Source: Nesterenkonia massiliensis
GTDB taxonomy: Bacteria; Actinomycetota; Actinomycetes; Actinomycetales; Micrococcaceae
Assembly: GCF_000455245.1 (NCBI RefSeq)
Contig: NZ_HG005168.1
Span: 1 to 64,000 of the forward strand
Length of the DNA: 64,000 nt
Direction of reading: 5' to 3'
The notes beneath the pieces were generated by a model. That model searched no databases. It was not told the origin of the DNA and worked only from the letters and a program-made list of their open reading frames with translations. How positions within the stretch are numbered: position 1 is the stretch's first letter; every line of letters starts with the position of its first letter. Positions 1-64,000 of this stretch are shown here, in pieces. The position numbers were made by a program, and so were the translations under genes.

Positions 1-6
1 AAAGTG

Positions 7-51
7 AAAGCCGAGAGCATTCATCAAAGACGATGAAGGCTCTCGGCTTTT
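7..51 (+). terminator. Rho-independent terminator
   Basis: A perfect 12-base inverted repeat (arms 7-18 and 39-50, GCCGAGAGC core) ends in TTTT. It would end transcription of a gene lying before the window. The loop contains a further TTCATC/GATGAA pairing that lengthens the stem. Confidence 0.8.
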
Positions 52-179
52 GCTGTATCTACCAAGAGTTCACTGGGTTGGATATCGTCAGTGCCGGGGT
101 TTCAACTGGCAGTGAGAAGACAACCAGGGTAATATTGTTCCTCGCGTGCGGAGACCTTCGGGTGCATCGTGCGCAGCCA

Positions 180-256
<77 letters not shown>

Positions 257-313
257 CATTTATGGCTCCGGCGAGTTCGCATCCAGCATGCGGATCCAGT
301 GAGTGCATGAACT

Positions 314-350
314 GAGGGAGTCACCCGTGTGGGTGGCTCCCTCTCTTTTT
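314..350 (+). terminator. Terminator of tRNA-Pro
   Basis: A 13-base inverted repeat (314-326 with 331-343, one G-T type mismatch allowed) has a GTGT loop and is followed by CTTTTT. It sits 58 bases after the tRNA and before the next gene. Confidence 0.85.
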
Positions 351-481
351 CCGCTATCACAGCGTGAGGCAGTAGTCGTGGTCGCGGAAATGGAGTGTCC
401 CCGCGTGCTAAGCGGGCTTCTTCAAGGCAGCACTCACTTTGGCCCTGTAATGTGTTGGCCGCACCAAAGGAGAGGACGACA

Positions 482-1129
482 GTGAGAGTTGACGGACCGT
501 CGCCGCAGAGCCGCCGGCAGCAGCAAGTGAAGATCATCGCCGCTGCGGCAGCATTTGTCGCAGGTTTCCTACTGTTGGTGCTGATCATGCTGCCCAACCC
601 CTGGGGGTTCGCGGCAGGCACAGTGGTAGGCGGTGCCGCAGCCGCCGGTACCTACGGTATGGTGACCGGCCGGGAGATCTCCCTGCATCGACGCAGGGCT
701 GAAGTCACCACAGAGCAGACCTCACTGCGGGAGTCGCTCTCTGAGTTCGAGTCCATGGTGCGCACGCGTTCTGCCCAGCTGCCCCCTTCGACGCACGGCC
801 AGCTTCGGATGATTCTGGTCGGGCTTGGTGAGATCATTGAGCGCTGGGAAACGCTGCGCCGGACCCCAGACCAGCAAGACGCAGTAGCTGCGACTATTCA
901 CAGACATCTGCCGCGAACCCTGGAACTGTTCCTCGAGCTTCCAGATACCGCCAAGCCGCAGCACGCCCAGGAGTTCCGTGACCAGATCAGTGTGCTGGCA
1001 GAAGCGGTGGCCCGGACGCGCGACACCGTAGTCTCCCAGGACCTGCAGGCGCTGAAGAATAACCGCTGGTTACTAGAAGAGTCGCTCACCGATCCCGATG
1101 AGCGACTCTTCCGAGAGAACAATCTCTAG
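482..1129 (+). CDS. Two-TM membrane protein with coiled cytoplasmic domain
   Basis: Protein of 215 residues, not recognised with certainty. The GTG start at 482 follows AAAGGAGAGG at 466-475; an upstream in-frame ATG at 395 has no such site. Two hydrophobic helices (about 17-36 and 42-62) lie close together, followed by a long helical charged domain rich in Leu, Arg and Glu. The helical hairpin plus soluble tail resembles the XpaC-like family of membrane proteins, but that is only an impression. It follows tRNA-Pro and converges on aceB, with only 9 bases between the stop codons. A perfect stem-loop lies inside its last codons. Confidence 0.8.
   Translation: MRVDGPSPQSRRQQQVKIIAAAAAFVAGFLLLVLIMLPNPWGFAAGTVVGGAAAAGTYGMVTGREISLHRRRAEVTTEQTSLRESLSEFESMVRTRSAQLPPSTHGQLRMILVGLGEIIERWETLRRTPDQQDAVAATIHRHLPRTLELFLELPDTAKPQHAQEFRDQISVLAEAVARTRDTVVSQDLQALKNNRWLLEESLTDPDERLFRENNL
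1079..1108. terminator. Stem-loop inside the 3' end of the gene
   Basis: Perfect 10-base arms (GAGTCGCTCA at 1079-1088, TGAGCGACTC at 1099-1108) flank a 10-base loop. It lies in the coding end of the membrane-protein gene, 21 bases before its stop, in a convergent junction with aceB where there is no other room for a terminator. There is no T run, so the terminator role is inferred. Confidence 0.45.
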
Positions 1130-1138
1130 GCCTGCCCG

Positions 1139-2740
1139 CTAGGCGAGCAGTTCATAGGCAGGAAGCGTGAGGAAGTCCTGATACTCGTCATCAAGGACTA
1201 GTTTCCGCACAATCTCCGCGGCCGGCTCAAAGTACTTCGTGAACGTCTGCTCGTCGCTGATATCAGCTCGTAGCTTCTCCATCTCCTCCGCGAAGAACGC
1301 ATCGACCAGTTCTTTGGTGACCTTGGTACCGGTGTCTGCAGTGATCGTCCCGTTATGGATCTGCTGCCAGAGTTGGGATCGTGAGATTTCCGCAGTGGCA
1401 GCATCCTCCATAAGGTTGTGGATTGCCACGGCACCATTGCCCGAGAGCCAGACCGCTGTGTAGTAGGTCGCCACATATATATTGGCCCGTACTCCCGCCT
1501 CGGTCACATCGCCTTCTGCATCTGCAACGTTGAGCAGGTCCGTGGCGGAGACGCTCACGTCCTCGCGCTTGCGGTCGATCTGGTGGGGTCGATCGCCGAG
1601 GACTCTGGTGAATTCCTCAGCACAAATCTCCACCAGATCAGGGTGGGCCACCCAGGATCCGTCAAAGCCGTCGTTGGCCTCGCGGGACTTATCGTCTCGA
1701 ACCTTTTCTATGGCTTGAGCGGTGACATCTGGTTCGCGCCGGTTCGGAATGAACGCGGCCATCCCGCCCATGGCGAAGGCGTTGCGCTGATGGCATGTCT
1801 TCACCAGCAGCTCGGTATAGGCGCGCATAAAGGGCTGAGTCATGCCCACCTGTGCCCGGTCAGGCAGCACAAAGCTGCTGCCGGAGGCTCGGAAGTACTT
1901 GATCATGGAGAACAGGTAATCCCAGCGGCCGGCATTGAGACCTGAGGCATGCTCGCGCAGCTCATAGAGGATTTCGTCCATTTGGAAGGCCGCTGGAATT
2001 GTCTCGATCAGCACAGTGGCACGGACGATTCCGTGGGGCAATCCCAGACGCTCTTCCGCGAAGCTGAACACCTCATTCCACAGCCGGGCCTCCAGATAGT
2101 GCTCCAGCTTGGGCAGGTAGTAGAACGGGCCTTCGCCGTTGTCATGGAGGAGCTTGGCGTTGTGGAAGAAATGCAGGCCGAAGTCCACCAGAGCGCCCAC
2201 TGCCGGGACGCCGTCGATCTCCACATGTTTCTCCGGCAGATGCCAGCCACGGGGACGCACCACAATCGTGGGCAAGGCGCCATCGGTCCTCAGCGCGTAC
2301 TCCTTGCCCTCCGCAGAGGTGAAGCTCAGCGTGCGCCGGGCTGCCTGGTACAGGTTGTCCTGTGCTTCCATCAGGTTGCGCCAGGTAGGCGACAGCGCAT
2401 CCTCCAGGCAGGCCAGCCACACCTTGGCACCAGAGTTCAGCGCATTGATGGCCATCTTGGCCGGTGCTGCCGGGCCGGTGATCTCTACCCGGCGGTCCTG
2501 CAGAGCCGCAGACTGCTCAGCCACAGTCCACTGAGACTCCCGTACTTGACGGGTTTCCTCAGGAAAATCCAGTTTTCCAGTATCAGCGGCTGCCGCTTGC
2601 GCCTGTTTGCGCTGAGCCAACAGCTCGTTTCGTCTCCCGGCGAACCGGCTGTGCAGCTCCTCCACAAAGGCCAGCGCCTCCTCAGTGAGGATGGACTCAG
2701 CGCCGGACACCTCGTGCGGCTCTTTCGTCATGATCGTCAT
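1139..2740 (-). CDS. aceB: Malate synthase A
   Basis: Condenses glyoxylate with acetyl-CoA to malate, the second step of the glyoxylate bypass, in the cytosol. Length 533 residues is normal for the A isoform. The family signature HASGLNAGRWDY is at 264-275, the substrate-region stretch VRPRGWH at 161-167 and IETIPA at 245-250; the C-terminal acidic NLMEDAATAE region fits the catalytic-base segment. The ATG at 2740 follows GGGAGC with good spacing. Isocitrate lyase is not in the window, so the partner must lie elsewhere. It sits downstream of the otsAB-DUF4032 genes on the same strand but behind a 110-base gap, so it probably has its own promoter. Confidence 0.95.
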   Translation of the reverse strand: MTIMTKEPHEVSGAESILTEEALAFVEELHSRFAGRRNELLAQRKQAQAAAADTGKLDFPEETRQVRESQWTVAEQSAALQDRRVEITGPAAPAKMAINALNSGAKVWLACLEDALSPTWRNLMEAQDNLYQAARRTLSFTSAEGKEYALRTDGALPTIVVRPRGWHLPEKHVEIDGVPAVGALVDFGLHFFHNAKLLHDNGEGPFYYLPKLEHYLEARLWNEVFSFAEERLGLPHGIVRATVLIETIPAAFQMDEILYELREHASGLNAGRWDYLFSMIKYFRASGSSFVLPDRAQVGMTQPFMRAYTELLVKTCHQRNAFAMGGMAAFIPNRREPDVTAQAIEKVRDDKSREANDGFDGSWVAHPDLVEICAEEFTRVLGDRPHQIDRKREDVSVSATDLLNVADAEGDVTEAGVRANIYVATYYTAVWLSGNGAVAIHNLMEDAATAEISRSQLWQQIHNGTITADTGTKVTKELVDAFFAEEMEKLRADISDEQTFTKYFEPAAEIVRKLVLDDEYQDFLTLPAYELLA

Positions 2741-2850
2741 ATGCTGCTCCCTTGCAGTCGACTCGTGTTCTAGGTCACCTCGAGGTCAGTTCCCACTTTA
2801 ACCGGGTGGAGCTGATGTGTGTATAAGAGCCGCTGCTCCAGAAGTCAGGA

Positions 2851-4179
2851 TCAGTCTGGATCAGCCGCCCACACTGAGGCGTCCTCGTCATACTCGAGGT
2901 CTTCTGGGCTGAGGCTGTTGTTCAGTTCCATCTGCCGGACCACATCCGTGGGTGGGTTAATCATCAAGGTCGCCTCGTCCCGAAGGGTGCTCAGCTCCTC
3001 CTCAATGAATGAAGGCAGTGCATCCTCCAACGAGACATCGCGGCCTTCACGTTCGGAGAGCTTCCACCGGTGTTCCAGAAGCTGGTGCATGATCTCGGCC
3101 GGCTCCAGCTTATTGCGCAGTTCCCGGGGGATCTTGGCCAGGGTGGGTTGGAAGACCGTCTGGGTCCACATATGCGCCGCCACAGCCTCGTCCCCGTGCG
3201 GGTCGGTCTGGGCCCGATACGCATCGATGGCTCCCAGCAGTCGGCGGGCCTGGTTCTCCTGCACATCCAGACCAGTGAGATTCATCAGCCGGCGCTGGTG
3301 GTGACCGGGGTCCACCACTTTCGGGCGCAGCAGCAGCTTGCTGTCTTCTCGAGCAGAGCGGATGTCATATTCCTCGACGTCGAAGCCGAGCTCGTTCAGG
3401 CGCCGGATCCGCTCCTCAACCAGCCATTGCTGATCCGGGTTGAAGGCGGTGTCCCCGGTCAGCTCGTGCCACAGGCCACGGTAAGCGTCGATGAACTGAT
3501 GGCTGGTGGCTACCGGATCGACGTCCTCGTCGACGAATCCGCCCTCCATCAGGTCCATCAGCTCACCAGCAATATTGACCTGGGCGACGTCGAGGTCATA
3601 TTCGCGCTGACCTGCAGAGAGATTCGCGTGCAGCTCACCGGTCTCAGCGTCCACCAGGTAGGCGGCGAACTTTCCGGCGTCACGACGGAAGAGCGTATTG
3701 GACAAGGACACATCGCCCCAGTAGAAGCCCAGGAGGTGCAGTTCCACCATCAGCAGCGCCTGGGCGTCGATCATGCGCTGCAAAGTCTCCTTGCGCATCA
3801 TCTGGTTAAACACCGCCCGGTAAGGCAGGGAGAACCGCAGATGCCGGGTCACCAGCGCCGGAGAGAGCGGCTGACCGTCCTCGGCGGACCGTCCGGTCAC
3901 CTCCGCCACCGGCTTCACACAGGGAGCACCGAGTCTGCCCAGCCGACGCAGCATCTGGTACTCATGCCGAGCTGCGCGCTCTGACGTCTCCTTGATGGCA
4001 ATCACGGATCCACCCAGATAGGCGAACCGGACCACGTGCCGGGAGATGCCGCGGGGCAGTGCGGCCAAGATGTCCTGGGGCCATTCCTGCAGCGGGAGGT
4101 GCCAGGGCAGATCCAGCAATTCCTGCGGAATGGTTCCGGACGCGGTCAGACTCAGGCCTGGTGCGGGACGGGGGCTCAT
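2851..4179 (-). CDS. DUF4032 protein with kinase-like N-terminal domain
   Basis: 442 residues. The N-terminal half looks like a protein-kinase-like fold of the lipopolysaccharide-kinase type with all key residues visible: K63 in AIKE, E73 in the next helix, the catalytic loop GDVSLSN (D156, N161) and the metal-binding D177 in LVDAE. The C-terminal half is the DUF4032 region typical of actinobacteria. Substrate unknown. It follows otsB with 9 bases between them and probably belongs to the same transcript, which hints at a link to trehalose or another sugar (inference). It also has a likely private leaderless promoter, because TAGACT ends 6 bases before the ATG and no Shine-Dalgarno is seen. 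Confidence 0.85.
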   Translation of the reverse strand: MSPRPAPGLSLTASGTIPQELLDLPWHLPLQEWPQDILAALPRGISRHVVRFAYLGGSVIAIKETSERAARHEYQMLRRLGRLGAPCVKPVAEVTGRSAEDGQPLSPALVTRHLRFSLPYRAVFNQMMRKETLQRMIDAQALLMVELHLLGFYWGDVSLSNTLFRRDAGKFAAYLVDAETGELHANLSAGQREYDLDVAQVNIAGELMDLMEGGFVDEDVDPVATSHQFIDAYRGLWHELTGDTAFNPDQQWLVEERIRRLNELGFDVEEYDIRSAREDSKLLLRPKVVDPGHHQRRLMNLTGLDVQENQARRLLGAIDAYRAQTDPHGDEAVAAHMWTQTVFQPTLAKIPRELRNKLEPAEIMHQLLEHRWKLSEREGRDVSLEDALPSFIEEELSTLRDEATLMINPPTDVVRQMELNNSLSPEDLEYDEDASVWAADPD

Positions 4180-4185
4180 GGGAGC

Positions 4186-4191
4186 AGTCTA
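4186..4191 (-). promoter_or_regulatory. Leaderless -10 box for the DUF4032 gene
   Basis: TAGACT on the minus strand ends 6 bases before the ATG at 4179. Its first three bases are the otsB stop codon. Spacing fits transcription starting at the A of the ATG. Confidence 0.55.
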
Positions 4192-5001
4192 GTGTCTGGG
4201 CTGCGTTGATTCCCTAGGTTGGGCCGATTCCCTGGCCTCAGCCACAACATTGAGAACTTGGGCCAATGCGGCGGGCTCGGGAATGCGGAACTCAGCGGCA
4301 GTGTCACCTTCTCCGACCTTCACACCCAGATCACCATCACCGAGCACCGCGAAACCATGCTCATCTGTGACGTCATCTCCGGCGAAAAACACCGCCGCGG
4401 GTTTCAGCAGCTCGCGCAGCTCCTGGATGGCTTCGCCCTTAGTAGCAAGAACGACGACGGCCTCCAGAATCTTCTTGCCCTCTTTCGCATGGGCGCCATC
4501 AATTACTGACAGCGCCGCGCGGGCCTCGTTGAGCACCTGCTCCGCGGCCTGGTCATCATCTATATGGCGCACATGAATAGCAGCACCGGCGGGCTTATGC
4601 TCGACCCAGGCGCCATCGTACTGCCCGGCAATCTGCTCCAGGACATCAGCCACCTCTGTGCGGGCAGCCTCCTGTGCAGCGGTGAGCTCTAAACCGGGCG
4701 AGTCCGGCCCCAGATATTTCTCGGCCCCATGGGAGCCCACAAGCACAGTGCCCTCCGGCGGATCAGCCTGATTCTGCAGATCCACCAGCGGACGGCCTGA
4801 GACATAGGCCAGGGTGACATCCTTCAGGGGCGCAAGGCGGCGGATAGCCTCAGCATTGACAGCTACCGGCCGGGCTGAATAAGCGTCGGCGACCAGCTCG
4901 GCGACACAACCGTCGAAATCGAGGCAGATCAACAGCGAATCTGCCGCAGCGAAACGTTCGGCGGCAGCACGCAGCTCAGGGGATAGGGCGTCAGCAGTCA
5001 C
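4189..5001 (-). CDS. otsB: Trehalose-6-phosphate phosphatase
   Basis: Removes phosphate from trehalose-6-phosphate, the second step of the OtsAB route to the compatible solute trehalose. HAD-fold signs are clear: nucleophile motif LDFDGC with D28 and D30, and the acidic metal motif GDDVTDEHGF near the C-terminus. I chose the GTG at 5001 (270 residues) because GAGGAG stands just before it; the longer frame from 5076 would add 25 residues unlike the family and overlap otsA. It follows otsA with a 43-base gap, so the two are likely co-transcribed. Confidence 0.93.
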   Translation of the reverse strand: MTADALSPELRAAAERFAAADSLLICLDFDGCVAELVADAYSARPVAVNAEAIRRLAPLKDVTLAYVSGRPLVDLQNQADPPEGTVLVGSHGAEKYLGPDSPGLELTAAQEAARTEVADVLEQIAGQYDGAWVEHKPAGAAIHVRHIDDDQAAEQVLNEARAALSVIDGAHAKEGKKILEAVVVLATKGEAIQELRELLKPAAVFFAGDDVTDEHGFAVLGDGDLGVKVGEGDTAAEFRIPEPAALAQVLNVVAEARESAQPRESTQPRH

Positions 5002-5044
5002 AAAGATCTCCTCGGCGTGGAATGGCGTCGTCGTGGGAAACGGG

Positions 5045-6589
5045 TCAGAGCGTGGCCAGGCGGTCCAGGAAGTCACGTGCCCAGCGGTTGACGTTATGTG
5101 AGACTACCTGGCGGCGCAGACTCCGCATCCGGCGGGTCGCGTCCTGCGGGTCGATATGGGCAGCCTTGACCATGGCGGCTTTGAGCTCATCGATGTCATG
5201 GGGATTAATCAGCAGCGCTTGCCGGAGCTGATCGGCCGCCCCGGTGAACTCACTGAGCACCAGCACCCCGGTGCCGTCGGCACGGGCCGCCACATACTCC
5301 TTAGCCACCAAGTTCATGCCGTCACGCAGCGCGGTGACCAGCATGACGTCTGCGGCTAGATAGAGGGCCACCATCTCCTCCACCGGATAGGAATGGTGGA
5401 GATACCGGATGGCGGTATGAGCCATGCTGTCGAACTCACCGTTAATCCGTCCCACGGCCAGTTCGATCTCGTCACGCAGTTGCTGGTAGGACTCCACACC
5501 TTCTCGCGAGGGTGAGGCGATCTGCACCAAACAGGCCTGACCCACCGTGAGCTCGCCGTCCTGGAGGAGCTCCTCGTAGGCCTTCATTCGGTGCCTGATT
5601 CCTTTGGTGTAGTCCAGCCGGTCCACGCCGAGGAACACTGTCTCAGGGTTGCCGAGATCCTCACGAATCTGCCGGGCACGTTCGATGATGTCCTCGCGGG
5701 CAGCCAGTTCTACGATCTTGTCCGTATCGATGGAGATGGGGAAGGCTTTGGCCTCTGCAATCCGGTAGGTACCCTCACCCGGTGCAGAAAGCTGCCGGGG
5801 AGCCGTGCCGCGGCTGGGATCCACATTGAAGCCCTTCATCTGCGAGCTGGTCTCACTAGGCTCCTCCAGCAGCACATAGATTTTGTCCGAGCGTATGTAG
5901 TGCCCCAGCCTGTGCCGGACTGCACGCTGGAAGTTCCGGGCATCGGACTCACGCTGGAAGCCGATCAGATCCGCGCCCAGCAGTCCGCGAAGCACCGAGT
6001 GCCTCCAGGGCAGCTGTGCAAAAAGACCCGGAGGCGGGAACGGGATGTGATTGAAGAATCCGATCTTGACGTCCGGGCGCAGATCTCTGAGCATCTGAGG
6101 GACCAGCTGCAGTTGGTAATCCTGTACCCAGACCGTGGCGCCCTGACCTGCCACTTTGGCTGCGGCTTCAGCGAAGCGCTGGTTGACGCGCCGATAGGCC
6201 TCGAACCAGTGGCGGTGAAAGTCTGGACGGGCGATGACATCGTGATAGAGCGGCCAGAGCGTCCCGTTGGAGAAGCCCTCGTAATAATCCTCAACCTCTT
6301 CGGATGACAGCGGCACAGGATGCAGGTGCATGCCTTCATGGTCAAAGGGTGTCAATGTTTCATCCGGAGCCCCGTGCCATCCCACCCAGGCGCCCTCTGA
6401 GGCGGCCATGATGGGAGCCAATGCGGTGACCAAACCGCCCGGGGAGCGCTGCCATCCAGTGCTGCCGTCACTGAGTGTGACGCGATTGACAGCCAGCCTG
6501 TTGGCCACCACCACAAAGTCGTATCCCGTGGGAGCTTGCTGCTCCTGCTGCTGTGTGTCGTTGCTCACTGATTGCTCGCTCTGGCCCAT
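5045..6589 (-). CDS. otsA: Trehalose-6-phosphate synthase
   Basis: GT20 glycosyltransferase joining glucose from a nucleotide sugar to glucose-6-phosphate. Family landmarks include [12 protein letters not shown] near the N-terminus, the glycine loop [18 protein letters not shown] and [13 protein letters not shown] of the nucleotide-sugar domain, and [10 protein letters not shown]. The ATG at 6589 (514 residues) is favoured by AAGGGGTG just before it; an in-frame upstream start would add 21 basic residues with no homology to expect. It is the first gene of otsA-otsB-DUF4032 and is divergent from the DsbA-like gene across about 200 bases. Trehalose here most likely serves osmotic and desiccation protection. 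Confidence 0.95.
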
Positions 6590-6789
6590 GGAAGCACCCC
6601 TTGATCTCTCGTGTTTCCACCCTACGTGCCCCCTGACGCGGGCTCTTGTCACTCTGCGCGAGAAGGCTGGACGTTTGCTGGATGAAGGTCCGCCTCGTCG
6701 TCGTGCCTAACAGGTACTCTGGATGGAGTTGTCTGGAGTCCCTTGGGCTCTCATCCGTACACCTTCTTCTACCGCATTGTGGAGAGCAC

Positions 6790-7734
6790 ATGGCACGTAA
6801 TACCACCAGCGCCGGCGCGCGCGAGCAGGCCCGCAAGCTTCAGCAGGAGCAAGAGCGCAAGCAGAAGCGCCAGTCGCTGCTGCTACGCATCGGCGTGGTC
6901 GGTATCGCGGTCATCGCCGTCGTCGCAATTGCTCTTGTGGTCCTGACCCGCGACGGCAACGGTGGCAACTACACCGAGGGCCCTGCCCCGGCTGCGGCGA
7001 CCGATGAAGGCGGTTTTGTGCTGACCTCCGGCACGGAGCTTGCCGAGGGAGCGGATCTGGGGACTATCGACGCCGAGGACACCCCCTCAGGTGACGGCCC
7101 GGCAAGCGCCCAGCCGCGTGAAGAGGGCCAGCGGCCGCATCTGACCATCTTCACTGATGCTCACTGCGTCCACTGTGCGAACTTTGAAGGTGCCTACGAG
7201 GAGATTCTGCGCGGGCTTCTGGATGAGGAACTGATCACCCTGGAGTACCGCTCGGTCTCCTATCTGCAGTCGCGCAGCAACTACTCTGCGCGTGCGGCCA
7301 ACGCCTTCGCCTGCATGGCGGATGCTTCCCCGGAGAACTACAAGGGCTACCTCTCCAATGTGACTGCGAACTACCAGGGCCAGGAGATCAACAACGAGTC
7401 CCTGGCCGCGATTGCCCAGGACAGCTACGGCGTGGATATCGAATCCTGCATCAATGACGCCACCTACCGCGCCTTTGTCGCCTATGTCAGCAATACCGCC
7501 TGGGAGCAGGGAGTCAGCGGCACCCCCACTATTTACGTGGATGACTCCCAGTACGAGCCGAACACCTTCTTCGAAGCGCTCATGACCGAGGTGAGCGAGT
7601 ACGCCGAGGAGGCCGGTATTGAGTCCGACTTTGTCCAGCAGGCCGAGGAGCAGCTCGACGCCGAAGACATCGGGCAGAGTGAGGCAGAGGCCCCTGAGGA
7701 TGCCGGTTCTACCGACGACGGCGAAGACGAGTAG
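6790..7734 (+). CDS. Membrane-anchored DsbA-like thiol oxidoreductase
   Basis: 314 residues. A charged N-terminus is followed by one membrane helix (about 32-52), a short linker and an extracytoplasmic thioredoxin-fold domain. The active site is C126-V-H-C129, the DsbA type, with the cis-proline segment GTPTIYV further on. This points to disulfide formation or handling in exported proteins, as in the actinobacterial MdbA/DsbA group. The last 50 residues are strongly acidic. The ATG at 6790 follows GGAGAG. It is divergent from otsA and is followed by tRNA-Thr. The exact partner oxidase is not in the window. Confidence 0.9.
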   Translation: MARNTTSAGAREQARKLQQEQERKQKRQSLLLRIGVVGIAVIAVVAIALVVLTRDGNGGNYTEGPAPAAATDEGGFVLTSGTELAEGADLGTIDAEDTPSGDGPASAQPREEGQRPHLTIFTDAHCVHCANFEGAYEEILRGLLDEELITLEYRSVSYLQSRSNYSARAANAFACMADASPENYKGYLSNVTANYQGQEINNESLAAIAQDSYGVDIESCINDATYRAFVAYVSNTAWEQGVSGTPTIYVDDSQYEPNTFFEALMTEVSEYAEEAGIESDFVQQAEEQLDAEDIGQSEAEAPEDAGSTDDGEDE

Positions 7735-7836
7735 CCCTTCCTTAGGCTGTGGAACACAGCCAATACGGTGACGGGTTGATCTGAGCCGCCGGCTGGGCAT
7801 ACTATGTCTAGCTGGTGACGGATCATCCCCCACCAC

Positions 7837-7909
7837 GCCTCCTTAGCTCAGCTGGTAGAGCAACTGTCTTGTAAACAGTAGGTCCTCGGTTCGAACCCGG
7901 GAGGGGGCT
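7837..7909 (+). tRNA. tRNA-Thr (anticodon TGT)
   Basis: Acceptor arms GCCTCCT and AGGGGGC pair with one G-T. The anticodon stem ACTGT/ACAGT holds CTTGTAA, giving anticodon TGT at 7870-7872. D and T arms are standard (GGTTCGAACC). CCA is not encoded. Confidence 0.96.
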
Positions 7910-7976
7910 CGAAGGCTTAAGAGCTGAGCCTAGTTTTTGGCCGCCGTCGCGGCACTCTGCTTAGGAGAATCCTGGC

Positions 7977-9503
7977 GTGGAACCCAAAACTGCCTCGGGC
8001 CCAGTCGTGCCCAAAAAATCCTCATCTAGCAAGGCGCAGTCGACAGGCCCTGCAGCACCGACCGATGACACCATGACCAGTGCAGAGAAGCTGACTATTG
8101 GCGCGCTGCTGGTCTCCACCTTCGTCATGATTCTCAACGAGACCATCATGAACGTGGCGCTGCCCAGACTCATGGATGTCTTCGATGTCAGTGAACCCAC
8201 TGTGCAGTGGATGACCACTGCCTTCATGCTCACCCTTGCCGTTGTGATCCCCACCACCGGTTACCTGATGCAGCGTCTGAGCCTGCGGACAGTTTTCAGC
8301 TTGGCGATGGGGCTGTTCATCACCGGTACAGCGCTGGCCGCGTTCGCGCCGACGTTCAGTTTCCTGCTCGTGGGGCGCGTCGTGCAGGCCGCGGGTACTG
8401 CGGTGATGCTTCCGCTGCTGATGACCACCGTGCTTACTCTGGTGCCGGTGCGCCGCCGCGGTGTGGTGATGGGCAATATCTCCATCGTGATCTCCGTGGC
8501 CCCGGCCGTAGGCCCCACGCTCTCAGGCTTCTTGCTGCACATTGCAGACTGGCGCTGGCTGTTCCTGGTGATCCTGCCGATCGCGATCATCGCACTGTTC
8601 CTGGGCCGCCCGCGACTGAACAACGATCCGGGCGTGAAGGGTCAGCGGCTCTCTATCTCGTCAGTACTGCTGGCCGTTCCCGGATTCGGCGGCCTGGTCT
8701 ATGGCATCAGCCAGATCGGCGGCGGACACGGTGCCGCTGAAGTGGAAGCTGCCGACGGAGCCGGCGTGGATCCGGTGGCCATTGCTGTGCTGATCATCGG
8801 CGTGGTGTGCCTGGCGGCATTCGCACTGCTGCAGGTCCGTCTGCAGCGCACGGACTCTGCTCTGCTGAACCTCAAGCCCTTCAAGTACTCCATGTACACC
8901 CGGTCGCTGATCATGATGCTGCTGATGATGATCGCCCTCTTCGGTGCGCTGATCATGCTGCCGATGTTCCTGCAGACTGTCCGCGGACTCGACACCCTGC
9001 AGACCGGTCTGCTGATGCTGCCAGGTGGTCTGTTGATGGCACTGATGGCGCCGTTCGTGGGGCGTTTCTATGACAAGATCGGTCCCCGGCCATTGGTCAT
9101 CCCGGGTGCGATCATCCTGATCGGCGCGCTCTTCTGCTTTGGACTGCTGAACGCGACGACGCCTGTTCCGCTCATCCTCACCATCCACCTGGTGCTCTCC
9201 GGCGGTTTGGCATTGCTGTTCACCCCGGCCTTCACCACTGCGCTGAACCCGCTTCCGCGCGAACTGTACTCGCATGGTTCTGCGGTGCTGAACACCCTGC
9301 AGCAGCTCGCTGGAGCTATTGGCACTGCGGCTCTGGTGGCCGTGATGGGTATTGGTGCCGCAGCGGCTGCCGCCAACGGACTCGGCGCCGAAGAGTCTGC
9401 GGTGGAAGGGTTCCGCGCGGCCTTCCGGATGGCTGCTGGCTTGAGCGTGGTGGTTCTGATCATCGGTTCGACCCTGAAGCCCACCAAGGCAGAAGGCGCC
9501 TGA
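7977..9503 (+). CDS. DHA2-family (EmrB/QacA) drug exporter
   Basis: 508-residue major-facilitator transporter with a soluble N-terminus of about 35 residues and roughly 14 hydrophobic helices, as in the DHA2 drug:H+ antiporters. The family stretch GRVVQAAGTAVMLPLL and the antiporter-like segment AVGPTLSGFLL in helix 5, followed by DWRWLFLVILP, are clear. GTG start at 7977 behind TAGGAGAA. It stands alone between tRNA-Thr and a strong terminator. Substrates cannot be read from sequence. Confidence 0.9.
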   Translation: MEPKTASGPVVPKKSSSSKAQSTGPAAPTDDTMTSAEKLTIGALLVSTFVMILNETIMNVALPRLMDVFDVSEPTVQWMTTAFMLTLAVVIPTTGYLMQRLSLRTVFSLAMGLFITGTALAAFAPTFSFLLVGRVVQAAGTAVMLPLLMTTVLTLVPVRRRGVVMGNISIVISVAPAVGPTLSGFLLHIADWRWLFLVILPIAIIALFLGRPRLNNDPGVKGQRLSISSVLLAVPGFGGLVYGISQIGGGHGAAEVEAADGAGVDPVAIAVLIIGVVCLAAFALLQVRLQRTDSALLNLKPFKYSMYTRSLIMMLLMMIALFGALIMLPMFLQTVRGLDTLQTGLLMLPGGLLMALMAPFVGRFYDKIGPRPLVIPGAIILIGALFCFGLLNATTPVPLILTIHLVLSGGLALLFTPAFTTALNPLPRELYSHGSAVLNTLQQLAGAIGTAALVAVMGIGAAAAAANGLGAEESAVEGFRAAFRMAAGLSVVVLIIGSTLKPTKAEGA

Positions 9504-9520
9504 CCGTCACAGCTAGGCAA

Positions 9521-9558
9521 AAAGGCCCGTCGGATGATGATCATCCGGCGGGCCTTGC
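9521..9558 (+). terminator. Terminator of the drug-exporter gene
   Basis: The arms AAGGCCCG and CGGGCCTT enclose a further GGATGATGATCATCC pairing, giving a long near-perfect stem, with TTG after it. It begins 18 bases past the stop codon. Confidence 0.85.
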
Positions 9559-9636
9559 TGTATTGAGGGGGCTTTCCGGGCCGGAAAGCTTGCCACCGTC
9601 GCAGTGGGCTTCAGAAGGTGGTGGCTCTTGGGAAGC

Positions 9637-9663
9637 GGGGCCCGCCCGCACCGAGCGGGCCCC
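9637..9663. terminator. GC-rich hairpin, possible second terminator
   Basis: Perfect 9-base arms (GGGGCCCGC at 9637-9645, GCGGGCCCC at 9655-9663) with a 9-base loop and no T run. A smaller hairpin GCTTTCC/GGAAAGC lies at about 9570-9589. Role beyond backup termination is unknown. Confidence 0.4.
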
Positions 9664-9820
9664 TGTCGCACCCAAGTGAGCAACACCTTACGACACGCCG
9701 TCGGGATTACGCAACACTCATGTTGTGAAATGCCTGGGTGCCCGATCAGGCAGGGAATATAGCCCCGACTGAGCTGTTGGGGGGGTGTAGGACGTGAAGC
9801 GAACCGAACGGAGCGAAATC

Positions 9821-10519
9821 ATGGCTGAAGACACAACTCAGAAGCGGGTCGTCATCATCGGCGGTCACGGAAAAATCGCGTTGCTGGCGGCGCCGAAGCT
9901 GGTGGCTGCCGGCTGGCAGGTCACCTCGGTCGTGCGGAACCCCGGACACATATCCGAGGTGGAGCAGACGGGGGCAACGGCAGAGCTCCTTGATGTGGAA
10001 AAGGCAAGCACCGAGGAGATCGCTCAGATCTTTGCTGGCGCTGAGGCGGTTGTGTTCTCGGCAGGTGCTGGCGGTGGCAACCCCGCCAGGACCAAAGCTG
10101 TTGACTATGAGGCAGCAGTGCGCACCATGGATGCGGCCGAGTCGGCAGGCGTGAAGCGGTACGTCATGGTGTCCTATGTGCGCAGCCAGGTGGATGTCCA
10201 CACTCTGGATCAGTCCAGCTCGTTCTACCCCTATGCAGAGGCTAAGCATCGCGCGGATCAGCACCTGCGCGGCACCAGCCTGGATTACACGATCCTGGGT
10301 CCGGGGAAGCTCACCTTGGAGCCAGCCAGCGGCAAAATCCTGGTCACCGATGCTGAGGCAGCGGCGGCAACCACCTCTCAGGGTGGCAATGAGGCGACTG
10401 AGACGTCGCGGGAGAATGTGGCAGAGGTGATCGCGCATGTGCTTAACACCGGCGCGGGTCACCGCGAGACGGTGAACTTCTTCGACGGAACCACCCCGAT
10501 CGCTGAGGCCATCAGTTAG
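9821..10519 (+). CDS. NAD(P)-binding, NmrA/atypical-SDR-like protein
   Basis: 232 residues of Rossmann fold. The dinucleotide loop is VVIIGGHGKIAL near the N-terminus, with the expected basic residues after the second strand (VVRNPGH). The middle contains VKRYVMVSYVR and the FYPYAEAKHRAD segment in the position of the SDR Tyr-Lys pair; the C-terminus RENVAEVIAHVL is typical of the NAD(P)H-binding NmrA-like group. Substrate and redox role are unknown; members may sense redox state rather than catalyse. The ATG at 9821 follows ACGGAG; an ATG at 9794 in frame lacks a site. Single gene, flanked by terminators before and a bare region after. Confidence 0.85.
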   Translation: MAEDTTQKRVVIIGGHGKIALLAAPKLVAAGWQVTSVVRNPGHISEVEQTGATAELLDVEKASTEEIAQIFAGAEAVVFSAGAGGGNPARTKAVDYEAAVRTMDAAESAGVKRYVMVSYVRSQVDVHTLDQSSSFYPYAEAKHRADQHLRGTSLDYTILGPGKLTLEPASGKILVTDAEAAAATTSQGGNEATETSRENVAEVIAHVLNTGAGHRETVNFFDGTTPIAEAIS

Positions 10520-10920
10520 GCGCGTAGCTGCCGATCACTCCTCGGGAAGCTGTTCTGCCCGGCGCGAGGTGTGCTGGGCGGTGAGTTGCCTGCGGAAATC
10601 GGGTCAAGTTCGGCTGAGGAATGCAGGTGACTCGCCGCCTAGAGGGCCCCGATAACTGACCTTTACGCAACGGTGGCCAGAAGTGAGTGGTCATTTCGTC
10701 TATCAAAACCCAAGGGGCGTTCTGCCCGCGTCTTAGCGGACAAACTGACCACTCAACTCCTCGCTGAGCTCTTTAGGTGTGAAGGCCGCGGCCACTGCAC
10801 GCGGCCGAGAGCGTGGCGGGGTTCCCCCGCCCGCGGAACTAACACTGAGTTGGGGATAGCGCGGTGGGGGTGCTAACCTTTTACGGCACTGATCCGCGCG
10901 CTGCGCAGATGGTGCTAGAT
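10520..10920. other. 400-base intergenic region without a visible gene
   Basis: No reading frame here looks coding. It contains one 10-base inverted repeat (TGAGTGGTCA at 10684-10693, TGACCACTCA at 10746-10755) with a 52-base loop and presumably the promoter of tRNA-Val. Nothing else stands out. Confidence 0.6.
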
Positions 10921-10994
10921 GGATCTGTAGCTCAGTTGGTTAGAGCGTTCGCTTCACACGCGAGAGGTCGTTGGTTCGAGTCCAATCAGATCCA
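10921..10994 (+). tRNA. tRNA-Val (anticodon CAC)
   Basis: Acceptor arms GGATCTG and CAGATCC pair fully. Anticodon stem TTCGC/GCGAG with loop TTCACAC gives anticodon CAC at 10955-10957. The T arm TTGGTTCGAGTCCAA is standard. CCA is not encoded. Confidence 0.96.
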
Positions 10995-11111
10995 CTGATG
11001 AGTTTCTCATCTCTCTTGGCCTGACTCACAGGCATCTTTCCTTAAGATTTCGCACTAGGCCTGCCACATGGTGGGCCTATTTGTGATGGACTTTGCTTGA
11101 GAGGAGGGGTT

Positions 11112-13112
11112 ATGGCACAGCAGAACCCAGCCGGCCACCGCGAAAGTGGCCAGCAGCAGGCCCATACCAACGAGGCTGCCATGAACACTGCTGCCCACCC
11201 CGACTCCGGCACCTATGAGACCACTCCGATCGATCCGGTCATCTCGGAGCCTTCTACGGATACCAGCCTGATTCCGCTGGTGCGCCCGTCATCCACCGAA
11301 GATGATGAGGACGAGGGCTTCGTCAAGAGTCTCACCGGCTCCATTGCCTCCTCCTGGCAGTCCGCAGCAGAGGAAGCCGCCCTTGAGTGGCAGGAGTACG
11401 ACGCCGAAGCTGCAGCGCGCGCTGCGGAGGAGGCCGAAGCTGCAGAGGCGGAGGCGGCCCGGCACGAGTACACCGAGGACTTCAGCCTCGCTGATTCTGC
11501 TGAACCACCGACCGGAGCGATGCCGTCCCGCGGCGGTCCGCATGACCCGCTGAACCAGACTGGCACCGCCGCCCTACCGGGATTGGGTCCGGTGACTGAG
11601 GCAATCCCGCTGCGCCGTCGTTCGGTTCTGCGCCCGTCTTGGCTCAAGCCCAACTTCGGCAGTCAGCTCAAGTCCGGGCAGATCCTTGACCGCGCGGTGT
11701 TCGATCGGCGGGTTAATCCGCAGCATGTTTTTCGGCGCATCATGCAGACCGATCGTCCGGAGACCGGCCAACAGTCGCTCATCGACCGTCTGGCCGGCAC
11801 CCCGTACGAGAATCCCTACCAGGCAGAGCAGCATGTGGAGGCCGATGAACTGGCCACTATCGCCTATGTGCTGGACCTGGGTGAGGCGCTTTTCCGGTAC
11901 GGTGCCGGTGCCCTTGAGGTGGAGTCTTCGATCATTGCTGTGACCGCCGCGTTCGGTATGAAGAACACCGATGTGGATATCACCAACCAGTCGATCGTGC
12001 TGAACTGGGCACCTGAGGGCAAGATTCCTTATACCCGGGTGCGGGTGGTCCGCTCCTGGTCCAATAACTTTCAGGCTCTTGCCTCCGTGCATGAGCTGGT
12101 CACGGACATCATCGCCGGCCGAACCACGCGCAGTGAAGCCCAACAGCAGCTTGAGGAGATCACCCGCGAGCCCAAGCCCTATCCGCGCTGGCTGGTCACC
12201 CTCGCTGGTGCGATCTTCGCCAGTGCCTTCGGTTCCTTCTTGGGGGCGCCCCCGTTGGACTCTGCTGTGGGGTTTGCGGCCACCATCGTGGTCCTGTGGA
12301 TCACGCGGCAGCTGACCACCTGGCGGGTTCCGGAGTTCTTCACCCTGGCTGCAGGCGGTTTTGTGGTCACCGGCATCGCCATGACCGCCTTTATGCTCGA
12401 CGCCGAAGTCACGCCGTCGATGGTGGTGGCCGGTGGGCTGATGATCCTGCTGCCCAGTATTCGGATCGTCTCGGCGATCCAGGATGCGATCAACGGATTC
12501 CCTATCACCTCAGCCGGACGATTAGTGTCCACCATGATCGCCTTCGCCGGGATGACCAGCGGCATCATGACCGCTGTGGTCATTGCTGACCTGCTGGGGG
12601 CACCGCCCATTGAGGTGGCCGAGGGGCTGAGCCGGATCTACCATCCCACGGTGCTGGTGGCGCTGGTATTCCTGGCGGCCATCGCTGCTGCTGTGGTGGA
12701 GCAGGCCAGCTGGCGGATGCTGCTGCCCACCGGCGTCGTCTCCGCTCTGGGTTTCACGGCTTTCTACATCGGTGAAATCATCGGGCTCGGGGAGCGAGTG
12801 ACTCCGGTGATCGGTGCCGTCGTCGTGGGTGCGCTGGGACGGATAGTGGCCTTGCGTTTAGGGGCACCGCAGCTGGTGGTTGCCGTTCCGGCCATGATGT
12901 TCATGCTGCCGGGTTTGATGATCTTCCGCGGTATGTATCAGATCGCCATCGAGAATTCGACGACGTTCATGATGGCCGGTCTCTTCCAGCTGTTCAATGC
13001 GCTGATCATCATCATGGCGATCGCCGCCGGCATCGTGCTCGGCGACGTCACGATGCGGCCATTCACCTCAGGCCTGCAATCCAACGAACGGCTACGCGGC
13101 CGGCGTCGGTAA
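11112..13112 (+). CDS. thrE: Threonine/serine exporter, ThrE family
   Basis: 666-residue membrane protein of the ThrE family known from Corynebacterium, which exports threonine and serine. Residues 1-190 are unusually long, acidic and Ala-rich, presumably disordered. The conserved cytoplasmic domain (about 250-350, with [20 protein letters not shown]) and two blocks of helices (about 355-510 and 520-650, near ten helices in all) match ThrE and its ThrE_2 half in one chain. ATG at 11112 follows GAGGAGG. It follows tRNA-Val and overlaps the convergent ung gene by 21 bases. Confidence 0.9.
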
Positions 13113-13793
13113 CTGCCAGTCCACCGGCTCGGCGCCCAGCTGCTGCAGGGCCTGATTGGCACGGGAGAAGGGTCGGGAGCCGAAGAACCCGCGCCGTGCC
13201 GACAGCGGCGAGGGGTGGGCGGAGACAATCACCTCAGTGTGTTCCCCGCTGCTCAGCAGCGGTTCAAGCTGCCTGGCATGGGCACCCCAGAGGATCGAGA
13301 CCAGCGGGGTGCCGCGTGCGACCAGTGCCTTCACGGCAGCTTCGGTGATTGCTTCCCAGCCCAGGCCGCGGTGGGAGCCTGGCTCTCCAGCGGCTACCGT
13401 CAGCACGCGGTTGAGCATCAGGACTCCTTGCTGAGTCCAGGCGGTGAGGTCTCCGTGGGGGCTGGGCGGGATGCCGAGATCCGTTTCGCGCTCTTTGAAG
13501 ATGTTCTGCAGACTGCGCGGCAGCGGTCGGACATCTGCAGCCACCGCAAAGGACATGCCGATGGGGTGCCCCGGCGTCGGATAGGGGTCCTGACCCAGAA
13601 TCAAGACCCGGACCTCATCAAAGGGCTGACGGAATGCACGCAGCACATGGGCGGGTTCCGGAAGGATCTGCTCCCCGCTGCTGCGGCGTGCATCCAGCTG
13701 CTGGCGCAGGGCGGCGAAGTGGCTTTCGCACCCGGCCAGGGCCTGCTCCCAGCCCGATTCCAGAGGGGCGATGAATTCAGCTGTCTCCGTCAC
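13092..13793 (-). CDS. ung: Uracil-DNA glycosylase, family 1
   Basis: Removes uracil from DNA as the first step of base-excision repair. The water-activating loop GQDPYPT is at 67-73 with catalytic D69, the uracil-binding region LMLNRVLTV is in the middle, and the DNA-intercalation loop HPSPLSA is near the C-terminus with catalytic His. Length 233 residues is normal. The start is GTG at 13793, because TACAGT ends 6 bases before it (leaderless arrangement) and longer frames add unrelated residues. Its 3' end overlaps thrE by 21 bases, convergently; its start is divergent from the LytR_C gene. Confidence 0.95.
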
Positions 13794-13799
13794 GCCCCC

Positions 13800-13805
13800 A
13801 CTGTA
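13800..13805 (-). promoter_or_regulatory. Leaderless -10 box of ung
   Basis: TACAGT on the minus strand ends 6 bases before the GTG at 13793. No Shine-Dalgarno at normal distance is seen apart from a G run directly before the start. Confidence 0.5.
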
Positions 13806-13864
13806 AAGCACACGCCGAAAGGCACTGGAAATGCCCAATGCACTTGAGACAACTGCCTCGCCCG

Positions 13865-13870
13865 TAGAAT
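13865..13870 (+). promoter_or_regulatory. Leaderless -10 box of the LytR_C gene
   Basis: TAGAAT ends exactly 7 bases before the ATG at 13878; nothing resembling a ribosome site lies between. Confidence 0.55.
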
Positions 13871-13877
13871 GTGGCCC

Positions 13878-14510
13878 ATGAGCCAGTACTCCCACGATGA
13901 GTTCGACGACGTCCCCCCGTACCAGTCGGACGAAGTCGGCAAGCACCGTGCTCCGGGTTCCGCCGTGGCATCGGGAGCTTCCGGCGGCGGCCTGAAATGG
14001 ATCGGTCTGCTTGCCGCTTTTGCGCTGATCGTGGGACTTGTGGCCTATTTCGGCGGCTCATGGCTGCGCGGAGAAGACGAGCCGGTGGCCGAGGAAGAGC
14101 AGACTCAGGACGAGCAGACTCAGGACGAGCAGCCGGCTGATGAGGATGAGGCTGAGCCCGCCCCCGAAGGTGAAGAGGGCGAGTCTCCTGAGGATGAGCA
14201 GCCTGAAGAGGGTGCCGAGGCCGATCTGGACTTCCCCATCTATGTGTACAACTACGACGGCACACCCGGTGTGGCTGGCAGCGTGCGCACCCAGCTGGAA
14301 GGTGCTGGCTTCAACGTCACCGGCCAGGACAACTGGAGCGCTGGCTGGAACACCTGCGGGGAGACTGCGCCTGTGGTGGTGCATCCACCGGCGCAGGAGG
14401 CCGTGGCCGCAAGGATCGCCGAGGAGCTGGGTGCAGCTACCTGCGCCAGTGACGGTTGGACCGATGCCGGGGTGATTGCCGTGGCTGTCGGCGTGGAGAG
14501 CGCGCAGTAG
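13878..14510 (+). CDS. LytR C-terminal-domain membrane protein
   Basis: 210 residues: a short cytoplasmic stretch, one membrane helix (about 41-60), a strongly acidic linker with repeated EEQTQDEQ units (about 70-115) and an extracellular domain of about 90 residues that matches the LytR_C fold ([12 protein letters not shown], then [10 protein letters not shown]). Such proteins occur singly in actinobacteria and are thought to act in the cell envelope; the catalytic LytR-CpsA-Psr domain is absent. The start at 13878 is set by the TAGAAT box 7 bases earlier. It is divergent from ung and precedes groEL. Confidence 0.85.
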
Positions 14511-14589
14511 CGAGCCTGCCTGCTTCTTCAGCGAGCTAAACGCCCGGTCCGAGCCTTCTCCTTCGCCCTGGGCGCAAGACTCAAAGTGC

Positions 14590-14616
14590 CTTGCACTCGG
14601 CGGGTGAGAGTGCTAA
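14590..14616. promoter_or_regulatory. CIRCE element 1 (HrcA operator)
   Basis: CTTGCACTC, nine bases, GAGTGCTAA. The right arm matches the CIRCE consensus fully and the left arm differs at two positions. It lies just upstream of element 2. Confidence 0.8.
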
Positions 14617-14624
14617 AAATTGAC

Positions 14625-14651
14625 TTAGCACTCTCGTGTCGAGACTGCTAA
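14625..14651. promoter_or_regulatory. CIRCE element 2 (HrcA operator)
   Basis: TTAGCACTC, nine bases, GACTGCTAA; one mismatch from consensus. It overlaps the probable groEL promoter: TTGACT lies at 14620-14625 and TAAGTA at 14649-14654, though their 23-base gap is too wide to be a simple pair. HrcA binding here would block groEL until heat shock. HrcA is not encoded in the window. Confidence 0.88.
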
Positions 14652-14780
14652 GTAGAACCTGACAGGTGAGGCCGTTGAAGCCCTGGGTGACGCCGGGGCT
14701 AGGCCGTCCGTCGCGGGCATCTGACAAGGTTCGACCCAGCTGACGCGAAAACGTCTGAATTGTCACCCACTGGTTTTTAG

Positions 14781-16448
<1,668 letters not shown>

Positions 16449-16466
16449 TCACCGCCTCAACGCTGA

Positions 16467-16507
16467 CAAGGGCCCCGCAGGACTTTCCTGCGGGGCCCTT
16501 GTTGTTT
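16467..16507. terminator. Terminator of groEL
   Basis: Perfect 14-base arms (AAGGGCCCCGCAGG at 16468-16481 and its complement at 16487-16500) with a 5-base loop, then TTGTTGTTT. It sits between convergent groEL and the WXG100 gene and may serve both. Confidence 0.92.
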
Positions 16508-16525
16508 CTTGCGGCGGTCCTCGGC

Positions 16526-16816
16526 TCAGCGTCCGAATATGCGAGTATTGGCGGTCTCGGTCTGTTCGTACTGCTGCGAGGCGGCTGCCATGGCTTGACG
16601 GACACTGGCCAGTGACTGTTCCACCTGCAGTTGGGTGCTGCGCCACTGGGTCAGGACATCCTGGAAGGCCACCGAGGCTGAGCCCCGCCAGGTGTCCTGC
16701 AGCTGCCGAAGCTGCCCTTCCATCATGTTGACATCAGACTGGATGCGGCTCAGAGTGCTTTCTACGGACTGGCTCTTGGCCAGAAGGTCGGCGGTATCAA
16801 TCTGGAATACGGCCAT
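16526..16816 (-). CDS. WXG100-family ESX (type VII) secretion target
   Basis: 96 residues, the usual EsxA-like length. The W43-R44-G45 turn sits between two predicted long helices, and a Y83-x3-E87 signal near the C-terminus fits the YxxxD/E export motif. Such proteins form helical-hairpin dimers secreted by a type VII system. No EccC, EccD or partner WXG100 gene is in the window, so it is an orphan here. Start ATG at 16816 with AGGAGCC ahead. It converges on groEL. Confidence 0.93.
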   Translation of the reverse strand: MAVFQIDTADLLAKSQSVESTLSRIQSDVNMMEGQLRQLQDTWRGSASVAFQDVLTQWRSTQLQVEQSLASVRQAMAAASQQYEQTETANTRIFGR

Positions 16817-17009
16817 GACTGCGGCTCCTAGGATCTGGGGTGAAGGGGCGGAGGCACTATCGACCTCCTGCTTCAGAAGCTTAGGAGGAGCGCTCAGCCC
16901 TAAGGCCGGGGACGAACCTCAACTGTGAAGACACAGCACCTGCGAGCGCCGCGCAGTAGCCTGGGGAAAACTCTCGACGCGCCTCCCGTCTAAGAGCCGC
17001 TCAGCACAC

Positions 17010-18566
17010 TCACTGCTCCCGGCTCTCCAAGGCCGCCAGCCGCAGGTGCTCGATCTCCTCTTCGTCCAGCTCAGCGTCATGTTCGTGATCGGTGTCAAGA
17101 TCCTCACCCTTGGGCAAACGAAGAGTCATCGTGGCACCGCCGCCGACGGTATCCGAGTGCCGAACACTCCCTCCGTGCTGAGCTGCAATCGCTGCACAGA
17201 TGGCCAGCCCAAGTCCGGTTCCACCGGTTTCACGCTGACGAGAATTATCTGCGCGATAGAAGCGTTGGAAGATCTTCTCCGCGTCCTCAGCTGAGATGCC
17301 ATCGCCGTGGTCGCGAACTTCCAGAACAGACTCTTCGCTGCCGTCCTCGCCAACTTGGGTGCCTACTGCAAGTTCGATGGGCGTGCCATCGGGGGTGTAG
17401 CGCAGTGAATTGGTGACCAGGTTGGTCACAATCTGCCGGATCCTGCCCTCATCGCCGAGGGCGGGTGCCGGTTTAGGGGCGCCGTCGTGAAGTCCGATGA
17501 CTTTGACCTCGCGGTCTGGGGCATTGACCACCAGATCCATGACTGCTTCATGGGCGATGATATTGAGGTCCAGTGGCCGCATCTGCGGAGGACGCTGCTC
17601 ATCCAGCCGGGCCAGGGTCAGCATGTCCTCGACCAGCTGGCCCATCCGGGTGGCTTCGGATTCAATGCGCCCCATGGCCATGCCCACCGCCTCTGGGTTG
17701 TCGCTGATGCCGCCCTGCCGGTAGAGCTCGGAGAAGCCGCGGATCGTGACCAGTGGGGTGCGCAGCTCATGGGAAGCGTCCTGGATGAAGCGGCGCATCT
17801 TCTGCTCTGACGCAACCCTGGAGTCAAAAGCAGCTTCAATATGGGCCAGCATGATGTTCAGTGAGTTCGCCAGGCGGCCGATCTCAGTCTCTGCCGGTGC
17901 TGTGGTCTGCACGCGCTGGGAGAAGTCACCGCCTGCGATGGCTGCCGCCGTCTTCTCTACGCGCAGCAGCGGGCGGAACGCCCGGGTCACCAAGGAGTAA
18001 GCGATGATGGAGGCGCCCAGGGTGGCCAGCAGCCCGATCGTGGCCACCAGGAACGTGGCGCGCTCCACCGAGGTCTCCACCGAGTTCAGCGGCAGAGCGA
18101 TCACCAGGATCTCGCGGTCTTCATTCGTGAAGGGGTGGACCTGCATGCGCCAGCCGCGGGAATTCTCCGTGGTCCCGGGAACATCAAAGGACTGCCCGGC
18201 CAGCTCCCTGGCCTGATCCGCATCAAGTTCCGGTAGCTGCGGGGAGTCGAAACCCTCCACCACTGGATGGGTGGAACGCCCTTCGATCGGTGTTCCCTCG
18301 GCATCCAGAATGCGTCCGTGGAAGCGAATAATGGAGGGCTGGAATCCGCCCTGATCCACCTGGAAGCCCAAGTACTGGGCAACATTCTGAGCGTTGTCCC
18401 GAAGCTCCTCGTCCAGGTTCCGCACCATCTCCTGCCGGAACAGCGACGCCGAGACGAAAGTGGTCACGAACAGCGTCAGCAGCAGCAACCCTGAGGTGAT
18501 TGCCACCAGCTGTGTTCGCAGGGAAGCGCTGCGCCAGGCGCGGCTGAGCGAGGAGATGAAGCGCAT
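17010..18566 (-). CDS. Sensor histidine kinase, OmpR-partner type
   Basis: 518 residues: helix 1 (about 20-42), extracellular sensor domain (43-165), helix 2 (170-193), HAMP (194-245), dimerisation domain with phospho-acceptor H266 in SHELRTPLVTIRG, and an ATPase domain with the N, G1 and G2 boxes (TNLVTNSLRYT, VRDHGDGIS, GTGLGLAI). It is second in a two-gene unit behind the response regulator, 43 bases downstream. The class resembles mycobacterial TcrY/MprB-type kinases; the signal is unknown. A TAGACT box 6 bases before the ATG suggests it may also have its own leaderless promoter. Confidence 0.93.
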   Translation of the reverse strand: MRFISSLSRAWRSASLRTQLVAITSGLLLLTLFVTTFVSASLFRQEMVRNLDEELRDNAQNVAQYLGFQVDQGGFQPSIIRFHGRILDAEGTPIEGRSTHPVVEGFDSPQLPELDADQARELAGQSFDVPGTTENSRGWRMQVHPFTNEDREILVIALPLNSVETSVERATFLVATIGLLATLGASIIAYSLVTRAFRPLLRVEKTAAAIAGGDFSQRVQTTAPAETEIGRLANSLNIMLAHIEAAFDSRVASEQKMRRFIQDASHELRTPLVTIRGFSELYRQGGISDNPEAVGMAMGRIESEATRMGQLVEDMLTLARLDEQRPPQMRPLDLNIIAHEAVMDLVVNAPDREVKVIGLHDGAPKPAPALGDEGRIRQIVTNLVTNSLRYTPDGTPIELAVGTQVGEDGSEESVLEVRDHGDGISAEDAEKIFQRFYRADNSRQRETGGTGLGLAICAAIAAQHGGSVRHSDTVGGGATMTLRLPKGEDLDTDHEHDAELDEEEIEHLRLAALESREQ

Positions 18567-18572
18567 AGCGAA

Positions 18573-18578
18573 AGTCTA
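18573..18578 (-). promoter_or_regulatory. Leaderless -10 box of the sensor kinase
   Basis: TAGACT on the minus strand ends 6 bases before the ATG at 18566, in the 43-base gap behind the response regulator. Confidence 0.45.
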
Positions 18579-18609
18579 GGTGCAGAACCTGCGGGGAGTC
18601 GGCAGTGAT

Positions 18610-19338
18610 CTACAGGCCCTGGCTGCGCTGGCGGCGCTCCCAGGTCTGCAGCACATATCCCACGCCACGCTTGGTCTGGATGGCCGGGGCACCTTCGGCG
18701 CCGGAGTCGATTTTGCGGCGCAGATAGGAGATGTAGGACTCCACGATGGAGGCATCCCCATTGAAGTTGTACTCCCAGACATGATCCAGGATCTGCTGCT
18801 TGGACAGTACCCGGTTGGGGTTCATCATCAGGTAGCGCAGCAGTTTGAATTCGGTGGGGGAGAGCTCTACGACTTCACCGTCGCGGCGTACTTCATGAGC
18901 GTCGTCGTCGAGTTCAAGGTTGTCGATGGTGATCACGGCGTCCTCATCCTCAAAAGGTGCGGTACGGCGCAGCACGGCCTTGATTCGAGCGACCACTTCG
19001 TCCAGCGAGAACGGCTTAGTGACGTAGTCGTCGCCGCCCACTGTCAGGCCGGTGATTTTGTCCTCGGTGTCATCACGGGCGGTGAGGAACAGCACCGGGA
19101 AGTGCTTGCCGGCCGCGCGCAATCGGCGGGTTACGGTGAAGCCGTCCATATCGGGCAGCATCACGTCCAGCACGGCGAGGTCAGGCTGGAACTCCTCAGC
19201 GGTGTCCAGTGCCTCGCGGCCATTGGCGGCCGCTGCTACCTCGAAACCTGCAAAACGCAGGGACGTTGCTAGCAGTTCACGGATATTGGGCTCATCGTCG
19301 ACGACGAGCAGCTTGGCTTCCGGAGTCTTGTCAGTCAC
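18610..19338 (-). CDS. Response regulator, OmpR/PhoB family
   Basis: 242 residues. Receiver domain with acidic pocket D14-D15, phospho-acceptor D58 in VLDVMLPDMDG, and K108-region TKPF; the C-terminal winged helix spans about 145-235 and ends in GVGYVLQ. It is the partner of the kinase just downstream. The start is GTG at 19338 with a weak GAGGGA site ahead. Regulated genes cannot be deduced. Confidence 0.94.
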   Translation of the reverse strand: MTDKTPEAKLLVVDDEPNIRELLATSLRFAGFEVAAAANGREALDTAEEFQPDLAVLDVMLPDMDGFTVTRRLRAAGKHFPVLFLTARDDTEDKITGLTVGGDDYVTKPFSLDEVVARIKAVLRRTAPFEDEDAVITIDNLELDDDAHEVRRDGEVVELSPTEFKLLRYLMMNPNRVLSKQQILDHVWEYNFNGDASIVESYISYLRRKIDSGAEGAPAIQTKRGVGYVLQTWERRQRSQGL

Positions 19339-19430
19339 AGGCGTCAGTTTTCCCTCGGATCCTGGTGATTTGCTGTGAGGATCCTGATTGGCTGGTTAGT
19401 GCTGGGTTAGCCGCAACCGGCAACCGGTAC

Positions 19431-19670
19431 TCAGGCCAGCTGACGACGACGCCGTCTCGCCACGATGATGAGCATATAGGTGCACATCAGCGCGAATCCC
19501 GCCGGGAAACCCCACAGGGCGGTCCAGTACAGACTTGCGTGGGGTGTGATCTGCGCGAAGTAGAGGCCGATGATCAGCAGCAGGGCAATAAAGGATGCTG
19601 CAGTGATCACCACACCCAGTATGAGAACCGCACGTGCCAGGGGGCTGGGGGCGGCAGAAAGCGTGGACAT
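19431..19670 (-). CDS. Small two-helix membrane protein
   Basis: 79 residues with two hydrophobic helices (about 13-38 and 47-70) and a basic end RRRRRQ. No family recognised. It lies upstream of the response-regulator gene on the same strand with a 92-base gap. TAGAAT ends 7 bases before the ATG and no ribosome site is seen, so it is probably read from a leaderless mRNA; this promoter logic is also the main support for it being a real gene. Confidence 0.65.
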   Translation of the reverse strand: MSTLSAAPSPLARAVLILGVVITAASFIALLLIIGLYFAQITPHASLYWTALWGFPAGFALMCTYMLIIVARRRRRQLA

Positions 19671-19677
19671 AGACCTG

Positions 19678-19683
19678 ATTCTA
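19678..19683 (-). promoter_or_regulatory. Leaderless -10 box of the small membrane protein
   Basis: TAGAAT on the minus strand ends 7 bases before the ATG at 19670. Confidence 0.5.
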
Positions 19684-19830
19684 AGTCAGGTGGCACGATC
19701 GGGAAGCTTCAGCGGTACCCTAGATGTTCTACAAGAACACTGACACAGATGAGGTTCCGTCCCGCAGTCCCCATTGAAGGGAGCCTCGGGGAAGGGACCT
19801 CATCCTTATGAGACACAGAAGGTGGAGCAC

Positions 19831-20214
19831 GTGCCAACCGGAAAAGTGAAATGGTTCGACGCTGAGAAGGGCTTCGGATTCATCACCGGCGACGACGGCC
19901 AGGAGGTGTACCTGCACTCCTCGGCTCTGCCATCCTCGGCAGCGGCAGTGAAGTCCGGAACCCGTCTGGAATACGGTATTGCCGACGGGCGGCGCGGTAA
20001 GCAGGCGCTGAGCGTGCGGATCCTCAGCGAGGCCCCCTCAGTGGTGCGCGCCACCCGCAAGCCTGCTGATGAAATGGCAGAAGTCATCCAGGATCTGGTG
20101 AACCTGCTGGATCACACCACAGGTCAGCTCCGTAAGGGGCACTACCCTAAGTCTGAGCAGTCCAAGAAGATTGCTGCGTTGCTGCGCCGCGTAGCTGACG
20201 ACTTCGACGCCTAA
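19831..20214 (+). CDS. Cold-shock-domain protein with C-terminal extension
   Basis: 127 residues. The first 65 are a cold-shock domain with RNP1 (KGFGFITG) and a weak RNP2 (VYLHSS in place of VFVHFS). The next 60 form a helical extension (EMAEVIQDLVNLLDHT and KKIAALLRRVADDF) absent from CspA. Likely a single-strand nucleic-acid binder. GTG start at 19831 with GGTGGAG ahead. DUF3027 follows 8 bases after its stop, a pairing seen widely in actinobacteria, so the two probably act or are expressed together. Confidence 0.88.
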   Translation: MPTGKVKWFDAEKGFGFITGDDGQEVYLHSSALPSSAAAVKSGTRLEYGIADGRRGKQALSVRILSEAPSVVRATRKPADEMAEVIQDLVNLLDHTTGQLRKGHYPKSEQSKKIAALLRRVADDFDA

Positions 20215-20222
20215 GGAAAACC

Positions 20223-20564
20223 ATGCCCAGCTATAAGAAGGATGCATTGCTCACAGAGGCGGTTGATACCGCCCGTGAGGCACTTGCCGAGATCACCCCG
20301 GTTGAACAGATCGGCGAGCATCTGAGCGCTGTGGCAGACGGCGAGCGGCTGATCACCCATCGATTCACAGCTCTGAAGCCTGGTTATACCGGTTGGGAGT
20401 GGTTTGTGACCCTTGCGCGCTCACCGCGCAGTAAGAAGGTCACCATCTGTGAACTTGGTCTCCTGCCCGGGGCCGGGGCGCTGCTAGCCCCGGAATGGGT
20501 GCCCTGGAGCGCGAGAGTCAGTGATTCTGAGAAGGTCCAGGATGCAGCGGAGGCCCCCGCCTAG
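20223..20564 (+). CDS. DUF3027 family protein, short form
   Basis: 113 residues. The DUF3027 core is recognisable in GWEWFVTLARSPRSKK and LLAPEWVPWSARV. From memory, family members are often more than twice as long; here only the conserved core remains and the stop lies inside a terminator hairpin. Function unknown. The ATG follows AAGGAAAA. It is co-oriented and nearly contiguous with the cold-shock-domain gene. Confidence 0.82.
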   Translation: MPSYKKDALLTEAVDTAREALAEITPVEQIGEHLSAVADGERLITHRFTALKPGYTGWEWFVTLARSPRSKKVTICELGLLPGAGALLAPEWVPWSARVSDSEKVQDAAEAPA

Positions 20565-20577
20565 GGCGAGGGCCTCC
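20549..20577 (+). terminator. Terminator overlapping the DUF3027 stop codon
   Basis: Arms GGAGGCCC (20549-20556) and GGGCCTCC (20570-20577) flank a 13-base loop that contains the TAG stop. There is no T run. It lies between convergent DUF3027 and serC. Confidence 0.6.
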
Positions 20578-20638
20578 GAATGCTGCACTGGGCCAGCTTC
20601 TGGAGTGGGCCAGTGTCTAGACTGAGCCAGTTTCTCGC

Positions 20639-22556
<1,918 letters not shown>

Positions 22557-22635
22557 CCTCCCGTCTCAGGCGCTGGTGGCGCGCATCGGGGAGTCTCGCG
22601 GCGAGAAATTGGGCTGAGGAGACCCTTTTGTGAAT

Positions 22636-22651
22636 GTGACACATCTGTGAC
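22636..22651 (+). promoter_or_regulatory. GTGAC direct repeat, MtrA-like site 1
   Basis: GTGAC at 22636-22640 and 22647-22651, one helical turn apart, each flanked as TGTGACA. This resembles the GTNAC direct repeats reported for the actinobacterial cell-wall regulator MtrA, whose known targets include NlpC/P60 hydrolases. Confidence 0.5.
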
Positions 22652-22744
22652 AAACTTGCTCGGTCTCGCGACCATCTTGTGATCAACCGCGGAATTCCGG
22701 GCCAGAAGCCGAGGATTTCCGGGATAACCCAAGGGTTGCGCCAG

Positions 22745-22777
22745 CTCAGGTCACGCTTACCGTGACCTGAGCGTGAC
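22745..22777. promoter_or_regulatory. Perfect palindrome plus GTGAC direct repeat (site 2)
   Basis: CTCAGGTCACG (22745-22755), CTTAC, CGTGACCTGAG (22761-22771): 11-base perfect arms. GTGAC inside the right arm (22762-22766) repeats at 22773-22777, again with an 11-base period. The second GTGAC (GTGACA at 22773) could double as a -35 box for TATAAA at 22794. Confidence 0.55.
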
Positions 22778-22799
22778 ATTTATATCAACCTGTTATAAA

Positions 22800-22985
22800 G
22801 TCATCGACGTGCCCGGGGCAGATGTCCGAAATGCCCCAGGCGCCTCGGATCGGCGAAATCCCTGCAGCCGATCAGAGAAAGTTCGCAAACTACCGCATGG
22901 CAGGGGGCGGGAACCGCGGTCGGTTAACGACCTGGAACCAGCAGCATCCCGGCTGCCCGTTCCACACCGGCGGACCCGCCGAACC
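22800..22985 (+). ncRNA. Probable cyclic-di-AMP (ydaO-type) riboswitch
   Basis: A leader of about 200 bases precedes an NlpC/P60 cell-wall hydrolase gene, the classic actinobacterial position of ydaO-type switches. Visible matches to the class are ATCGGCGAAATCCCTGC early and GGCAGGGGGCGGGAACC later, with CCTGC and GCAGG able to pair. Boundaries are approximate and no folding was run. Confidence 0.6.
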
Positions 22986-23005
22986 AGGGAGAGGTTTCAG
23001 AAGAA

Positions 23006-23923
23006 GTGACAGAGAACACCACGATCGCCTCGCGCCGTGAGCGCCGCGCTCGCAACACCCTTGCCAGCGCCGTGGCCTCCAACGCAGGTACTGCAGGTCG
23101 CACCGCGGCTGTTGCCCTTGCTGCTTCCGGCCTGGTGATCACCTCCGGCGTGGCGGCAAATGCATCCGCTGAGGGCCCCAGCCAGGAGGGCCGCGAGGTC
23201 ACCATCCTCCAGGTCAACGCTTCCGAGCTGGCAGTGGAGCGCACCAGCAACTCTGCACCGGTGGCCGTCACTGCCTCCCACGAAGTGGACCTGGCATTCG
23301 ATCGCCCGGTGGTCTCCACCAGCCCCGCACCTGAGCCGGTACAGGCTCAGGCTCCTGTAGCCACTGAGGCAGCCGTGACCCCGGCAGCTCAGCAGGCACC
23401 CGCTCAGCAGAGCACCCAGACTTACAGCCAGACCGCAGAGCAGGCACCCGCCCAGCAGAGCCAGCAGGCACCCGCCCAGCAGAGCCAGCAGGCACCTGCT
23501 CAGCAGTCCCAGTCCAGCGGCGCAACCGCGGCTTCCAGCAGCGAAGCCACCTCGGCACCGGCAGAGGCTCCCTCCGGTGGCAACGGCTCCGTGGCCAGGG
23601 CTGCCTACGCAGGTATTGGCACTCCCTACCTCTGGGGTGGCACCTCCACTGCTGGTTTCGACTGCTCCGGCTTCATCAACTGGGCTTACGCCCGTGCAGG
23701 TCGGGGCGGCCTCCCCCGCACTACCCATGGCATGATGGCCAGCCTGCCCCGTGTCTCCACCCCGCAGCCCGGCGACATCGTCATCGCCAATGGACAGGGA
23801 CACGGCGGCATCTATGTTGGCAACGGTCAGGTCATCTCCGCCACTTCGTCCGGTGGCGTGCGTCTGCACGGCGCTCATGAGGGCTGGCACCAGGTGACCG
23901 CTTACCTGCGGCCCGGCGGCTGA
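23006..23923 (+). CDS. Secreted NlpC/P60 peptidoglycan hydrolase
   Basis: 305 residues. A long Sec-type leader has basic residues at 10-16 and a hydrophobic stretch at about 33-52 ending ANASA. A Gln/Pro/Ala linker (about 105-190) contains three copies of the eight-residue unit QAPAQQSQ. The catalytic domain (195-303) has C220 in FDCSGF, H267 in GHGGIYVG and the usual YLWGG motif, the cysteine-peptidase signature for cutting D-Glu to diamino-acid bonds in cell-wall peptides. GTG start at 23006. Expression probably depends on cyclic-di-AMP and an MtrA-like regulator through the leader described above. Confidence 0.93.
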   Translation: MTENTTIASRRERRARNTLASAVASNAGTAGRTAAVALAASGLVITSGVAANASAEGPSQEGREVTILQVNASELAVERTSNSAPVAVTASHEVDLAFDRPVVSTSPAPEPVQAQAPVATEAAVTPAAQQAPAQQSTQTYSQTAEQAPAQQSQQAPAQQSQQAPAQQSQSSGATAASSSEATSAPAEAPSGGNGSVARAAYAGIGTPYLWGGTSTAGFDCSGFINWAYARAGRGGLPRTTHGMMASLPRVSTPQPGDIVIANGQGHGGIYVGNGQVISATSSGGVRLHGAHEGWHQVTAYLRPGG

Positions 23924-23946
23924 TCCTTAAGCCCACAAGATGTCCA

Positions 23947-23988
23947 TAGCAGTGGGGCGTGATCCATCTGGGTCACGCCCCACTGCTA
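23947..23988. terminator. Terminator of the NlpC/P60 gene
   Basis: Perfect 16-base arms (23947-23962 and 23973-23988, AGTGGGGCGTGA core) with a 10-base loop. No real T run follows. Confidence 0.75.
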
Positions 23989-24086
23989 TATCCGCACAAC
24001 TCCCCGCGCTGCCGTGGGGATATAGTGATCTCTGGTAGAGAATCGCAGTATGACCTTCTTCCCCGATACCGTCCGGGAGGACTGAT

Positions 24087-24584
24087 ATGCGGACGCTGGT
24101 GCTCAACGCAGGCTATGAGCCGCTGAGCGTAGTGACATCGCGGCGTGCCGCGGTGCTGGTGATGCGAGGTAAGGCCAGCATGCTTGCTGAGGATGGTCAG
24201 CCCATCCTCTCTCCTTCCATGTTGATGCCACGGCCGGCAGTGATCCTGCTCCACCAGTACGTGCGTGTTGTCCGACGCCGACCCAGCGCCCCCTCCAGGC
24301 GAGGAATTCTGCGCCGTGATGGGCGCCAGTGCGCATATTGCGGCAAGGCCGCCGCTACTGTGGACCATGTCATTCCCAAATCTCGCGGCGGGGATTCCGG
24401 CTGGGACAACCTGGTGGCCTGTTGCGGTCCGTGTAACGTGCGGAAAGGGGATAAGACCCTGGAGCAGCTGGGCTGGCGGTTGAACATCACCCCACAGGCA
24501 CCGCCGCACCATATGTGGTTGCCGCAGGAGCTTGATGCCCCGCACGAGGCATGGATGCCGTTCCTTGACCATGCGAGCGTATAG
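24087..24584 (+). CDS. HNH endonuclease-family protein
   Basis: 165 residues. A DUF-like N-terminal half (LVLNAGYEPLSVV, typical of chromosomal actinobacterial HNH proteins) is followed by the HNH core: zinc pairs C82/C85 and C113/C116, catalytic D93-H94 in VDHVIPKSRGG, and N108. Such single-copy HNH proteins are common in chromosomes and are not obviously mobile; function unknown. ATG at 24087 follows GGGAGGAC. Confidence 0.9.
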   Translation: MRTLVLNAGYEPLSVVTSRRAAVLVMRGKASMLAEDGQPILSPSMLMPRPAVILLHQYVRVVRRRPSAPSRRGILRRDGRQCAYCGKAAATVDHVIPKSRGGDSGWDNLVACCGPCNVRKGDKTLEQLGWRLNITPQAPPHHMWLPQELDAPHEAWMPFLDHASV

Positions 24585-24614
24585 CGTCCTCACATGAGAA
24601 GAGAAAGTGAACCA

Positions 24615-24932
24615 ATGAGCGAACCGCAGCAGAACGAAGAACCGCAGAGCGCCCCGGAGACAGTTGATGAATCTCTCCAGCTGTGGATCCAAGAGCTGGC
24701 CCATCACCTGGAGATTGAAGACATCAATATTGATGCGGCCGCTGTGACAACGCTGGCGGAGCAGGCCCGCGATGCCGTCAACGGTGATGCCGGGGCCGTG
24801 ACCACGTTCCTGGTGGGTTATGTCTCCGGACTTGCAGAAGCGTCTGGGCAGGCAGATTTCGAGACTGCTTCCCGCGCCGCTACTCGCGTGGCGGAACGGT
24901 TACTGCAGCGCCGAAGCAACGCCGTCGGATAA
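24615..24932 (+). CDS. DUF6457-like small protein
   Basis: 105 residues, soluble and acidic. The pattern LQLWIQELAHHLEIED, a run of short helices and TTFLVGYVSGLAEASG resemble the DUF6457 family, known only as a small helical actinobacterial protein. I chose the ATG at 24615; an ATG at 24594 is also possible. It lies 30 bases after the HNH gene and may share its transcript. No function can be given. Confidence 0.72.
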   Translation: MSEPQQNEEPQSAPETVDESLQLWIQELAHHLEIEDINIDAAAVTTLAEQARDAVNGDAGAVTTFLVGYVSGLAEASGQADFETASRAATRVAERLLQRRSNAVG

Positions 24933-24947
24933 GAATCCTCAACACTA

Positions 24948-24976
24948 TTGGCGTATGGGCCTTAGTAGCGTAGTCT
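24948..24976 (+). promoter_or_regulatory. Promoter of cspA
   Basis: TTGGCG (24948-24953), 17 bases, TAGTCT (24971-24976). It predicts a leader of about 120 bases, as usual for cspA. A bulged hairpin (TGAGCATCG with CGATGCGCTCA, about 25053-25080) ends shortly before the ribosome site TAAGGAAA. Confidence 0.55.
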
Positions 24977-25104
24977 GAGGAATGACACGTCATTGCTTCA
25001 TCAGTCAGTGGCTATATAAAGATCTCCGTTCCGCCTGGCCAGGGGGAAACGGGTGAGCATCGTGATTTATCGATGCGCTCAAAGAAACACAGTAAGGAAA
25101 TATC

Positions 25105-25308
25105 ATGGCCACTGGCACCGTCAAATGGTTCAACGCTGAGAAGGGCTACGGGTTCATTGCACCCGCAGACGGCTCAGACGACGTTTTCGTGCACTTCAGC
25201 GCGATCACTTCTTCCGGCTTCCGTTCCCTCGAGGAGAACCAGCAGGTTGAGTTCGAGACCGCCCGCGGCCCCAAGGGTCTGCAGGCTGAGAACGTCACCC
25301 CGCTGTAA
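25105..25308 (+). CDS. cspA: Cold-shock protein CspA
   Basis: 67 residues, the full single cold-shock domain. RNP1 is KGYGFIAP and RNP2 is VFVHFS, the single-strand RNA/DNA binding surface. It acts as an RNA chaperone and antiterminator. ATG at 25105 follows AAGGAAA. A long leader and a strong terminator make this a stand-alone, highly expressed unit. Confidence 0.97.
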
Positions 25309-25339
25309 ACAGCTTGAGGGTTCGATGATCTGAACCCCT

Positions 25340-25387
25340 AAAAACCGGTCCTTCCCTCCAGATCTCTGGGGGAAGGGCCGGTTTTTT
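25340..25387 (+). terminator. Terminator of cspA
   Basis: AAAAACCGG-CCTTCCC pairs with GGGAAGG-CCGGTTTTTT (one G bulge), ending in six T. Confidence 0.92.
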
Positions 25388-25478
25388 CATGCCCTCTGGG
25401 CCTGCTCAGCAGGTTCAGCAGTGCTGTGCATATGCTGGGGGCGGAACAGCAATAGCCGACAGCGAGAAGGGGCCACAT

Positions 25479-26057
25479 ATGAGAATCGATGAGGCGGGAG
25501 CTGAGGCTATCGAGCTGCGCAGCGGGAGCTTGCTGATCCCCACCGTGGGAATGGCGATTGGCCTTGGCGGAGCTCTCTTTAGCGGGTTCGTGGCGTTTTC
25601 CCTCATCTCATCTCAGTCCTCAAGGCCGGGAGAGTCCGGCGCGTGGTGGGCTGTTTTGGTGCCCCTGGTGTTTCTGATCGTCGGTTTGACCTTCGGGGCC
25701 TTAGCGAAGCGAATTTATGTGACCTTGCGCCGATACGGTCACAGTGAATGGCGGACTTCTCAGTTCTTCGGGCTGCGGCGCCACGAGGGTACCTTCGATG
25801 CCGCCGGCAGCCAGCATGTGCTGCTTCATACCGAGCTTCGGATTCGTCACCACGACAAAGGCAGCTCACGGGAGCGGATTTCCACAATCCTGTTGAATAC
25901 CCGCGCCGGTGAAGAGGTTGTACTGGCCAAGGAGAGCCGTTCGGGTTTCGGCGGACGGCAGCCGCTGCTGGCGGAAGCAGAACGTATTGCGGGGTTCCTG
26001 CGCGTTCCGCTGCAGCGCTCCGGCTACGGTGCGCCCAAGGATGTGCCGTACAGCTGA
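25479..26057 (+). CDS. Two-helix membrane protein of unknown function
   Basis: 192 residues. Two hydrophobic helices (about 24-45 and 57-80) precede a basic soluble domain of about 105 residues with beta-rich stretches (HVLLHTELRIRHHDK, ISTILLNTRAGEEVVL) reminiscent of a membrane-anchored PH-like domain; no family is certain. ATG at 25479 behind GAGAAGGGG. Convergent with the old-yellow-enzyme gene. Confidence 0.75.
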   Translation: MRIDEAGAEAIELRSGSLLIPTVGMAIGLGGALFSGFVAFSLISSQSSRPGESGAWWAVLVPLVFLIVGLTFGALAKRIYVTLRRYGHSEWRTSQFFGLRRHEGTFDAAGSQHVLLHTELRIRHHDKGSSRERISTILLNTRAGEEVVLAKESRSGFGGRQPLLAEAERIAGFLRVPLQRSGYGAPKDVPYS

Positions 26058-26180
26058 CGGAATTGACCGCAGCCTAGGCCTGCCACGCGCCCTCGGACCT
26101 CAACCCTCCCCGGAAACCGCACCGGGCGGTCTTTCTGGGTTCTGCATGGCCTGGGCTGATGGTCGACACATTCCTGCCGC

Positions 26181-27284
26181 TTAGCGATCTTCTTCGGTCT
26201 CGTAGGTGGGGTAGTCGGTGTACCCGCGCTCGCCGCCGACGTAGAACGTCGCCGGATCCGGCGCATTCTCCGGTAGTCCCTGCTGCCAGCGGCGCACGAG
26301 GTCAGGGTTGGCGATGACTGCTCGCCCTACCCCGACAGCCTCGGCCAGGTTCTGCTCAACCATGCTGAAGGCTTCTTCCCGGCTGGTAGGCGAGGCGAAA
26401 CCGGTATTAGCGATAAGGGGTGCGCCTGAGGCCTGCCGGATTGTCTGCACTAAGGCGGCGGACGGCTCTGGATGAAGGACATCCACATGGGCCAAGCCAA
26501 GCGGTGCCAATCCTTCGGCCAACGCCTGGTAGGTGGCCAGGGCGTCGTCGTGATCCTCTTCCAGGGCACCTTGGACGTTGTGCTGCGGGGAGAGCCGGAT
26601 CCCGGTGCGTTCTGAACCGATGGCTTCGGCGACCGCCGCAGCGACCTCCACGGCTAGTCGGGCACGGTTCTCTGCGGATCCGCCATAGCGGTCAGTGCGG
26701 GTGTTGCTAGCCGGAGCAGTGAACTGCTGAATGAGATAGCCGTTGGCCCCGTGAATCTGCACCCCGTCCATTCCTGCGGCTATTGCGTTCTGCGCGGCCT
26801 GGACAAACTGGTTGATCACCTCGCTGACCTCCTCGGTGCTCAGCGGATGCGGCACCGGAAGCGGCTGCTTGCCCTCGGGCGTGCGGATCTGGCCGGGAGC
26901 GGCAATCGCGCTGGGTGCTACTACTCGGCCAGTGGAGGAGATGGCCTCGTGCCCGATCCGGCCGCCGTGCATGATCTGCATGACGATCCTCCCGCCGCGC
27001 GCATGAACCGCCTCGGTGACCCGGCGCCAACCGGCGATATGCTCGGCGGTTTCAATGCCGGGCTGGCCGATCCAGGTGCGGCCTTCTCCCACCGGCCAGG
27101 TACCCTCGGTCACGATGAGCCCTACACCAGCCCGCTGCGCATAATGCTCCACCATCAGATCAGTGGGCACACCTTGCTCATCAGCTCGAATACGGGTCAG
27201 TGGGGCCATCACCAATCGATTGCGAAGCTCGATGGATCCCAAGCTGACCGGACTGAAGAACCTCTCGGAGGTGGGGTGGGGCAT
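26181..27284 (-). CDS. Old-yellow-enzyme family alkene reductase (NemA-like)
   Basis: 367 residues, FMN TIM barrel that reduces activated C=C bonds or nitro compounds with NADPH. Typical segments are RNRLVMAPLTRIRA near the start, MQIMHGGR, and the substrate region HGANGYLIQQF with the His and Asn that hold the substrate, followed by TDRYGGSAENR. The C-terminus RGYTDYP matches N-ethylmaleimide reductases. The start ATG at 27284 follows AAAGGA; the upstream frame is unlikely. Single gene, divergent from the PNPOx-like gene. Confidence 0.92.
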   Translation of the reverse strand: MPHPTSERFFSPVSLGSIELRNRLVMAPLTRIRADEQGVPTDLMVEHYAQRAGVGLIVTEGTWPVGEGRTWIGQPGIETAEHIAGWRRVTEAVHARGGRIVMQIMHGGRIGHEAISSTGRVVAPSAIAAPGQIRTPEGKQPLPVPHPLSTEEVSEVINQFVQAAQNAIAAGMDGVQIHGANGYLIQQFTAPASNTRTDRYGGSAENRARLAVEVAAAVAEAIGSERTGIRLSPQHNVQGALEEDHDDALATYQALAEGLAPLGLAHVDVLHPEPSAALVQTIRQASGAPLIANTGFASPTSREEAFSMVEQNLAEAVGVGRAVIANPDLVRRWQQGLPENAPDPATFYVGGERGYTDYPTYETEEDR

Positions 27285-27476
27285 CAATCGTCCTTTCGCG
27301 CATATTCGCCAACTAGTCCACCGGTGGCCAACCCCGGGCAGGCTTCGCGCATTCCTGCCGATCAGCGCAGCGCGAGCGCCATCGTCCACATCCCGTCCTC
27401 GAAAACCCTGCGCAGGCTCCGTAGACTAGCCGTATCCGGGGGACGTCGATCACCGTGACGAGAGGAACGATCCGAG

Positions 27477-27929
27477 ATGTTCGAACATCATGAGGATGAG
27501 CCGATTCTGGTGCTGGATGAGGAGCAGATCTGGAGCCTGCTCGAGGGTACCCAGCATGGGCGGCTGGTGACGGTGGTCAACGGCAGGGCGGATATCTTCC
27601 CCATCAACTTCGCAGTACAGGACCGAACCCTGGTGTTCAGAACGGCCCCTGGAACTAAGCTGGCTGAAGTGGCAGTTGCCGAACAGGTGTTGCTCGAGGC
27701 TGATGGGATTCTCTCTGACCAGGCGTGGTCGGTCATCGTGCGAGGCGAAGCTCACCGCTTGGAGACATCAGCGGAGCTTGCCTCTGCTGAATCACTGGGA
27801 CTGGTCTCCTGGGTGCCTACCTATAAGGATCACTATGTCCGCATCACTCCCACCGAACTCAGCGGCCGGCATTTCCGCTTCGGCCCGCACCCTGAGCGCG
27901 AACTCGGTGAGGGCTCCGAGGCCGGGTGA
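27477..27929 (+). CDS. PNPOx-like flavin/F420-binding split-barrel protein
   Basis: 150 residues. The order of strands, GRLVTVVNGRADIFPINF, RTLVFRTAPGTKL and WSVIVRGEAHRL, is that of small pyridoxamine-5-phosphate-oxidase-like proteins common in actinobacteria. A role as flavin- or F420-dependent reductase is possible; substrate unknown. ATG follows GAGAGGAAC. Divergent from the alkene reductase, which suggests but does not prove a shared flavin function. Confidence 0.85.
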   Translation: MFEHHEDEPILVLDEEQIWSLLEGTQHGRLVTVVNGRADIFPINFAVQDRTLVFRTAPGTKLAEVAVAEQVLLEADGILSDQAWSVIVRGEAHRLETSAELASAESLGLVSWVPTYKDHYVRITPTELSGRHFRFGPHPERELGEGSEAG

Positions 27930-27962
27930 AGCGGGCTTGGCTGCTTCGAGGCGGAGACGGAC

Positions 27963-28613
27963 ATGAAAGCCGCGGGGTACGGGGGCGTCGTCGATCTGCA
28001 GTACCCATTTACAGGGCGCTGGCTGGTCCAGAACAGTCCCGCCAACCGAGTGCCCAGCCACCGGAAAACGGTATTCGCCACCTCCTACGCGATCGACTTC
28101 GTACCGGTTGGTGATACCCACCGCACAGCCCCGGTGACCTTCGCGACACTTCTGCGTCCGGAACCGCCGGAGAAGTTCCCAGGCTTCGGTCGCCCGGTCC
28201 TCGCTCCTGCCGACGGGGCCGTTGTCGCCGTTCATGACAGTGAACCCGACCATGCTGCCTACCGGGGCCTGCCTTCACTTCGGTACGCCTTGACCCAGTC
28301 GCGCCGAGCGGCCGCAGGTTGGACGGCCCTGGCCGGCAATTATGTGGTGCTGGAGAGCGGGGGGGGGGCGTTCATTGTCCTCTGCCACCTCCAGCAGGGA
28401 TCGGTGAAACCCAGTGCAGGGCAAAGGGTCCGGGCTGGTGAGCTGCTCGGTCGCTGCGGAAACTCAGGCAACAGCACAGAGCCGCATCTGCATATTCAAG
28501 CGATCAACACCCCTGATATCGAACGTGCCTCCGCTGTGCAGATGAGGTTCAAGGGGTCGTTGCCCCGCAACGGTCAGATCGTGGAGATCGATGAGCAGGC
28601 GCGGGCCGTCTGA
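27963..28613 (+). CDS. M23/LytM metallopeptidase-like protein without signal peptide
   Basis: 216 residues. The M23 zinc site is visible as H33 and D45 (SYAIDF), H142 (CHLQQGS) and H175-x-H177 (EPHLHIQ). The N-terminus shows no hydrophobic leader, so it is predicted to stay in the cytoplasm unless exported another way or the start is wrong. Family members cut peptidoglycan cross-bridges; a cytoplasmic one might serve another role. ATG at 27963 follows GGCGGAGACGG. It lies 33 bases after the PNPOx-like gene. Confidence 0.85.
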   Translation: MKAAGYGGVVDLQYPFTGRWLVQNSPANRVPSHRKTVFATSYAIDFVPVGDTHRTAPVTFATLLRPEPPEKFPGFGRPVLAPADGAVVAVHDSEPDHAAYRGLPSLRYALTQSRRAAAGWTALAGNYVVLESGGGAFIVLCHLQQGSVKPSAGQRVRAGELLGRCGNSGNSTEPHLHIQAINTPDIERASAVQMRFKGSLPRNGQIVEIDEQARAV

Positions 28614-28676
28614 GCAATGACCGCCATGGGTGGGCGCCGCTGGCCACCTAGTAGTTACGGCGTTGCTTCTGAAGTG

Positions 28677-29348
28677 TCACGCATGTCCCAGCAGGTCCAG
28701 GCGGGCCTGGGCGACGAGGACCGCCAGCTGCGCACCAGAATCGGCAGCGACCTTGTCCATTGCGCGTCGAATGGTGCTCTTTACCGTGCTGGGGGAGACG
28801 AACAGCTCGCCAGCGATCTCTTCGTAAGTCCGGCCCGCGCCGATGAGTCGGGCAACCTGAATCTCGCGGTCGCTCAGGTCCCTTACGCGACGGCGAGCCT
28901 CGTCGCACACCGGATCGGTGGCAGGCGCAATGTAGCTGGCAATCAGCTGGGAGGTCATGGCAGGGGAGATCATCGGGTCGCCGTCGTGGGTCATGCGGAT
29001 TGCGGTGGCGAGCAGATCCACCGCGTCGTTCTTCAGAAGAAAGCCCGTGGCACCAGCATCAAGGGCCCCGCGCAGGTAGAAGTCGGAGTCGAAGCTCGTC
29101 ACCGCGAGAATCGCCGGCGGGGACAAGAGGGCGCGGAGGCTGCCGATCGCTTCCACCCCGTCACCGGCGCCCCCTAAGTGAAGGTCCATGAGCACGACGT
29201 CGGGGCTCACGTTGCGTACGAGAGCAACGGCTTCTGGACCGGTCTGGGCAGTGCCGACCACCGTGATGTCCGGCTCATTGGCGAGGATGTTCTGCAGGGA
29301 GCTCAGGACCAGGGGGTCATCGTCGACCATCACTATGGAGAGCTGCAC
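28677..29348 (-). CDS. Response regulator, NarL/FixJ family
   Basis: 223 residues. Receiver domain with D9-D10-D11 pocket and phospho-acceptor D55 in LMDLHLGG; LuxR-type HTH at about 155-215 (LSDREIQVARLIGAG, FVSPSTVKSTIRRAM). Partner of the kinase upstream, 64 bases away. GTG start at 29348; TAAGCT ends 6 bases before it, so it may also be read leaderless. Confidence 0.93.
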   Translation of the reverse strand: MQLSIVMVDDDPLVLSSLQNILANEPDITVVGTAQTGPEAVALVRNVSPDVVLMDLHLGGAGDGVEAIGSLRALLSPPAILAVTSFDSDFYLRGALDAGATGFLLKNDAVDLLATAIRMTHDGDPMISPAMTSQLIASYIAPATDPVCDEARRRVRDLSDREIQVARLIGAGRTYEEIAGELFVSPSTVKSTIRRAMDKVAADSGAQLAVLVAQARLDLLGHA

Positions 29349-29354
29349 AGATCA

Positions 29355-29360
29355 AGCTTA
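29355..29360 (-). promoter_or_regulatory. Leaderless -10 box of the NarL-type regulator
   Basis: TAAGCT on the minus strand ends 6 bases before the GTG at 29348. Confidence 0.45.
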
Positions 29361-29412
29361 ACCGGCTCCATCCTGATGCGTGCTCTCGGTGCCCACGCGG
29401 GCACCGCCGAGA

Positions 29413-30645
29413 CTAGCGCACCGGATCAGATGCGACCTCCGGTGCGGGCCAGGGCAGTTGCACGGTGAGGGTGAATTGCCCGAGTTTTTGATGGGTTTCT
29501 GCGCTGCCGCCTAGCGCCCGGGCGCGTTCGGTCACCCCGATGAGTCCGGTGCCGGAGCCTGAGGTGAAGCGGGGCTCATCGGGGACCTGGTTAGTGACTC
29601 GCAGCTCGATCCCCTGGCCCGGGGCACCGGTGATGCTGACCTCAGCGGTCTGATCGCTGCTATGCCGCAGCACGTTAGTCAGCGCCTCCTGGGTAATGCG
29701 GCGGATGGCGTGCTGCAGGGCATGCGGGGCGGTGGATAGACCGTCTACAAGCACGAATGGTCGGACCTTCACGCCGCTGGCCGCAGCCTCGGCAAACAGG
29801 GTCTGGAGATCGCGGAGCCCCTGTGGGGACGGTGCTGGGGCGCCGTCGTTGCCGCTCTCCCGCAAGGAGGTCAGCAGTGTGCGAAGGTTGGTCAAAGCTT
29901 GGTCGGCATAGCGGCGGGTGGTGCGCAGCTCCTGGCTGAGGCTCGGGTCACCTGCGCTCTGAGCGGCCTTCTCCAGTCCACCGACGTGTAGTGAGAGCCC
30001 GGAAAGGTCCGAAGCCAGGGTGTCGTGCACCTCGCGGGCAAGGTCCTGCCGTTCCTTTTGCCGCGTGAGTTGGGCACTGAGCTGTTCGTTGCTGTGGGTC
30101 GCGTCGCGGGTCTGAGCTTTAGCGGCCAGGGCGGAACGCCGCTGGCGCACGCCGAAGGAAATCCCCAGTACTAGGCCCAAGCACAGCACTGTCAGCATGG
30201 CTAGCAGCACGTAGCCGGTGCGTTGATAGTCCTCATCCGGCCAGGCCGTCAGGGCGCGGGCATGCAGACCAGCGTTGATCAGGATGACAGCCAACCCAGC
30301 GGCCGCTACCGCCCACTGCCATCGTTGCCGTGCTCGCACGATCCACACCGTCAGTCCCACCGCCAGTACGAACGGATCCAGCTGCAGCACCAGGGCGGCG
30401 ACAGCACCGGCGATCATCGTCACCAGGGGCGCACGCCGGTAGAAAGGCAGCACCAGCAGGACCAGCATCCCGAGTGCCGCCCTGGCGGCACCGAAATCTG
30501 TGATTTCTCCAGTGGCCGGGTCGATGAACTCAGGATCACTCATGGTTCCCACCGCCAGCACAAACAGCCCGACGGTGATCATGGCCACCACAATCAGTCC
30601 GGAAAGCAACAGGCGCACGGCCCGAGGCCACGAATGGGGGAACAT
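29413..30645 (-). CDS. Sensor histidine kinase, HisKA_3 (NarX/DesK) family
   Basis: 410 residues. Five or six hydrophobic helices occupy residues 10-165 with no large extracellular domain, the intramembrane-sensing layout. The DHp motif is AREVHDTLASDLSGLSLH with H207; the ATPase domain ends in GTGLIGVTERARALGG. Paired with the NarL-type regulator just downstream. TAGACT ends 6 bases before the ATG. It is divergent from a DUF4352 membrane protein, a likely candidate target or accessory. Confidence 0.92.
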   Translation of the reverse strand: MFPHSWPRAVRLLLSGLIVVAMITVGLFVLAVGTMSDPEFIDPATGEITDFGAARAALGMLVLLVLPFYRRAPLVTMIAGAVAALVLQLDPFVLAVGLTVWIVRARQRWQWAVAAAGLAVILINAGLHARALTAWPDEDYQRTGYVLLAMLTVLCLGLVLGISFGVRQRRSALAAKAQTRDATHSNEQLSAQLTRQKERQDLAREVHDTLASDLSGLSLHVGGLEKAAQSAGDPSLSQELRTTRRYADQALTNLRTLLTSLRESGNDGAPAPSPQGLRDLQTLFAEAAASGVKVRPFVLVDGLSTAPHALQHAIRRITQEALTNVLRHSSDQTAEVSITGAPGQGIELRVTNQVPDEPRFTSGSGTGLIGVTERARALGGSAETHQKLGQFTLTVQLPWPAPEVASDPVR

Positions 30646-30651
30646 GGCGCC

Positions 30652-30657
30652 AGTCTA
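30652..30657 (-). promoter_or_regulatory. Leaderless -10 box of the HisKA_3 kinase
   Basis: TAGACT on the minus strand ends 6 bases before the ATG at 30645. Confidence 0.5.
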
Positions 30658-30824
30658 CTGAGGGGCGCTGACCTGCGGGCACGGCCGATCAGGCACTGAG
30701 GTCTACCCGATCGGGCATCGCGCTCTGTCCGATCCGTGGTGCCGGCAACGTTTTGGGGTGGCCAAAGTGGTAGCAGCACACCGTGCCATTACTCGCAGAC
30801 CTCATGAAGAAAGCAGGTAGATCA

Positions 30825-31682
30825 ATGACCTCCACCTATACCGAACCCGCGGCAGTCGAGGCCGCGCCGGGCAAGAACGTCCTTGGGATCATCGCCCTGA
30901 TCACCGCGATACTGGGGACGATCTTCGCCTGCGTGCCGGGTGCGCTGATCCTGGGATGGGTGCTGCTGCCGATCGCCTTCATTCTGGCTTTGGTGTCGCT
31001 GTTCCTGAGGGGAAAGAAGCGTGGCGCTGGCATCGCTGCGCTGATTCTCTCGGTGGTGGGCACCATCATCGGCGTCGTCGTCTTCCTTACAGTGGTGGGT
31101 AACGCGTTCGACGATGCGTTCAGCGATGAAACCAACGTGTCCGTCGGGCAGAATGATGAAGAGCCAGCAGCCGAGGAGACGGTTCCGGCGGCCGTAACCT
31201 CAGATGAGGACACTGCTGGCGAGGACTCGGCTGTTGAGGAGGGTGACGGTGAGCAGGGAACCCGTGCGAACCCGTACCCATTAGGCGCTGAAATCTCCAC
31301 CTCCGAGTGGGTGGTTACCGTGAACAGTGTGGACTTGGACGCTACCGCTGCGGTTCTGGAGGAGAACCCGTATAACGACGCTCCGGAAGAGGGCCATGCC
31401 TACATCCTGGTCAACCTGACTGCTCAGTACATCGGCGATGACGCCGAGGGGGAGACCCCGTGGGTCGGAGTTGAGTACGTCTCCCCGGCGGGGAACACCT
31501 TCACCTCTGCAGACGTCTTCGCGGTGGTCCCGGACAGCTTCGACTCTCTGGGCACTCTCTATGAGGGCGCGTCCACCAGCGGCAATATCGGGCTCCATGT
31601 GCCGGCTGAGTCAGTCGAGGAGGGCACGCTGAAGGTCTCGCCCTCGTTGTTCGGTGACGCCGTGTTCGTCGCGGTCAACTAA
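30825..31682 (+). CDS. Membrane-anchored DUF4352 protein
   Basis: 285 residues. Two or three helices near the N-terminus (about 20-65 and 72-92) resemble the DUF4190 hairpin, followed by a Glu/Ala/Asp-rich linker (110-160) and an extracellular beta domain with the DUF4352 look (NPYPLGAEISTSEWVVTV, GHAYILVNLTAQYIG). The ATG at 30825 is chosen; ATGs at 30783 and 30804 are in frame. Divergent from the two-component kinase across 180 bases. Function unknown. Confidence 0.8.
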   Translation: MTSTYTEPAAVEAAPGKNVLGIIALITAILGTIFACVPGALILGWVLLPIAFILALVSLFLRGKKRGAGIAALILSVVGTIIGVVVFLTVVGNAFDDAFSDETNVSVGQNDEEPAAEETVPAAVTSDEDTAGEDSAVEEGDGEQGTRANPYPLGAEISTSEWVVTVNSVDLDATAAVLEENPYNDAPEEGHAYILVNLTAQYIGDDAEGETPWVGVEYVSPAGNTFTSADVFAVVPDSFDSLGTLYEGASTSGNIGLHVPAESVEEGTLKVSPSLFGDAVFVAVN

Positions 31683-31784
31683 CACTCAGCGCACACCCTG
31701 TGCCGAGCCGCGTGCAGCGGGAGTCTGGTCTCGCAGGGACCGGCCCACTGGCGGGAGCAGGCGCGGCGGATTGGTGCTCCGGCT

Positions 31785-31840
31785 GCAACAACGGATGGGA
31801 TCCGCCGAGACTCAACTCCGGTGATCCCATCCGTTGTTGC
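31785..31840. terminator. Long hairpin between DUF4352 gene and tRNA-Arg
   Basis: Perfect 18-base arms (31785-31802 and 31823-31840, GGATGGGATC core) with a 20-base loop. It lies between a plus-strand gene and a minus-strand tRNA and may stop both. No T run. Confidence 0.6.
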
Positions 31841-31900
31841 GCTGAAGGCCCGGAAATGGCGTTCTGGCGCCACATTGGATGGGATTTCAGCTCAGAATCT

Positions 31901-31976
31901 TGGTGCCCCCGATTGGATTCGAACCAACGACCTACCCTTTAGGAGAGGGTTGCTCTATCCCCTGAGCTACGGAGGC
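31901..31976 (-). tRNA. tRNA-Arg (anticodon CCT)
   Basis: On the minus strand, GCCTCCG pairs with CGGGGGC (one G-T). Anticodon stem ACCCT/AGGGT holds CTCCTAA, anticodon CCT, reading AGG. The T arm TTGGTTCGAATCCAA is standard and CCA is encoded. Confidence 0.96.
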
Positions 31977-32023
31977 GGGGGCGACGTCGCCGTCGCGGGT
32001 TCCATGGTAACGGTTAGGCCCGC

Positions 32024-32764
32024 CTATCGGGACTTCTCGCGCCGCATCCGCGCCGCATCGGCCAACACCACCAGCACTACTGCCGCCCCCAGGAAGATCA
32101 GCATGGCCCAGCTGATCTGGGTCAGCAGTGATGCGGTGGCCACCAAGCCCTCTGAAGGTTCATTCTGCGCCAAAGCCTGGTCGATCAGAATGTTCTCCGT
32201 AATATCCACTACGGCGAAGACCGCAGCTGCCGCCACAGCTACCCAGCGCACTCGCCCTGGACCCAGCAGCAGACCCATGACCGCCCAGGTCGCCAAGAAG
32301 AAAGCCACCGGGAAGATGACTCCGGCGGTGATGTGCAGGAAGCTCAGCTGCCCGGCCGCGCTGTCCTCCATGACGCTGCGCAGCTGCTGCAGATCCTCCA
32401 CGTCATAGCCGGTCAGGCGGGCATCAGGCATGGACAGCCCCCCGGCAAAGTGACGCAGCTGAGGCATCGCGTAGAGATGCAGGTAGCTGAACATGAACGC
32501 GGCAATCACCAGCAGCGCGTACACAAGAATCCGCGGCGAGGAATATTCGCCTTCAGCGGCACGGTGGTTGGCTTCGGTGAGGAAGCCGTCCTTCATATCC
32601 TGCGGCCGGCGCTGCGGGGTCTGAGCCGCGCTCTGACCCTTGCGTTCAGCCTCGCGAAAGGCCTTCAGGCCTCGGGCCGCGCGCTGATCAGGCTGCGGAT
32701 TCATCCCCGAGGGCGATTTCTGGCCGGAGGGATTGCCGCGGGTGCTTTTTCTGCGCTGGGACAT
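32024..32764 (-). CDS. Four-helix membrane protein of unknown function
   Basis: 246 residues. About 65 N-terminal residues are basic and polar, followed by four hydrophobic helices (about 80-101, 142-168, 172-194, 208-236). No family recognised. The ATG at 32764 (MSQRRK) is preferred; the frame is open further upstream but would run into the pcrA promoter. Divergent from pcrA. Confidence 0.78.
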   Translation of the reverse strand: MSQRRKSTRGNPSGQKSPSGMNPQPDQRAARGLKAFREAERKGQSAAQTPQRRPQDMKDGFLTEANHRAAEGEYSSPRILVYALLVIAAFMFSYLHLYAMPQLRHFAGGLSMPDARLTGYDVEDLQQLRSVMEDSAAGQLSFLHITAGVIFPVAFFLATWAVMGLLLGPGRVRWVAVAAAAVFAVVDITENILIDQALAQNEPSEGLVATASLLTQISWAMLIFLGAAVVLVVLADAARMRREKSR

Positions 32765-32905
32765 AGCCCCATCTTCCCAGACCGCGCCCGCCGTCGTCGG
32801 CCTCACCACCCGACTGCAGCTTGTGCGCCCTGAGGCATTAGCGGGCACCGATGGCGTGCTGGGCACCGCAGCACTGTCAGGGGCGGCCCGTAGACTGGAT
32901 GCACC

Positions 32906-35368
32906 ATGGATTTTCTGTTCACCCCTCCCTCTGAACGAGGTGGCACCACGCCGCATAAAACCGCACAGCGCAGCGCCGGCACGTCTTCGTCAACCGGATG
33001 GGACGACGACGGCGCTGCGGTCCTGCAGAGCGCACCGGCGCGTCCGCTGCTGGATGCCACCGAGGGGCTGAACCCACAGCAGCAGCAGGCTGTCCTCCAT
33101 CACGGCACCCCGCTGCTGATTGTGGCTGGGGCGGGCTCGGGGAAGACTCGGGTGCTGACCCGACGCATCGCTCACTTGCTCACAACCGGCGCGGCCCGCC
33201 CGCATGAGATTCTCGCGATCACCTTCACCAATAAGGCCGCCCGGGAAATGAAGGACCGCATCGCAGATCTGGTAGGTCCTGCCGCCCAGCGCATGTGGAT
33301 CTCCACTTTCCACTCCTCCTGCGTGCGCATCCTGCGCGCCGAGGCGGGCAATCTGGGTCGCAAGACCACCTTCACCATCTACGACGCAGCGGATTCTCTT
33401 CGGCTGATCACCAGCATTGCCAAGGCTCATGATCTGGACCCCAAGCGCTTCAACCCGCGATCCATCAAGAACAAGATCTCCGCACTGAAGAACGAGCTCG
33501 TGGACGCCGAAGAGTTCCAGGCCAAGGCGCCCAATGAGCCCTTCAGTGAGGCCGTGGCGACCGTATTCCGGGAGTACACCCAGCGGCTGCGCGCAGCCAA
33601 CGCCTATGACTTTGACGATCTGCTGGCAGAGACCGTCTACATGTTCGATGCCTTCCCCGCGATCCTGGACAACTACCGACGCCGCTTCCGCCACGTGCTG
33701 GTGGATGAGTACCAGGACACCAACCACGCCCAGTACCGGCTGGTCCGCCAACTCACCGCCCCCAACGATGAGGTGCAGACCCCACCGGCGGAACTGACCG
33801 TAGTGGGTGACTCGGATCAGTCCATCTACGCCTTCCGCGGCGCAGATATCCGCAACATTGTGGAGTTTGAGCGCGACTACCCTGAGGCCACCACGATCAA
33901 ACTGGAGCAGAACTACCGTTCCACCCAGAACATCCTCGACGCTGCCAACGCGGTGATCTCCAAGAACCCCTCACGCACGGAGAAGAAGCTGTGGACCGAA
34001 TCCGGAGAGGGCGCGCCGGTCACGCTGCACGTGGCCGCCAGCGAGCACGATGAAGCCGAATGGATCGCGCGCACCATCGACCGGCTCGGTGATGAACAAG
34101 GCATCCGTCCTGCTGACGTGGCCGTCTTCTACCGCACTAACGCCCAGTCCCGTTCCTTGGAAGAGCGGCTGATCACCCGCGGCATCCCCTACCGCGTTAT
34201 CGGCGGCACCAGGTTCTACGACCGCAAGGAAATCAAGGACGCCCTGGGCTACCTGCACGTCATCAATAACCCCGACGACGACGTCAACCTGCGCCGCATC
34301 CTCAACGAACCCAAACGCGGCATTGGTGAGCGCGCCGAGGGTGCAGTGGCAGCACTGGCCGCCCGGGAACGCACCACCTTCTTTGAGGCGCTGCGCCGAG
34401 CCGATGAGGCACCGGCCATCGCCACCCGTTCGGTAAAAGCTATTGAGTCCTTTGTGCGGATGATGGACGACGTCGCCGCACTGGCCGCCGATCAGAAACC
34501 CTCAGTGGTGCTGGAAGCGGTGCTGGAGCAATCAGGCATGATGCAGGCACTGCGTGAATCCAAAGACCTGCAGGATGAGTCCCGAGCAGATAACCTCGGT
34601 GAGCTTGTGGCGGTGATGAAGGAATACGAGTCCGGCACCGAAGCCCCCAGCCTGGCGGAGTTCTTGGAGCAGGTCTCGCTCATTGCTGATGCTGATGCCA
34701 TCCCCTCCGCCGGGGACGCCGAATCCCAGCGCATCGCAGCCGAGCAGGGGCAGGTCACTTTGATGACGCTGCACACAGCTAAAGGACTGGAATTTCCTGT
34801 GGTCTTCCTCACAGGAATGGAGCACGGGGTCTTCCCGCACTCCCGTTCGATGGGGGACACCGAGCAGCTGGCCGAAGAGCGCCGGCTGGCCTATGTGGGA
34901 CTTACCCGCGCGGAGAAGCAGCTGTTCCTCACCCGCGCTGAATCCCGGAGCCTCTGGGGTCAGCAGCAGTACAACCCGCCCAGCCAGTTCCTGGAGGAGA
35001 TTCCGGAGCAGCTGCTGGAACAGACCCCGGATTCTGCCAGCACATTCAGCCGCGGCCCCCGGTATCCAGACCGCGGATTCGGGTCCTCGCGCAGCACCGG
35101 CACCGGAAGCGGATGGAACTCAGAGCCATCTCTGATGTCAGATGTGTCCTTTACCCCGCCGCCGCGCAGCCAGCAGCGAACCCAGGTCAACCCTGGTCGC
35201 GAGATACCCGCGCTGAACCCCGGTGACCAGGTACGTCACGCCTCATTCGGGGTCGGAGAGGTCATTGCACTGGAAGGCACCGGGGATAAAACTGTGGCGA
35301 AGGTCAGTTTCAGCGGAACTGAGAAGCGCCTGCTCCTGCGATATGCTCCAGTTGAGAAGGTTGGGTAA
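32906..35368 (+). CDS. pcrA: ATP-dependent DNA helicase PcrA/UvrD
   Basis: 820-residue superfamily 1 helicase acting in nucleotide-excision repair and removal of stalled replication complexes. Walker A AGAGSGKT (74-81), Walker B VDEYQDTN, motif III VVGDSDQSIYAFRGA, motif V VTLMTLHTAKGLEF and motif VI LAYVGLTRAEKQLF are intact. The C-terminal 60 residues carry the Tudor-like RNA-polymerase-interaction domain of PcrA (NPGDQVRHASFGVGEV). ATG at 32906; TAGACT ends 9 bases before it, so the leader is very short. Followed by sucC after 64 bases. Confidence 0.96.
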   Translation: MDFLFTPPSERGGTTPHKTAQRSAGTSSSTGWDDDGAAVLQSAPARPLLDATEGLNPQQQQAVLHHGTPLLIVAGAGSGKTRVLTRRIAHLLTTGAARPHEILAITFTNKAAREMKDRIADLVGPAAQRMWISTFHSSCVRILRAEAGNLGRKTTFTIYDAADSLRLITSIAKAHDLDPKRFNPRSIKNKISALKNELVDAEEFQAKAPNEPFSEAVATVFREYTQRLRAANAYDFDDLLAETVYMFDAFPAILDNYRRRFRHVLVDEYQDTNHAQYRLVRQLTAPNDEVQTPPAELTVVGDSDQSIYAFRGADIRNIVEFERDYPEATTIKLEQNYRSTQNILDAANAVISKNPSRTEKKLWTESGEGAPVTLHVAASEHDEAEWIARTIDRLGDEQGIRPADVAVFYRTNAQSRSLEERLITRGIPYRVIGGTRFYDRKEIKDALGYLHVINNPDDDVNLRRILNEPKRGIGERAEGAVAALAARERTTFFEALRRADEAPAIATRSVKAIESFVRMMDDVAALAADQKPSVVLEAVLEQSGMMQALRESKDLQDESRADNLGELVAVMKEYESGTEAPSLAEFLEQVSLIADADAIPSAGDAESQRIAAEQGQVTLMTLHTAKGLEFPVVFLTGMEHGVFPHSRSMGDTEQLAEERRLAYVGLTRAEKQLFLTRAESRSLWGQQQYNPPSQFLEEIPEQLLEQTPDSASTFSRGPRYPDRGFGSSRSTGTGSGWNSEPSLMSDVSFTPPPRSQQRTQVNPGREIPALNPGDQVRHASFGVGEVIALEGTGDKTVAKVSFSGTEKRLLLRYAPVEKVG

Positions 35369-35432
35369 GGGCACCACTGTGCCCCCAGCACTCGTAAGTT
35401 AAAGATGACTTCGACGCAGAAGGACACCACCC

Positions 35433-36596
35433 GTGGACCTGTATGAGTACCAGGCGCGCGATCTGTTTGAGGCGCACGGAGTTCCCGTGCTCGCCGGCAT
35501 CGTGGCGCAGACCCCGGAAGAAGCCAAAGCGGCAGCTGAGCAGATCGGCGGCGTCGTCGTCGTTAAGGCTCAGGTGAAGGTGGGCGGACGCGGTAAGGCT
35601 GGCGGTGTGAAGCTCGCCAAGACCCCCGACGAGGCCTACGAGCACGCCCAGGCCATCCTCGGCATGGACATCAAGGGTCACACCGTGCACCGCGTGATGA
35701 TCGCCCAGGGCGCCGATATTGCAGAGGAGTACTACTTCTCCATCCTGCTGGACCGCGCCAACCGCAACTATCTCGCCATGGCCTCCAAGGAGGGCGGCGT
35801 GGAGATCGAGCAGCTCGCGGTGGAAGCACCCGAGAAGCTCGTGCGCTACAACTTCGATCCCAACACCGGTATCGACGCCGCTGCTGCTGCTCAGATTGCT
35901 GAGCAGGCAGGCTTCTCCGCTGAGGAGGCCCCGGCTGTGGCTGATGTCTTCCAGCAGCTGTGGACCGTCTTCAAGGAAGAGGACGCCACCCTGGTGGAGG
36001 TCAACCCGCTGGTGAAGACCGGCGAGGGCAAGATCATCGCTCTCGACGGCAAGGTCACCGTGGACGAGAACGCTGGCTTCCGTCAGCCCGGCCACGCCGA
36101 GCTGGTGGACCAGTCCGCTGAGGACCCGCTGGAGGCCAAAGCCAAGGCCAACGGCCTCAACTACGTCAAGCTCGACGGTCAGGTCGGCATCATCGGTAAC
36201 GGCGCGGGCCTGGTCATGTCCACCCTGGACGTCGTCGCCTACGCCGGTGAGGCCCACGGTGGCGTGAAGCCGGCCAACTTCCTGGACATCGGAGGCGGCG
36301 CCTCCGCTGAGGTCATGGCCAGCGGCCTGGACGTCATCCTCGGCGATGACCAGGTCAAGTCCGTGTTCGTCAACGTCTTCGGCGGCATCACCTCCTGCGA
36401 CGCCGTGGCCAACGGCATCGTGAAGGCCCTGGAGATCCTGGGCGACGCTGCAACTAAGCCGCTCGTGGTCCGCCTCGACGGCAACAATGTGGAGGAAGGC
36501 CGCCGCATCCTGGCAGAGGCCAACCACCCGCTGGTCACCACCGCCGACACCATGGACGCCGGTGCCGATAAGGCTGCCGAGCTGGCCAACAAGTAA
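35433..36596 (+). CDS. sucC: Succinyl-CoA synthetase beta subunit
   Basis: 387 residues, the ATP-grasp subunit of the TCA-cycle enzyme converting succinyl-CoA to succinate with nucleotide phosphorylation. The N-terminus [19 protein letters not shown] and the C-terminal ligase domain with [16 protein letters not shown] are textbook. GTG start at 35433 behind AAGGAC. sucD follows after 16 bases, so the two are one operon. Confidence 0.97.
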
Positions 36597-36612
36597 GGAT
36601 TAGAGAACAGAC

Positions 36613-37527
36613 ATGTCGATCTACCTGAACAAGGACTCCAAGGTCATCGTCCAGGGCATCACCGGCGGCGAGGGCACCAAGCACACCGCACTGATGCTGA
36701 AGGCTGGCACCAACATTGTGGGTGGCGTCAACGCCCGCAAGGCCGGCACCACTGTGGCTCACAAGGACAAGGACGGCAACGACATCGAGCTCCCGGTCTT
36801 CGGTTCCGTCACCGAAGCCATGGAGAAGACCGGCGCGGATGTCTCCGTGGCCTTCGTCCCCCCGAAGTTCGCCAAGGACGCAGCCGTTGAGGCTATCGAG
36901 GCCGGCATCGGCCTGCTGGTGGTCATCACCGAGGGCATCCCGGTGCAGGACTCCGCTGAGTTCTACAACCTCTCGCTGACCAAGACCGGCCCCGACGGCA
37001 AGCCCGTCACTCGGATCATCGGCCCCAACTGCCCCGGCATCATCACCCCTGGTGAGGCGCTGGCAGGCATCACCCCGGCCAACATCACCAATAAGGGTCC
37101 CATCGGCCTGGTCTCCAAGTCCGGCACCCTGACCTACCAGATGATGTATGAACTGCGTGACATCGGGTTCTCCACCTCCATCGGTATCGGTGGCGACCCG
37201 GTCATCGGCACCACCCACATCGATGCGCTTGAGGCTTTCGAGGCTGACCCCGAGACCAAGGCCATTGTGATGATCGGCGAGATCGGCGGCGACGCTGAGG
37301 AGCGCGCAGCCGAGTACATCAAGAACAACGTCACCAAGCCGGTTGTCGGCTACGTGGCAGGTTTCACCGCTCCTGAGGGCAAGACCATGGGCCACGCAGG
37401 CGCCATCGTCTCCGGGTCCTCCGGCACCGCTGAGGCCAAGAAGGAAGCCCTCGAGGCAGCCGGCGTAAAGGTGGGCAAGACCCCATCTGAGACCGCCGCA
37501 CTGCTGCGCGAGGTTTTCCAGGGCTGA
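36613..37527 (+). CDS. sucD: Succinyl-CoA synthetase alpha subunit
   Basis: 304 residues. Rossmann CoA-binding domain at the N-terminus ([11 protein letters not shown]) and the phospho-histidine H261 in MGHAGAIV. Forms the heterotetramer with SucC. Start ATG behind AGGATTAGAG. Strong terminator follows. Confidence 0.97.
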
Positions 37528-37546
37528 ACCGCCTGAAGATCTAACT

Positions 37547-37587
37547 GAGTAAGGCCCGTCTCCTGCATAGGGAGGCGGGCCTTACTC
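37547..37587 (+). terminator. Terminator of sucCD
   Basis: 17-base arms (37547-37563 and 37571-37587; GAGTAAGGCCCG core, one mismatch-type position) with a 7-base loop. No long T run. Confidence 0.85.
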
Positions 37588-37802
37588 GTGGGCGATGCTT
37601 GTGGAGCTCCGTTGCTGTGGTCTTGCTCGCTGGAGCCTGGCCGCCGGAGTGGTCGATTTGCTGCGCTTGAGAGCCGCGCAGTGGCAGCACATTGACCACT
37701 GCAGCTCCGGGTGCAGCTGTCCTGGGCGTAGTAGCCCTACGTTCGGTGAGCCTTGGGTGCGCGGTCAGCGGAAGGCTGCGCGCTATGCACCGGTGGCGAA
37801 AA

Positions 37803-38903
37803 TTAGGTCACGGTGACGCCCAGGGCGGAGCCCAGGGCGTAGGTGATGGCTGCCGCGCCCACGCCAATGGCCAGCTGGCGAAGGCCGCGCTTGAGCGGGG
37901 AGGCACCCGAGAGCAGGCCGACGACGGCGCCAGTGGCCATCAGTGCCAGTCCCACCAGTACCGTGGAGATCACCACCGCGGTAAGCCCTTCGGCACCTAA
38001 GAGGTAGGGCAGCACCGGGATGATCGCACCTACCGCGAAGAAGCAGAAACTGGAGCCGGCAGCCGTCCAGGCTGAGCCCACGGCCTCATATTCGTCGGCG
38101 ACTTCCTCGGGGTTATGTGACATCTCTGGCCGGCAGTTGCACTCGAAGATGCCCAGGCGTTCAAGAGCGCGATGCTCGGCATCCTCGGGGCTGAGCCCCC
38201 TGGCCCGGTAGACCAGCACCAGCTCGTTATGGTCTAGGTCCAAATCCGGAGCGGCACGCAGGGTGGCCTGAGTCGGTCGTGTGGCATCCAGCAGCTCTCG
38301 CTGGCTGCGCACTGAGATGAACTCACCAGCCGCCATAGACAGTGCACCGGCCAGCAATCCGGCCACCCCAGAGAGAAGCACTACTGTGGCAGAAACGCCG
38401 GTGCCACCCATGCCCATGATCAGCGCGAAATTGGAGACCAGGCCGTCATTGGCACCAAAGACCGCTGCGCGGAATCCGCCGGAGAGCTTCTCCCGACCGC
38501 GGGCGGCCAGGGCGCGGATGACCTCCTCATGGATCTCCTCATCAGCGGCCATCCCGCGGGTGGCATCCTCATCCCGGCTGTATGGAGAGTCTCCCTCTGC
38601 GCGCTGAGCCAGCGCCAGAATGAACACCGAACCGAAGATGCGCGCCAGCTGTCCCAGCAGCACACGGTGCAGGGACGGGGCAGGAAGGCGCTCGGCATGA
38701 GGGCCCAGCAGGTCACGCCAGTGCTGCTGATGGCGCTGCTCTGCCGCAGCTAAGCCCAGTAGGATCTGGCGCTCCTCGCCGTCTTTGCGACGTGCCAGGT
38801 CCTCATAGAGCTTGGCTTCAGCGATCTCATCGGCCAGATACTTGCGCCAGCGACGGACCTGTGTGGGCGAGGGCGCAGCAGGCCCGGAGGATTCTTCGGT
38901 CAC
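37803..38903 (-). CDS. Ferritin-like domain fused to VIT1/CCC1 transporter
   Basis: 366 residues. Residues 15-140 form a rubrerythrin-like four-helix domain with ExxH motifs (E26/E29, E55-x2-H58, later E-E-x-H) for a di-iron site. Residues 145-366 are a VIT1/CCC1 family transporter with five helices (GANDGLVSNFALIMG, SMAAGEFISVRSQ). The fusion (mbfA-like) is known to export iron or manganese and use the ferritin domain for sensing or handling. I chose GTG at 38903; ATG at 38960 is possible. Isolated between sucCD and the phosphatase gene. Confidence 0.88.
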   Translation of the reverse strand: MTEESSGPAAPSPTQVRRWRKYLADEIAEAKLYEDLARRKDGEERQILLGLAAAEQRHQQHWRDLLGPHAERLPAPSLHRVLLGQLARIFGSVFILALAQRAEGDSPYSRDEDATRGMAADEEIHEEVIRALAARGREKLSGGFRAAVFGANDGLVSNFALIMGMGGTGVSATVVLLSGVAGLLAGALSMAAGEFISVRSQRELLDATRPTQATLRAAPDLDLDHNELVLVYRARGLSPEDAEHRALERLGIFECNCRPEMSHNPEEVADEYEAVGSAWTAAGSSFCFFAVGAIIPVLPYLLGAEGLTAVVISTVLVGLALMATGAVVGLLSGASPLKRGLRQLAIGVGAAAITYALGSALGVTVT

Positions 38904-39004
38904 TGCTCCATTCTTGCGGCATGACTGCCGCTGGCGTCGGGTGTGACGATTCTTCAGCACCCCTAAGCCTTTGGCAGACCTAAACGAGGCGCCCCCGCTC
39001 AGGT

Positions 39005-39973
39005 TCAGCCGCGGTAGGCGAAGTCCGCGAAGACTCGTGCCGCCGTCGGCGCCTCAACACCGGGGGCCAGGCCCACATAGCCAGGGGCCAAGTGGGCATC
39101 CGGGGATTCTGCGCCCTCCCAGCTGCGGCCCTCGCGAGCGCCGAAGGGCAGGTATCGTCCGCCGGCCCGGCGCAGCACCAGCTGACCGGCCGCCACATCC
39201 CAGGGGTTGGTCTTGCCTCCGGCGGCAACATCGGCCCACCCGGCAGCGGCATGGCAGAGCTCCAGGGCACCGGAGATCACCCGGCGAACGCTGGAATAGG
39301 TGGTCACCAATTCCGCGAATCCTTCCAACGCCTCGGTCCCGCGGCGGGCCAGCATCTCCGCGCCCGGGAAGCTGGTCACCAGGTTCAGCTGGTTCTCACG
39401 GCGAGGATCGCCGTCGGCGGCCAGCTTCGGGGTCGGCTTAAGCGCCTGCTCGGGCTGTTCCCTGGTCTGCAGATAGGCGGCGTCGTCGTCGGCGGAGAAG
39501 GTCAGCTCATTGACCGGGTCATACACCACACCGGCGATCACCTGGTCATCTACGGCTGCGGCAATGGAGACGCTGAACATGGCGAAACCGTGGGCGAAAT
39601 TGCTGGTCCCATCGATGGGGTCGATGATCCACTCCACTCGGCCGGAACCCTGTGCGCCACCTTCCTCGCCGGTGAAGCGGGAATCCGGTATCGCCTGGCT
39701 CAACAGCTGCACCAGCTGCTGTTCGGTCTGCTTGTCATAGATGGTGACCAGGTCATGGGCGCTGGTCTTGATATCAATATCCATCTGCGCCCGGAATGCC
39801 AGTCTCAGCGCAGGCCCTACGGCCCATGCTGCCTCTTTGGCGATGCCGCGCAGCTGCTGAGCACTGGGTAGTTCTGCAGCACTGGGCAATTCTGCGGCGC
39901 TAGCCGCGTCGTCGGAGCTGGGGGAGGGGGCAACGGGCTGGGCGGTCGAGGTGTTTGATTCGCTCACAGTCAT
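39005..39973 (-). CDS. Inositol-monophosphatase family protein
   Basis: 322 residues. Metal sites are visible as GEEGG (motif with the first Glu pair), WIIDPIDGTSNFAHG and, near the C-terminus, WDVAAGQLVLRRAGG. It hydrolyses a small phosphate such as inositol phosphate, histidinol phosphate or 3-phosphoadenosine phosphate; the exact substrate is open. The N-terminus carries a near-perfect tandem AELPSA repeat. ATG at 39973, or GTG at 39967, the latter 8 bases after TAGGCT. Divergent from the MFS gene. Confidence 0.9.
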   Translation of the reverse strand: MTVSESNTSTAQPVAPSPSSDDAASAAELPSAAELPSAQQLRGIAKEAAWAVGPALRLAFRAQMDIDIKTSAHDLVTIYDKQTEQQLVQLLSQAIPDSRFTGEEGGAQGSGRVEWIIDPIDGTSNFAHGFAMFSVSIAAAVDDQVIAGVVYDPVNELTFSADDDAAYLQTREQPEQALKPTPKLAADGDPRRENQLNLVTSFPGAEMLARRGTEALEGFAELVTTYSSVRRVISGALELCHAAAGWADVAAGGKTNPWDVAAGQLVLRRAGGRYLPFGAREGRSWEGAESPDAHLAPGYVGLAPGVEAPTAARVFADFAYRG

Positions 39974-40127
39974 CCAGCCTAGTGCTGGAACTGTTGAGTA
40001 ATCGGCGCGTGACAGAACTGCTCGCCGCCTGCTCCTAAAGACTAGTGCTGAGGTGACGACGACGGGCCCGCAACCGGTGACTTCCAGCATTGCCAAAGAG
40101 CAAGGGCGGGCCTAGCATAGTTCGCAT

Positions 40128-41594
40128 ATGCAACTAAAATCGCGGTCGGATAGGACCCCATCAGTGCTGCCTGACGGTATGACCCGCCGAGACCTCGGCT
40201 GGGCGATCACCGGCATCCTAGGAGTCTTCTTCGCCGCGATGATCTCCATGAACGTGGTGGTCACTGCGTTGCCTGTGATCGTGTCAGAACTTCACGGCAC
40301 GCAGATCCAGTACTCCTGGGTGGTCACCGCGACCTTGCTGGCCAACGCCTCATCCACCCCGGTCTGGGGCAAGCTGGCGGACATGATGAGCAAGAAGACG
40401 CTCTTCCAAGTGGCCAATGTCATCTTCTTCCTCACCTCGCTCACCGCTGGTTTCGCCCCGAATATGGAGACCCTCATCGGCGCCCGGTTCGTCCAGGGCA
40501 TTGGGCTGGGCGGACTGACGGCACTGGCCATGGCCATCCTGGCCAGCATCGTCTCCCCGCGCGAACGCGGCCGCTACGCCGGATACTTCGGAGCCTGCCT
40601 GGCCACAGCTACTGCGCTTGGCCCGCTGGTGGGCGGTATCACAGTAGACACCCTGGGATGGCGCTGGTGCTTCTTTGTCGGGGTGCCGCTCTCCCTGATG
40701 GCGCTGGTGCTGGTGGGCTTCACCCTGCGCGTGCCCGTCTTGGAAGTCCGCGGCCGCATTGATTACTTAGGCGCCCTGGTGCTGGTGCTGACCTCAGGTG
40801 CACTGCTGATCTGGCTCTCCTTCGCCGGTACACCTGAGTTCTTTGACTGGATCTCCTGGGAATCAGCGGTGCTGCTGGCCCTGGCCATGGTGCTCCTGGT
40901 GTTCTTCGTCATGATCGAGCGCCGAGTATCCAACCCCATCATTCAACTGCGCATGCTGGTCTCCCGCACCACCTTGCTCGCGGCGCTGTCCTCGGCCTCC
41001 ATTGCTGTATGCCTCTTCGGGATGCCCGCATTCCTGGGTCAGTACTTCCAGATTGGCCGAGGCCTAAGCCCTACTGAATCCGGCATGATGATCCTGCCGC
41101 TGGTGCTGGGCAACCTGATCGGCACCATGACTACCGGCAGGCTGATCACCCGGTATGGGCGCTGGAAGCCCTATATTGTGGCCGGTTCGTTCATCCTCAC
41201 CTGTGGCATGTTCGGCCTGGCCACAGTGGACTCCGGCACGCCGTTCTGGTTTGTCCTGACTGTGCTGGTGGTTGTGGGGCTGGGCTTTGGGGCGCAGATG
41301 CAGAACCTCATGCTGGCGGTGCAGAACACTGTGCAAGTCACCCGGGTGGGTCAGGCTAGTGCGCTGATCGCCTTCTTCCGGGTCTTCGGCGGGGCAGCGG
41401 GAACCGCCATTCTGGGGTCGGTGATGGCAATGCAGGTGGTGGGTGTCTCGGTGGCGGAGGTCAACGGAACGGCTCCCTCGGCCACCTATGCCGACGCTAG
41501 TGGCACCATGTTCCTAGTGGCAGCCTGCCTGACCCTGCCCGCCGTCGTGCTCAATCTGCTGATCAAAGAAGTCCCACTGCGCACCACCATCTGA
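40128..41594 (+). CDS. EmrB/QacA-type drug exporter (second copy)
   Basis: 488-residue major-facilitator transporter with about 14 helices. Typical elements are NVVVTALPVI in helix 1, the loop GKLADMMSKK, and ARFVQGIGLGGLTALAMAI with the following proline-glycine helix ALGPLVGG. No Shine-Dalgarno is seen before the ATG; TAGCAT lies 9 bases and CATAGT 6 bases before it. Distinct from the 8 kb transporter. Substrate unknown. Confidence 0.9.
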   Translation: MQLKSRSDRTPSVLPDGMTRRDLGWAITGILGVFFAAMISMNVVVTALPVIVSELHGTQIQYSWVVTATLLANASSTPVWGKLADMMSKKTLFQVANVIFFLTSLTAGFAPNMETLIGARFVQGIGLGGLTALAMAILASIVSPRERGRYAGYFGACLATATALGPLVGGITVDTLGWRWCFFVGVPLSLMALVLVGFTLRVPVLEVRGRIDYLGALVLVLTSGALLIWLSFAGTPEFFDWISWESAVLLALAMVLLVFFVMIERRVSNPIIQLRMLVSRTTLLAALSSASIAVCLFGMPAFLGQYFQIGRGLSPTESGMMILPLVLGNLIGTMTTGRLITRYGRWKPYIVAGSFILTCGMFGLATVDSGTPFWFVLTVLVVVGLGFGAQMQNLMLAVQNTVQVTRVGQASALIAFFRVFGGAAGTAILGSVMAMQVVGVSVAEVNGTAPSATYADASGTMFLVAACLTLPAVVLNLLIKEVPLRTTI

Positions 41595-41649
41595 GCCCTG
41601 GATCCGCTGGACACTTCCGGGACATGCAGCACCGCTACTATGGACCACG

Positions 41650-42855
41650 ATGACGACGCCGGAGAGGGCTGTGCCCGCTGAATCAGAGAGCCCCGAAGAC
41701 CAAAGGCCTACTGAAGTACATCAGGATCTGACCGCACTGCGGGAGCACTACACGAACCCCCGGCGCAATCGGGCGATGAAGATCGAAGACCGCTGGCACC
41801 AGCTGCGGCTGAACCTGGCGCGCCGGAAGCAGCAGCACGTGACCATGCTGTCGCTGACCGGCTACGGATCACCGCGCTGGGTTCGAGTTTTCTCCCGCGT
41901 GGTGATGGCACCGGATACAGATTTTGAGAACGGCCGTCGCGTGGCCAAGGTCATTGCCGATGGCGTACGCGGCTGGAGGAACTTCGTCTCGGCCCCGGTG
42001 CCCTTCGCCGAGGTCACCGTGACTATCGCCGGGCGAAGCTACGAGGTCTCGGCCGACCGCGGCGGAATCGTGGATGTACAGGTTGACCTGGGCGAAGACC
42101 TTCTGGAACCGGGGTGGCAGGAAGTCCGGCTCGAAGCCGCCGGGGCTGAGGCCACCACCGCTGAAGTGCAGATCATCGGAGACGATGTCACCAGCGGCGT
42201 GATCTGCGATATTGATGACACCGTGGTGGTGACCAAGCTTCCACGGCCTTTCCTGGCGGCCTGGAACTCCTTTGTCCTCGATGAGCACGCCCGTACACCC
42301 ACCCCCGGCATGGCGGTAATGATGGAGCGGCTGCTGAGTGCTTCACCTGGTGCCCCGGTCATTTATGTGTCTACCGGCGCCTGGAATGTGGCCCAGACCC
42401 TGACCCGTTTCTTAACGCGCAACCTCTACCCCTTTGGACCGCTGCTGCTGACCGACTGGGGTCCGACCGAGGACCGCTGGTTCCGCTCCGGACAGCAGCA
42501 TAAGGACGAACAGCTGGAGCGTTTGCACCGGGATTATCCGCAGATCAAATGGGTGCTGATGGGCGACGACGGCCAGCACGACCCGGTGATCTACGCTGAT
42601 TTCGCCAGACGGCACCCCCAGGCGGTACAAGCCGTCATCATTCGGGAACTGACCTATTCCGAGGCGGTGCTGGCTGGTGGCCGTGCCGAGGCACCTGATG
42701 GTGAGGACCTTCTAAAAGCCACCAACGGCGGCGAGAACCCCCAGCGCGTCCAAACCGTGGGGCAGTACCAAATCCCGTGGATCTATGGGCCTGACGGCAA
42801 GGCGATCTCCGAACAGCTCTCCGAGCAGGGTCTGCTCGGGCCCTCGCGGCACTGA
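41650..42855 (+). CDS. App1/DUF2183-like phosphatase
   Basis: 401 residues. The DUF2183 domain has the HAD-like motif D187-I-D189-D-T in CDIDDTVVVT, followed by PVIYVSTGAWN and VLMGDDGQHDP. Yeast App1 is a phosphatidate phosphatase; bacterial members have unproven substrates. The N-terminal 130 residues are a beta-sandwich-like region. ATG at 41650; TACTAT ends 8 bases upstream, so the leader is near zero. It ends at the repeat-rich intergenic region. Confidence 0.88.
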   Translation: MTTPERAVPAESESPEDQRPTEVHQDLTALREHYTNPRRNRAMKIEDRWHQLRLNLARRKQQHVTMLSLTGYGSPRWVRVFSRVVMAPDTDFENGRRVAKVIADGVRGWRNFVSAPVPFAEVTVTIAGRSYEVSADRGGIVDVQVDLGEDLLEPGWQEVRLEAAGAEATTAEVQIIGDDVTSGVICDIDDTVVVTKLPRPFLAAWNSFVLDEHARTPTPGMAVMMERLLSASPGAPVIYVSTGAWNVAQTLTRFLTRNLYPFGPLLLTDWGPTEDRWFRSGQQHKDEQLERLHRDYPQIKWVLMGDDGQHDPVIYADFARRHPQAVQAVIIRELTYSEAVLAGGRAEAPDGEDLLKATNGGENPQRVQTVGQYQIPWIYGPDGKAISEQLSEQGLLGPSRH

Positions 42856-42925
42856 GCTGCGGCACTGAACTGGGAGTGCCAGCATCGATAGGCCCGCGGA
42901 GCGACGCCGCTGAGTCGGTGTTTGT

Positions 42926-42996
42926 GGTTTTACCCGGGCTTCGGGGTTTTACCCGGGCGTCTACGGATAGGTAAACCGCATAAGCCCGGGTAAAAC
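42926..42996. repeat. GTTTTACCCGGGC repeat cluster
   Basis: GGTTTTACCCGGGC at 42926-42939 and 42945-42958, and its complement GCCCGGGTAAAAC at 42984-42996. A shorter GGTAAACC lies at 42970-42977. The inner arms can form a hairpin of 13 base pairs. Confidence 0.85.
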
Positions 42997-43084
42997 GCTG
43001 CGAGCGGAGTCAGCACCGGCACGGCGTTGACCGGGGTAGCGCGGGCGGGGGTTCGTTCGCCCGGCCCGTTCTGACCTGGGGTGT

Positions 43085-43156
43085 CGTTTTACCATCCCGC
43101 ATTCGCATTACCGGCCCGTATACGGGGTGGTAAAACGAATTGTGGATGGTAAAGCG
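43085..43156. repeat. GTTTTACCATCCC repeat cluster
   Basis: CGTTTTACCATCCCG at 43085-43099 and its 14-of-15 complement at 43123-43137, with a third partial copy GGATGGTAAAGCG at 43144-43156. The centre holds the perfect 12-base palindrome CCCGTATACGGG (43115-43126). Confidence 0.85.
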
Positions 43157-43197
43157 GTGCGGGGCGCGGTCACCTCGGGGCGGCGTGGAGTGGCAGC

Positions 43198-43224
43198 CTC
43201 GGCACGCACGACTCGGCACGCACG
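43198..43224 (+). repeat. 13-base tandem duplication
   Basis: CTCGGCACGCACG occurs at 43198-43210 and again at 43212-43224, period 14. Confidence 0.9.
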
Positions 43225-43370
43225 TTCCGGCTCGCCCGATTCAGCGCGCAGGCGCGGGCAGCAAGGCGTGAGCGTCGCTGGCGCAACCCGGAACAGCGGA
43301 CGGCGCAGGGGTAGCGCACTCCGGTGACCGGCAGGGGGCGGCCCTAAACCGTTCCCGGGGCGCCGCCGAG

Positions 43371-44594
43371 TCAGAATCCGGAGAGGAAGCCGCCGGTCAG
43401 GCGGTTCTGCTCCTGGATATAGCGCTTAGCGCGAGCGGCATGCAGCCGTGAATTGACCTCCACGGCACGGGAGTAATGCCCGATGAGCTGATTGCAGATG
43501 GCCTCCCAGGTGCGGCCCTGCACTTCCGCGTGGGCCGCAGCCGAGAAGGATGCGCGGGCGTCGTCGTCGCTCACCAGGTGTTCCACCGCCGAGCGCAGCC
43601 CGGGCAGATCACCGGGCTCATAGAGCCAGCCGGTGCGCCCCCGGTCCACCAGATCCAAAGGTCCACCGCGCCCCACCGCCACCACCGGGACGGCCGCGGC
43701 CATCGCCTCCTGAATGGTCTGGCAGAACGTTTCAGCCTCTCCCGGATGCACGAAGACATCCAAGCTGGCCACATGGGCGCCCAGGTCATCCCCGGACTGG
43801 AAACCGGCGAAATAGGCCTTGGGCAGCCGCCGCCGAAGGGAAGGTTCCATTGGGCCGTTGCCAATGATCACCAGTCGAGTCCCGGGCAGTGAGTCCAGCA
43901 CGGCCAGGTCCTCGATCTGCTTCTCCGCCGCCAGTCGACCCACGAAGCCGATGAGCTTCTCACCATGCGGAGCAATCAGCGCCCGCAGTGCCTCATCCCG
44001 GCGACCGGGGTTGAAGCGCTGCAGATCCACGCCGCGCCGCCACGTCTTCAGGCGCTTGATGCCGCGCTCGCGCAGCTGGCTCTTGCAGAAGGAGCTCGGC
44101 ACCAGAGTCAGCGTGGAGGCCTGGTGCATGCGCTGAACATGCTGCCAGAGCAGTTCCTCGGCCCAGGGCAACCGGTAGCGGGCGGCATAGGTCGGCACTT
44201 CGGTCTGGTAGATGGAGACCGTGGGCAGTCCCAGCGCGTCTGCGGCCTGGATGGCTCGCCAGCCCAGCACAAAGGGGGAGGCCACGTGCACGACGTCGGG
44301 CCGGATGTCCTCCAGAATATGGCGGATGCGCATCACGAACCCGGCCGCGACCCGGACTTTGGGATAATCCGGCAGTGGCAGCGATGGTACGCGGATCACC
44401 GTGAAACCATGGCAAAGCTCTGGCTGATCAGGGATTTCTTCTGCCAGGGGATTGGAGTCGAATAGGGAATCACTGGGCGCAATGACGGTGACCTGATCCC
44501 CGCGTCGGCGCAGATGCGCAAGAACATGCAGAACAGAGTTAGTCACTCCGTTCATATGGGGCAAGAAAGACTCAGCAACCACCACGACTTTCAC
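43371..44594 (-). CDS. GT4 mannosyltransferase, MgtA/PimB-like
   Basis: 407 residues, two Rossmann domains (GT-B). The N-terminus VVAESFLPHMNGVTNSV and the C-terminal donor-site motif EAETFCQTIQEAMA with E-x7-E are those of actinobacterial GDP-mannose-dependent alpha-mannosyltransferases making mannosylated glycolipids. The acceptor (phosphatidylinositol mannoside or glucuronosyl diglyceride) cannot be decided. GTG start at 44594; TATTCT ends 6 bases before it, leaderless arrangement. Confidence 0.88.
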   Translation of the reverse strand: MKVVVVAESFLPHMNGVTNSVLHVLAHLRRRGDQVTVIAPSDSLFDSNPLAEEIPDQPELCHGFTVIRVPSLPLPDYPKVRVAAGFVMRIRHILEDIRPDVVHVASPFVLGWRAIQAADALGLPTVSIYQTEVPTYAARYRLPWAEELLWQHVQRMHQASTLTLVPSSFCKSQLRERGIKRLKTWRRGVDLQRFNPGRRDEALRALIAPHGEKLIGFVGRLAAEKQIEDLAVLDSLPGTRLVIIGNGPMEPSLRRRLPKAYFAGFQSGDDLGAHVASLDVFVHPGEAETFCQTIQEAMAAAVPVVAVGRGGPLDLVDRGRTGWLYEPGDLPGLRSAVEHLVSDDDARASFSAAAHAEVQGRTWEAICNQLIGHYSRAVEVNSRLHAARAKRYIQEQNRLTGGFLSGF

Positions 44595-44600
44595 GGTTTA

Positions 44601-44606
44601 AGAATA
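44601..44606 (-). promoter_or_regulatory. Leaderless -10 box of the mannosyltransferase
   Basis: TATTCT on the minus strand ends 6 bases before the GTG at 44594. Confidence 0.5.
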
Positions 44607-44767
44607 AGAGCTTCCGCTGATGAACAGTCGTGTCTGAGGTTGATTTCAGGTGAACACATTGTGAATCCTTCCTCGGGCTCCCGCTGCCGGACCTGCACCA
44701 TCAGACTGGATGGGTTTTCGCCCGCTGGGGGAGTCAATCCGGGGGGCAGGGTCCACCAGCTGGCACC

Positions 44768-46189
44768 ATGGAACCAATGAGCACTGCTGAGTCCCCTTCT
44801 CGCTTCCGGCTGCCCGACCTGCCGCTGTGGCTCTTCGGCGTCTTCGAGGCGGTTCAGGCGGTGCTGGCCCTTGCGCTTCTGGTGACCGTGCCGGTGCTGG
44901 CTATGGCACTGGGCAGTGCCGGTGCAGGGTTCGACGGCGGGGCGGTCACCTCCTTGTCCGCCCAGGTGTGGCTGGTGCTCAACGCCTCGCCGCTGCAACT
45001 GACTGAGGAGAGCGGCTGGTTCCGTCTGGTACCACTGGGGCTCACCCTGATCCCGTTCTATCTGGCGTGGCGGGCCGGCCGACGGCTGGCGCAGGGCTCC
45101 TATCCGGATCAGCTCTGGCAAGGGTTGACCGGCTTCATCCTGGTCTATGCCGCCGCGGCCGGTGGTATTGCCCAGCTGGCTCAAGGGAGCACCATCACCG
45201 CCGCCCCACCTGCCAGTGTGGCAGCCGCCGCCGCAGTGGCAGCCCTGGGTTCACTGTCCGGCTGCTACGCCGAGGCCCGCAGCGCAACCCGGATGATCGG
45301 GGTTGATCTCGAGGCCAAAGTGGAGGAACTTTCCCAGCACCTGAAATGGGCCGGAGCGTATCTGTGGGCGGTGCTGCGGGCCGGTGCGGTTGCCGCTGTT
45401 GCCGCCGTCGGACTCTCCGCTCTGCTGCTGGGGGGCTGGATCGGTTTCCGCTGGATGGATGTCGCCAATGCCTACCAGGCCATCGGCCCGGGGATCTGGG
45501 GGGCGGCTGGACTGACCTTGCTGCAGCTGGGAGCAGCGCCGAATATGGTGCTGTGGGCCCTTTCCTACTCCACCGGCGCCGGATTCTCGGTGGGCTCGGG
45601 GACGCAGCTGTCGCCGTTCGCCGCTGAACTCGGGGCTGTGCCGGATGTGCCGGTGCTCGCTGTGCTGCCCGCTGAGGTGTACGAATATTCCTGGACGGTC
45701 TTGGGCCTGCCGCTGCTGGCCGGAGTGCTGGCCGGCTGGTGGCTGATGCGCGAAGGCGAGAATCATCTGGATGACTGGTTCGTGCTGCGCATCCGGTTCC
45801 GTCCGGTATCCCTGACGCTGTCCACGCTGACGCTTGGACTGCTGACCGGTCTGGTCACCGCTCTGCTTGCGGTGCTGCCGCTGTGGCTCTCGCATATTTC
45901 ACTAGGCCTTGGGCGGATGAGTGACATCGGCCCGCACGCCCTGCTCGCTGCGGTGATGCTGGGCGGATGGGTCGCTGCTGGAACGGTGCTGGGCTATCTC
46001 ATCGCCCCGGCCACCAGCCTGAAGCGTCGTCGTCGCCTGGTATCTGATGAGGCTGAAACTGATGAGGCGGAGACCAACGAGGATGAGCAGGGATCTCCCC
46101 GCCGGTTCAAGAAACTCAAAAACGACGGCGCGGGCGCGGATCACGCACGCAACGATGACGAGGCAGAGAGCTTCACGGCTTCGAAGTAG
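44768..46189 (+). CDS. perM: PerM/DUF6350 cell-division membrane protein
   Basis: 473 residues with about nine to ten helices and an acidic, disordered tail from about 425. The N-terminal LPLWLFGVFEAVQAVLAL and helix layout, and the position upstream of purN, match DUF6350, the family of mycobacterial PerM which supports cell division and magnesium-limited growth. ATG at 44768 or 44777. A minus-strand gene separates it from purN here. Confidence 0.85.
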   Translation: MEPMSTAESPSRFRLPDLPLWLFGVFEAVQAVLALALLVTVPVLAMALGSAGAGFDGGAVTSLSAQVWLVLNASPLQLTEESGWFRLVPLGLTLIPFYLAWRAGRRLAQGSYPDQLWQGLTGFILVYAAAAGGIAQLAQGSTITAAPPASVAAAAAVAALGSLSGCYAEARSATRMIGVDLEAKVEELSQHLKWAGAYLWAVLRAGAVAAVAAVGLSALLLGGWIGFRWMDVANAYQAIGPGIWGAAGLTLLQLGAAPNMVLWALSYSTGAGFSVGSGTQLSPFAAELGAVPDVPVLAVLPAEVYEYSWTVLGLPLLAGVLAGWWLMREGENHLDDWFVLRIRFRPVSLTLSTLTLGLLTGLVTALLAVLPLWLSHISLGLGRMSDIGPHALLAAVMLGGWVAAGTVLGYLIAPATSLKRRRRLVSDEAETDEAETNEDEQGSPRRFKKLKNDGAGADHARNDDEAESFTASK

Positions 46190-46222
46190 CGCTAGCCAGT
46201 TGCTTGCTCAGCGCGGGAGGCC

Positions 46223-46669
46223 TCAGTTGCTGCCGGGCACACTGGAGAGCATGTTCTCCTGGTACTCGGAGAAACAGCGAGCCATTCCGCGTTCGGTCAC
46301 TGCGGTCACCCGGCACTGGTCGAAGGTGACGCTGGCCTCCCAGAACATCGCTTGCATAGCGCCCAGCAGCGCAAACATGCCGCAGCAGATGATCACCAGC
46401 ACCGCGGAGATCCAGAACAGCGCCGGAGTCTTGTCCTTCACGCACCGCACGATCAGTACGATCCCACCGGCGACCCCGGCTACACCGGCGGCAAGGGAGA
46501 GCAGCTTCCACGGCAGCGGCAGCTGGAAGGCCCCGTAGGCCACAATGATGGCGAGGACCAGCCATCCCATTAGCCGGGCATGGCGGCGCAGCCTCTCGGG
46601 CTGCTCAGCAGGATCGGGCTTACCGGGTTTCAGCTGCGGGGTAGTGGGATCTGGAGAAGGCGCGCTCAT
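46223..46669 (-). CDS. Small membrane protein between perM and purN
   Basis: 148 residues. A polar N-terminus (30 residues), three hydrophobic helices (about 34-52, 56-76 and 84-108) and a soluble tail with two cysteines (DQCRVTAVTERGMARC). No family recognised. The ATG at 46669 is chosen; it is 7 bases after a TAGGCT box. Divergent from purN with only 26 bases between the starts, convergent on perM. Confidence 0.8.
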   Translation of the reverse strand: MSAPSPDPTTPQLKPGKPDPAEQPERLRRHARLMGWLVLAIIVAYGAFQLPLPWKLLSLAAGVAGVAGGIVLIVRCVKDKTPALFWISAVLVIICCGMFALLGAMQAMFWEASVTFDQCRVTAVTERGMARCFSEYQENMLSSVPGSN

Positions 46670-46676
46670 CACACCC

Positions 46677-46688
46677 AGCCTATAGGCT
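46677..46688. promoter_or_regulatory. Palindromic divergent leaderless -10 boxes (purN)
   Basis: The perfect palindrome AGCCTATAGGCT gives TAGGCT on both strands. On the plus strand it ends 7 bases before the purN ATG; on the minus strand it ends 7 bases before the ATG at 46669. Both genes would be leaderless and share one promoter core. Confidence 0.65.
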
Positions 46689-46695
46689 GGAGACT

Positions 46696-47283
46696 ATGCG
46701 CATCGTGGTTCTGGTCTCCGGTTCTGGCACAAATCTGCAGGCAGTCATCGACGCCGCGGCCAGTGGTGAGTTGGCCGTGGATATCGCCGCCGTCGGCTCT
46801 GATGTTCCAGGCTGCGGTGGGCTGAAGCGCGCCGAAGCCGCCGGCATCGCCACATTCGCGGTGCCACTGGAGAAAGGCGCCACCCCGAACCGTCGCGCCG
46901 CCTGGAACAGGGAGCTGTGCAAAACGATCAGCGCCTATGAGCCGAATCTGGTGGTCTCCAGCGGGTTCATGCGGATTCTCTCCGCTGAGTTCCTCGAGAC
47001 CATCGGGGTCCCGGTGATCAACACCCACCCCGCCCTGCTGCCCAGCTTCCCCGGCGCCCACGGGGTCCGCGATGCACTCACCCACGGAGTCAAGATCACC
47101 GGCTGCACCGTGCACCAGGTGGACTCAGGTGTGGACACTGGCCCGATCCTGGCGCAGGCGGCAGTCGATGTGCTGGACAACGATGACGAAGACTCCCTGC
47201 ATGAGCGCATCAAAGCCGAAGAGCGCCGCCTGCTGGTGCAGGTGCTAGCCGACATCGCCGACCGCCGGATTCTGCTCAGCTGA
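46696..47283 (+). CDS. purN: Phosphoribosylglycinamide formyltransferase
   Basis: 195 residues; transfers formyl from 10-formyl-THF to GAR, third step of purine synthesis. The phosphate loop is SGSGTNLQA (8-16) and catalytic residues N109, H111 (NTHPALLPSFPG) and D147 (VDTGPI) are all present. Start ATG at 46696, leaderless. purH, its frequent neighbour, is absent: a convergent histidine-phosphatase gene follows after 17 bases. Confidence 0.96.
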   Translation: MRIVVLVSGSGTNLQAVIDAAASGELAVDIAAVGSDVPGCGGLKRAEAAGIATFAVPLEKGATPNRRAAWNRELCKTISAYEPNLVVSSGFMRILSAEFLETIGVPVINTHPALLPSFPGAHGVRDALTHGVKITGCTVHQVDSGVDTGPILAQAAVDVLDNDDEDSLHERIKAEERRLLVQVLADIADRRILLS

Positions 47284-47300
47284 GTTAGGCACCAGCTGAA

Positions 47301-47966
47301 TCAGGCACCGGGAAGCGCCAGCGTCTGCTTGGAGAGTTCCTTATTCGGCTCCTCGTAGCTGACCGATTCCACGCCACCAGGGCCAATATGCAGGCTGGTA
47401 ATGGAGGTCAGCGTGCATTCGCGGCTGCGCGGATCATGCCACAGCGGCCGGTTCTCGGCCCACAACCGGGTCACCCAAATAGGCAGCTGATGGGAGACCA
47501 CCACCACCTCCGCGCCCTCGCCATGGTCAGCAATGGCCTGATCCGAGAGGTCTTTCACCGCAGCCAGCACGCGGGAAACCTGCTGCTTATAGGGTTCCCC
47601 CCAGGACGGTCGGAAGGGGTTGACCAACAGCGGCCAATACTTGGGGCGGCGTAGCTGCCGCTTCATCGAGGAAAGACCCTCAAAAGCGTTCTCCGCCTCC
47701 AGGACACGTTCCTCGATGGTCACCGGCAGACCCAGGCGGGCTGACAGCGGGGCGATGGTCTCCTGTGCTCGCTGCAGTGGAGAAGCCGCCAGCATATGAA
47801 CGGGTCGGCCCTGCTCGGCACGCTGCACGAAGTGCTCAGCGATGCCCAGCGCCATCTCTTTACCCAGCTCGGAGAGGCCGAAACCATCAAGCCGGCCGTA
47901 AAGCACCCTGTCCGGGTTATGCACTTCGCCGTGACGCACCAAATGGACTGTAGCGGTATGTCCCAT
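47301..47966 (-). CDS. Histidine phosphatase family protein
   Basis: 221 residues, phosphoglycerate-mutase-like fold. R11-H12-G13 in HLVRHGE carries the catalytic His, R61-region LAASPLQRAQET and VVVVSHQLP give the second His. It removes a phosphate from an unknown small molecule. In many Micrococcales this gene stands before the TlpA-CcdA-ResB-CcsB block, as it does here with one gene between. ATG at 47966, 7 bases after the minus-strand TAGCCT. Confidence 0.9.
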   Translation of the reverse strand: MGHTATVHLVRHGEVHNPDRVLYGRLDGFGLSELGKEMALGIAEHFVQRAEQGRPVHMLAASPLQRAQETIAPLSARLGLPVTIEERVLEAENAFEGLSSMKRQLRRPKYWPLLVNPFRPSWGEPYKQQVSRVLAAVKDLSDQAIADHGEGAEVVVVSHQLPIWVTRLWAENRPLWHDPRSRECTLTSITSLHIGPGGVESVSYEEPNKELSKQTLALPGA

Positions 47967-47972
47967 AGGGAC

Positions 47973-47979
47973 TAGGCTA
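47973..47979. promoter_or_regulatory. Overlapping divergent leaderless -10 boxes
   Basis: TAGGCTA: plus-strand TAGGCT (47973-47978) ends 7 bases before the ATG at 47986, minus-strand TAGCCT (47979-47974) ends 7 bases before the ATG at 47966. The two starts are only 19 bases apart, so one polymerase at a time can open here. Confidence 0.65.
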
Positions 47980-47985
47980 ACGTCC

Positions 47986-48945
47986 ATGAGCACCCCGTAT
48001 GGTCAGACCCCCGACGACGACGCCTCCGCACCTGAACAGGACCCCCGTCCCGAACCCCGCTACGGACAGTACGCTCCGCGCAGCGAGGATGCTTCCAGCA
48101 CTTCGGGCACAACGGGCGAGCCGGATGGGTCCGACTCCGCTGACCAGGGCTCGCCTTACGGACAGCCCGCAAATCCCGGCGGTGACAGCGGCTACAGCGG
48201 GGGCCAGTACAACCCCTACGGGCAGCCCACCTGGGGTCAGCCGCAGCAGAGCCAGGGCTGGCAGAATCCACCGGCCGGCTCCTACCAGCCGCAGCCGGAC
48301 TTCGCGCAGGCGCCCGGTGGTTATGCGCCCGCTGGCTATCCGTCCGCGGGTGACCAGCCCTTCGGCAGTTCCGGCAAACCCAAGCGCGCCGGAACGCTGA
48401 TGGGTGCGCTGTTCCTGCTGATCGGCGCTGCAGTGAGCGCACTGGCGTGGGGCATCTACACTTTCGCGGATCTGCCGATGCAGAATCCGGACCAGATCCT
48501 CTCTCCCAGCTACCAGCAGATGTTCATCGAGCAGATGCAGGCTGACCCACAGTTCCAGGGTGTAAGCGAGGCTGAGGTTCTGGAGCTGATACTGCTGAGC
48601 CTGGGTGTGATGGCACTGGTCTGGGCTGTCGTTGTGGCGGTGATCTATGTGGCGATGGCCTTCGTGGGCACAATGACCGGAAACGTAGGCCGCATTCTGG
48701 CCACCATCTGGATCGCCGGCAGTCTGTTCCTGTTCTTCTTCGGGTACAACGGCGGCTCATACGGCCTGATCCTGACGACTGTTGTGCTGAGCTTCGCCGC
48801 CCTGGTGATGCTCTGGCTCCCGGCGTCGAATAAGCACATCCGGGACCGCAGGGCCTATAAGGAGTTCCAGCGTTCTGGCGGCTACTCGGCACCGGGGTAC
48901 GGATCCTACTCTCCACCGCAGCAGCCGGGGGCTTATCAGGGCTGA
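47986..48945 (+). CDS. Membrane protein with Gly/Pro/Tyr/Gln-rich N-terminus
   Basis: 319 residues. Residues 1-130 are a low-complexity stretch (YGQY, PYGQP, YSGGQYNPYG) likely exposed in the cytoplasm. Four hydrophobic helices follow (about 138-158, 203-226, 234-250, 255-275). Family unknown; such proteins are common in actinobacteria, often as DUF4064-like. ATG at 47986 is leaderless. The end is Tyr/Gly-rich again. Confidence 0.8.
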   Translation: MSTPYGQTPDDDASAPEQDPRPEPRYGQYAPRSEDASSTSGTTGEPDGSDSADQGSPYGQPANPGGDSGYSGGQYNPYGQPTWGQPQQSQGWQNPPAGSYQPQPDFAQAPGGYAPAGYPSAGDQPFGSSGKPKRAGTLMGALFLLIGAAVSALAWGIYTFADLPMQNPDQILSPSYQQMFIEQMQADPQFQGVSEAEVLELILLSLGVMALVWAVVVAVIYVAMAFVGTMTGNVGRILATIWIAGSLFLFFFGYNGGSYGLILTTVVLSFAALVMLWLPASNKHIRDRRAYKEFQRSGGYSAPGYGSYSPPQQPGAYQG

Positions 48946-48954
48946 GGGTCGGCC

Positions 48955-48967
48955 GCCCCAGTGGGGC
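48955..48967. terminator. Short hairpin before the cytochrome c operon
   Basis: GCCCC, AGT, GGGGC, extended by GGCC/CGGG pairing, just after the upstream stop. No T run. Confidence 0.4.
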
Positions 48968-48994
48968 CGGGAGACCGAGGCCAAAGTCACTATT

Positions 48995-49021
48995 TTCTAC
49001 GCGGCGTAGAAGAACGTAGAA
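48995..49021. promoter_or_regulatory. TTCTACG operator over the cytochrome c operon promoter
   Basis: TTCTACG (48995-49001), CGG, CGTAGAA (49005-49011) is a perfect inverted repeat; a third CGTAGAA follows at 49015-49021, exactly 10 bases further. The third copy overlaps TAGAAT (49017-49022), a -10 box ending 9 bases before the tlpA ATG. A repressor binding here would block the operon. The half-site resembles CopY/BlaI-type operators, but that assignment is only a guess. Confidence 0.6.
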
Positions 49022-49031
49022 TAGATGACTG

Positions 49032-49643
49032 ATGCCGACTGAATCCTCACTTCCACGCTCGCCGTTCCGCGCCCTAGCTGCGGCCGTGATGATTTCTGCC
49101 CTGGCGCTTACGGCCTGCGGATCCGATAACGACGATCTCGCCCAGCGCGCCTCCAATGACGGCACCAACTATGTGGCCGGAGACGGCTCCGTGCAGGAGT
49201 ACGCTCCCGAGAACCGCGGGGAGCCGGTCGAGTTCGAATCCACGCTCTTCGACGGCTCCGAAGTCAGCCCCGAGCGCTGGGCCGGTGAAGTCACCGTCAT
49301 CAACTTCTGGTACGCCGCCTGTGCCCCCTGCCGAGTTGAAGCCCCAGACCTGCAGGCCATCCACGAAGAGTTCGACGACGAAGGCGTGCAGTTCTACGGC
49401 GTCAACACCCGAGACACACAAGCCACAGCTGAAGCCTTCGAGCGCAACTTCGGCATCACCTACCCCTCAATGGAGGACCGCAGCGGACAGGTCATGATGG
49501 CCATGACCAGTTACGTCCCACCCTCAGCGGTGCCCACCACGCTGGTCCTTGACCGCGAAGGGCGCGTCTCAGCCCGCATCCTCGGCATCGCCGAACCCGG
49601 CACTCTCCGGGCGCTGATCACCACCGCCCTGGAGGAGGGGTGA
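49032..49643 (+). CDS. resA: Thioredoxin-like lipoprotein TlpA/ResA
   Basis: 203 residues. Signal peptide with lipobox LTAC (lipid on C29), then a thioredoxin fold with active site C97-A-P-C100 in WYAACAPC. It reduces apocytochrome c cysteines outside the membrane before heme is attached. ATG at 49032 has almost no leader. First of four overlapping or closely spaced genes (resA, ccdA, resB, ccsB) of System II cytochrome c maturation; its stop overlaps the ccdA start. Confidence 0.95.
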   Translation: MPTESSLPRSPFRALAAAVMISALALTACGSDNDDLAQRASNDGTNYVAGDGSVQEYAPENRGEPVEFESTLFDGSEVSPERWAGEVTVINFWYAACAPCRVEAPDLQAIHEEFDDEGVQFYGVNTRDTQATAEAFERNFGITYPSMEDRSGQVMMAMTSYVPPSAVPTTLVLDREGRVSARILGIAEPGTLRALITTALEEG

Positions 49644-50398
49644 CCGGTAACAACCCCTTCGCCGAACTGGTTCTTGACGGTTCGCTGCTGATCTCCGCGC
49701 CGGTGGCCCTGCTGGCCGGGCTGGTTTCCTTCCTCTCACCCTGCGTGCTGCCCTTGGTTCCGGGATACCTCGGCTACGTCACCGGACTCTCCGGCGTCGA
49801 GCTTCAGGAACGCTCCAAGTCCCGCATGGTCCTCGGCGCCAGCCTCTTCGTGCTGGGTTTCTCTGTGGTCTTCGTCCTGGTGGGCGTGGTGTTCAGCTGG
49901 GCCACCACCTGGTTGCGCGTCGAAGGTGGTTGGCTCACCCAGGCACTGGGCGGCGTCGTCGTCCTCATGGGGCTGATTTTCATGGGAGCCTTCAGCTTCT
50001 TCCAGCGCGAAGCCAAAATTCACCGCCGCCCGCCGGATGGTCTGCTGGGCGCACCCCTGTTGGGGGCAACCTTCGGGCTCGGTTGGGCGCCCTGCATCGG
50101 CCCGACCCTGGCTGCAGTCCTGCTGCTGGCCACCCCCGCCGGCGGCGACCCGGCACGTGGAGCCCTGCTGGTCTTCATCTACTGCTTGGGCCTAGGCATC
50201 CCGTTCATCCTGATCAGTCTGGGGATGGGTCGTGGCATGCGCACCCTGGACTTTTTCAAGCGCCATAAGCTCGCGGTGATGCGGGTAGGCGGCGGGCTGC
50301 TGATCCTGGTGGGCCTGCTGATGCTCTCCGGAATCTGGAACACCTGGGTCTGGGCGCTGCAGGACTGGTTCGCCAACGAGGTGAGGATGCCGATCTGA
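49640..50398 (+). CDS. ccdA: Thiol-disulfide transporter CcdA
   Basis: 252 residues, six helices. The two redox cysteines are C35 in LSPCVLPLVPGYLGY and C152 in GWAPCIGPT, in the mirror-image positions of the family. It passes electrons from cytoplasmic thioredoxin to ResA. GTG start at 49640 overlaps the resA stop by 4 bases, behind GGAGGA. Confidence 0.95.
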   Translation: MTGNNPFAELVLDGSLLISAPVALLAGLVSFLSPCVLPLVPGYLGYVTGLSGVELQERSKSRMVLGASLFVLGFSVVFVLVGVVFSWATTWLRVEGGWLTQALGGVVVLMGLIFMGAFSFFQREAKIHRRPPDGLLGAPLLGATFGLGWAPCIGPTLAAVLLLATPAGGDPARGALLVFIYCLGLGIPFILISLGMGRGMRTLDFFKRHKLAVMRVGGGLLILVGLLMLSGIWNTWVWALQDWFANEVRMPI

Positions 50399-52083
50399 TG
50401 GCCAAAAACATCCAGCCCTCAGCCCACCGGGACAACGCTCGGGAAGATGCGGTCAACGCCGCCCAGGGCAATGTGTCCAAGAAAGACGTGGCGGCACCGG
50501 CGCTGGGCGTCAGCGGCATGCTGCGGTGGGCCTGGACTCAGCTGACCTCCATGCGCACCGCACTAATGTTGCTTCTGTTGCTGGCCGTCGCAGCAGTGCC
50601 CGGGTCGATCTTCCCGCAGCGCGTGCAGGACGCCTTCGCTGTGCAGAGCTGGATTAATGACAATCCTGAAATCGGCCCGGTGCTGGACTTCTTCCAGTTC
50701 TTCGACGTCTACTCCTCGGTCTGGTTCTCTGCGATCTACCTGCTGCTGTTCATCTCATTGATCGGCTGCATCATCCCGCGAGCGCGGAAGCACTGGCAGC
50801 AGATGACCACGCCGCCCCCGCGCACTCCCCGGCGGCTGCAGCGGCTGCCCGAGTATGGCGCCCTGGAACTGGAGGATGGCGGCCCTACGCCTGAGCAGGC
50901 GCTGAAGGATGCTGCCGCGGTGCTCAAGCGCCGTCGCTACCGGGTTGATCTCCGTGAGACCTCGGTAGGTGCCGAAAAGGGGTACCTGAAGGAGATCGGC
51001 AATATCCTCTTCCACGTCTCCCTGGTGGGCGTGCTGGTTTTTGTGGCCGCCGGTTCCATGTTCAGCTACCGCGGACAGAAGGTGCTGATCGAGGACGAAG
51101 GCTTCGTCAACGCCCTGGTGGCCTACGATAACTTTTACCCCGGCACCTGGTTCGAGGAAGAGGATCTGGATCCCTTCAGTATCAGGCTCAACGGGTTCCA
51201 GCGAGAGTTCGACCGGCAGATGTTCGGCGATGAGCCCAACCCCAATTACGGCCAAGCCCTGGGCTTCGTCGCGGACGTCACCATCCAGGACGGCGTGGAC
51301 GCTGAGCCCGAAGACACCACGCTGCAGGTCAATCACCCACTGACCTTAGGCGGGGCGCAGCTCTACCTGGTGGGCAACGGCTACGCACCGGTGGTCACGG
51401 TGCGCGACGGCGAAGGTGAAATCGCCTTCTCCGGACCGGTCATCACCCGCCCAGATGACGGGGTCTACACCTCCATGATGGTGATTAAGGCCCCAGATGC
51501 CCAGCCCGAACAGCTGGGATTTGTGGGCCTGTTCCTGCCGAGTGCGCATGACACCGGTGATGGGCTAGCCGTCTCCGTGGACCCCGAGCTTTACAACCCG
51601 CAGCTGCACCTCAACGCCTATGCCGGTGACCTCGGACTCGATGAGGGGGTGCCGCAGAACGTCTACGTCCTCGATACTGAGGAACTTCAGGTGCTGAATT
51701 CCCGCGAGGTGGAGGCAGGCGGCATCGTGCTCTCACCGGGGGAGACTCACGAGCTGCCCGATGGCATGGGCACCCTGACCTTTGAAGATGTCCAGGATTA
51801 CATCGCCATCGATATCCACTACAACCCCGGCGAGACCGGTGTGCTGATCTTTGCGCTGACCGCAACCGGCGGGCTGATCATCAGCCTGTTCCTGCGTCGC
51901 CGTCGTGCCTGGGTCACGGTGGAGACCAACGACGCCGGGCGTACACTGGTTCGTTACGGCTTGCTCTCCCGCGGCGAGGATTTCCGCCTGCGCGAAGAGA
52001 GCATCGCCTTGCGCGAACAGTTTGAGAAGACGTGGACGGTGCGTCCCCCGCAGCCAGATGAGGAGACCGCCACCGATGCTTAA
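50398..52083 (+). CDS. resB: Cytochrome c synthase subunit ResB
   Basis: 561 residues: about four helices (near 55-75, 107-127, 200-225 and 482-500) with a large extracytoplasmic domain between the last two. MRTALMLLLLLAVAAVPGS in helix 1 and LFHVSLVGVLVFVAAGSMF match ResB. With CcsB it forms the heme-handling synthase. ATG at 50398 overlaps the ccdA stop by one base. Confidence 0.95.
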   Translation: MAKNIQPSAHRDNAREDAVNAAQGNVSKKDVAAPALGVSGMLRWAWTQLTSMRTALMLLLLLAVAAVPGSIFPQRVQDAFAVQSWINDNPEIGPVLDFFQFFDVYSSVWFSAIYLLLFISLIGCIIPRARKHWQQMTTPPPRTPRRLQRLPEYGALELEDGGPTPEQALKDAAAVLKRRRYRVDLRETSVGAEKGYLKEIGNILFHVSLVGVLVFVAAGSMFSYRGQKVLIEDEGFVNALVAYDNFYPGTWFEEEDLDPFSIRLNGFQREFDRQMFGDEPNPNYGQALGFVADVTIQDGVDAEPEDTTLQVNHPLTLGGAQLYLVGNGYAPVVTVRDGEGEIAFSGPVITRPDDGVYTSMMVIKAPDAQPEQLGFVGLFLPSAHDTGDGLAVSVDPELYNPQLHLNAYAGDLGLDEGVPQNVYVLDTEELQVLNSREVEAGGIVLSPGETHELPDGMGTLTFEDVQDYIAIDIHYNPGETGVLIFALTATGGLIISLFLRRRRAWVTVETNDAGRTLVRYGLLSRGEDFRLREESIALREQFEKTWTVRPPQPDEETATDA

Positions 52084-52125
52084 GACCAATCCCGCTGACC
52101 CTGCCCGAGAGGTTGAGAGGTAGTC

Positions 52126-53289
52126 ATGCCCACTATCAATGTGCAGCTGGCTGAGTACAGCGAACTGTTCATGCTGATCGCTGCATTCATCTACACCCTG
52201 GCGTTCATCTTGTTCTCCATCGACGCTGCTCGCAGCTCGGCGACTATCCGCCGGGTGGAGGCAGAGCTGGCGCAGGAGACCGAGGCTGAGCGCGCAGCGC
52301 TGCGGGAGAAGAAGTTGGTGGCCGCGGGGTCCGCTGATTCCACTGCTGGTGAGCCCGCCGAGTCCGACGCCGCCTCCGCAGATACTGCCTCGACAAGTGG
52401 CGTGGCCAGTGACTCCACCGGGGACAGTGACTCCGCCGGGGGCGCTGACTCCGCTAGCGGGGCCGAGCTGGTGGATGAGGACATGGCCTATGTGGGCACC
52501 CGGCGCCCGATCGCCAATGTGGCTATCGCTTTCACTGCCATCGCTGCCCTGGCCCATGCCTTCGCCGTGATCGCCCGCGGCCTGGCAGCCTCGCGCTGGC
52601 CGCTGGGCAATATGTTTGAGTTCCTCACCGGTGCCGCCCTGGTGGTGACGCTGGTGTACCTGATCGTGCTGATCCGCCGCGATGTCCGCTTCCTCGGCGT
52701 GTTCGTGCTGGGCCTTGTGGTGACCATGATGGTGGGTGCCACCATCGGCTTCCCGACTCCGGTGGGGCATGTGCAGCCGGCTCTGCAGAGCCCCTGGATC
52801 GCCATCCACGTGACCCTTGCCGCAATGTCTATCGGTCTGTTCGTGCTGACTTTCGCGATGAGCCTGCTGCAGCTGGTCCAGGCTCGGCGTGAAGCAGCAC
52901 TGCTTGCCGGGGCAGAGACCCGGGTGCAGCGGGTGCTGGCGCGTGCCTCGTTCCTGCGCCTGGTGCCGAGTGCCTTCGCTTTGGAGAACTGGTCCTACCG
53001 GATCAACGCGGTGGCCTTCGTGTTCTGGACCCTCGGCCCTATGATCACCGGAGCTATCTGGGCCCGCGAATCCTGGGGCCGCTACTGGGGCTGGGATACC
53101 AAGGAAGTCTGGACCTTCGTGATCTGGGTCGTCTACGCCGGCTACCTGCACGCTCGCGCCACCCGCGGCTGGACAGGCAACCGTGCAGCGTGGCTCTCCA
53201 TCATCGGCTTCGCCTGCATCATCTTTAACTACGCGGTGGTCAACGTGTACTTCCCTGGACTGCACTCCTACGCAGGACTCCCGGAATAG
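52126..53289 (+). CDS. ccsB: Cytochrome c synthase subunit CcsB/ResC
   Basis: 387 residues with about eight helices. The heme-handling WWD motif WGRYWGWDTKEVW is at 317-329 and the flanking histidines include H228 and H342. Between helix 1 and helix 2 there is a 50-residue Ser/Asp/Ala/Gly low-complexity insert (about 66-118), longer than usual. ATG at 52126 follows GAGAGGTAG. Last member of the heme-attachment operon. Confidence 0.95.
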   Translation: MPTINVQLAEYSELFMLIAAFIYTLAFILFSIDAARSSATIRRVEAELAQETEAERAALREKKLVAAGSADSTAGEPAESDAASADTASTSGVASDSTGDSDSAGGADSASGAELVDEDMAYVGTRRPIANVAIAFTAIAALAHAFAVIARGLAASRWPLGNMFEFLTGAALVVTLVYLIVLIRRDVRFLGVFVLGLVVTMMVGATIGFPTPVGHVQPALQSPWIAIHVTLAAMSIGLFVLTFAMSLLQLVQARREAALLAGAETRVQRVLARASFLRLVPSAFALENWSYRINAVAFVFWTLGPMITGAIWARESWGRYWGWDTKEVWTFVIWVVYAGYLHARATRGWTGNRAAWLSIIGFACIIFNYAVVNVYFPGLHSYAGLPE

Positions 53290-53296
53290 GCCCGGC

Positions 53297-53632
53297 ATGG
53301 CTATTCTGAAGTACTCGCTGCTGCGACTGGGCGTCTTCGCCGTCGTCTTCTACGCCTGCCTGTTCCTGGATCTGGGGCAGTTCACCATGGTATTCGCGCT
53401 GATCTGCGGGTTGCTGATCTCCTGGGCCGTGGGGTACCTGTTCTTCAACCGGCTGCGTCTTGAAGCCGGTGAGCAGCTGGCGCGCCGGTTCGGCGGGGCC
53501 CGAAAGCAGGGCCATCATGAGGCCGATGACAACGCTGCCGAAGATGAGCTGGCGGACGAGTTCCATCGCACCCAGGAAACCGGTCAGAACCCCCCATCCG
53601 ACGACGACGCGGCCGGAAGCTCGCAGCGTTGA
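53297..53632 (+). CDS. DUF4229 small membrane protein
   Basis: 111 residues: two helices (about 8-24 and 28-46) and an acidic polar tail. The start YSLLRLGVFAVVFYACLFL and length match DUF4229, found after ccsB in many Micrococcales. It starts 7 bases after the ccsB stop, so it belongs to that operon. Function unknown. Confidence 0.85.
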   Translation: MAILKYSLLRLGVFAVVFYACLFLDLGQFTMVFALICGLLISWAVGYLFFNRLRLEAGEQLARRFGGARKQGHHEADDNAAEDELADEFHRTQETGQNPPSDDDAAGSSQR

Positions 53633-53779
53633 GCCGAACTGACGACCTCGGCGTTGCTGCACCCTCCGCAGCGGCTGCTGCCTCCGCGTCTGACAGGGCT
53701 CTTCCCTGCGTAATGAGGCCGAATCGGCTCCATTCAGCAGGTTTCAGCCCGCTCAGCCGCGGTGTTCAGCTGCGTGAAT

Positions 53780-53785
53780 TAGGCT
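53780..53785 (+). promoter_or_regulatory. Leaderless -10 box of the PLDc_N gene
   Basis: TAGGCT ends exactly 7 bases before the ATG at 53793; no ribosome site is present. Confidence 0.55.
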
Positions 53786-53792
53786 TATTGAC

Positions 53793-54212
53793 ATGGTAAG
53801 ACTCTTCATCGGGCTCGGGATTGTGGCACTCGGCCTGCTCATCTACTGCCTCATTGAGTGCATCCAGACCCCGCGGCATCGGGTGCGGGTGATGCCCAAG
53901 GCAGCGTGGCTGGCCATCATCCTGCTGGTTCCGCTGCTGGGCCCGGGCCTGTGGATGGCCTTCGGCCGGCGTAAGAGCACCGGCGGCAACGCCCCCCGGA
54001 AGGGCCCCACAGCTCCTGATGACGATCCCGAGTTCCTGCGCAACATCGAGTTCCAGCGCCGCCAGGCCGCCCGCCGCGAGGAGGAGGCCCGCAAGCGCGC
54101 CGAAGCCGAGCGCAAGAAGCGTCAGCAGAATCAGCAGAAGAACTCCGACGACGGCGCCCCCGGTGCTGAGGGCCCCGGTGAGACAGACGAGGGCGGCAGG
54201 CCCCAGTCCTGA
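53793..54212 (+). CDS. PLDc_N-domain membrane protein
   Basis: 139 residues. Two helices (about 2-22 and 34-52) with KAAWLAIILLVPLLGPGLWMAF form the phospholipase D N-terminal-like hairpin; the rest is a charged coiled region rich in Arg, Glu and Gln. No catalytic PLD domain. Function unknown. Leaderless start. Converges on menA with 33 bases between stops. Confidence 0.85.
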   Translation: MVRLFIGLGIVALGLLIYCLIECIQTPRHRVRVMPKAAWLAIILLVPLLGPGLWMAFGRRKSTGGNAPRKGPTAPDDDPEFLRNIEFQRRQAARREEEARKRAEAERKKRQQNQQKNSDDGAPGAEGPGETDEGGRPQS

Positions 54213-54245
54213 ACTGTGAGAGCCTGACCGGCAAGCCCTGAACTG

Positions 54246-55244
54246 CTAGACGTTGGCCTGAAGCAGGAGCGCGGCACTGTAGGTGGCTGCGAAAACCAGT
54301 CCCACCACCGAGGTCTGCTGCAGCACCGGAATGAGTGCCGGCCCCTTGGGTAGGGTCTTGCGGTAGGGCCACATGATGCGCACCGGACGAAGCACCACCA
54401 GCCAGGACAGCATCACCAGCAGGAACCACAGGCTGTCACCGGTCAGCGGGAAGGCCAGCGGGATCACCACGGCGATCACCAGCATCAGGCAATACCCCCA
54501 GCGAGCCGGACGCTGCCCCACCCGGGCCGCCAGCGTCAGCTTCCCGGCCTCACGATCAGTGGGGATGTCCCGGACGTTATTGGCCATCAGCAGTGCGCTG
54601 GCAATAAGCCCATGACTGACCGCCCCCACCAGTGCAGTAGTCAGCGGGAACTCCGCCTCCACCCCACGAGCAGCAGCGGTCTCAATCACGGCGTAGCTGG
54701 TGCCCAGGGTGGCCACCAGCCCGAAGAAGATGAACACCATGATTTCGCCCAGGCCCATGTAGCCGTAGGGCTTTGATCCGCCGGTGTACCACCAGGCGGC
54801 CAGGACGCAGATGACTCCGGCGATAATGAGCCACCACTGTCCGGTCAGCAGCACAATGCCGAGCCCGGCGAGCCCGGCCACTCCGAAGCTGCCGAAAGCT
54901 GCGGCCTTGACCTGGGCCGGCTTGGCCGCGCCGGAACCGGTGAGCCGCATGGGACCCACGCGGTCGTCGTCGGTGCCGCGGACGCCGTCGGAGTAATCAT
55001 TGGCGTAGTTCACGCCCACCTGCAGGGCTAGCGAGACCACCAAGGCCAGCAGCGCGGCAATGAGCTGCGCCGTGACGGCTTCACTCGGAGGGCTGCAAGT
55101 CGTCTCAGCCAGCGGAGCATAGGCAAACCAGCCGAAATGTCGCGGCTGTGCGAATGCCGCTGCCGCGCCGATCAGCACCGGCGCGACCGCCATAGGGAGA
55201 GTGCGGGGCCGGGAACCGGCGATCCATTGAGCGGCAGTTGCCAT
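54246..55244 (-). CDS. menA: 1,4-dihydroxy-2-naphthoate polyprenyltransferase
   Basis: 332 residues, UbiA-type prenyltransferase with about nine helices. It attaches the polyprenyl tail in menaquinone synthesis. The first Asp-rich motif NYANDYSDG is at 79-87 and a second acidic stretch RDIPTDREAGK follows. Start ATG at 55244 behind AAAGGG; longer frames are unlikely. Downstream of menE on the same strand with 101 bases between. Confidence 0.95.
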   Translation of the reverse strand: MATAAQWIAGSRPRTLPMAVAPVLIGAAAAFAQPRHFGWFAYAPLAETTCSPPSEAVTAQLIAALLALVVSLALQVGVNYANDYSDGVRGTDDDRVGPMRLTGSGAAKPAQVKAAAFGSFGVAGLAGLGIVLLTGQWWLIIAGVICVLAAWWYTGGSKPYGYMGLGEIMVFIFFGLVATLGTSYAVIETAAARGVEAEFPLTTALVGAVSHGLIASALLMANNVRDIPTDREAGKLTLAARVGQRPARWGYCLMLVIAVVIPLAFPLTGDSLWFLLVMLSWLVVLRPVRIMWPYRKTLPKGPALIPVLQQTSVVGLVFAATYSAALLLQANV

Positions 55245-55273
55245 GATCATCCCTTTCTGGGGCCCGCGCTTCA

Positions 55274-55343
55274 TTCGGTGGCGCAGTTTGTCGATAGTTC
55301 GGGCCGAAAACCTCACAAATTATGGTCATACTGCGCCACCGAA
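55274..55343. repeat. 14-base inverted repeat between menE and menA
   Basis: TTCGGTGGCGCAGT (55274-55287) and its exact complement (55330-55343) enclose 42 bases, which themselves hold TTCGGGCCGAA (55298-55308). Could act as terminator, attenuator or operator for menA. Confidence 0.7.
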
Positions 55344-55345
55344 CG

Positions 55346-56668
55346 TTAATCGGCGCGGGAGAGCATCCTGATCATTGCCTGCCGGTCCGGTTTGCCGCTG
55401 CTCAGCCGCGGGAAATCTTTGACGTAGTGGATCGACTTGGGGACTGCGGCGGGGCCCAACTGCTGCCGGATTTCCGCGGAAAGGTCCCTCCACCACCCGG
55501 CGGGCGGATACGACGGCGCCTCGGAGGCTCCGTCGGCCGGCAGTGGAGCGAAGTCTCCCTCTGGCCAGTCCTTCAGAGCGACCACTGCGGCCACCTGCTG
55601 CCCCCAGTCAGCGTCCTGGATGCCGGCTACGAAAGCTTCGTTGACTTTCGGATCCGTCTCCAGCACCTGCCGGATCTTCTCCGCGGAGACTTTCACGCCC
55701 CCGGTATTGATCACATCATCGATCCGCCCGGTAATGGAGAGCACCCCGTCGGTGAGGACACCGAGATCATCGGTGCGGAACCGGCGCTGGCCGGAAGCAT
55801 CAGTATCGAACCGCTCCACGCTCAGCTGTTCATCCAGGTAGCCCAGCGCTACTTGGGGGCCGGAGAGAAGCACCCGGCCGTCGTCGTCGAGTTCTACTTC
55901 CGTACCAGGCAGTGGAATGCCGTCATACACGCAGCCGCCGCAGGTCTCGCTCATGCCGTAGGTGCGCACCACATGCAGGCCAGCGGATTCAGCCGCGCCG
56001 ATCAGCTCAGTGCTGGATGCCCCGCCGCCGAGCAGGATCGCGTCAAAGCGCTGTAGGGCGGCCAGCAGGCGGGCGTCGTCGTTGCCTGCGGCATGATCCA
56101 GAAGTCGCTTCAGCTGCGTGGGAACCAACGAGACATAGCGATGCTCAGCGGTGAGCTGCTCGGCGGCAGCGGCGAACGTCTCAGGGTCTGTGGTGTTCTC
56201 CAGCAGTGCCACCGGCTGGGTCTGCGCCACGATGCTTCGGCTCAACACCGCCAGTCCGGCCACATAGGAGGGCTGCAGGGTCAGCAGCCATTGGCCGTGT
56301 CCGCCGAGACCGCGCCGGCTGAGGTACTCGGCGGTCATCTGGGCTGAGGCGTGCAGAGCCGCAGCTGACAGCAGCGTCTGCTTAGGAGTGCCGGTGGAAC
56401 CGGAGGTACGTACGACGACGGCGGGGTGTTCTGCCGCGGCCGGGTTCGCCGCTTCTGAATCTGAGCGGTGTGTCATCTGCGCTTGGGTGCCCGGATCCGC
56501 CTGCCACTGCAGGGAACCCACCGCCTGATTGTGGGTGCGGAGGACATCTGGCCGCTGTATCCACCGTGGTTCACCGCCTGGTTCTGCAGGCAGGAACTCC
56601 ACCGGCGGGACTTGGCCCGCCATGGCCTCGCGCAGAGTGTGGAGGGCGCGGTCGGTCCAGGTGCTCAT
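55346..56668 (-). CDS. menE: o-Succinylbenzoate-CoA ligase
   Basis: 440 residues, ANL-superfamily adenylating enzyme of menaquinone synthesis. The phosphate loop RTSGSTGTPK is at 87-96; the hinge GRIDDVINTGGVKVS and the C-terminal lysine motif SGKPDRQ are present. Shorter than many homologues, as usual for actinobacterial MenE. Start ATG at 56668 overlaps the stop of the upstream small gene by four bases. Other men genes are not in the window. Confidence 0.92.
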   Translation of the reverse strand: MSTWTDRALHTLREAMAGQVPPVEFLPAEPGGEPRWIQRPDVLRTHNQAVGSLQWQADPGTQAQMTHRSDSEAANPAAAEHPAVVVRTSGSTGTPKQTLLSAAALHASAQMTAEYLSRRGLGGHGQWLLTLQPSYVAGLAVLSRSIVAQTQPVALLENTTDPETFAAAAEQLTAEHRYVSLVPTQLKRLLDHAAGNDDARLLAALQRFDAILLGGGASSTELIGAAESAGLHVVRTYGMSETCGGCVYDGIPLPGTEVELDDDGRVLLSGPQVALGYLDEQLSVERFDTDASGQRRFRTDDLGVLTDGVLSITGRIDDVINTGGVKVSAEKIRQVLETDPKVNEAFVAGIQDADWGQQVAAVVALKDWPEGDFAPLPADGASEAPSYPPAGWWRDLSAEIRQQLGPAAVPKSIHYVKDFPRLSSGKPDRQAMIRMLSRAD

Positions 56669-56964
56669 GCGCCGTCGTCGGGTTTGTTCCGCTTTTCGAG
56701 CTCTTCGAGGCGGGTCTCCAACATGTCGAGGCGCCAGCGATCCTCGGCTGCCATGTTCTCCTCTGCCTTGCTAGGGACGCGAGGCGGGTCAAGCTCTCCG
56801 GCGGAGTGGGCCTTTTCCAGCTTCTTGATGCGCTTGCGCAGCTCCTCGAGCTCCTCGGAGGTGCCCGATCCGCCGGGGAGGGGACGGCCGGTGACCATGC
56901 TGATCACCTGTGTCAGGCCGAAGACGATGATCCCCACGATGGCGACCCATGCGATCCAAGGCAT
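56665..56964 (-). CDS. Small membrane protein with coiled coil (PspB-like)
   Basis: 99 residues: one N-terminal helix (about 4-23), then a charged coiled coil (EELEELRKRIKKLEK) and a second coiled segment (RLDMLETRLEELEKR). The layout resembles phage-shock protein B but the match is loose. It is translationally coupled to menE by an ATGA overlap. Start ATG at 56964 with GGGGAGCTG ahead. Confidence 0.78.
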   Translation of the reverse strand: MPWIAWVAIVGIIVFGLTQVISMVTGRPLPGGSGTSEELEELRKRIKKLEKAHSAGELDPPRVPSKAEENMAAEDRWRLDMLETRLEELEKRNKPDDGA

Positions 56965-57448
56965 GTGTCAGCTCCCCTGTCAGTAGTGGTCAGTGAGTAA
57001 TGCGGTCTAGTGTCAGCTTAGCGAATGCACCTTCCGCTGTTTCTGCTCGACGGGTGGACTCGGCGGGCCTATTCGAGCATTGGGCATGGCAACGGCTCAC
57101 CCTGTACCGGGCAATGAACTGCTGAGGAAGGACGCGGCGGTGGAGCACCCCGCGACGTGCCGCAGACCCTCCGACGAGGGGCAGGGGGGTGCCCCGTCGC
57201 CGGAGGGCGTCTATGGTGAGCAGGCCACTGCTGGCCCTGACGCCGGGGAAGTCGCCCCAGTGCGACCGCCGACATATCTGTGCTCATGCGTCAACAGTCG
57301 ATTGTGCTGACCTTTAGCGTCAACAGGGTCCGGTCGGTTTTTCGGTATACCGGCGATTTTTGGGGCATCACGGCGGGTTGCCGCAATCTCGGTGCGAAGG
57401 ACCGCAAAGTCTGGGTTTAACGGGCTGAGGTGGGGATACCTTGGGCAT
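56965..57448. other. 484-base intergenic region before the polysaccharide locus
   Basis: No coding frame stands out. It holds an imperfect hairpin (CCCTCCG at 57167 with CGGAGGG at 57201-57207, inner GGGGCA/TGCCCC), two copies of GCGTCAACAG 29 bases apart (57288 and 57317), and a CGGTATACCG palindrome near 57343. It is likely the control region of the genes that follow. Confidence 0.6.
57437..57442 (+). promoter_or_regulatory. Leaderless -10 box of the FemAB-like gene
   Basis: TACCTT ends 6 bases before the GTG at 57449. This favours that start over an upstream ATG at 57392. Confidence 0.45.
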
Positions 57449-58639
57449 GTGTATACGGTCGAGGTGATCTCGAAGGACGAATACTGGTGGTTCCTTCGCA
57501 AGCACCCAGAAGCGAGCTACCAGCAAACTCCAGAATGGGGCGACGCTCGACGTGCCCAGTGGGAACCTGAACTCATCGGCTGGTTCGACCAGCAGTCCCG
57601 CGTGCACGCCGTCGCCGTTCTCCGCTACCGCCGCGTGCCCGGGACCAGCCGATCATTCGCCTTCATTCCGCAGGGTCCCCTGCTTGACTGGAACGATCCG
57701 CATGTGGCCGAGCAGCTGGCAGCACTGGGTCATTACCTGCGCTCACGTGGCGTCTTCGGGGTGCGGATCACGCCAGTGGTCAGTCTGCGAAAGTGGGACG
57801 CCGCCACGGTGAAGGCGGGGCTGGCCGATCCGGAGGTCAGCCGTATCTCTGACATGACCCCAACGGAGATCAGCCCGATAGGAACCCGGCTGGTCAGCAC
57901 TTTGCGCGCTGCCGGGTGGCGTGAGGCGCCGGAGGACGCGCAAAGTGATGCCAGCCATCCGCGTTTCAATTTTTGGCTGCACCTTCAAGGACGCAGCGAG
58001 GGGGCGGTCCTAGCCGGAATGACCAAAGCATGGCGCAAGGGTATTCGGCGGGCCGATCGACTCGGAGTCAAGCTGTTACCTGGCTCCGGTCAGGATCTCG
58101 ACGACGTTTACCGGCTCTACACTGAGACGGCTCACCGAAATGCGTTCGCAGCCCAGCCCTATAGTTACTTCGAAGCCATGTGGGAAACCTTAGGCAACGG
58201 ATTCCCTGGACGTTTTAACATGCACATAGCTCAGCATGAGGGATCGGCAGTGGCGGTCCTTGCTACGGCCCAGGTCGGAGGACGCGCCGAAGGGGTTCTC
58301 TCAGCCATGAGTATGGAGCGCCCCGATCTCAGACCCTCAAACGCCGCCTATTGGTCCATCATCCAGCAGGCTATAGGCGATAAAGCTGATCTCCTGGATC
58401 TCGGCGGGGTGGATGACACCGTCGACGATCAGGACCCCGCGGCCGGTCTTGTCAGGTTCAAGGCCGGTATGGGGGCAGATGCGTACGAGTACATCGGCGC
58501 GTGGGATCTGCCACTGCAACCGTGGCTCTATGCAGCTTTCACTCGAGTGCTTCCCCTGTACGCTGCCCTCGGGACACAGGTGCGCAGGATAAACACCCGG
58601 ACCACAGTCTTGCGGCCCGGTAGAGCGAAGACCTCATAG
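57449..58639 (+). CDS. FemAB/MurM-like peptidyltransferase
   Basis: 396 residues with the paired GNAT-like domains of FemX/FemA aminoacyltransferases: SYQQTPEWGDARR early, RYRRVPGTSRSFAFIPQGP, the basic loop MTKAWRKGIRRADRLGV, and FKAGMGADAYEYIGAWDLP at the end. Such enzymes add amino acids from tRNA to lipid II; some in actinobacterial polysaccharide loci may modify other polymers. It is first of three overlapping genes. GTG start at 57449 chosen from the -10 box. Confidence 0.88.
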   Translation: MYTVEVISKDEYWWFLRKHPEASYQQTPEWGDARRAQWEPELIGWFDQQSRVHAVAVLRYRRVPGTSRSFAFIPQGPLLDWNDPHVAEQLAALGHYLRSRGVFGVRITPVVSLRKWDAATVKAGLADPEVSRISDMTPTEISPIGTRLVSTLRAAGWREAPEDAQSDASHPRFNFWLHLQGRSEGAVLAGMTKAWRKGIRRADRLGVKLLPGSGQDLDDVYRLYTETAHRNAFAAQPYSYFEAMWETLGNGFPGRFNMHIAQHEGSAVAVLATAQVGGRAEGVLSAMSMERPDLRPSNAAYWSIIQQAIGDKADLLDLGGVDDTVDDQDPAAGLVRFKAGMGADAYEYIGAWDLPLQPWLYAAFTRVLPLYAALGTQVRRINTRTTVLRPGRAKTS

Positions 58640-59904
58640 TGACTCACAACGTGACCGGTCATCGTGTGGCGATCCTTGCGGTGAGTACGGGCAATATCGC
58701 CGGAGCAGCTGCTCAGTGGTACGTGGTCTGGCTCTTTGCCCGCTTTGCTGGTCCGGAGGCTGTTGGTGTCTATTCATCGTTTATCGCAGTAATGGCCCCG
58801 ATATTCATCACAGCTCAGCTTGGACTGCGCAACCTCTACATCACCCTGCAGTCAGCGGTCAGCTGGAGAGCCTATCTGTTCCTGAGGTTAGGGGGAATCG
58901 CTGCCGCGGTAGTCCTGTCCTTCGGTGCGCTCGTAATGCTAGCTCCCACGCAGGAGTGGAGCGTGGCCGGTGCGATTCTGGTCATCAAAATCGCCAACTC
59001 AACCGCTGACCTGTACCTCGCACGCATTCAGCGCACCGAAAGGCTGGGCGCTTTCGGTGCGCTGCTTATGCTCGATGCGCTGGTCACCATGATGGCCACC
59101 ACCGCGGTGATGCTCATCTCCGGCTCTGTGGTCACCGCACTGTGGGTGGGCGCCGCCGTCGCTATTCTTGGCGCCGCGGTGACCGTTTTCCTTGCCTCGG
59201 CAACACCCCCGGAAGGCCGGACAGTCCGTCAGCCGCTCACCCAGGATATTCGCCTCCTCATCACCCACGGGATCCCGCTGGCCATGTCTCAGGGCATCCA
59301 GTCCGTGCTGACCTACCTGCCGCTGGTGATCGTGGGTTCCATTGGAACGACGGCGGATATCGGTGTCTTCGCCAGTGCAGCGTACCTGGTGACCTTCGCT
59401 CACCTGCTGGGCGCTTCGGTCCAGACAGCCATCCTGCCGGCCTACCGTCGCCACCTGGAGGGTCAGGGACCAGCGGCGCTGCGACAGATGAACCTCAGGA
59501 ACGGCTATCTCACCATGGCGGTGCTCTCACCGATGGTCGTAGTGGCGGTAGCGGCCGGCCCTGCACTCCTGCAGCTGGTCTACGGTGCGGACTTCGAGAT
59601 CTCTAGGCTGGCGGTGTTCCTCTTCGCACTTGCCGCGATGATCTGCATTCCGACGTATCTGCTGTCATCCTTCCATCTGGTGCTCAACCGGTACTGGGTG
59701 ATGACCGTCGTCGGGATGGTGTCAATTGCTGTTGTGGGAGTAAGCGGCATATCCAGCGGAGTGGCCGAGATGGGAGCCATCGAGGCCGGCAGCATGGCGG
59801 TTCTGGTCGGCGTTCTGTGCCGGTATATCGGCGCAGACTTGATGGCACGCTCGCAACAGGCCGGGGCGCTGTCAACGACTGACAGGGGAGGCGCGGGCTC
59901 ATGA
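58639..59904 (+). CDS. Polysaccharide flippase (Wzx/MATE-like)
   Basis: 421 residues, about twelve helices evenly spread, of the lipopolysaccharide O-unit flippase type. It would move lipid-linked sugar units across the membrane. GTG start at 58639 shares one base with the previous stop; its stop overlaps the next gene by four bases. Substrate unknown. Confidence 0.88.
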   Translation: MTHNVTGHRVAILAVSTGNIAGAAAQWYVVWLFARFAGPEAVGVYSSFIAVMAPIFITAQLGLRNLYITLQSAVSWRAYLFLRLGGIAAAVVLSFGALVMLAPTQEWSVAGAILVIKIANSTADLYLARIQRTERLGAFGALLMLDALVTMMATTAVMLISGSVVTALWVGAAVAILGAAVTVFLASATPPEGRTVRQPLTQDIRLLITHGIPLAMSQGIQSVLTYLPLVIVGSIGTTADIGVFASAAYLVTFAHLLGASVQTAILPAYRRHLEGQGPAALRQMNLRNGYLTMAVLSPMVVVAVAAGPALLQLVYGADFEISRLAVFLFALAAMICIPTYLLSSFHLVLNRYWVMTVVGMVSIAVVGVSGISSGVAEMGAIEAGSMAVLVGVLCRYIGADLMARSQQAGALSTTDRGGAGS

Positions 59905-60944
59905 CATCCAGAACACCGAAAGTGCAGTTGCTGGGCTACTTCGGATGGGGAAATTTCGGCGACGATCTGTTTCGAGAGGTGTGCGAGGAAAACGCTGGCC
60001 TCCTGTGGCCCGGGGCCGAGGTGCGTGCTTTTGAACGGCCGCGGCAGAACTTCTCTCATCCGCGACCAGACGCGGCACTCCGGCGTCTGGTCAGTGCCGC
60101 GCGCGGGGCTGCTTGGGCCGACACCTTCGTATATGCCGGCGGATCAGTCTTCAGCGAGGTCGCCGGCATTGCCAGGCTGCGCGGACATCTTCCGAACCGA
60201 TCCTACGAGGCCCTGGGCGTCTCGGTCGGGCCCTTCGCGAACGCAGCGAACCACCGTGCTGTGGGTTCCGAGCTTCGAAGGTTCGACAGGGTGGTGGTAC
60301 GTGATCAGGAGTCTTTCGACCGCATGGAGGGTGACGGTGTACTCGGCGGAGATCTGGCAGCCCTCAGCAGCCGCCTGGGGCCAGCACAGGGCCCGCGCAA
60401 TGGGTTGGTGATCTGTCCCTCCAGCGCCGCCGGGATGTCAGGGAATGAACTCGCCGATGCCGTCTCCAGTGCGCTTGGCTCAGCGGATCCCGAGATCACC
60501 CTGCTGGCACTGCACGCCCATCCGCGGCTGGGTGACCATGCCCTGGCAACCAGGATCGCCGGGCAATTGAGACGAGAAGGACGCTCAGTGCAGGTAGTCG
60601 ACTACGGGGCAGTGGGCATTGCGGGTGTCGTCGGTATTCTCTCGCGCGCCAGCTTGGTGTGGTCCCAGCGTTTGCACGGCGCTATCGTCTCCTATTTGCT
60701 GGGGACCCCTGTAGCAATTGTTGATCACCACGAGAAATGCGCGGCCTTTGCCCGAGACATTGGCATCGTCCCACCTTTCGTGGCTCCGAGATTCACCGGA
60801 TTGAGCGGTACGCTCAGCGCTCTTGGCACCGGCTCAATGCACCATCAGCGCGTCAGGCACCCCTGGAGTCGGTCCGCGGAAGATTATCGTGCCCGAGCTT
60901 GGGCCGCCTACGCCGGAGTCAAGGCGTCAAAGGAGCCGAAGTAG
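59901..60944 (+). CDS. Polysaccharide pyruvyltransferase family protein
   Basis: 347 residues. The N-terminus LLGYFGWGNFGDDLF and the C-terminal SQRLHGAIVSYLLGTPVAIVDHHEK match the pyruvyltransferase family (CsaB/WcaK), which adds ketal pyruvate to sugars from phosphoenolpyruvate. This gives a negatively charged polymer. Start ATG overlaps the flippase stop (ATGA). Its 3' end overlaps the convergent EpsG-like gene by 37 bases. Confidence 0.9.
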   Translation: MTSRTPKVQLLGYFGWGNFGDDLFREVCEENAGLLWPGAEVRAFERPRQNFSHPRPDAALRRLVSAARGAAWADTFVYAGGSVFSEVAGIARLRGHLPNRSYEALGVSVGPFANAANHRAVGSELRRFDRVVVRDQESFDRMEGDGVLGGDLAALSSRLGPAQGPRNGLVICPSSAAGMSGNELADAVSSALGSADPEITLLALHAHPRLGDHALATRIAGQLRREGRSVQVVDYGAVGIAGVVGILSRASLVWSQRLHGAIVSYLLGTPVAIVDHHEKCAAFARDIGIVPPFVAPRFTGLSGTLSALGTGSMHHQRVRHPWSRSAEDYRARAWAAYAGVKASKEPK

Positions 60945-61999
60945 ATCGCCCATATGGCGAAAGCGGCCAGCAGACCTAGCCGCGCCGCCGTCTGCCCTCG
61001 GCCGTGATAGGACAGGACCGGGGCGCAGATAAGCAGCGGAATGAGAGACCATGAATAGGCTGCAAGACGGTCGCTGAAGTACACGAAGCCCATCAGCAGA
61101 AAGTAGCAGTTCAGCAGTACGTAAGCGGTGAACAGCTGGGGATACCAGCTGGGCAGGGACTTCGCCGTACGGGTTGCTAGGTAGGAGATGCCCAGAGGGA
61201 CAGCGCTTAAGACCCAGAAGATCGGTCGATTAGTCCCCCCTGCGTAATTGATGGCTAGATCTGGGTTGGAGTATGTCTCCACCTGTTCGATGCTTGACCC
61301 CAGGGGTTCTGCCAGGCGTGCATTTACTCCGGTGAAGTAGGTGGCGGTGACCAGGAGCCAAAGTCCTAGCACTACCTCATTCCGCCAGCGCACCAGTTTG
61401 ACCAGCAGGATTACCAGCGCGGCTGGCAATGCCGACCAGTGGAAGCACACTCCGATCGTCAGTACTGCGATCACTGGCAGAAATCGGGACTTGCGCAAGA
61501 CCAGGGCCAACCCGAGCATCAGAAATGAAATGGACAGTCCTTGCCTGAGCAAGAAGCTGGAGTAGTCGAGGAAGAAGCCGAAGCAGAAGGTCGCGAAGAG
61601 CACGACGGCGGTCTGCCAACCGGATCCGAGTATTATCCAGAGCGCCAGGATCAGCAGAAGATTGCAGACTATGGCAGTAATCGTGAAGAAAACCATCATG
61701 TCCCGGGTCAACAGGCCGATGATCCAGTTGAACACCAGGAAAGCCGGTTCCCTGCCGTTAGTGACAAAATCCGTGAGTACTTCGCTGAATGGAGTGAAGC
61801 TCAACACCTCGAACTCGCGTCCATAGCGCATCTTGTCGACAACTTCGAAGTTCTCGCGAACAGCGATGATGGTGTTGAGGGCGACCAGCGCTGCCAGCGG
61901 GAAGAGGGTGTTCGTCCAGTGGCGCACGTAGCGTACCTGCCCCAAGAGGGTGAACGCCGCGATCCAGAGTGAGGCGAGTGAGAAAAGAAGCAGGGTCAT
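60908..61999 (-). CDS. EpsG-like polysaccharide polymerase
   Basis: 363 residues with about ten helices. The FTPFSEVLTDFVTNGREP loop after the second helix and the FLDYSSFLLRQGLSISFL segment are typical of the EpsG family, proposed polymerases (Wzy-like) for exopolysaccharides. It follows the tyrosine-phosphatase gene by 4 bases. ATG at 61999. Confidence 0.88.
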   Translation of the reverse strand: MTLLLFSLASLWIAAFTLLGQVRYVRHWTNTLFPLAALVALNTIIAVRENFEVVDKMRYGREFEVLSFTPFSEVLTDFVTNGREPAFLVFNWIIGLLTRDMMVFFTITAIVCNLLLILALWIILGSGWQTAVVLFATFCFGFFLDYSSFLLRQGLSISFLMLGLALVLRKSRFLPVIAVLTIGVCFHWSALPAALVILLVKLVRWRNEVVLGLWLLVTATYFTGVNARLAEPLGSSIEQVETYSNPDLAINYAGGTNRPIFWVLSAVPLGISYLATRTAKSLPSWYPQLFTAYVLLNCYFLLMGFVYFSDRLAAYSWSLIPLLICAPVLSYHGRGQTAARLGLLAAFAIWAIYFGSFDALTPA

Positions 62000-62003
62000 G
62001 GTG

Positions 62004-62603
62004 CTACGACGCTTTCGAGGAGCATCCGCGTTCCCAGTCGATCAGCGCGTTGACCGCGGGAACTAGTTGGGCAGTCATGTCCTCATAGACTTTGTCTGAG
62101 CACCCGTAGGGGTCTATGACGTCGTCGAGTTCCGGGCTCTCGGGCGGGCGCCGGTGCCGTTGTGCCATCGCGACCAACGAGTGCCACCGCTGGGCCGGCT
62201 GAGCTGATGTCTCGGGTGGCACGTGGGGAAGAATACGGGCGAACTCCCGCAGGGTGAAGGTTCTTCTAAGCGCTGCCGGGACCAGTTGCACTATGCGACT
62301 GCGGTGGTCCCGCTCCATGGTGAGGATGAGGTGGGCCTGGAGGATGAGATCTGGAGTCAGCTCCCTTGCTGTGAAACCGCTCAGGGAGACTCCTTGCTCC
62401 GCAGCGATTTCGGCGATTTGCGGTTCCACACTTTGTCCTGTCAGCCCAAGTGTTCCCGCACTGGAGATACTGAACTGACCGGGAGCGATGTCATCGAGTG
62501 CATGCTGCAGCAGCCGCTCGGTCAACGGGGAGCGACACACATTGCCAGTGCACACGGCCAGTACCGTGAATCCTTGCTCCATGAGATCCCATTCGGCACT
62601 CAT
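62004..62603 (-). CDS. Low-molecular-weight protein-tyrosine phosphatase (Wzb-like)
   Basis: 199 residues. P-loop C18-TGNVC-R24-S25, with the general acid Asp in DDVIDPYG. In polysaccharide loci such phosphatases remove phosphate from tyrosine kinases that control chain length. The tyrosine kinase itself is not in the window. Its ATG overlaps the stop of the glycosyltransferase gene (ATGA); the ATG at 62582 is an alternative. Confidence 0.9.
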   Translation of the reverse strand: MSAEWDLMEQGFTVLAVCTGNVCRSPLTERLLQHALDDIAPGQFSISSAGTLGLTGQSVEPQIAEIAAEQGVSLSGFTARELTPDLILQAHLILTMERDHRSRIVQLVPAALRRTFTLREFARILPHVPPETSAQPAQRWHSLVAMAQRHRRPPESPELDDVIDPYGCSDKVYEDMTAQLVPAVNALIDWERGCSSKAS

Positions 62604-63622
62604 CGGGAACGAGCGAGCACTCGAGTCAGCTGGAAGACTGAACGGTACCCGAGCCGGTTGTAGAACTCTCCCAGTAGCCTTCTCTTGGGACCGACTCCGA
62701 CAACACGTACTGAAGGGACCAGCGACTTATAGCGCTGTGCGACTGCAAGCCGCTGTTGGTAAGAGAGCTCGCAGTCGTGATGGTGAAGGTCTCGAATGCA
62801 GGAGACGACGTTCTTGGCCCGGATGTAGTCGGCGGCGCCGCGTACTTGTTCGACGTCGAACTGGTGAGCCCATCGATGGATGTAGTCGCACACCTCCATG
62901 AGGTCGTCGTACTTTCCGGGGAGATATCGGCTGGTCGCGGATTCGGTATTGGACCGCCGGTAGAAGTACCCGACCATTGGCAGCGAGAGCACCTTCGTGC
63001 CAACACGCGCGTAACTGAGGTTGAACATGAGGTCTTCCCCCATCCTGGTGCCTAGACGAAAACGGCAAAGCCGTTCGGTGATGGTGTGGCGGCGATAGGC
63101 TTTGTCCCAGAGAGCGTTGAGGGTTTCGCCGGCGATCATCTCAGCCAGGGCATTGCCGTCGATGCTGTATTCCCGGGCGCGTTCTACGATGTCGCTCGGC
63201 TGCTCTGTGGTGGTGTCCGAGTCCTTGTCATATGTGCTGCGGTCTTCGTCGCTGGAGGTCTCGAAGCAGATCAGGTCCGCATCACCCTCACCGGCGAGGA
63301 CTACGGTCTGGACCAGATTCGGATCGCACATCTTGTCGTCGGCGTCGACGAACATGACCCAGTAGCCACTGGCTGCCTCCAGACCTGCATTTCTGGCAGA
63401 GGAGACACCGCCGTTGGTCTGGTGAGTGACGATGATACGGCGGTCCTGCTGCGCAAAGTCACGCAGAATGCTCTCGGTGTTATCGGTTGAACCGTCATTG
63501 ATGACGATAATTTCAAGCTTCCGGTATGACTGGTGTCGAACTGAGTCCAGACATTCCGCTAGGTGCTTCTCGCCGTTGTATACGGGGATGATGACAGAGA
63601 CGAGAGGCTGCTGGGTACTCAT
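62600..63622 (-). CDS. Family 2 glycosyltransferase
   Basis: 340 residues, GT-A fold. The opening SVIIPVYNGEKHLAECLDS, INDGSTDNTE and the metal-binding D93-A-D95-D96 in VMFVDADDKM are clear. C-terminal about 120 residues are helical. Sugar and acceptor unknown. Coupled by ATGA overlaps to both neighbours, so it is in the minus-strand operon with the phosphatase and EpsG-like gene. Confidence 0.92.
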   Translation of the reverse strand: MSTQQPLVSVIIPVYNGEKHLAECLDSVRHQSYRKLEIIVINDGSTDNTESILRDFAQQDRRIIVTHQTNGGVSSARNAGLEAASGYWVMFVDADDKMCDPNLVQTVVLAGEGDADLICFETSSDEDRSTYDKDSDTTTEQPSDIVERAREYSIDGNALAEMIAGETLNALWDKAYRRHTITERLCRFRLGTRMGEDLMFNLSYARVGTKVLSLPMVGYFYRRSNTESATSRYLPGKYDDLMEVCDYIHRWAHQFDVEQVRGAADYIRAKNVVSCIRDLHHHDCELSYQQRLAVAQRYKSLVPSVRVVGVGPKRRLLGEFYNRLGYRSVFQLTRVLARSR

Positions 63623-64000
63623 GTCGTCTCATAGGCGGTCTGGGACCTGGCAGGCTCAGTCTCTACAGGCGAGGGCATCCTGTGGACTTTGGCAGAGGCG
63701 CTGACCGTTTCTTCGAGGAAAACTCTGATTGCCTCGGCAGAGCGGAACACGTCCAGGGTGGCAGGATCGAACGCGATCGGTTGCAGGAGGCGACCGGCTC
63801 TCCAGTCTGCCGCCAGTTGGCCCGCTAGTGCACGCGGTTCCCGCTCCGGGAAGAGGACAGCCTGGGGTATGTCTCGTACCCCCTTGACGTCGAATGCGTA
63901 GGTCCGCCGACCAACGGCCAGTGCTTCCATCATGACCCGCGGCAGACCTTCCCATGCGGATGTATGAATGAGCGCATGACTGTCAGCCAGTACCTGGGCT
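63619..64000 (-). CDS. Family 4 glycosyltransferase, C-terminal part (cut by the window)
   Basis: Open from the window edge. The last 127 codons include TSAWEGLPRVMMEALAVGR, the donor-binding E-x7-E motif of GT4 enzymes, so the visible part is the C-terminal Rossmann domain. The start lies beyond 64000. It overlaps the GT2 start by four bases. Confidence 0.85.
   Translation of the reverse strand, partial: AQVLADSHALIHTSAWEGLPRVMMEALAVGRRTYAFDVKGVRDIPQAVLFPEREPRALAGQLAADWRAGRLLQPIAFDPATLDVFRSAEAIRVFLEETVSASAKVHRMPSPVETEPARSQTAYETT

What the first reader, a model, noticed from the sequence alone, without database searches (positions are those of the whole stretch)
22636..22777. Two GTGAC direct-repeat pairs with 11-base period ahead of a cell-wall hydrolase
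Seen: GTGAC at 22636/22647 and 22762/22773, both with 11-base spacing, the second inside a perfect 11-base-arm palindrome. Known: MtrA recognises GTNAC-type direct repeats one turn apart and regulates NlpC/P60 genes. Inference: MtrA control with a second unknown regulator on the palindrome.
Basis: partly seen in the sequence, partly recalled or inferred. Interest (0 to 1): 0.5.

Follow-up and report, generated by a model that had tools for sequence, protein, structure and literature searches.

The report
MtrA box before remodelled riboswitch leader
The repeats look like an ordinary binding site for the cell-wall regulator MtrA, but the messenger-RNA leader behind them looks like a reshaped c-di-AMP riboswitch, in bacteria where no c-di-AMP-making enzyme was found.

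Summary
Both GTGAC-N6-GTGAC pairs exist. The proximal pair (22762-22777), in a longer conserved form, recurs in eight Micrococcaceae genera, at a fixed distance from a TATA-like -10 in seven, ahead of NlpC/P60-type hydrolases. It fits the published Streptomyces MtrA site, and MtrA is present in 30 of 30 genus genomes. The distal pair recurs in 6 of 36 genus promoters. The palindrome's left arm was seen only in this species, so the 'second regulator' is unsupported. MtrA plus NlpC is known biology (C. glutamicum).

The surprise lies between promoter and start codon. In relatives tested this leader is a ydaO c-di-AMP riboswitch. In the window's genus (Nesterenkonia) no diadenylate cyclase and no above-threshold ydaO was found (0 of 30 each), yet the leader is conserved and covarying. 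Reciprocal covariance models show that its long forms share the 5' pseudoknot of ydaO leaders; the aptamer core is gone, and short forms lack everything between pseudoknot and Shine-Dalgarno.

Best reading: an MtrA-controlled promoter followed by a derived ydaO leader that should not be serving home-made c-di-AMP. Whether it senses something else, acts ligand-free or is decaying is open.

The parts
21822..22556 (+). upstream gene: DtxR-family metal-dependent repressor
   Evidence: NF053665 302.7 bits, cut-off 290; PF02742, PF01325
22636..22651 (+). distal GTGAC-N6-GTGAC pair, 126 nt upstream of the proximal pair; possible second MtrA site
   Evidence: such a pair lies upstream in 6 of 36 genus promoters, shuffles mean 0.03, maximum 1 in 400 rounds, offsets -53 to -128
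22744..22772 (.). inverted repeat GCTCAGGTCACG-CTTAC-CGTGACCTGAGC; its right arm holds the first half of the MtrA box; left arm not seen in genus relatives
22762..22777 (+). proximal GTGACC-N5-GTGAC direct repeat; probable MtrA box; GTGACA (22773-22778) lies at the -35 position
   Evidence: consensus in PMC5650626
22791..22799 (+). extended -10, TGtTATAAA
   Evidence: TATA or TGTA 32-33 nt after the repeat start in 29 of 30 pattern loci checked, TGn before it in 24 of 30
22809..22843 (+). 5'-most hairpin of the leader RNA
   Evidence: minimum-energy fold
22844..22877 (+). pseudoknot arm helix, 22844-22854 with 22867-22877 (one mismatch)
   Evidence: pair counts on alignments
22860..22905 (+). 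helix equivalent to ydaO P2, CCCUGC 22860-22865 with GCAGGG 22900-22905, crossing the arm helix (H-type pseudoknot)
   Evidence: layout of ydaO leaders
22889..22896 (+). near-invariant ACUACCGC joining segment
   Evidence: alignments A1 and A4; one of 31 genus leaders (L015) has ACAUCCGC
22906..22980 (+). domain closed by a P3-like helix, 22906-22911 with 22975-22980, at the place of the c-di-AMP core
   Evidence: 6 of 7 aligned pairs show double changes in 24 long genus leaders; equivalence to ydaO P3 is inferred from position
22831..22915 (+). match to covariance model R1, built only from 5' modules of ydaO leaders of other genera
   Evidence: 37.5 bits, E 3.5e-9 (L009 1772-1856)
22987..22994 (+). 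Shine-Dalgarno GGGAGAGG
   Evidence: same letters in 23 of 24 long genus leaders; L091 has GGGAAAGG
23006..23923 (+). NlpC/P60 cell-wall hydrolase, GTG start, DCSG motif
   Evidence: PF00877 66.7 bits

Best explanation
The stretch 22636-23005 is the control region of an NlpC/P60 hydrolase. MtrA binds the 11-nt direct repeat 22762-22777, whose second half lies at the -35 position of an extended -10 promoter, and sets transcription; the distal pair is probably an auxiliary MtrA site. The transcript starts with a ~200-nt leader descended from a ydaO c-di-AMP riboswitch. Its lineage lost the diadenylate cyclase and the aptamer core, but kept the 5' H-type pseudoknot (arm helix plus P2) and, in long forms, a P3-like closed domain next to the Shine-Dalgarno. 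Shown: sequence, conservation, covariation, homology of the long leaders' 5' module to ydaO leaders, joint absence of cyclase and riboswitch. Inferred: MtrA binding, the sign of regulation, the order of losses, and that the leader controls translation by setting access to GGGAGAGG, either ligand-free or with a new signal.
For: Repeat found in 33 of 197 family genomes, 0 in the control; near-fixed spacing to the -10 in 29 of 30 loci; published MtrA consensus KTRACC-N5-GTKACN; MtrA over cut-off in 30 of 30 genus genomes; 28 of 31 genus leaders precede an ORF with DCSG, the other 3 ORFs being cut by the locus or contig end. Of 16 loci scanned with Rfam, ydaO is over cut-off behind the same promoter in L016, L017, L041, L044, L063 and in none of 8 genus loci; 0 of 30 genus genomes over cut-off; DAC 0 of 30, 11 of 14 controls positive. 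Same 197 family genomes: DAC+ydaO+ 151, DAC+ydaO- 0, DAC-ydaO+ 5, DAC-ydaO- 41 (my comparison of the lists). R1 from ydaO leaders finds 22 of the 28 genus leader loci given (of 31) at E<=0.033; R2 from genus leaders finds 10 of the 12 ydaO leader loci given (of 18) at E<=0.055. Covariation: 86.0% of cells paired over 38 leaders of both kinds against 74.7% shuffled and at most 52.3% slid; 93.3% over 24 long genus leaders against 87.1% shuffled. Core motif in 0 of 31 genus and 18 of 18 ydaO leaders.
Against: No binding or expression data. The bare GTGAC pair is not enriched genome-wide, and none was found in the 2.2 kb around the own mtrA. R1 misses all 6 short-form leaders given; their membership rests on shared promoter, pseudoknot and ACUACCGC. 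The structures counted were read off members of the same alignments, which favours them over the slid controls. Single-sequence folds are mixed: whole leader z -3.0, the 78-nt module z 0.1, four short forms from -3.2 to -0.1. 5 of 30 genus genomes gave no DNA match to the leader used. 5 family genomes keep ydaO without a detected cyclase, so the coupling is not absolute.
Confidence: 0.7

Rival explanations
1. Another OmpR-family response regulator, for example the one encoded at 18610-19338 near this gene, uses the direct repeat rather than MtrA.
For: OmpR-family proteins often bind 11-nt direct repeats (recalled). A regulator of the same score class (about 208-215 bits with the MtrA model) lies within about 9 kb of a leader match on the same contig in 21 genus genomes, by comparing coordinates.
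Against: It scores 213.8 bits against MtrA's 300-bit cut-off. The site matches the published MtrA consensus, and in C. glutamicum nlpC carries an MtrA site. I did not test whether the neighbour is linked to NlpC genes in the other genera.
Confidence: 0.2
2. The leader is a decaying relic of the c-di-AMP riboswitch with no present function.
For: The cyclase was not found and the core motif is absent; short forms lack the whole second domain.
Against: Compensatory changes in the arm, P2 and P3-like helices within the genus, the near-invariant ACUACCGC, and near-full-length copies at two or more places in 7 of 30 genus genomes argue for selection.
Confidence: 0.2
3. The leader still binds c-di-AMP, or a related dinucleotide, taken up from neighbours or made by an unknown enzyme.
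For: It keeps part of the ydaO architecture; 5 family genomes keep ydaO with no DAC found.
Against: The conserved core motif is absent in 31 of 31 leaders, and the window leader and 8 genus loci have no c-di-AMP riboswitch match at E<1.
Confidence: 0.08
4. The palindrome 22744-22772 is the site of a second, separate regulator.
For: Perfect 12-nt arms.
Against: The left arm was not seen in the other genus promoters listed; the right arm is explained by the conserved MtrA box.
Confidence: 0.07

Closest known systems
Corynebacterium glutamicum nlpC (cg2402) control region
   Same: NlpC/P60 gene with an MtrA site and a ydaO-type leader that likely acts on translation (PMC9960051, passages)
   Different: There the riboswitch is intact, DisA makes c-di-AMP, and MtrA represses. 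Here no cyclase was found and the core motif is absent; the sign of MtrA action is unknown
Streptomyces MtrA sites
   Same: KTRACC-N5-GTKACN direct repeat (PMC5650626, passages); repeats 5 or 6 nt apart (PMC13189361, passages)
   Different: Here the repeat is a long conserved string at a near-fixed distance from the -10, with the second half at the -35
ydaO/yuaA c-di-AMP riboswitch, RF00379
   Same: Place ahead of cell-wall hydrolases, P2 helix and 5' pseudoknot shared with ydaO leaders of the same family, P3-like helix in the same position
   Different: No Rfam match, core motif absent; in short forms the P3-like domain is missing too

Membership tests
MtrA binding site | Direct repeat GTNAC(C) with 5-6 nt spacing | tested here: met
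   GTGACC-TGAGC-GTGACA against the consensus of PMC5650626
MtrA binding site | An MtrA orthologue is present | tested here: met
   NF040689 384.6 bits in own genome, cut-off 300; over cut-off in 30 of 30 genus genomes
MtrA binding site | Protein binds the DNA | not testable with these tools
   needs footprinting or EMSA
c-di-AMP riboswitch RF00379 | Scores above the family gathering threshold | tested here: not met
   no match at E<1 in the window leader or 8 genus loci; 0 of 30 genus genomes over cut-off
c-di-AMP riboswitch RF00379 | Conserved core motif (GACAGCU region) | tested here: not met
   0 of 31 genus leaders, 18 of 18 ydaO leaders by one regular expression
c-di-AMP riboswitch RF00379 | Common descent with ydaO leaders of the family (5' module) | tested here: met
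   reciprocal covariance models for long forms, the window's included; not shown by R1 for the 6 short forms given
c-di-AMP riboswitch RF00379 | Ligand made in the cell (DAC domain) | tested here: not met
   PF02457 0 of 30 genus genomes, 11 of 14 controls positive
c-di-AMP riboswitch RF00379 | Binds c-di-AMP | not testable with these tools
   needs in-line probing or ITC
NlpC/P60 hydrolase | NLPC_P60 domain with catalytic Cys motif | tested here: met
   PF00877 E 2.1e-18; DCSG present (that this holds the catalytic Cys is recalled)

The most novel reading that the evidence does not exclude
After losing c-di-AMP, Nesterenkonia turned the ydaO leader of its NlpC/P60 genes into a different regulatory RNA: the 5' pseudoknot is a self-standing control element (possibly sensing a new ligand, ion or protein) that outlived the aptamer it used to serve. 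A second cyclase-less genus (g4) may have done the same.
Probability: 0.45. Interest if true: 0.78.

Novelty: new variant of a known kind. Interest (0 to 1): 0.56.

Why it matters
It offers a natural experiment in how a riboswitch evolves when its ligand disappears: the same promoter and the same gene type, with ydaO in most sister genera and a core-less but still covarying leader here. It separates the ligand-binding core from a 5' pseudoknot that appears to be under its own selection, a directly testable claim, and names a candidate orphan regulatory RNA for cell-wall hydrolases.

Tried and rejected
The idea that the first-seen UTR was an unrelated new RNA was dropped once its layout was recognised in ydaO leaders and the models cross-hit. 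The idea that the window regulator 18610-19338 is MtrA was dropped (below cut-off). A genome-wide MtrA regulon from the bare pattern was not usable: 5 of the 6 other exact pairs overlap a stop-to-stop frame of 150 codons or more, and after the remaining one (L003) no ORF over 120 aa starts within 500 nt. A first pair count on A1 used an arm shifted by one column and was replaced. In one search the automatic helix finder chose implausible helices for several rows (L011, L012, L028, L081, L085, L086 among them), so helix claims rest on the alignment counts. Genus g4: 7 of 8 genomes have a match to the promoter and short leader of L022; CCCCCGC/GCGGGGG was found in all 7, but the arm was read partly by eye, since the helix finder picked other arms for most. 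R1 (given L021 and L022) and R2 (given 7 g4 loci) find none, so that parallel is only suggestive. L046 (g14) gave no model match and no TATA-like -10 at the usual place. Literature: 0 held papers contain both Nesterenkonia and riboswitch; among the rows listed, which show 20 of 69, 15 of 37, 15 of 352 and 3 of 3 papers, no title or abstract start was about a core-less ydaO. Nelson 2013 and Jones 2014 are not held, so I could not check whether the 5' pseudoknot of actinobacterial ydaO leaders is described there. Passages of PMC5393176, PMC9602371 and PMC10117811 were also seen and add nothing against the reading. On re-checking for this filing I replaced 'fixed distance in eight genera' by seven of eight genera and 29 of 30 loci, raised the neighbouring-regulator rival from 0.18 to 0.20 because its linkage is wider than I had first stated, and lowered the main confidence from 0.72 to 0.70.

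Full report
Observation. The two GTGAC-N6-GTGAC pairs are at the stated places and are the only exact matches in the window; shuffles give 0.21 on average. The bare pattern is not rare in the genome: 8 matches against 15 for the reversed control. The palindrome has 12-nt arms (22744-22755, 22761-22772), and only the first GTGAC of the second pair is inside it.

Promoter. A DNA search of 149 family genomes gave matches in 19; in genus members the match mostly begins at the second pair and runs to the gene, in several other genera it covers the pair alone. The wider pattern GTKACCTNARCGTGACATT has 35 matches in 33 of 197 family genomes, in 8 of 32 genera, none for the reversed control. I built the pattern from relatives, so it measures spread, not an independent prediction. 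Downstream ORFs of these loci mostly carry NlpC/P60-like ends, read by eye; for a few the script picked a spurious short frame. In the genus I checked 31 leaders: 28 lead into an ORF with DCSG, and in the other 3 the ORF runs off the sequence. TATA or TGTA lies 32-33 nt after the repeat start in 29 of 30 pattern loci, from 7 of 8 genera (L046 of g14 lacks it), preceded by TGn in 24 of 30. In the window this is TGtTATAAA, 22791-22799. The second half-site GTGACA lies where a -35 would be. That geometry resembles promoters at which OmpR-family activators cover the -35 (recalled), but the C. glutamicum case is repression, so the sign is open.

Which protein. S. coelicolor MtrA recognises G/T-T-G/A-A-C-C-N5-G-T-G/T-A-C-N (PMC5650626, passages); a 2026 paper restates GtnAcC-n5-GTnAcn (PMC13189361, passages). 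The window site GTGACC-TGAGC-GTGACA fits. The own genome has MtrA at C2:334891-335556 (384.6 bits, cut-off 300), and 30 of 30 genus genomes have one over cut-off. Its best match among solved structures is 2gwr, named mtrA, with the stretch DTRLVNVHVQRLR identical (that it is the M. tuberculosis protein is recalled). The response regulator in the window (18610-19338) is not MtrA by score (213.8 bits). It stays a real rival: a regulator of that score class lies within about 9 kb of a leader match on the same contig in 21 genus genomes, by comparing coordinates. In C. glutamicum the nlpC promoter has GlxR, MtrA and EsrR sites plus a ydaO riboswitch (PMC9960051, passages). No MtrA-type pair was found in the 2.2 kb around the own mtrA.

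Distal pair and palindrome. An exact GTGAC-N6-GTGAC lies upstream in 6 of 36 genus promoters against 0.03 in shuffles, at -53 to -128, several with a similar TTCT spacer. The palindrome's left arm was not seen in the other genus promoters listed, so it looks like a local feature.

The leader. The window leader has no Rfam match at E<1, yet the leader of another species of the genus (L054) finds DNA matches in 25 of 30 genus genomes, near full length at two or more places in 7 of them. [quoted passage not shown] No genus genome has RF00379 over cut-off (0 of 30; the best, 17 bits, is not at the leaders of that genome), nor a DAC domain (0 of 30; 11 of 14 control genomes positive). Over the same 197 family genomes I compared the lists: DAC+ydaO+ 151, DAC+ydaO- 0, DAC-ydaO+ 5, DAC-ydaO- 41 (the ydaO scan used stricter filters at that size). 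Contig lengths and record titles identify the genus as Nesterenkonia (for example G066:C1, G042:C14, G089:C4), family Micrococcaceae.

Homology. In ydaO leaders of the family an upstream arm of about 10 nt pairs with the loop of P2, and the same layout is seen in most genus leaders. Model R1, built only from 16 ydaO 5' modules, finds 22 of the 28 genus loci given (of 31) at the leader with E<=0.033; the window's leader scores 37.5 bits, E 3.5e-9 (window 22831-22915). The 6 missed are all the short forms given; the 3 loci given from other cyclase-less genera are missed too, and there are two weak off-leader hits (E 0.22, 0.7). Model R2 from 31 genus modules finds 10 of the 12 ydaO loci given at E<=0.055, an eleventh at 0.3, misses L044, and finds none of 8 loci from g4 and g14. 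In 197 family genomes R2 hits 40, of which 11 are genus members. Five of the other hits (G007, G038, G104, G159, G183) overlap RF00379 rows visible; I did not check the rest, whose rows were cut or not compared.

Structure. Over 38 leaders of both kinds 86.0% of cells pair against 74.7% in shuffles and at most 52.3% when slid; 12 of 17 pairs have changes on both sides. ydaO modules alone: 90.2%. Over 24 long genus leaders (93.3% against 87.1% shuffled) the arm pairs at 90%, P2 at 97% and the P3-like helix at 92% with double changes in 6 of 7 pairs. Minimum-energy folds are less telling: whole leader z -3.0, 0.1 for the isolated module, and from -3.2 to -0.1 for four short leaders. ACUACCGC is nearly invariant. 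The ydaO core motif is absent from 31 of 31 genus leaders and present in 18 of 18 ydaO leaders. Short forms (L011, L047, L089, L092, L094, L095) place the P2 3' strand directly against the Shine-Dalgarno.

Mechanism, inferred. MtrA sets transcription. In short forms, forming P2 would mask the 5' part of the Shine-Dalgarno; in long forms the P3-like domain would bring it close, and RNAalifold offers a rival pairing of the CCUC at the arm with the GAGG of the Shine-Dalgarno. Switching between arm and Shine-Dalgarno pairing is a plausible translational control, in line with the CTCC/GGAG idea proposed for C. glutamicum. What would flip it here is unknown; it should not be home-made c-di-AMP.

Parallel. 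Genus g4 (0 of 8 genomes in the positive lists) has a promoter-and-leader match in 7 of 8 genomes and a short leader with CCCCCGC/GCGGGGG and an arm partly judged by eye. The models do not reach it, so this is a lead only.

Verdict. The unexpected part is a core-less ydaO-derived leader in a genus where no cyclase was found, a new variant of a known kind. The held library gave 0 papers with both Nesterenkonia and riboswitch; papers not held could still describe the ydaO 5' pseudoknot.

Noticed in passing
window 17010-19338: A histidine kinase and OmpR-type response regulator pair, not MtrAB by score; a regulator of the same score class lies within about 9 kb of a leader match in 21 genus genomes by coordinates.
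   Followed up: partly
other genera: G027, G055, G036, G120, G134: Five family genomes have ydaO riboswitches over cut-off although no DAC domain was found; they may be recent losses or have an unseen ligand source.
   Followed up: no
L183-L189 (genus g4): A second cyclase-less and ydaO-less genus has the same promoter and a short leader with a possible similar pseudoknot.
   Followed up: partly
L064 266-353: The 5' module model R2 also matches a second place in this locus (E 0.031); the related locus L063 has a second RF00379 at 291-508, so the module may be general for ydaO leaders of the family.
   Followed up: no
L016, L055, L057, L062 at -24 from the pair: An inverted AGGTCAC half-site recurs upstream of the MtrA box in another genus.
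   Followed up: no
window 27963-28613: An M23 peptidase gene lies about 4 kb downstream in the same window.
   Followed up: no
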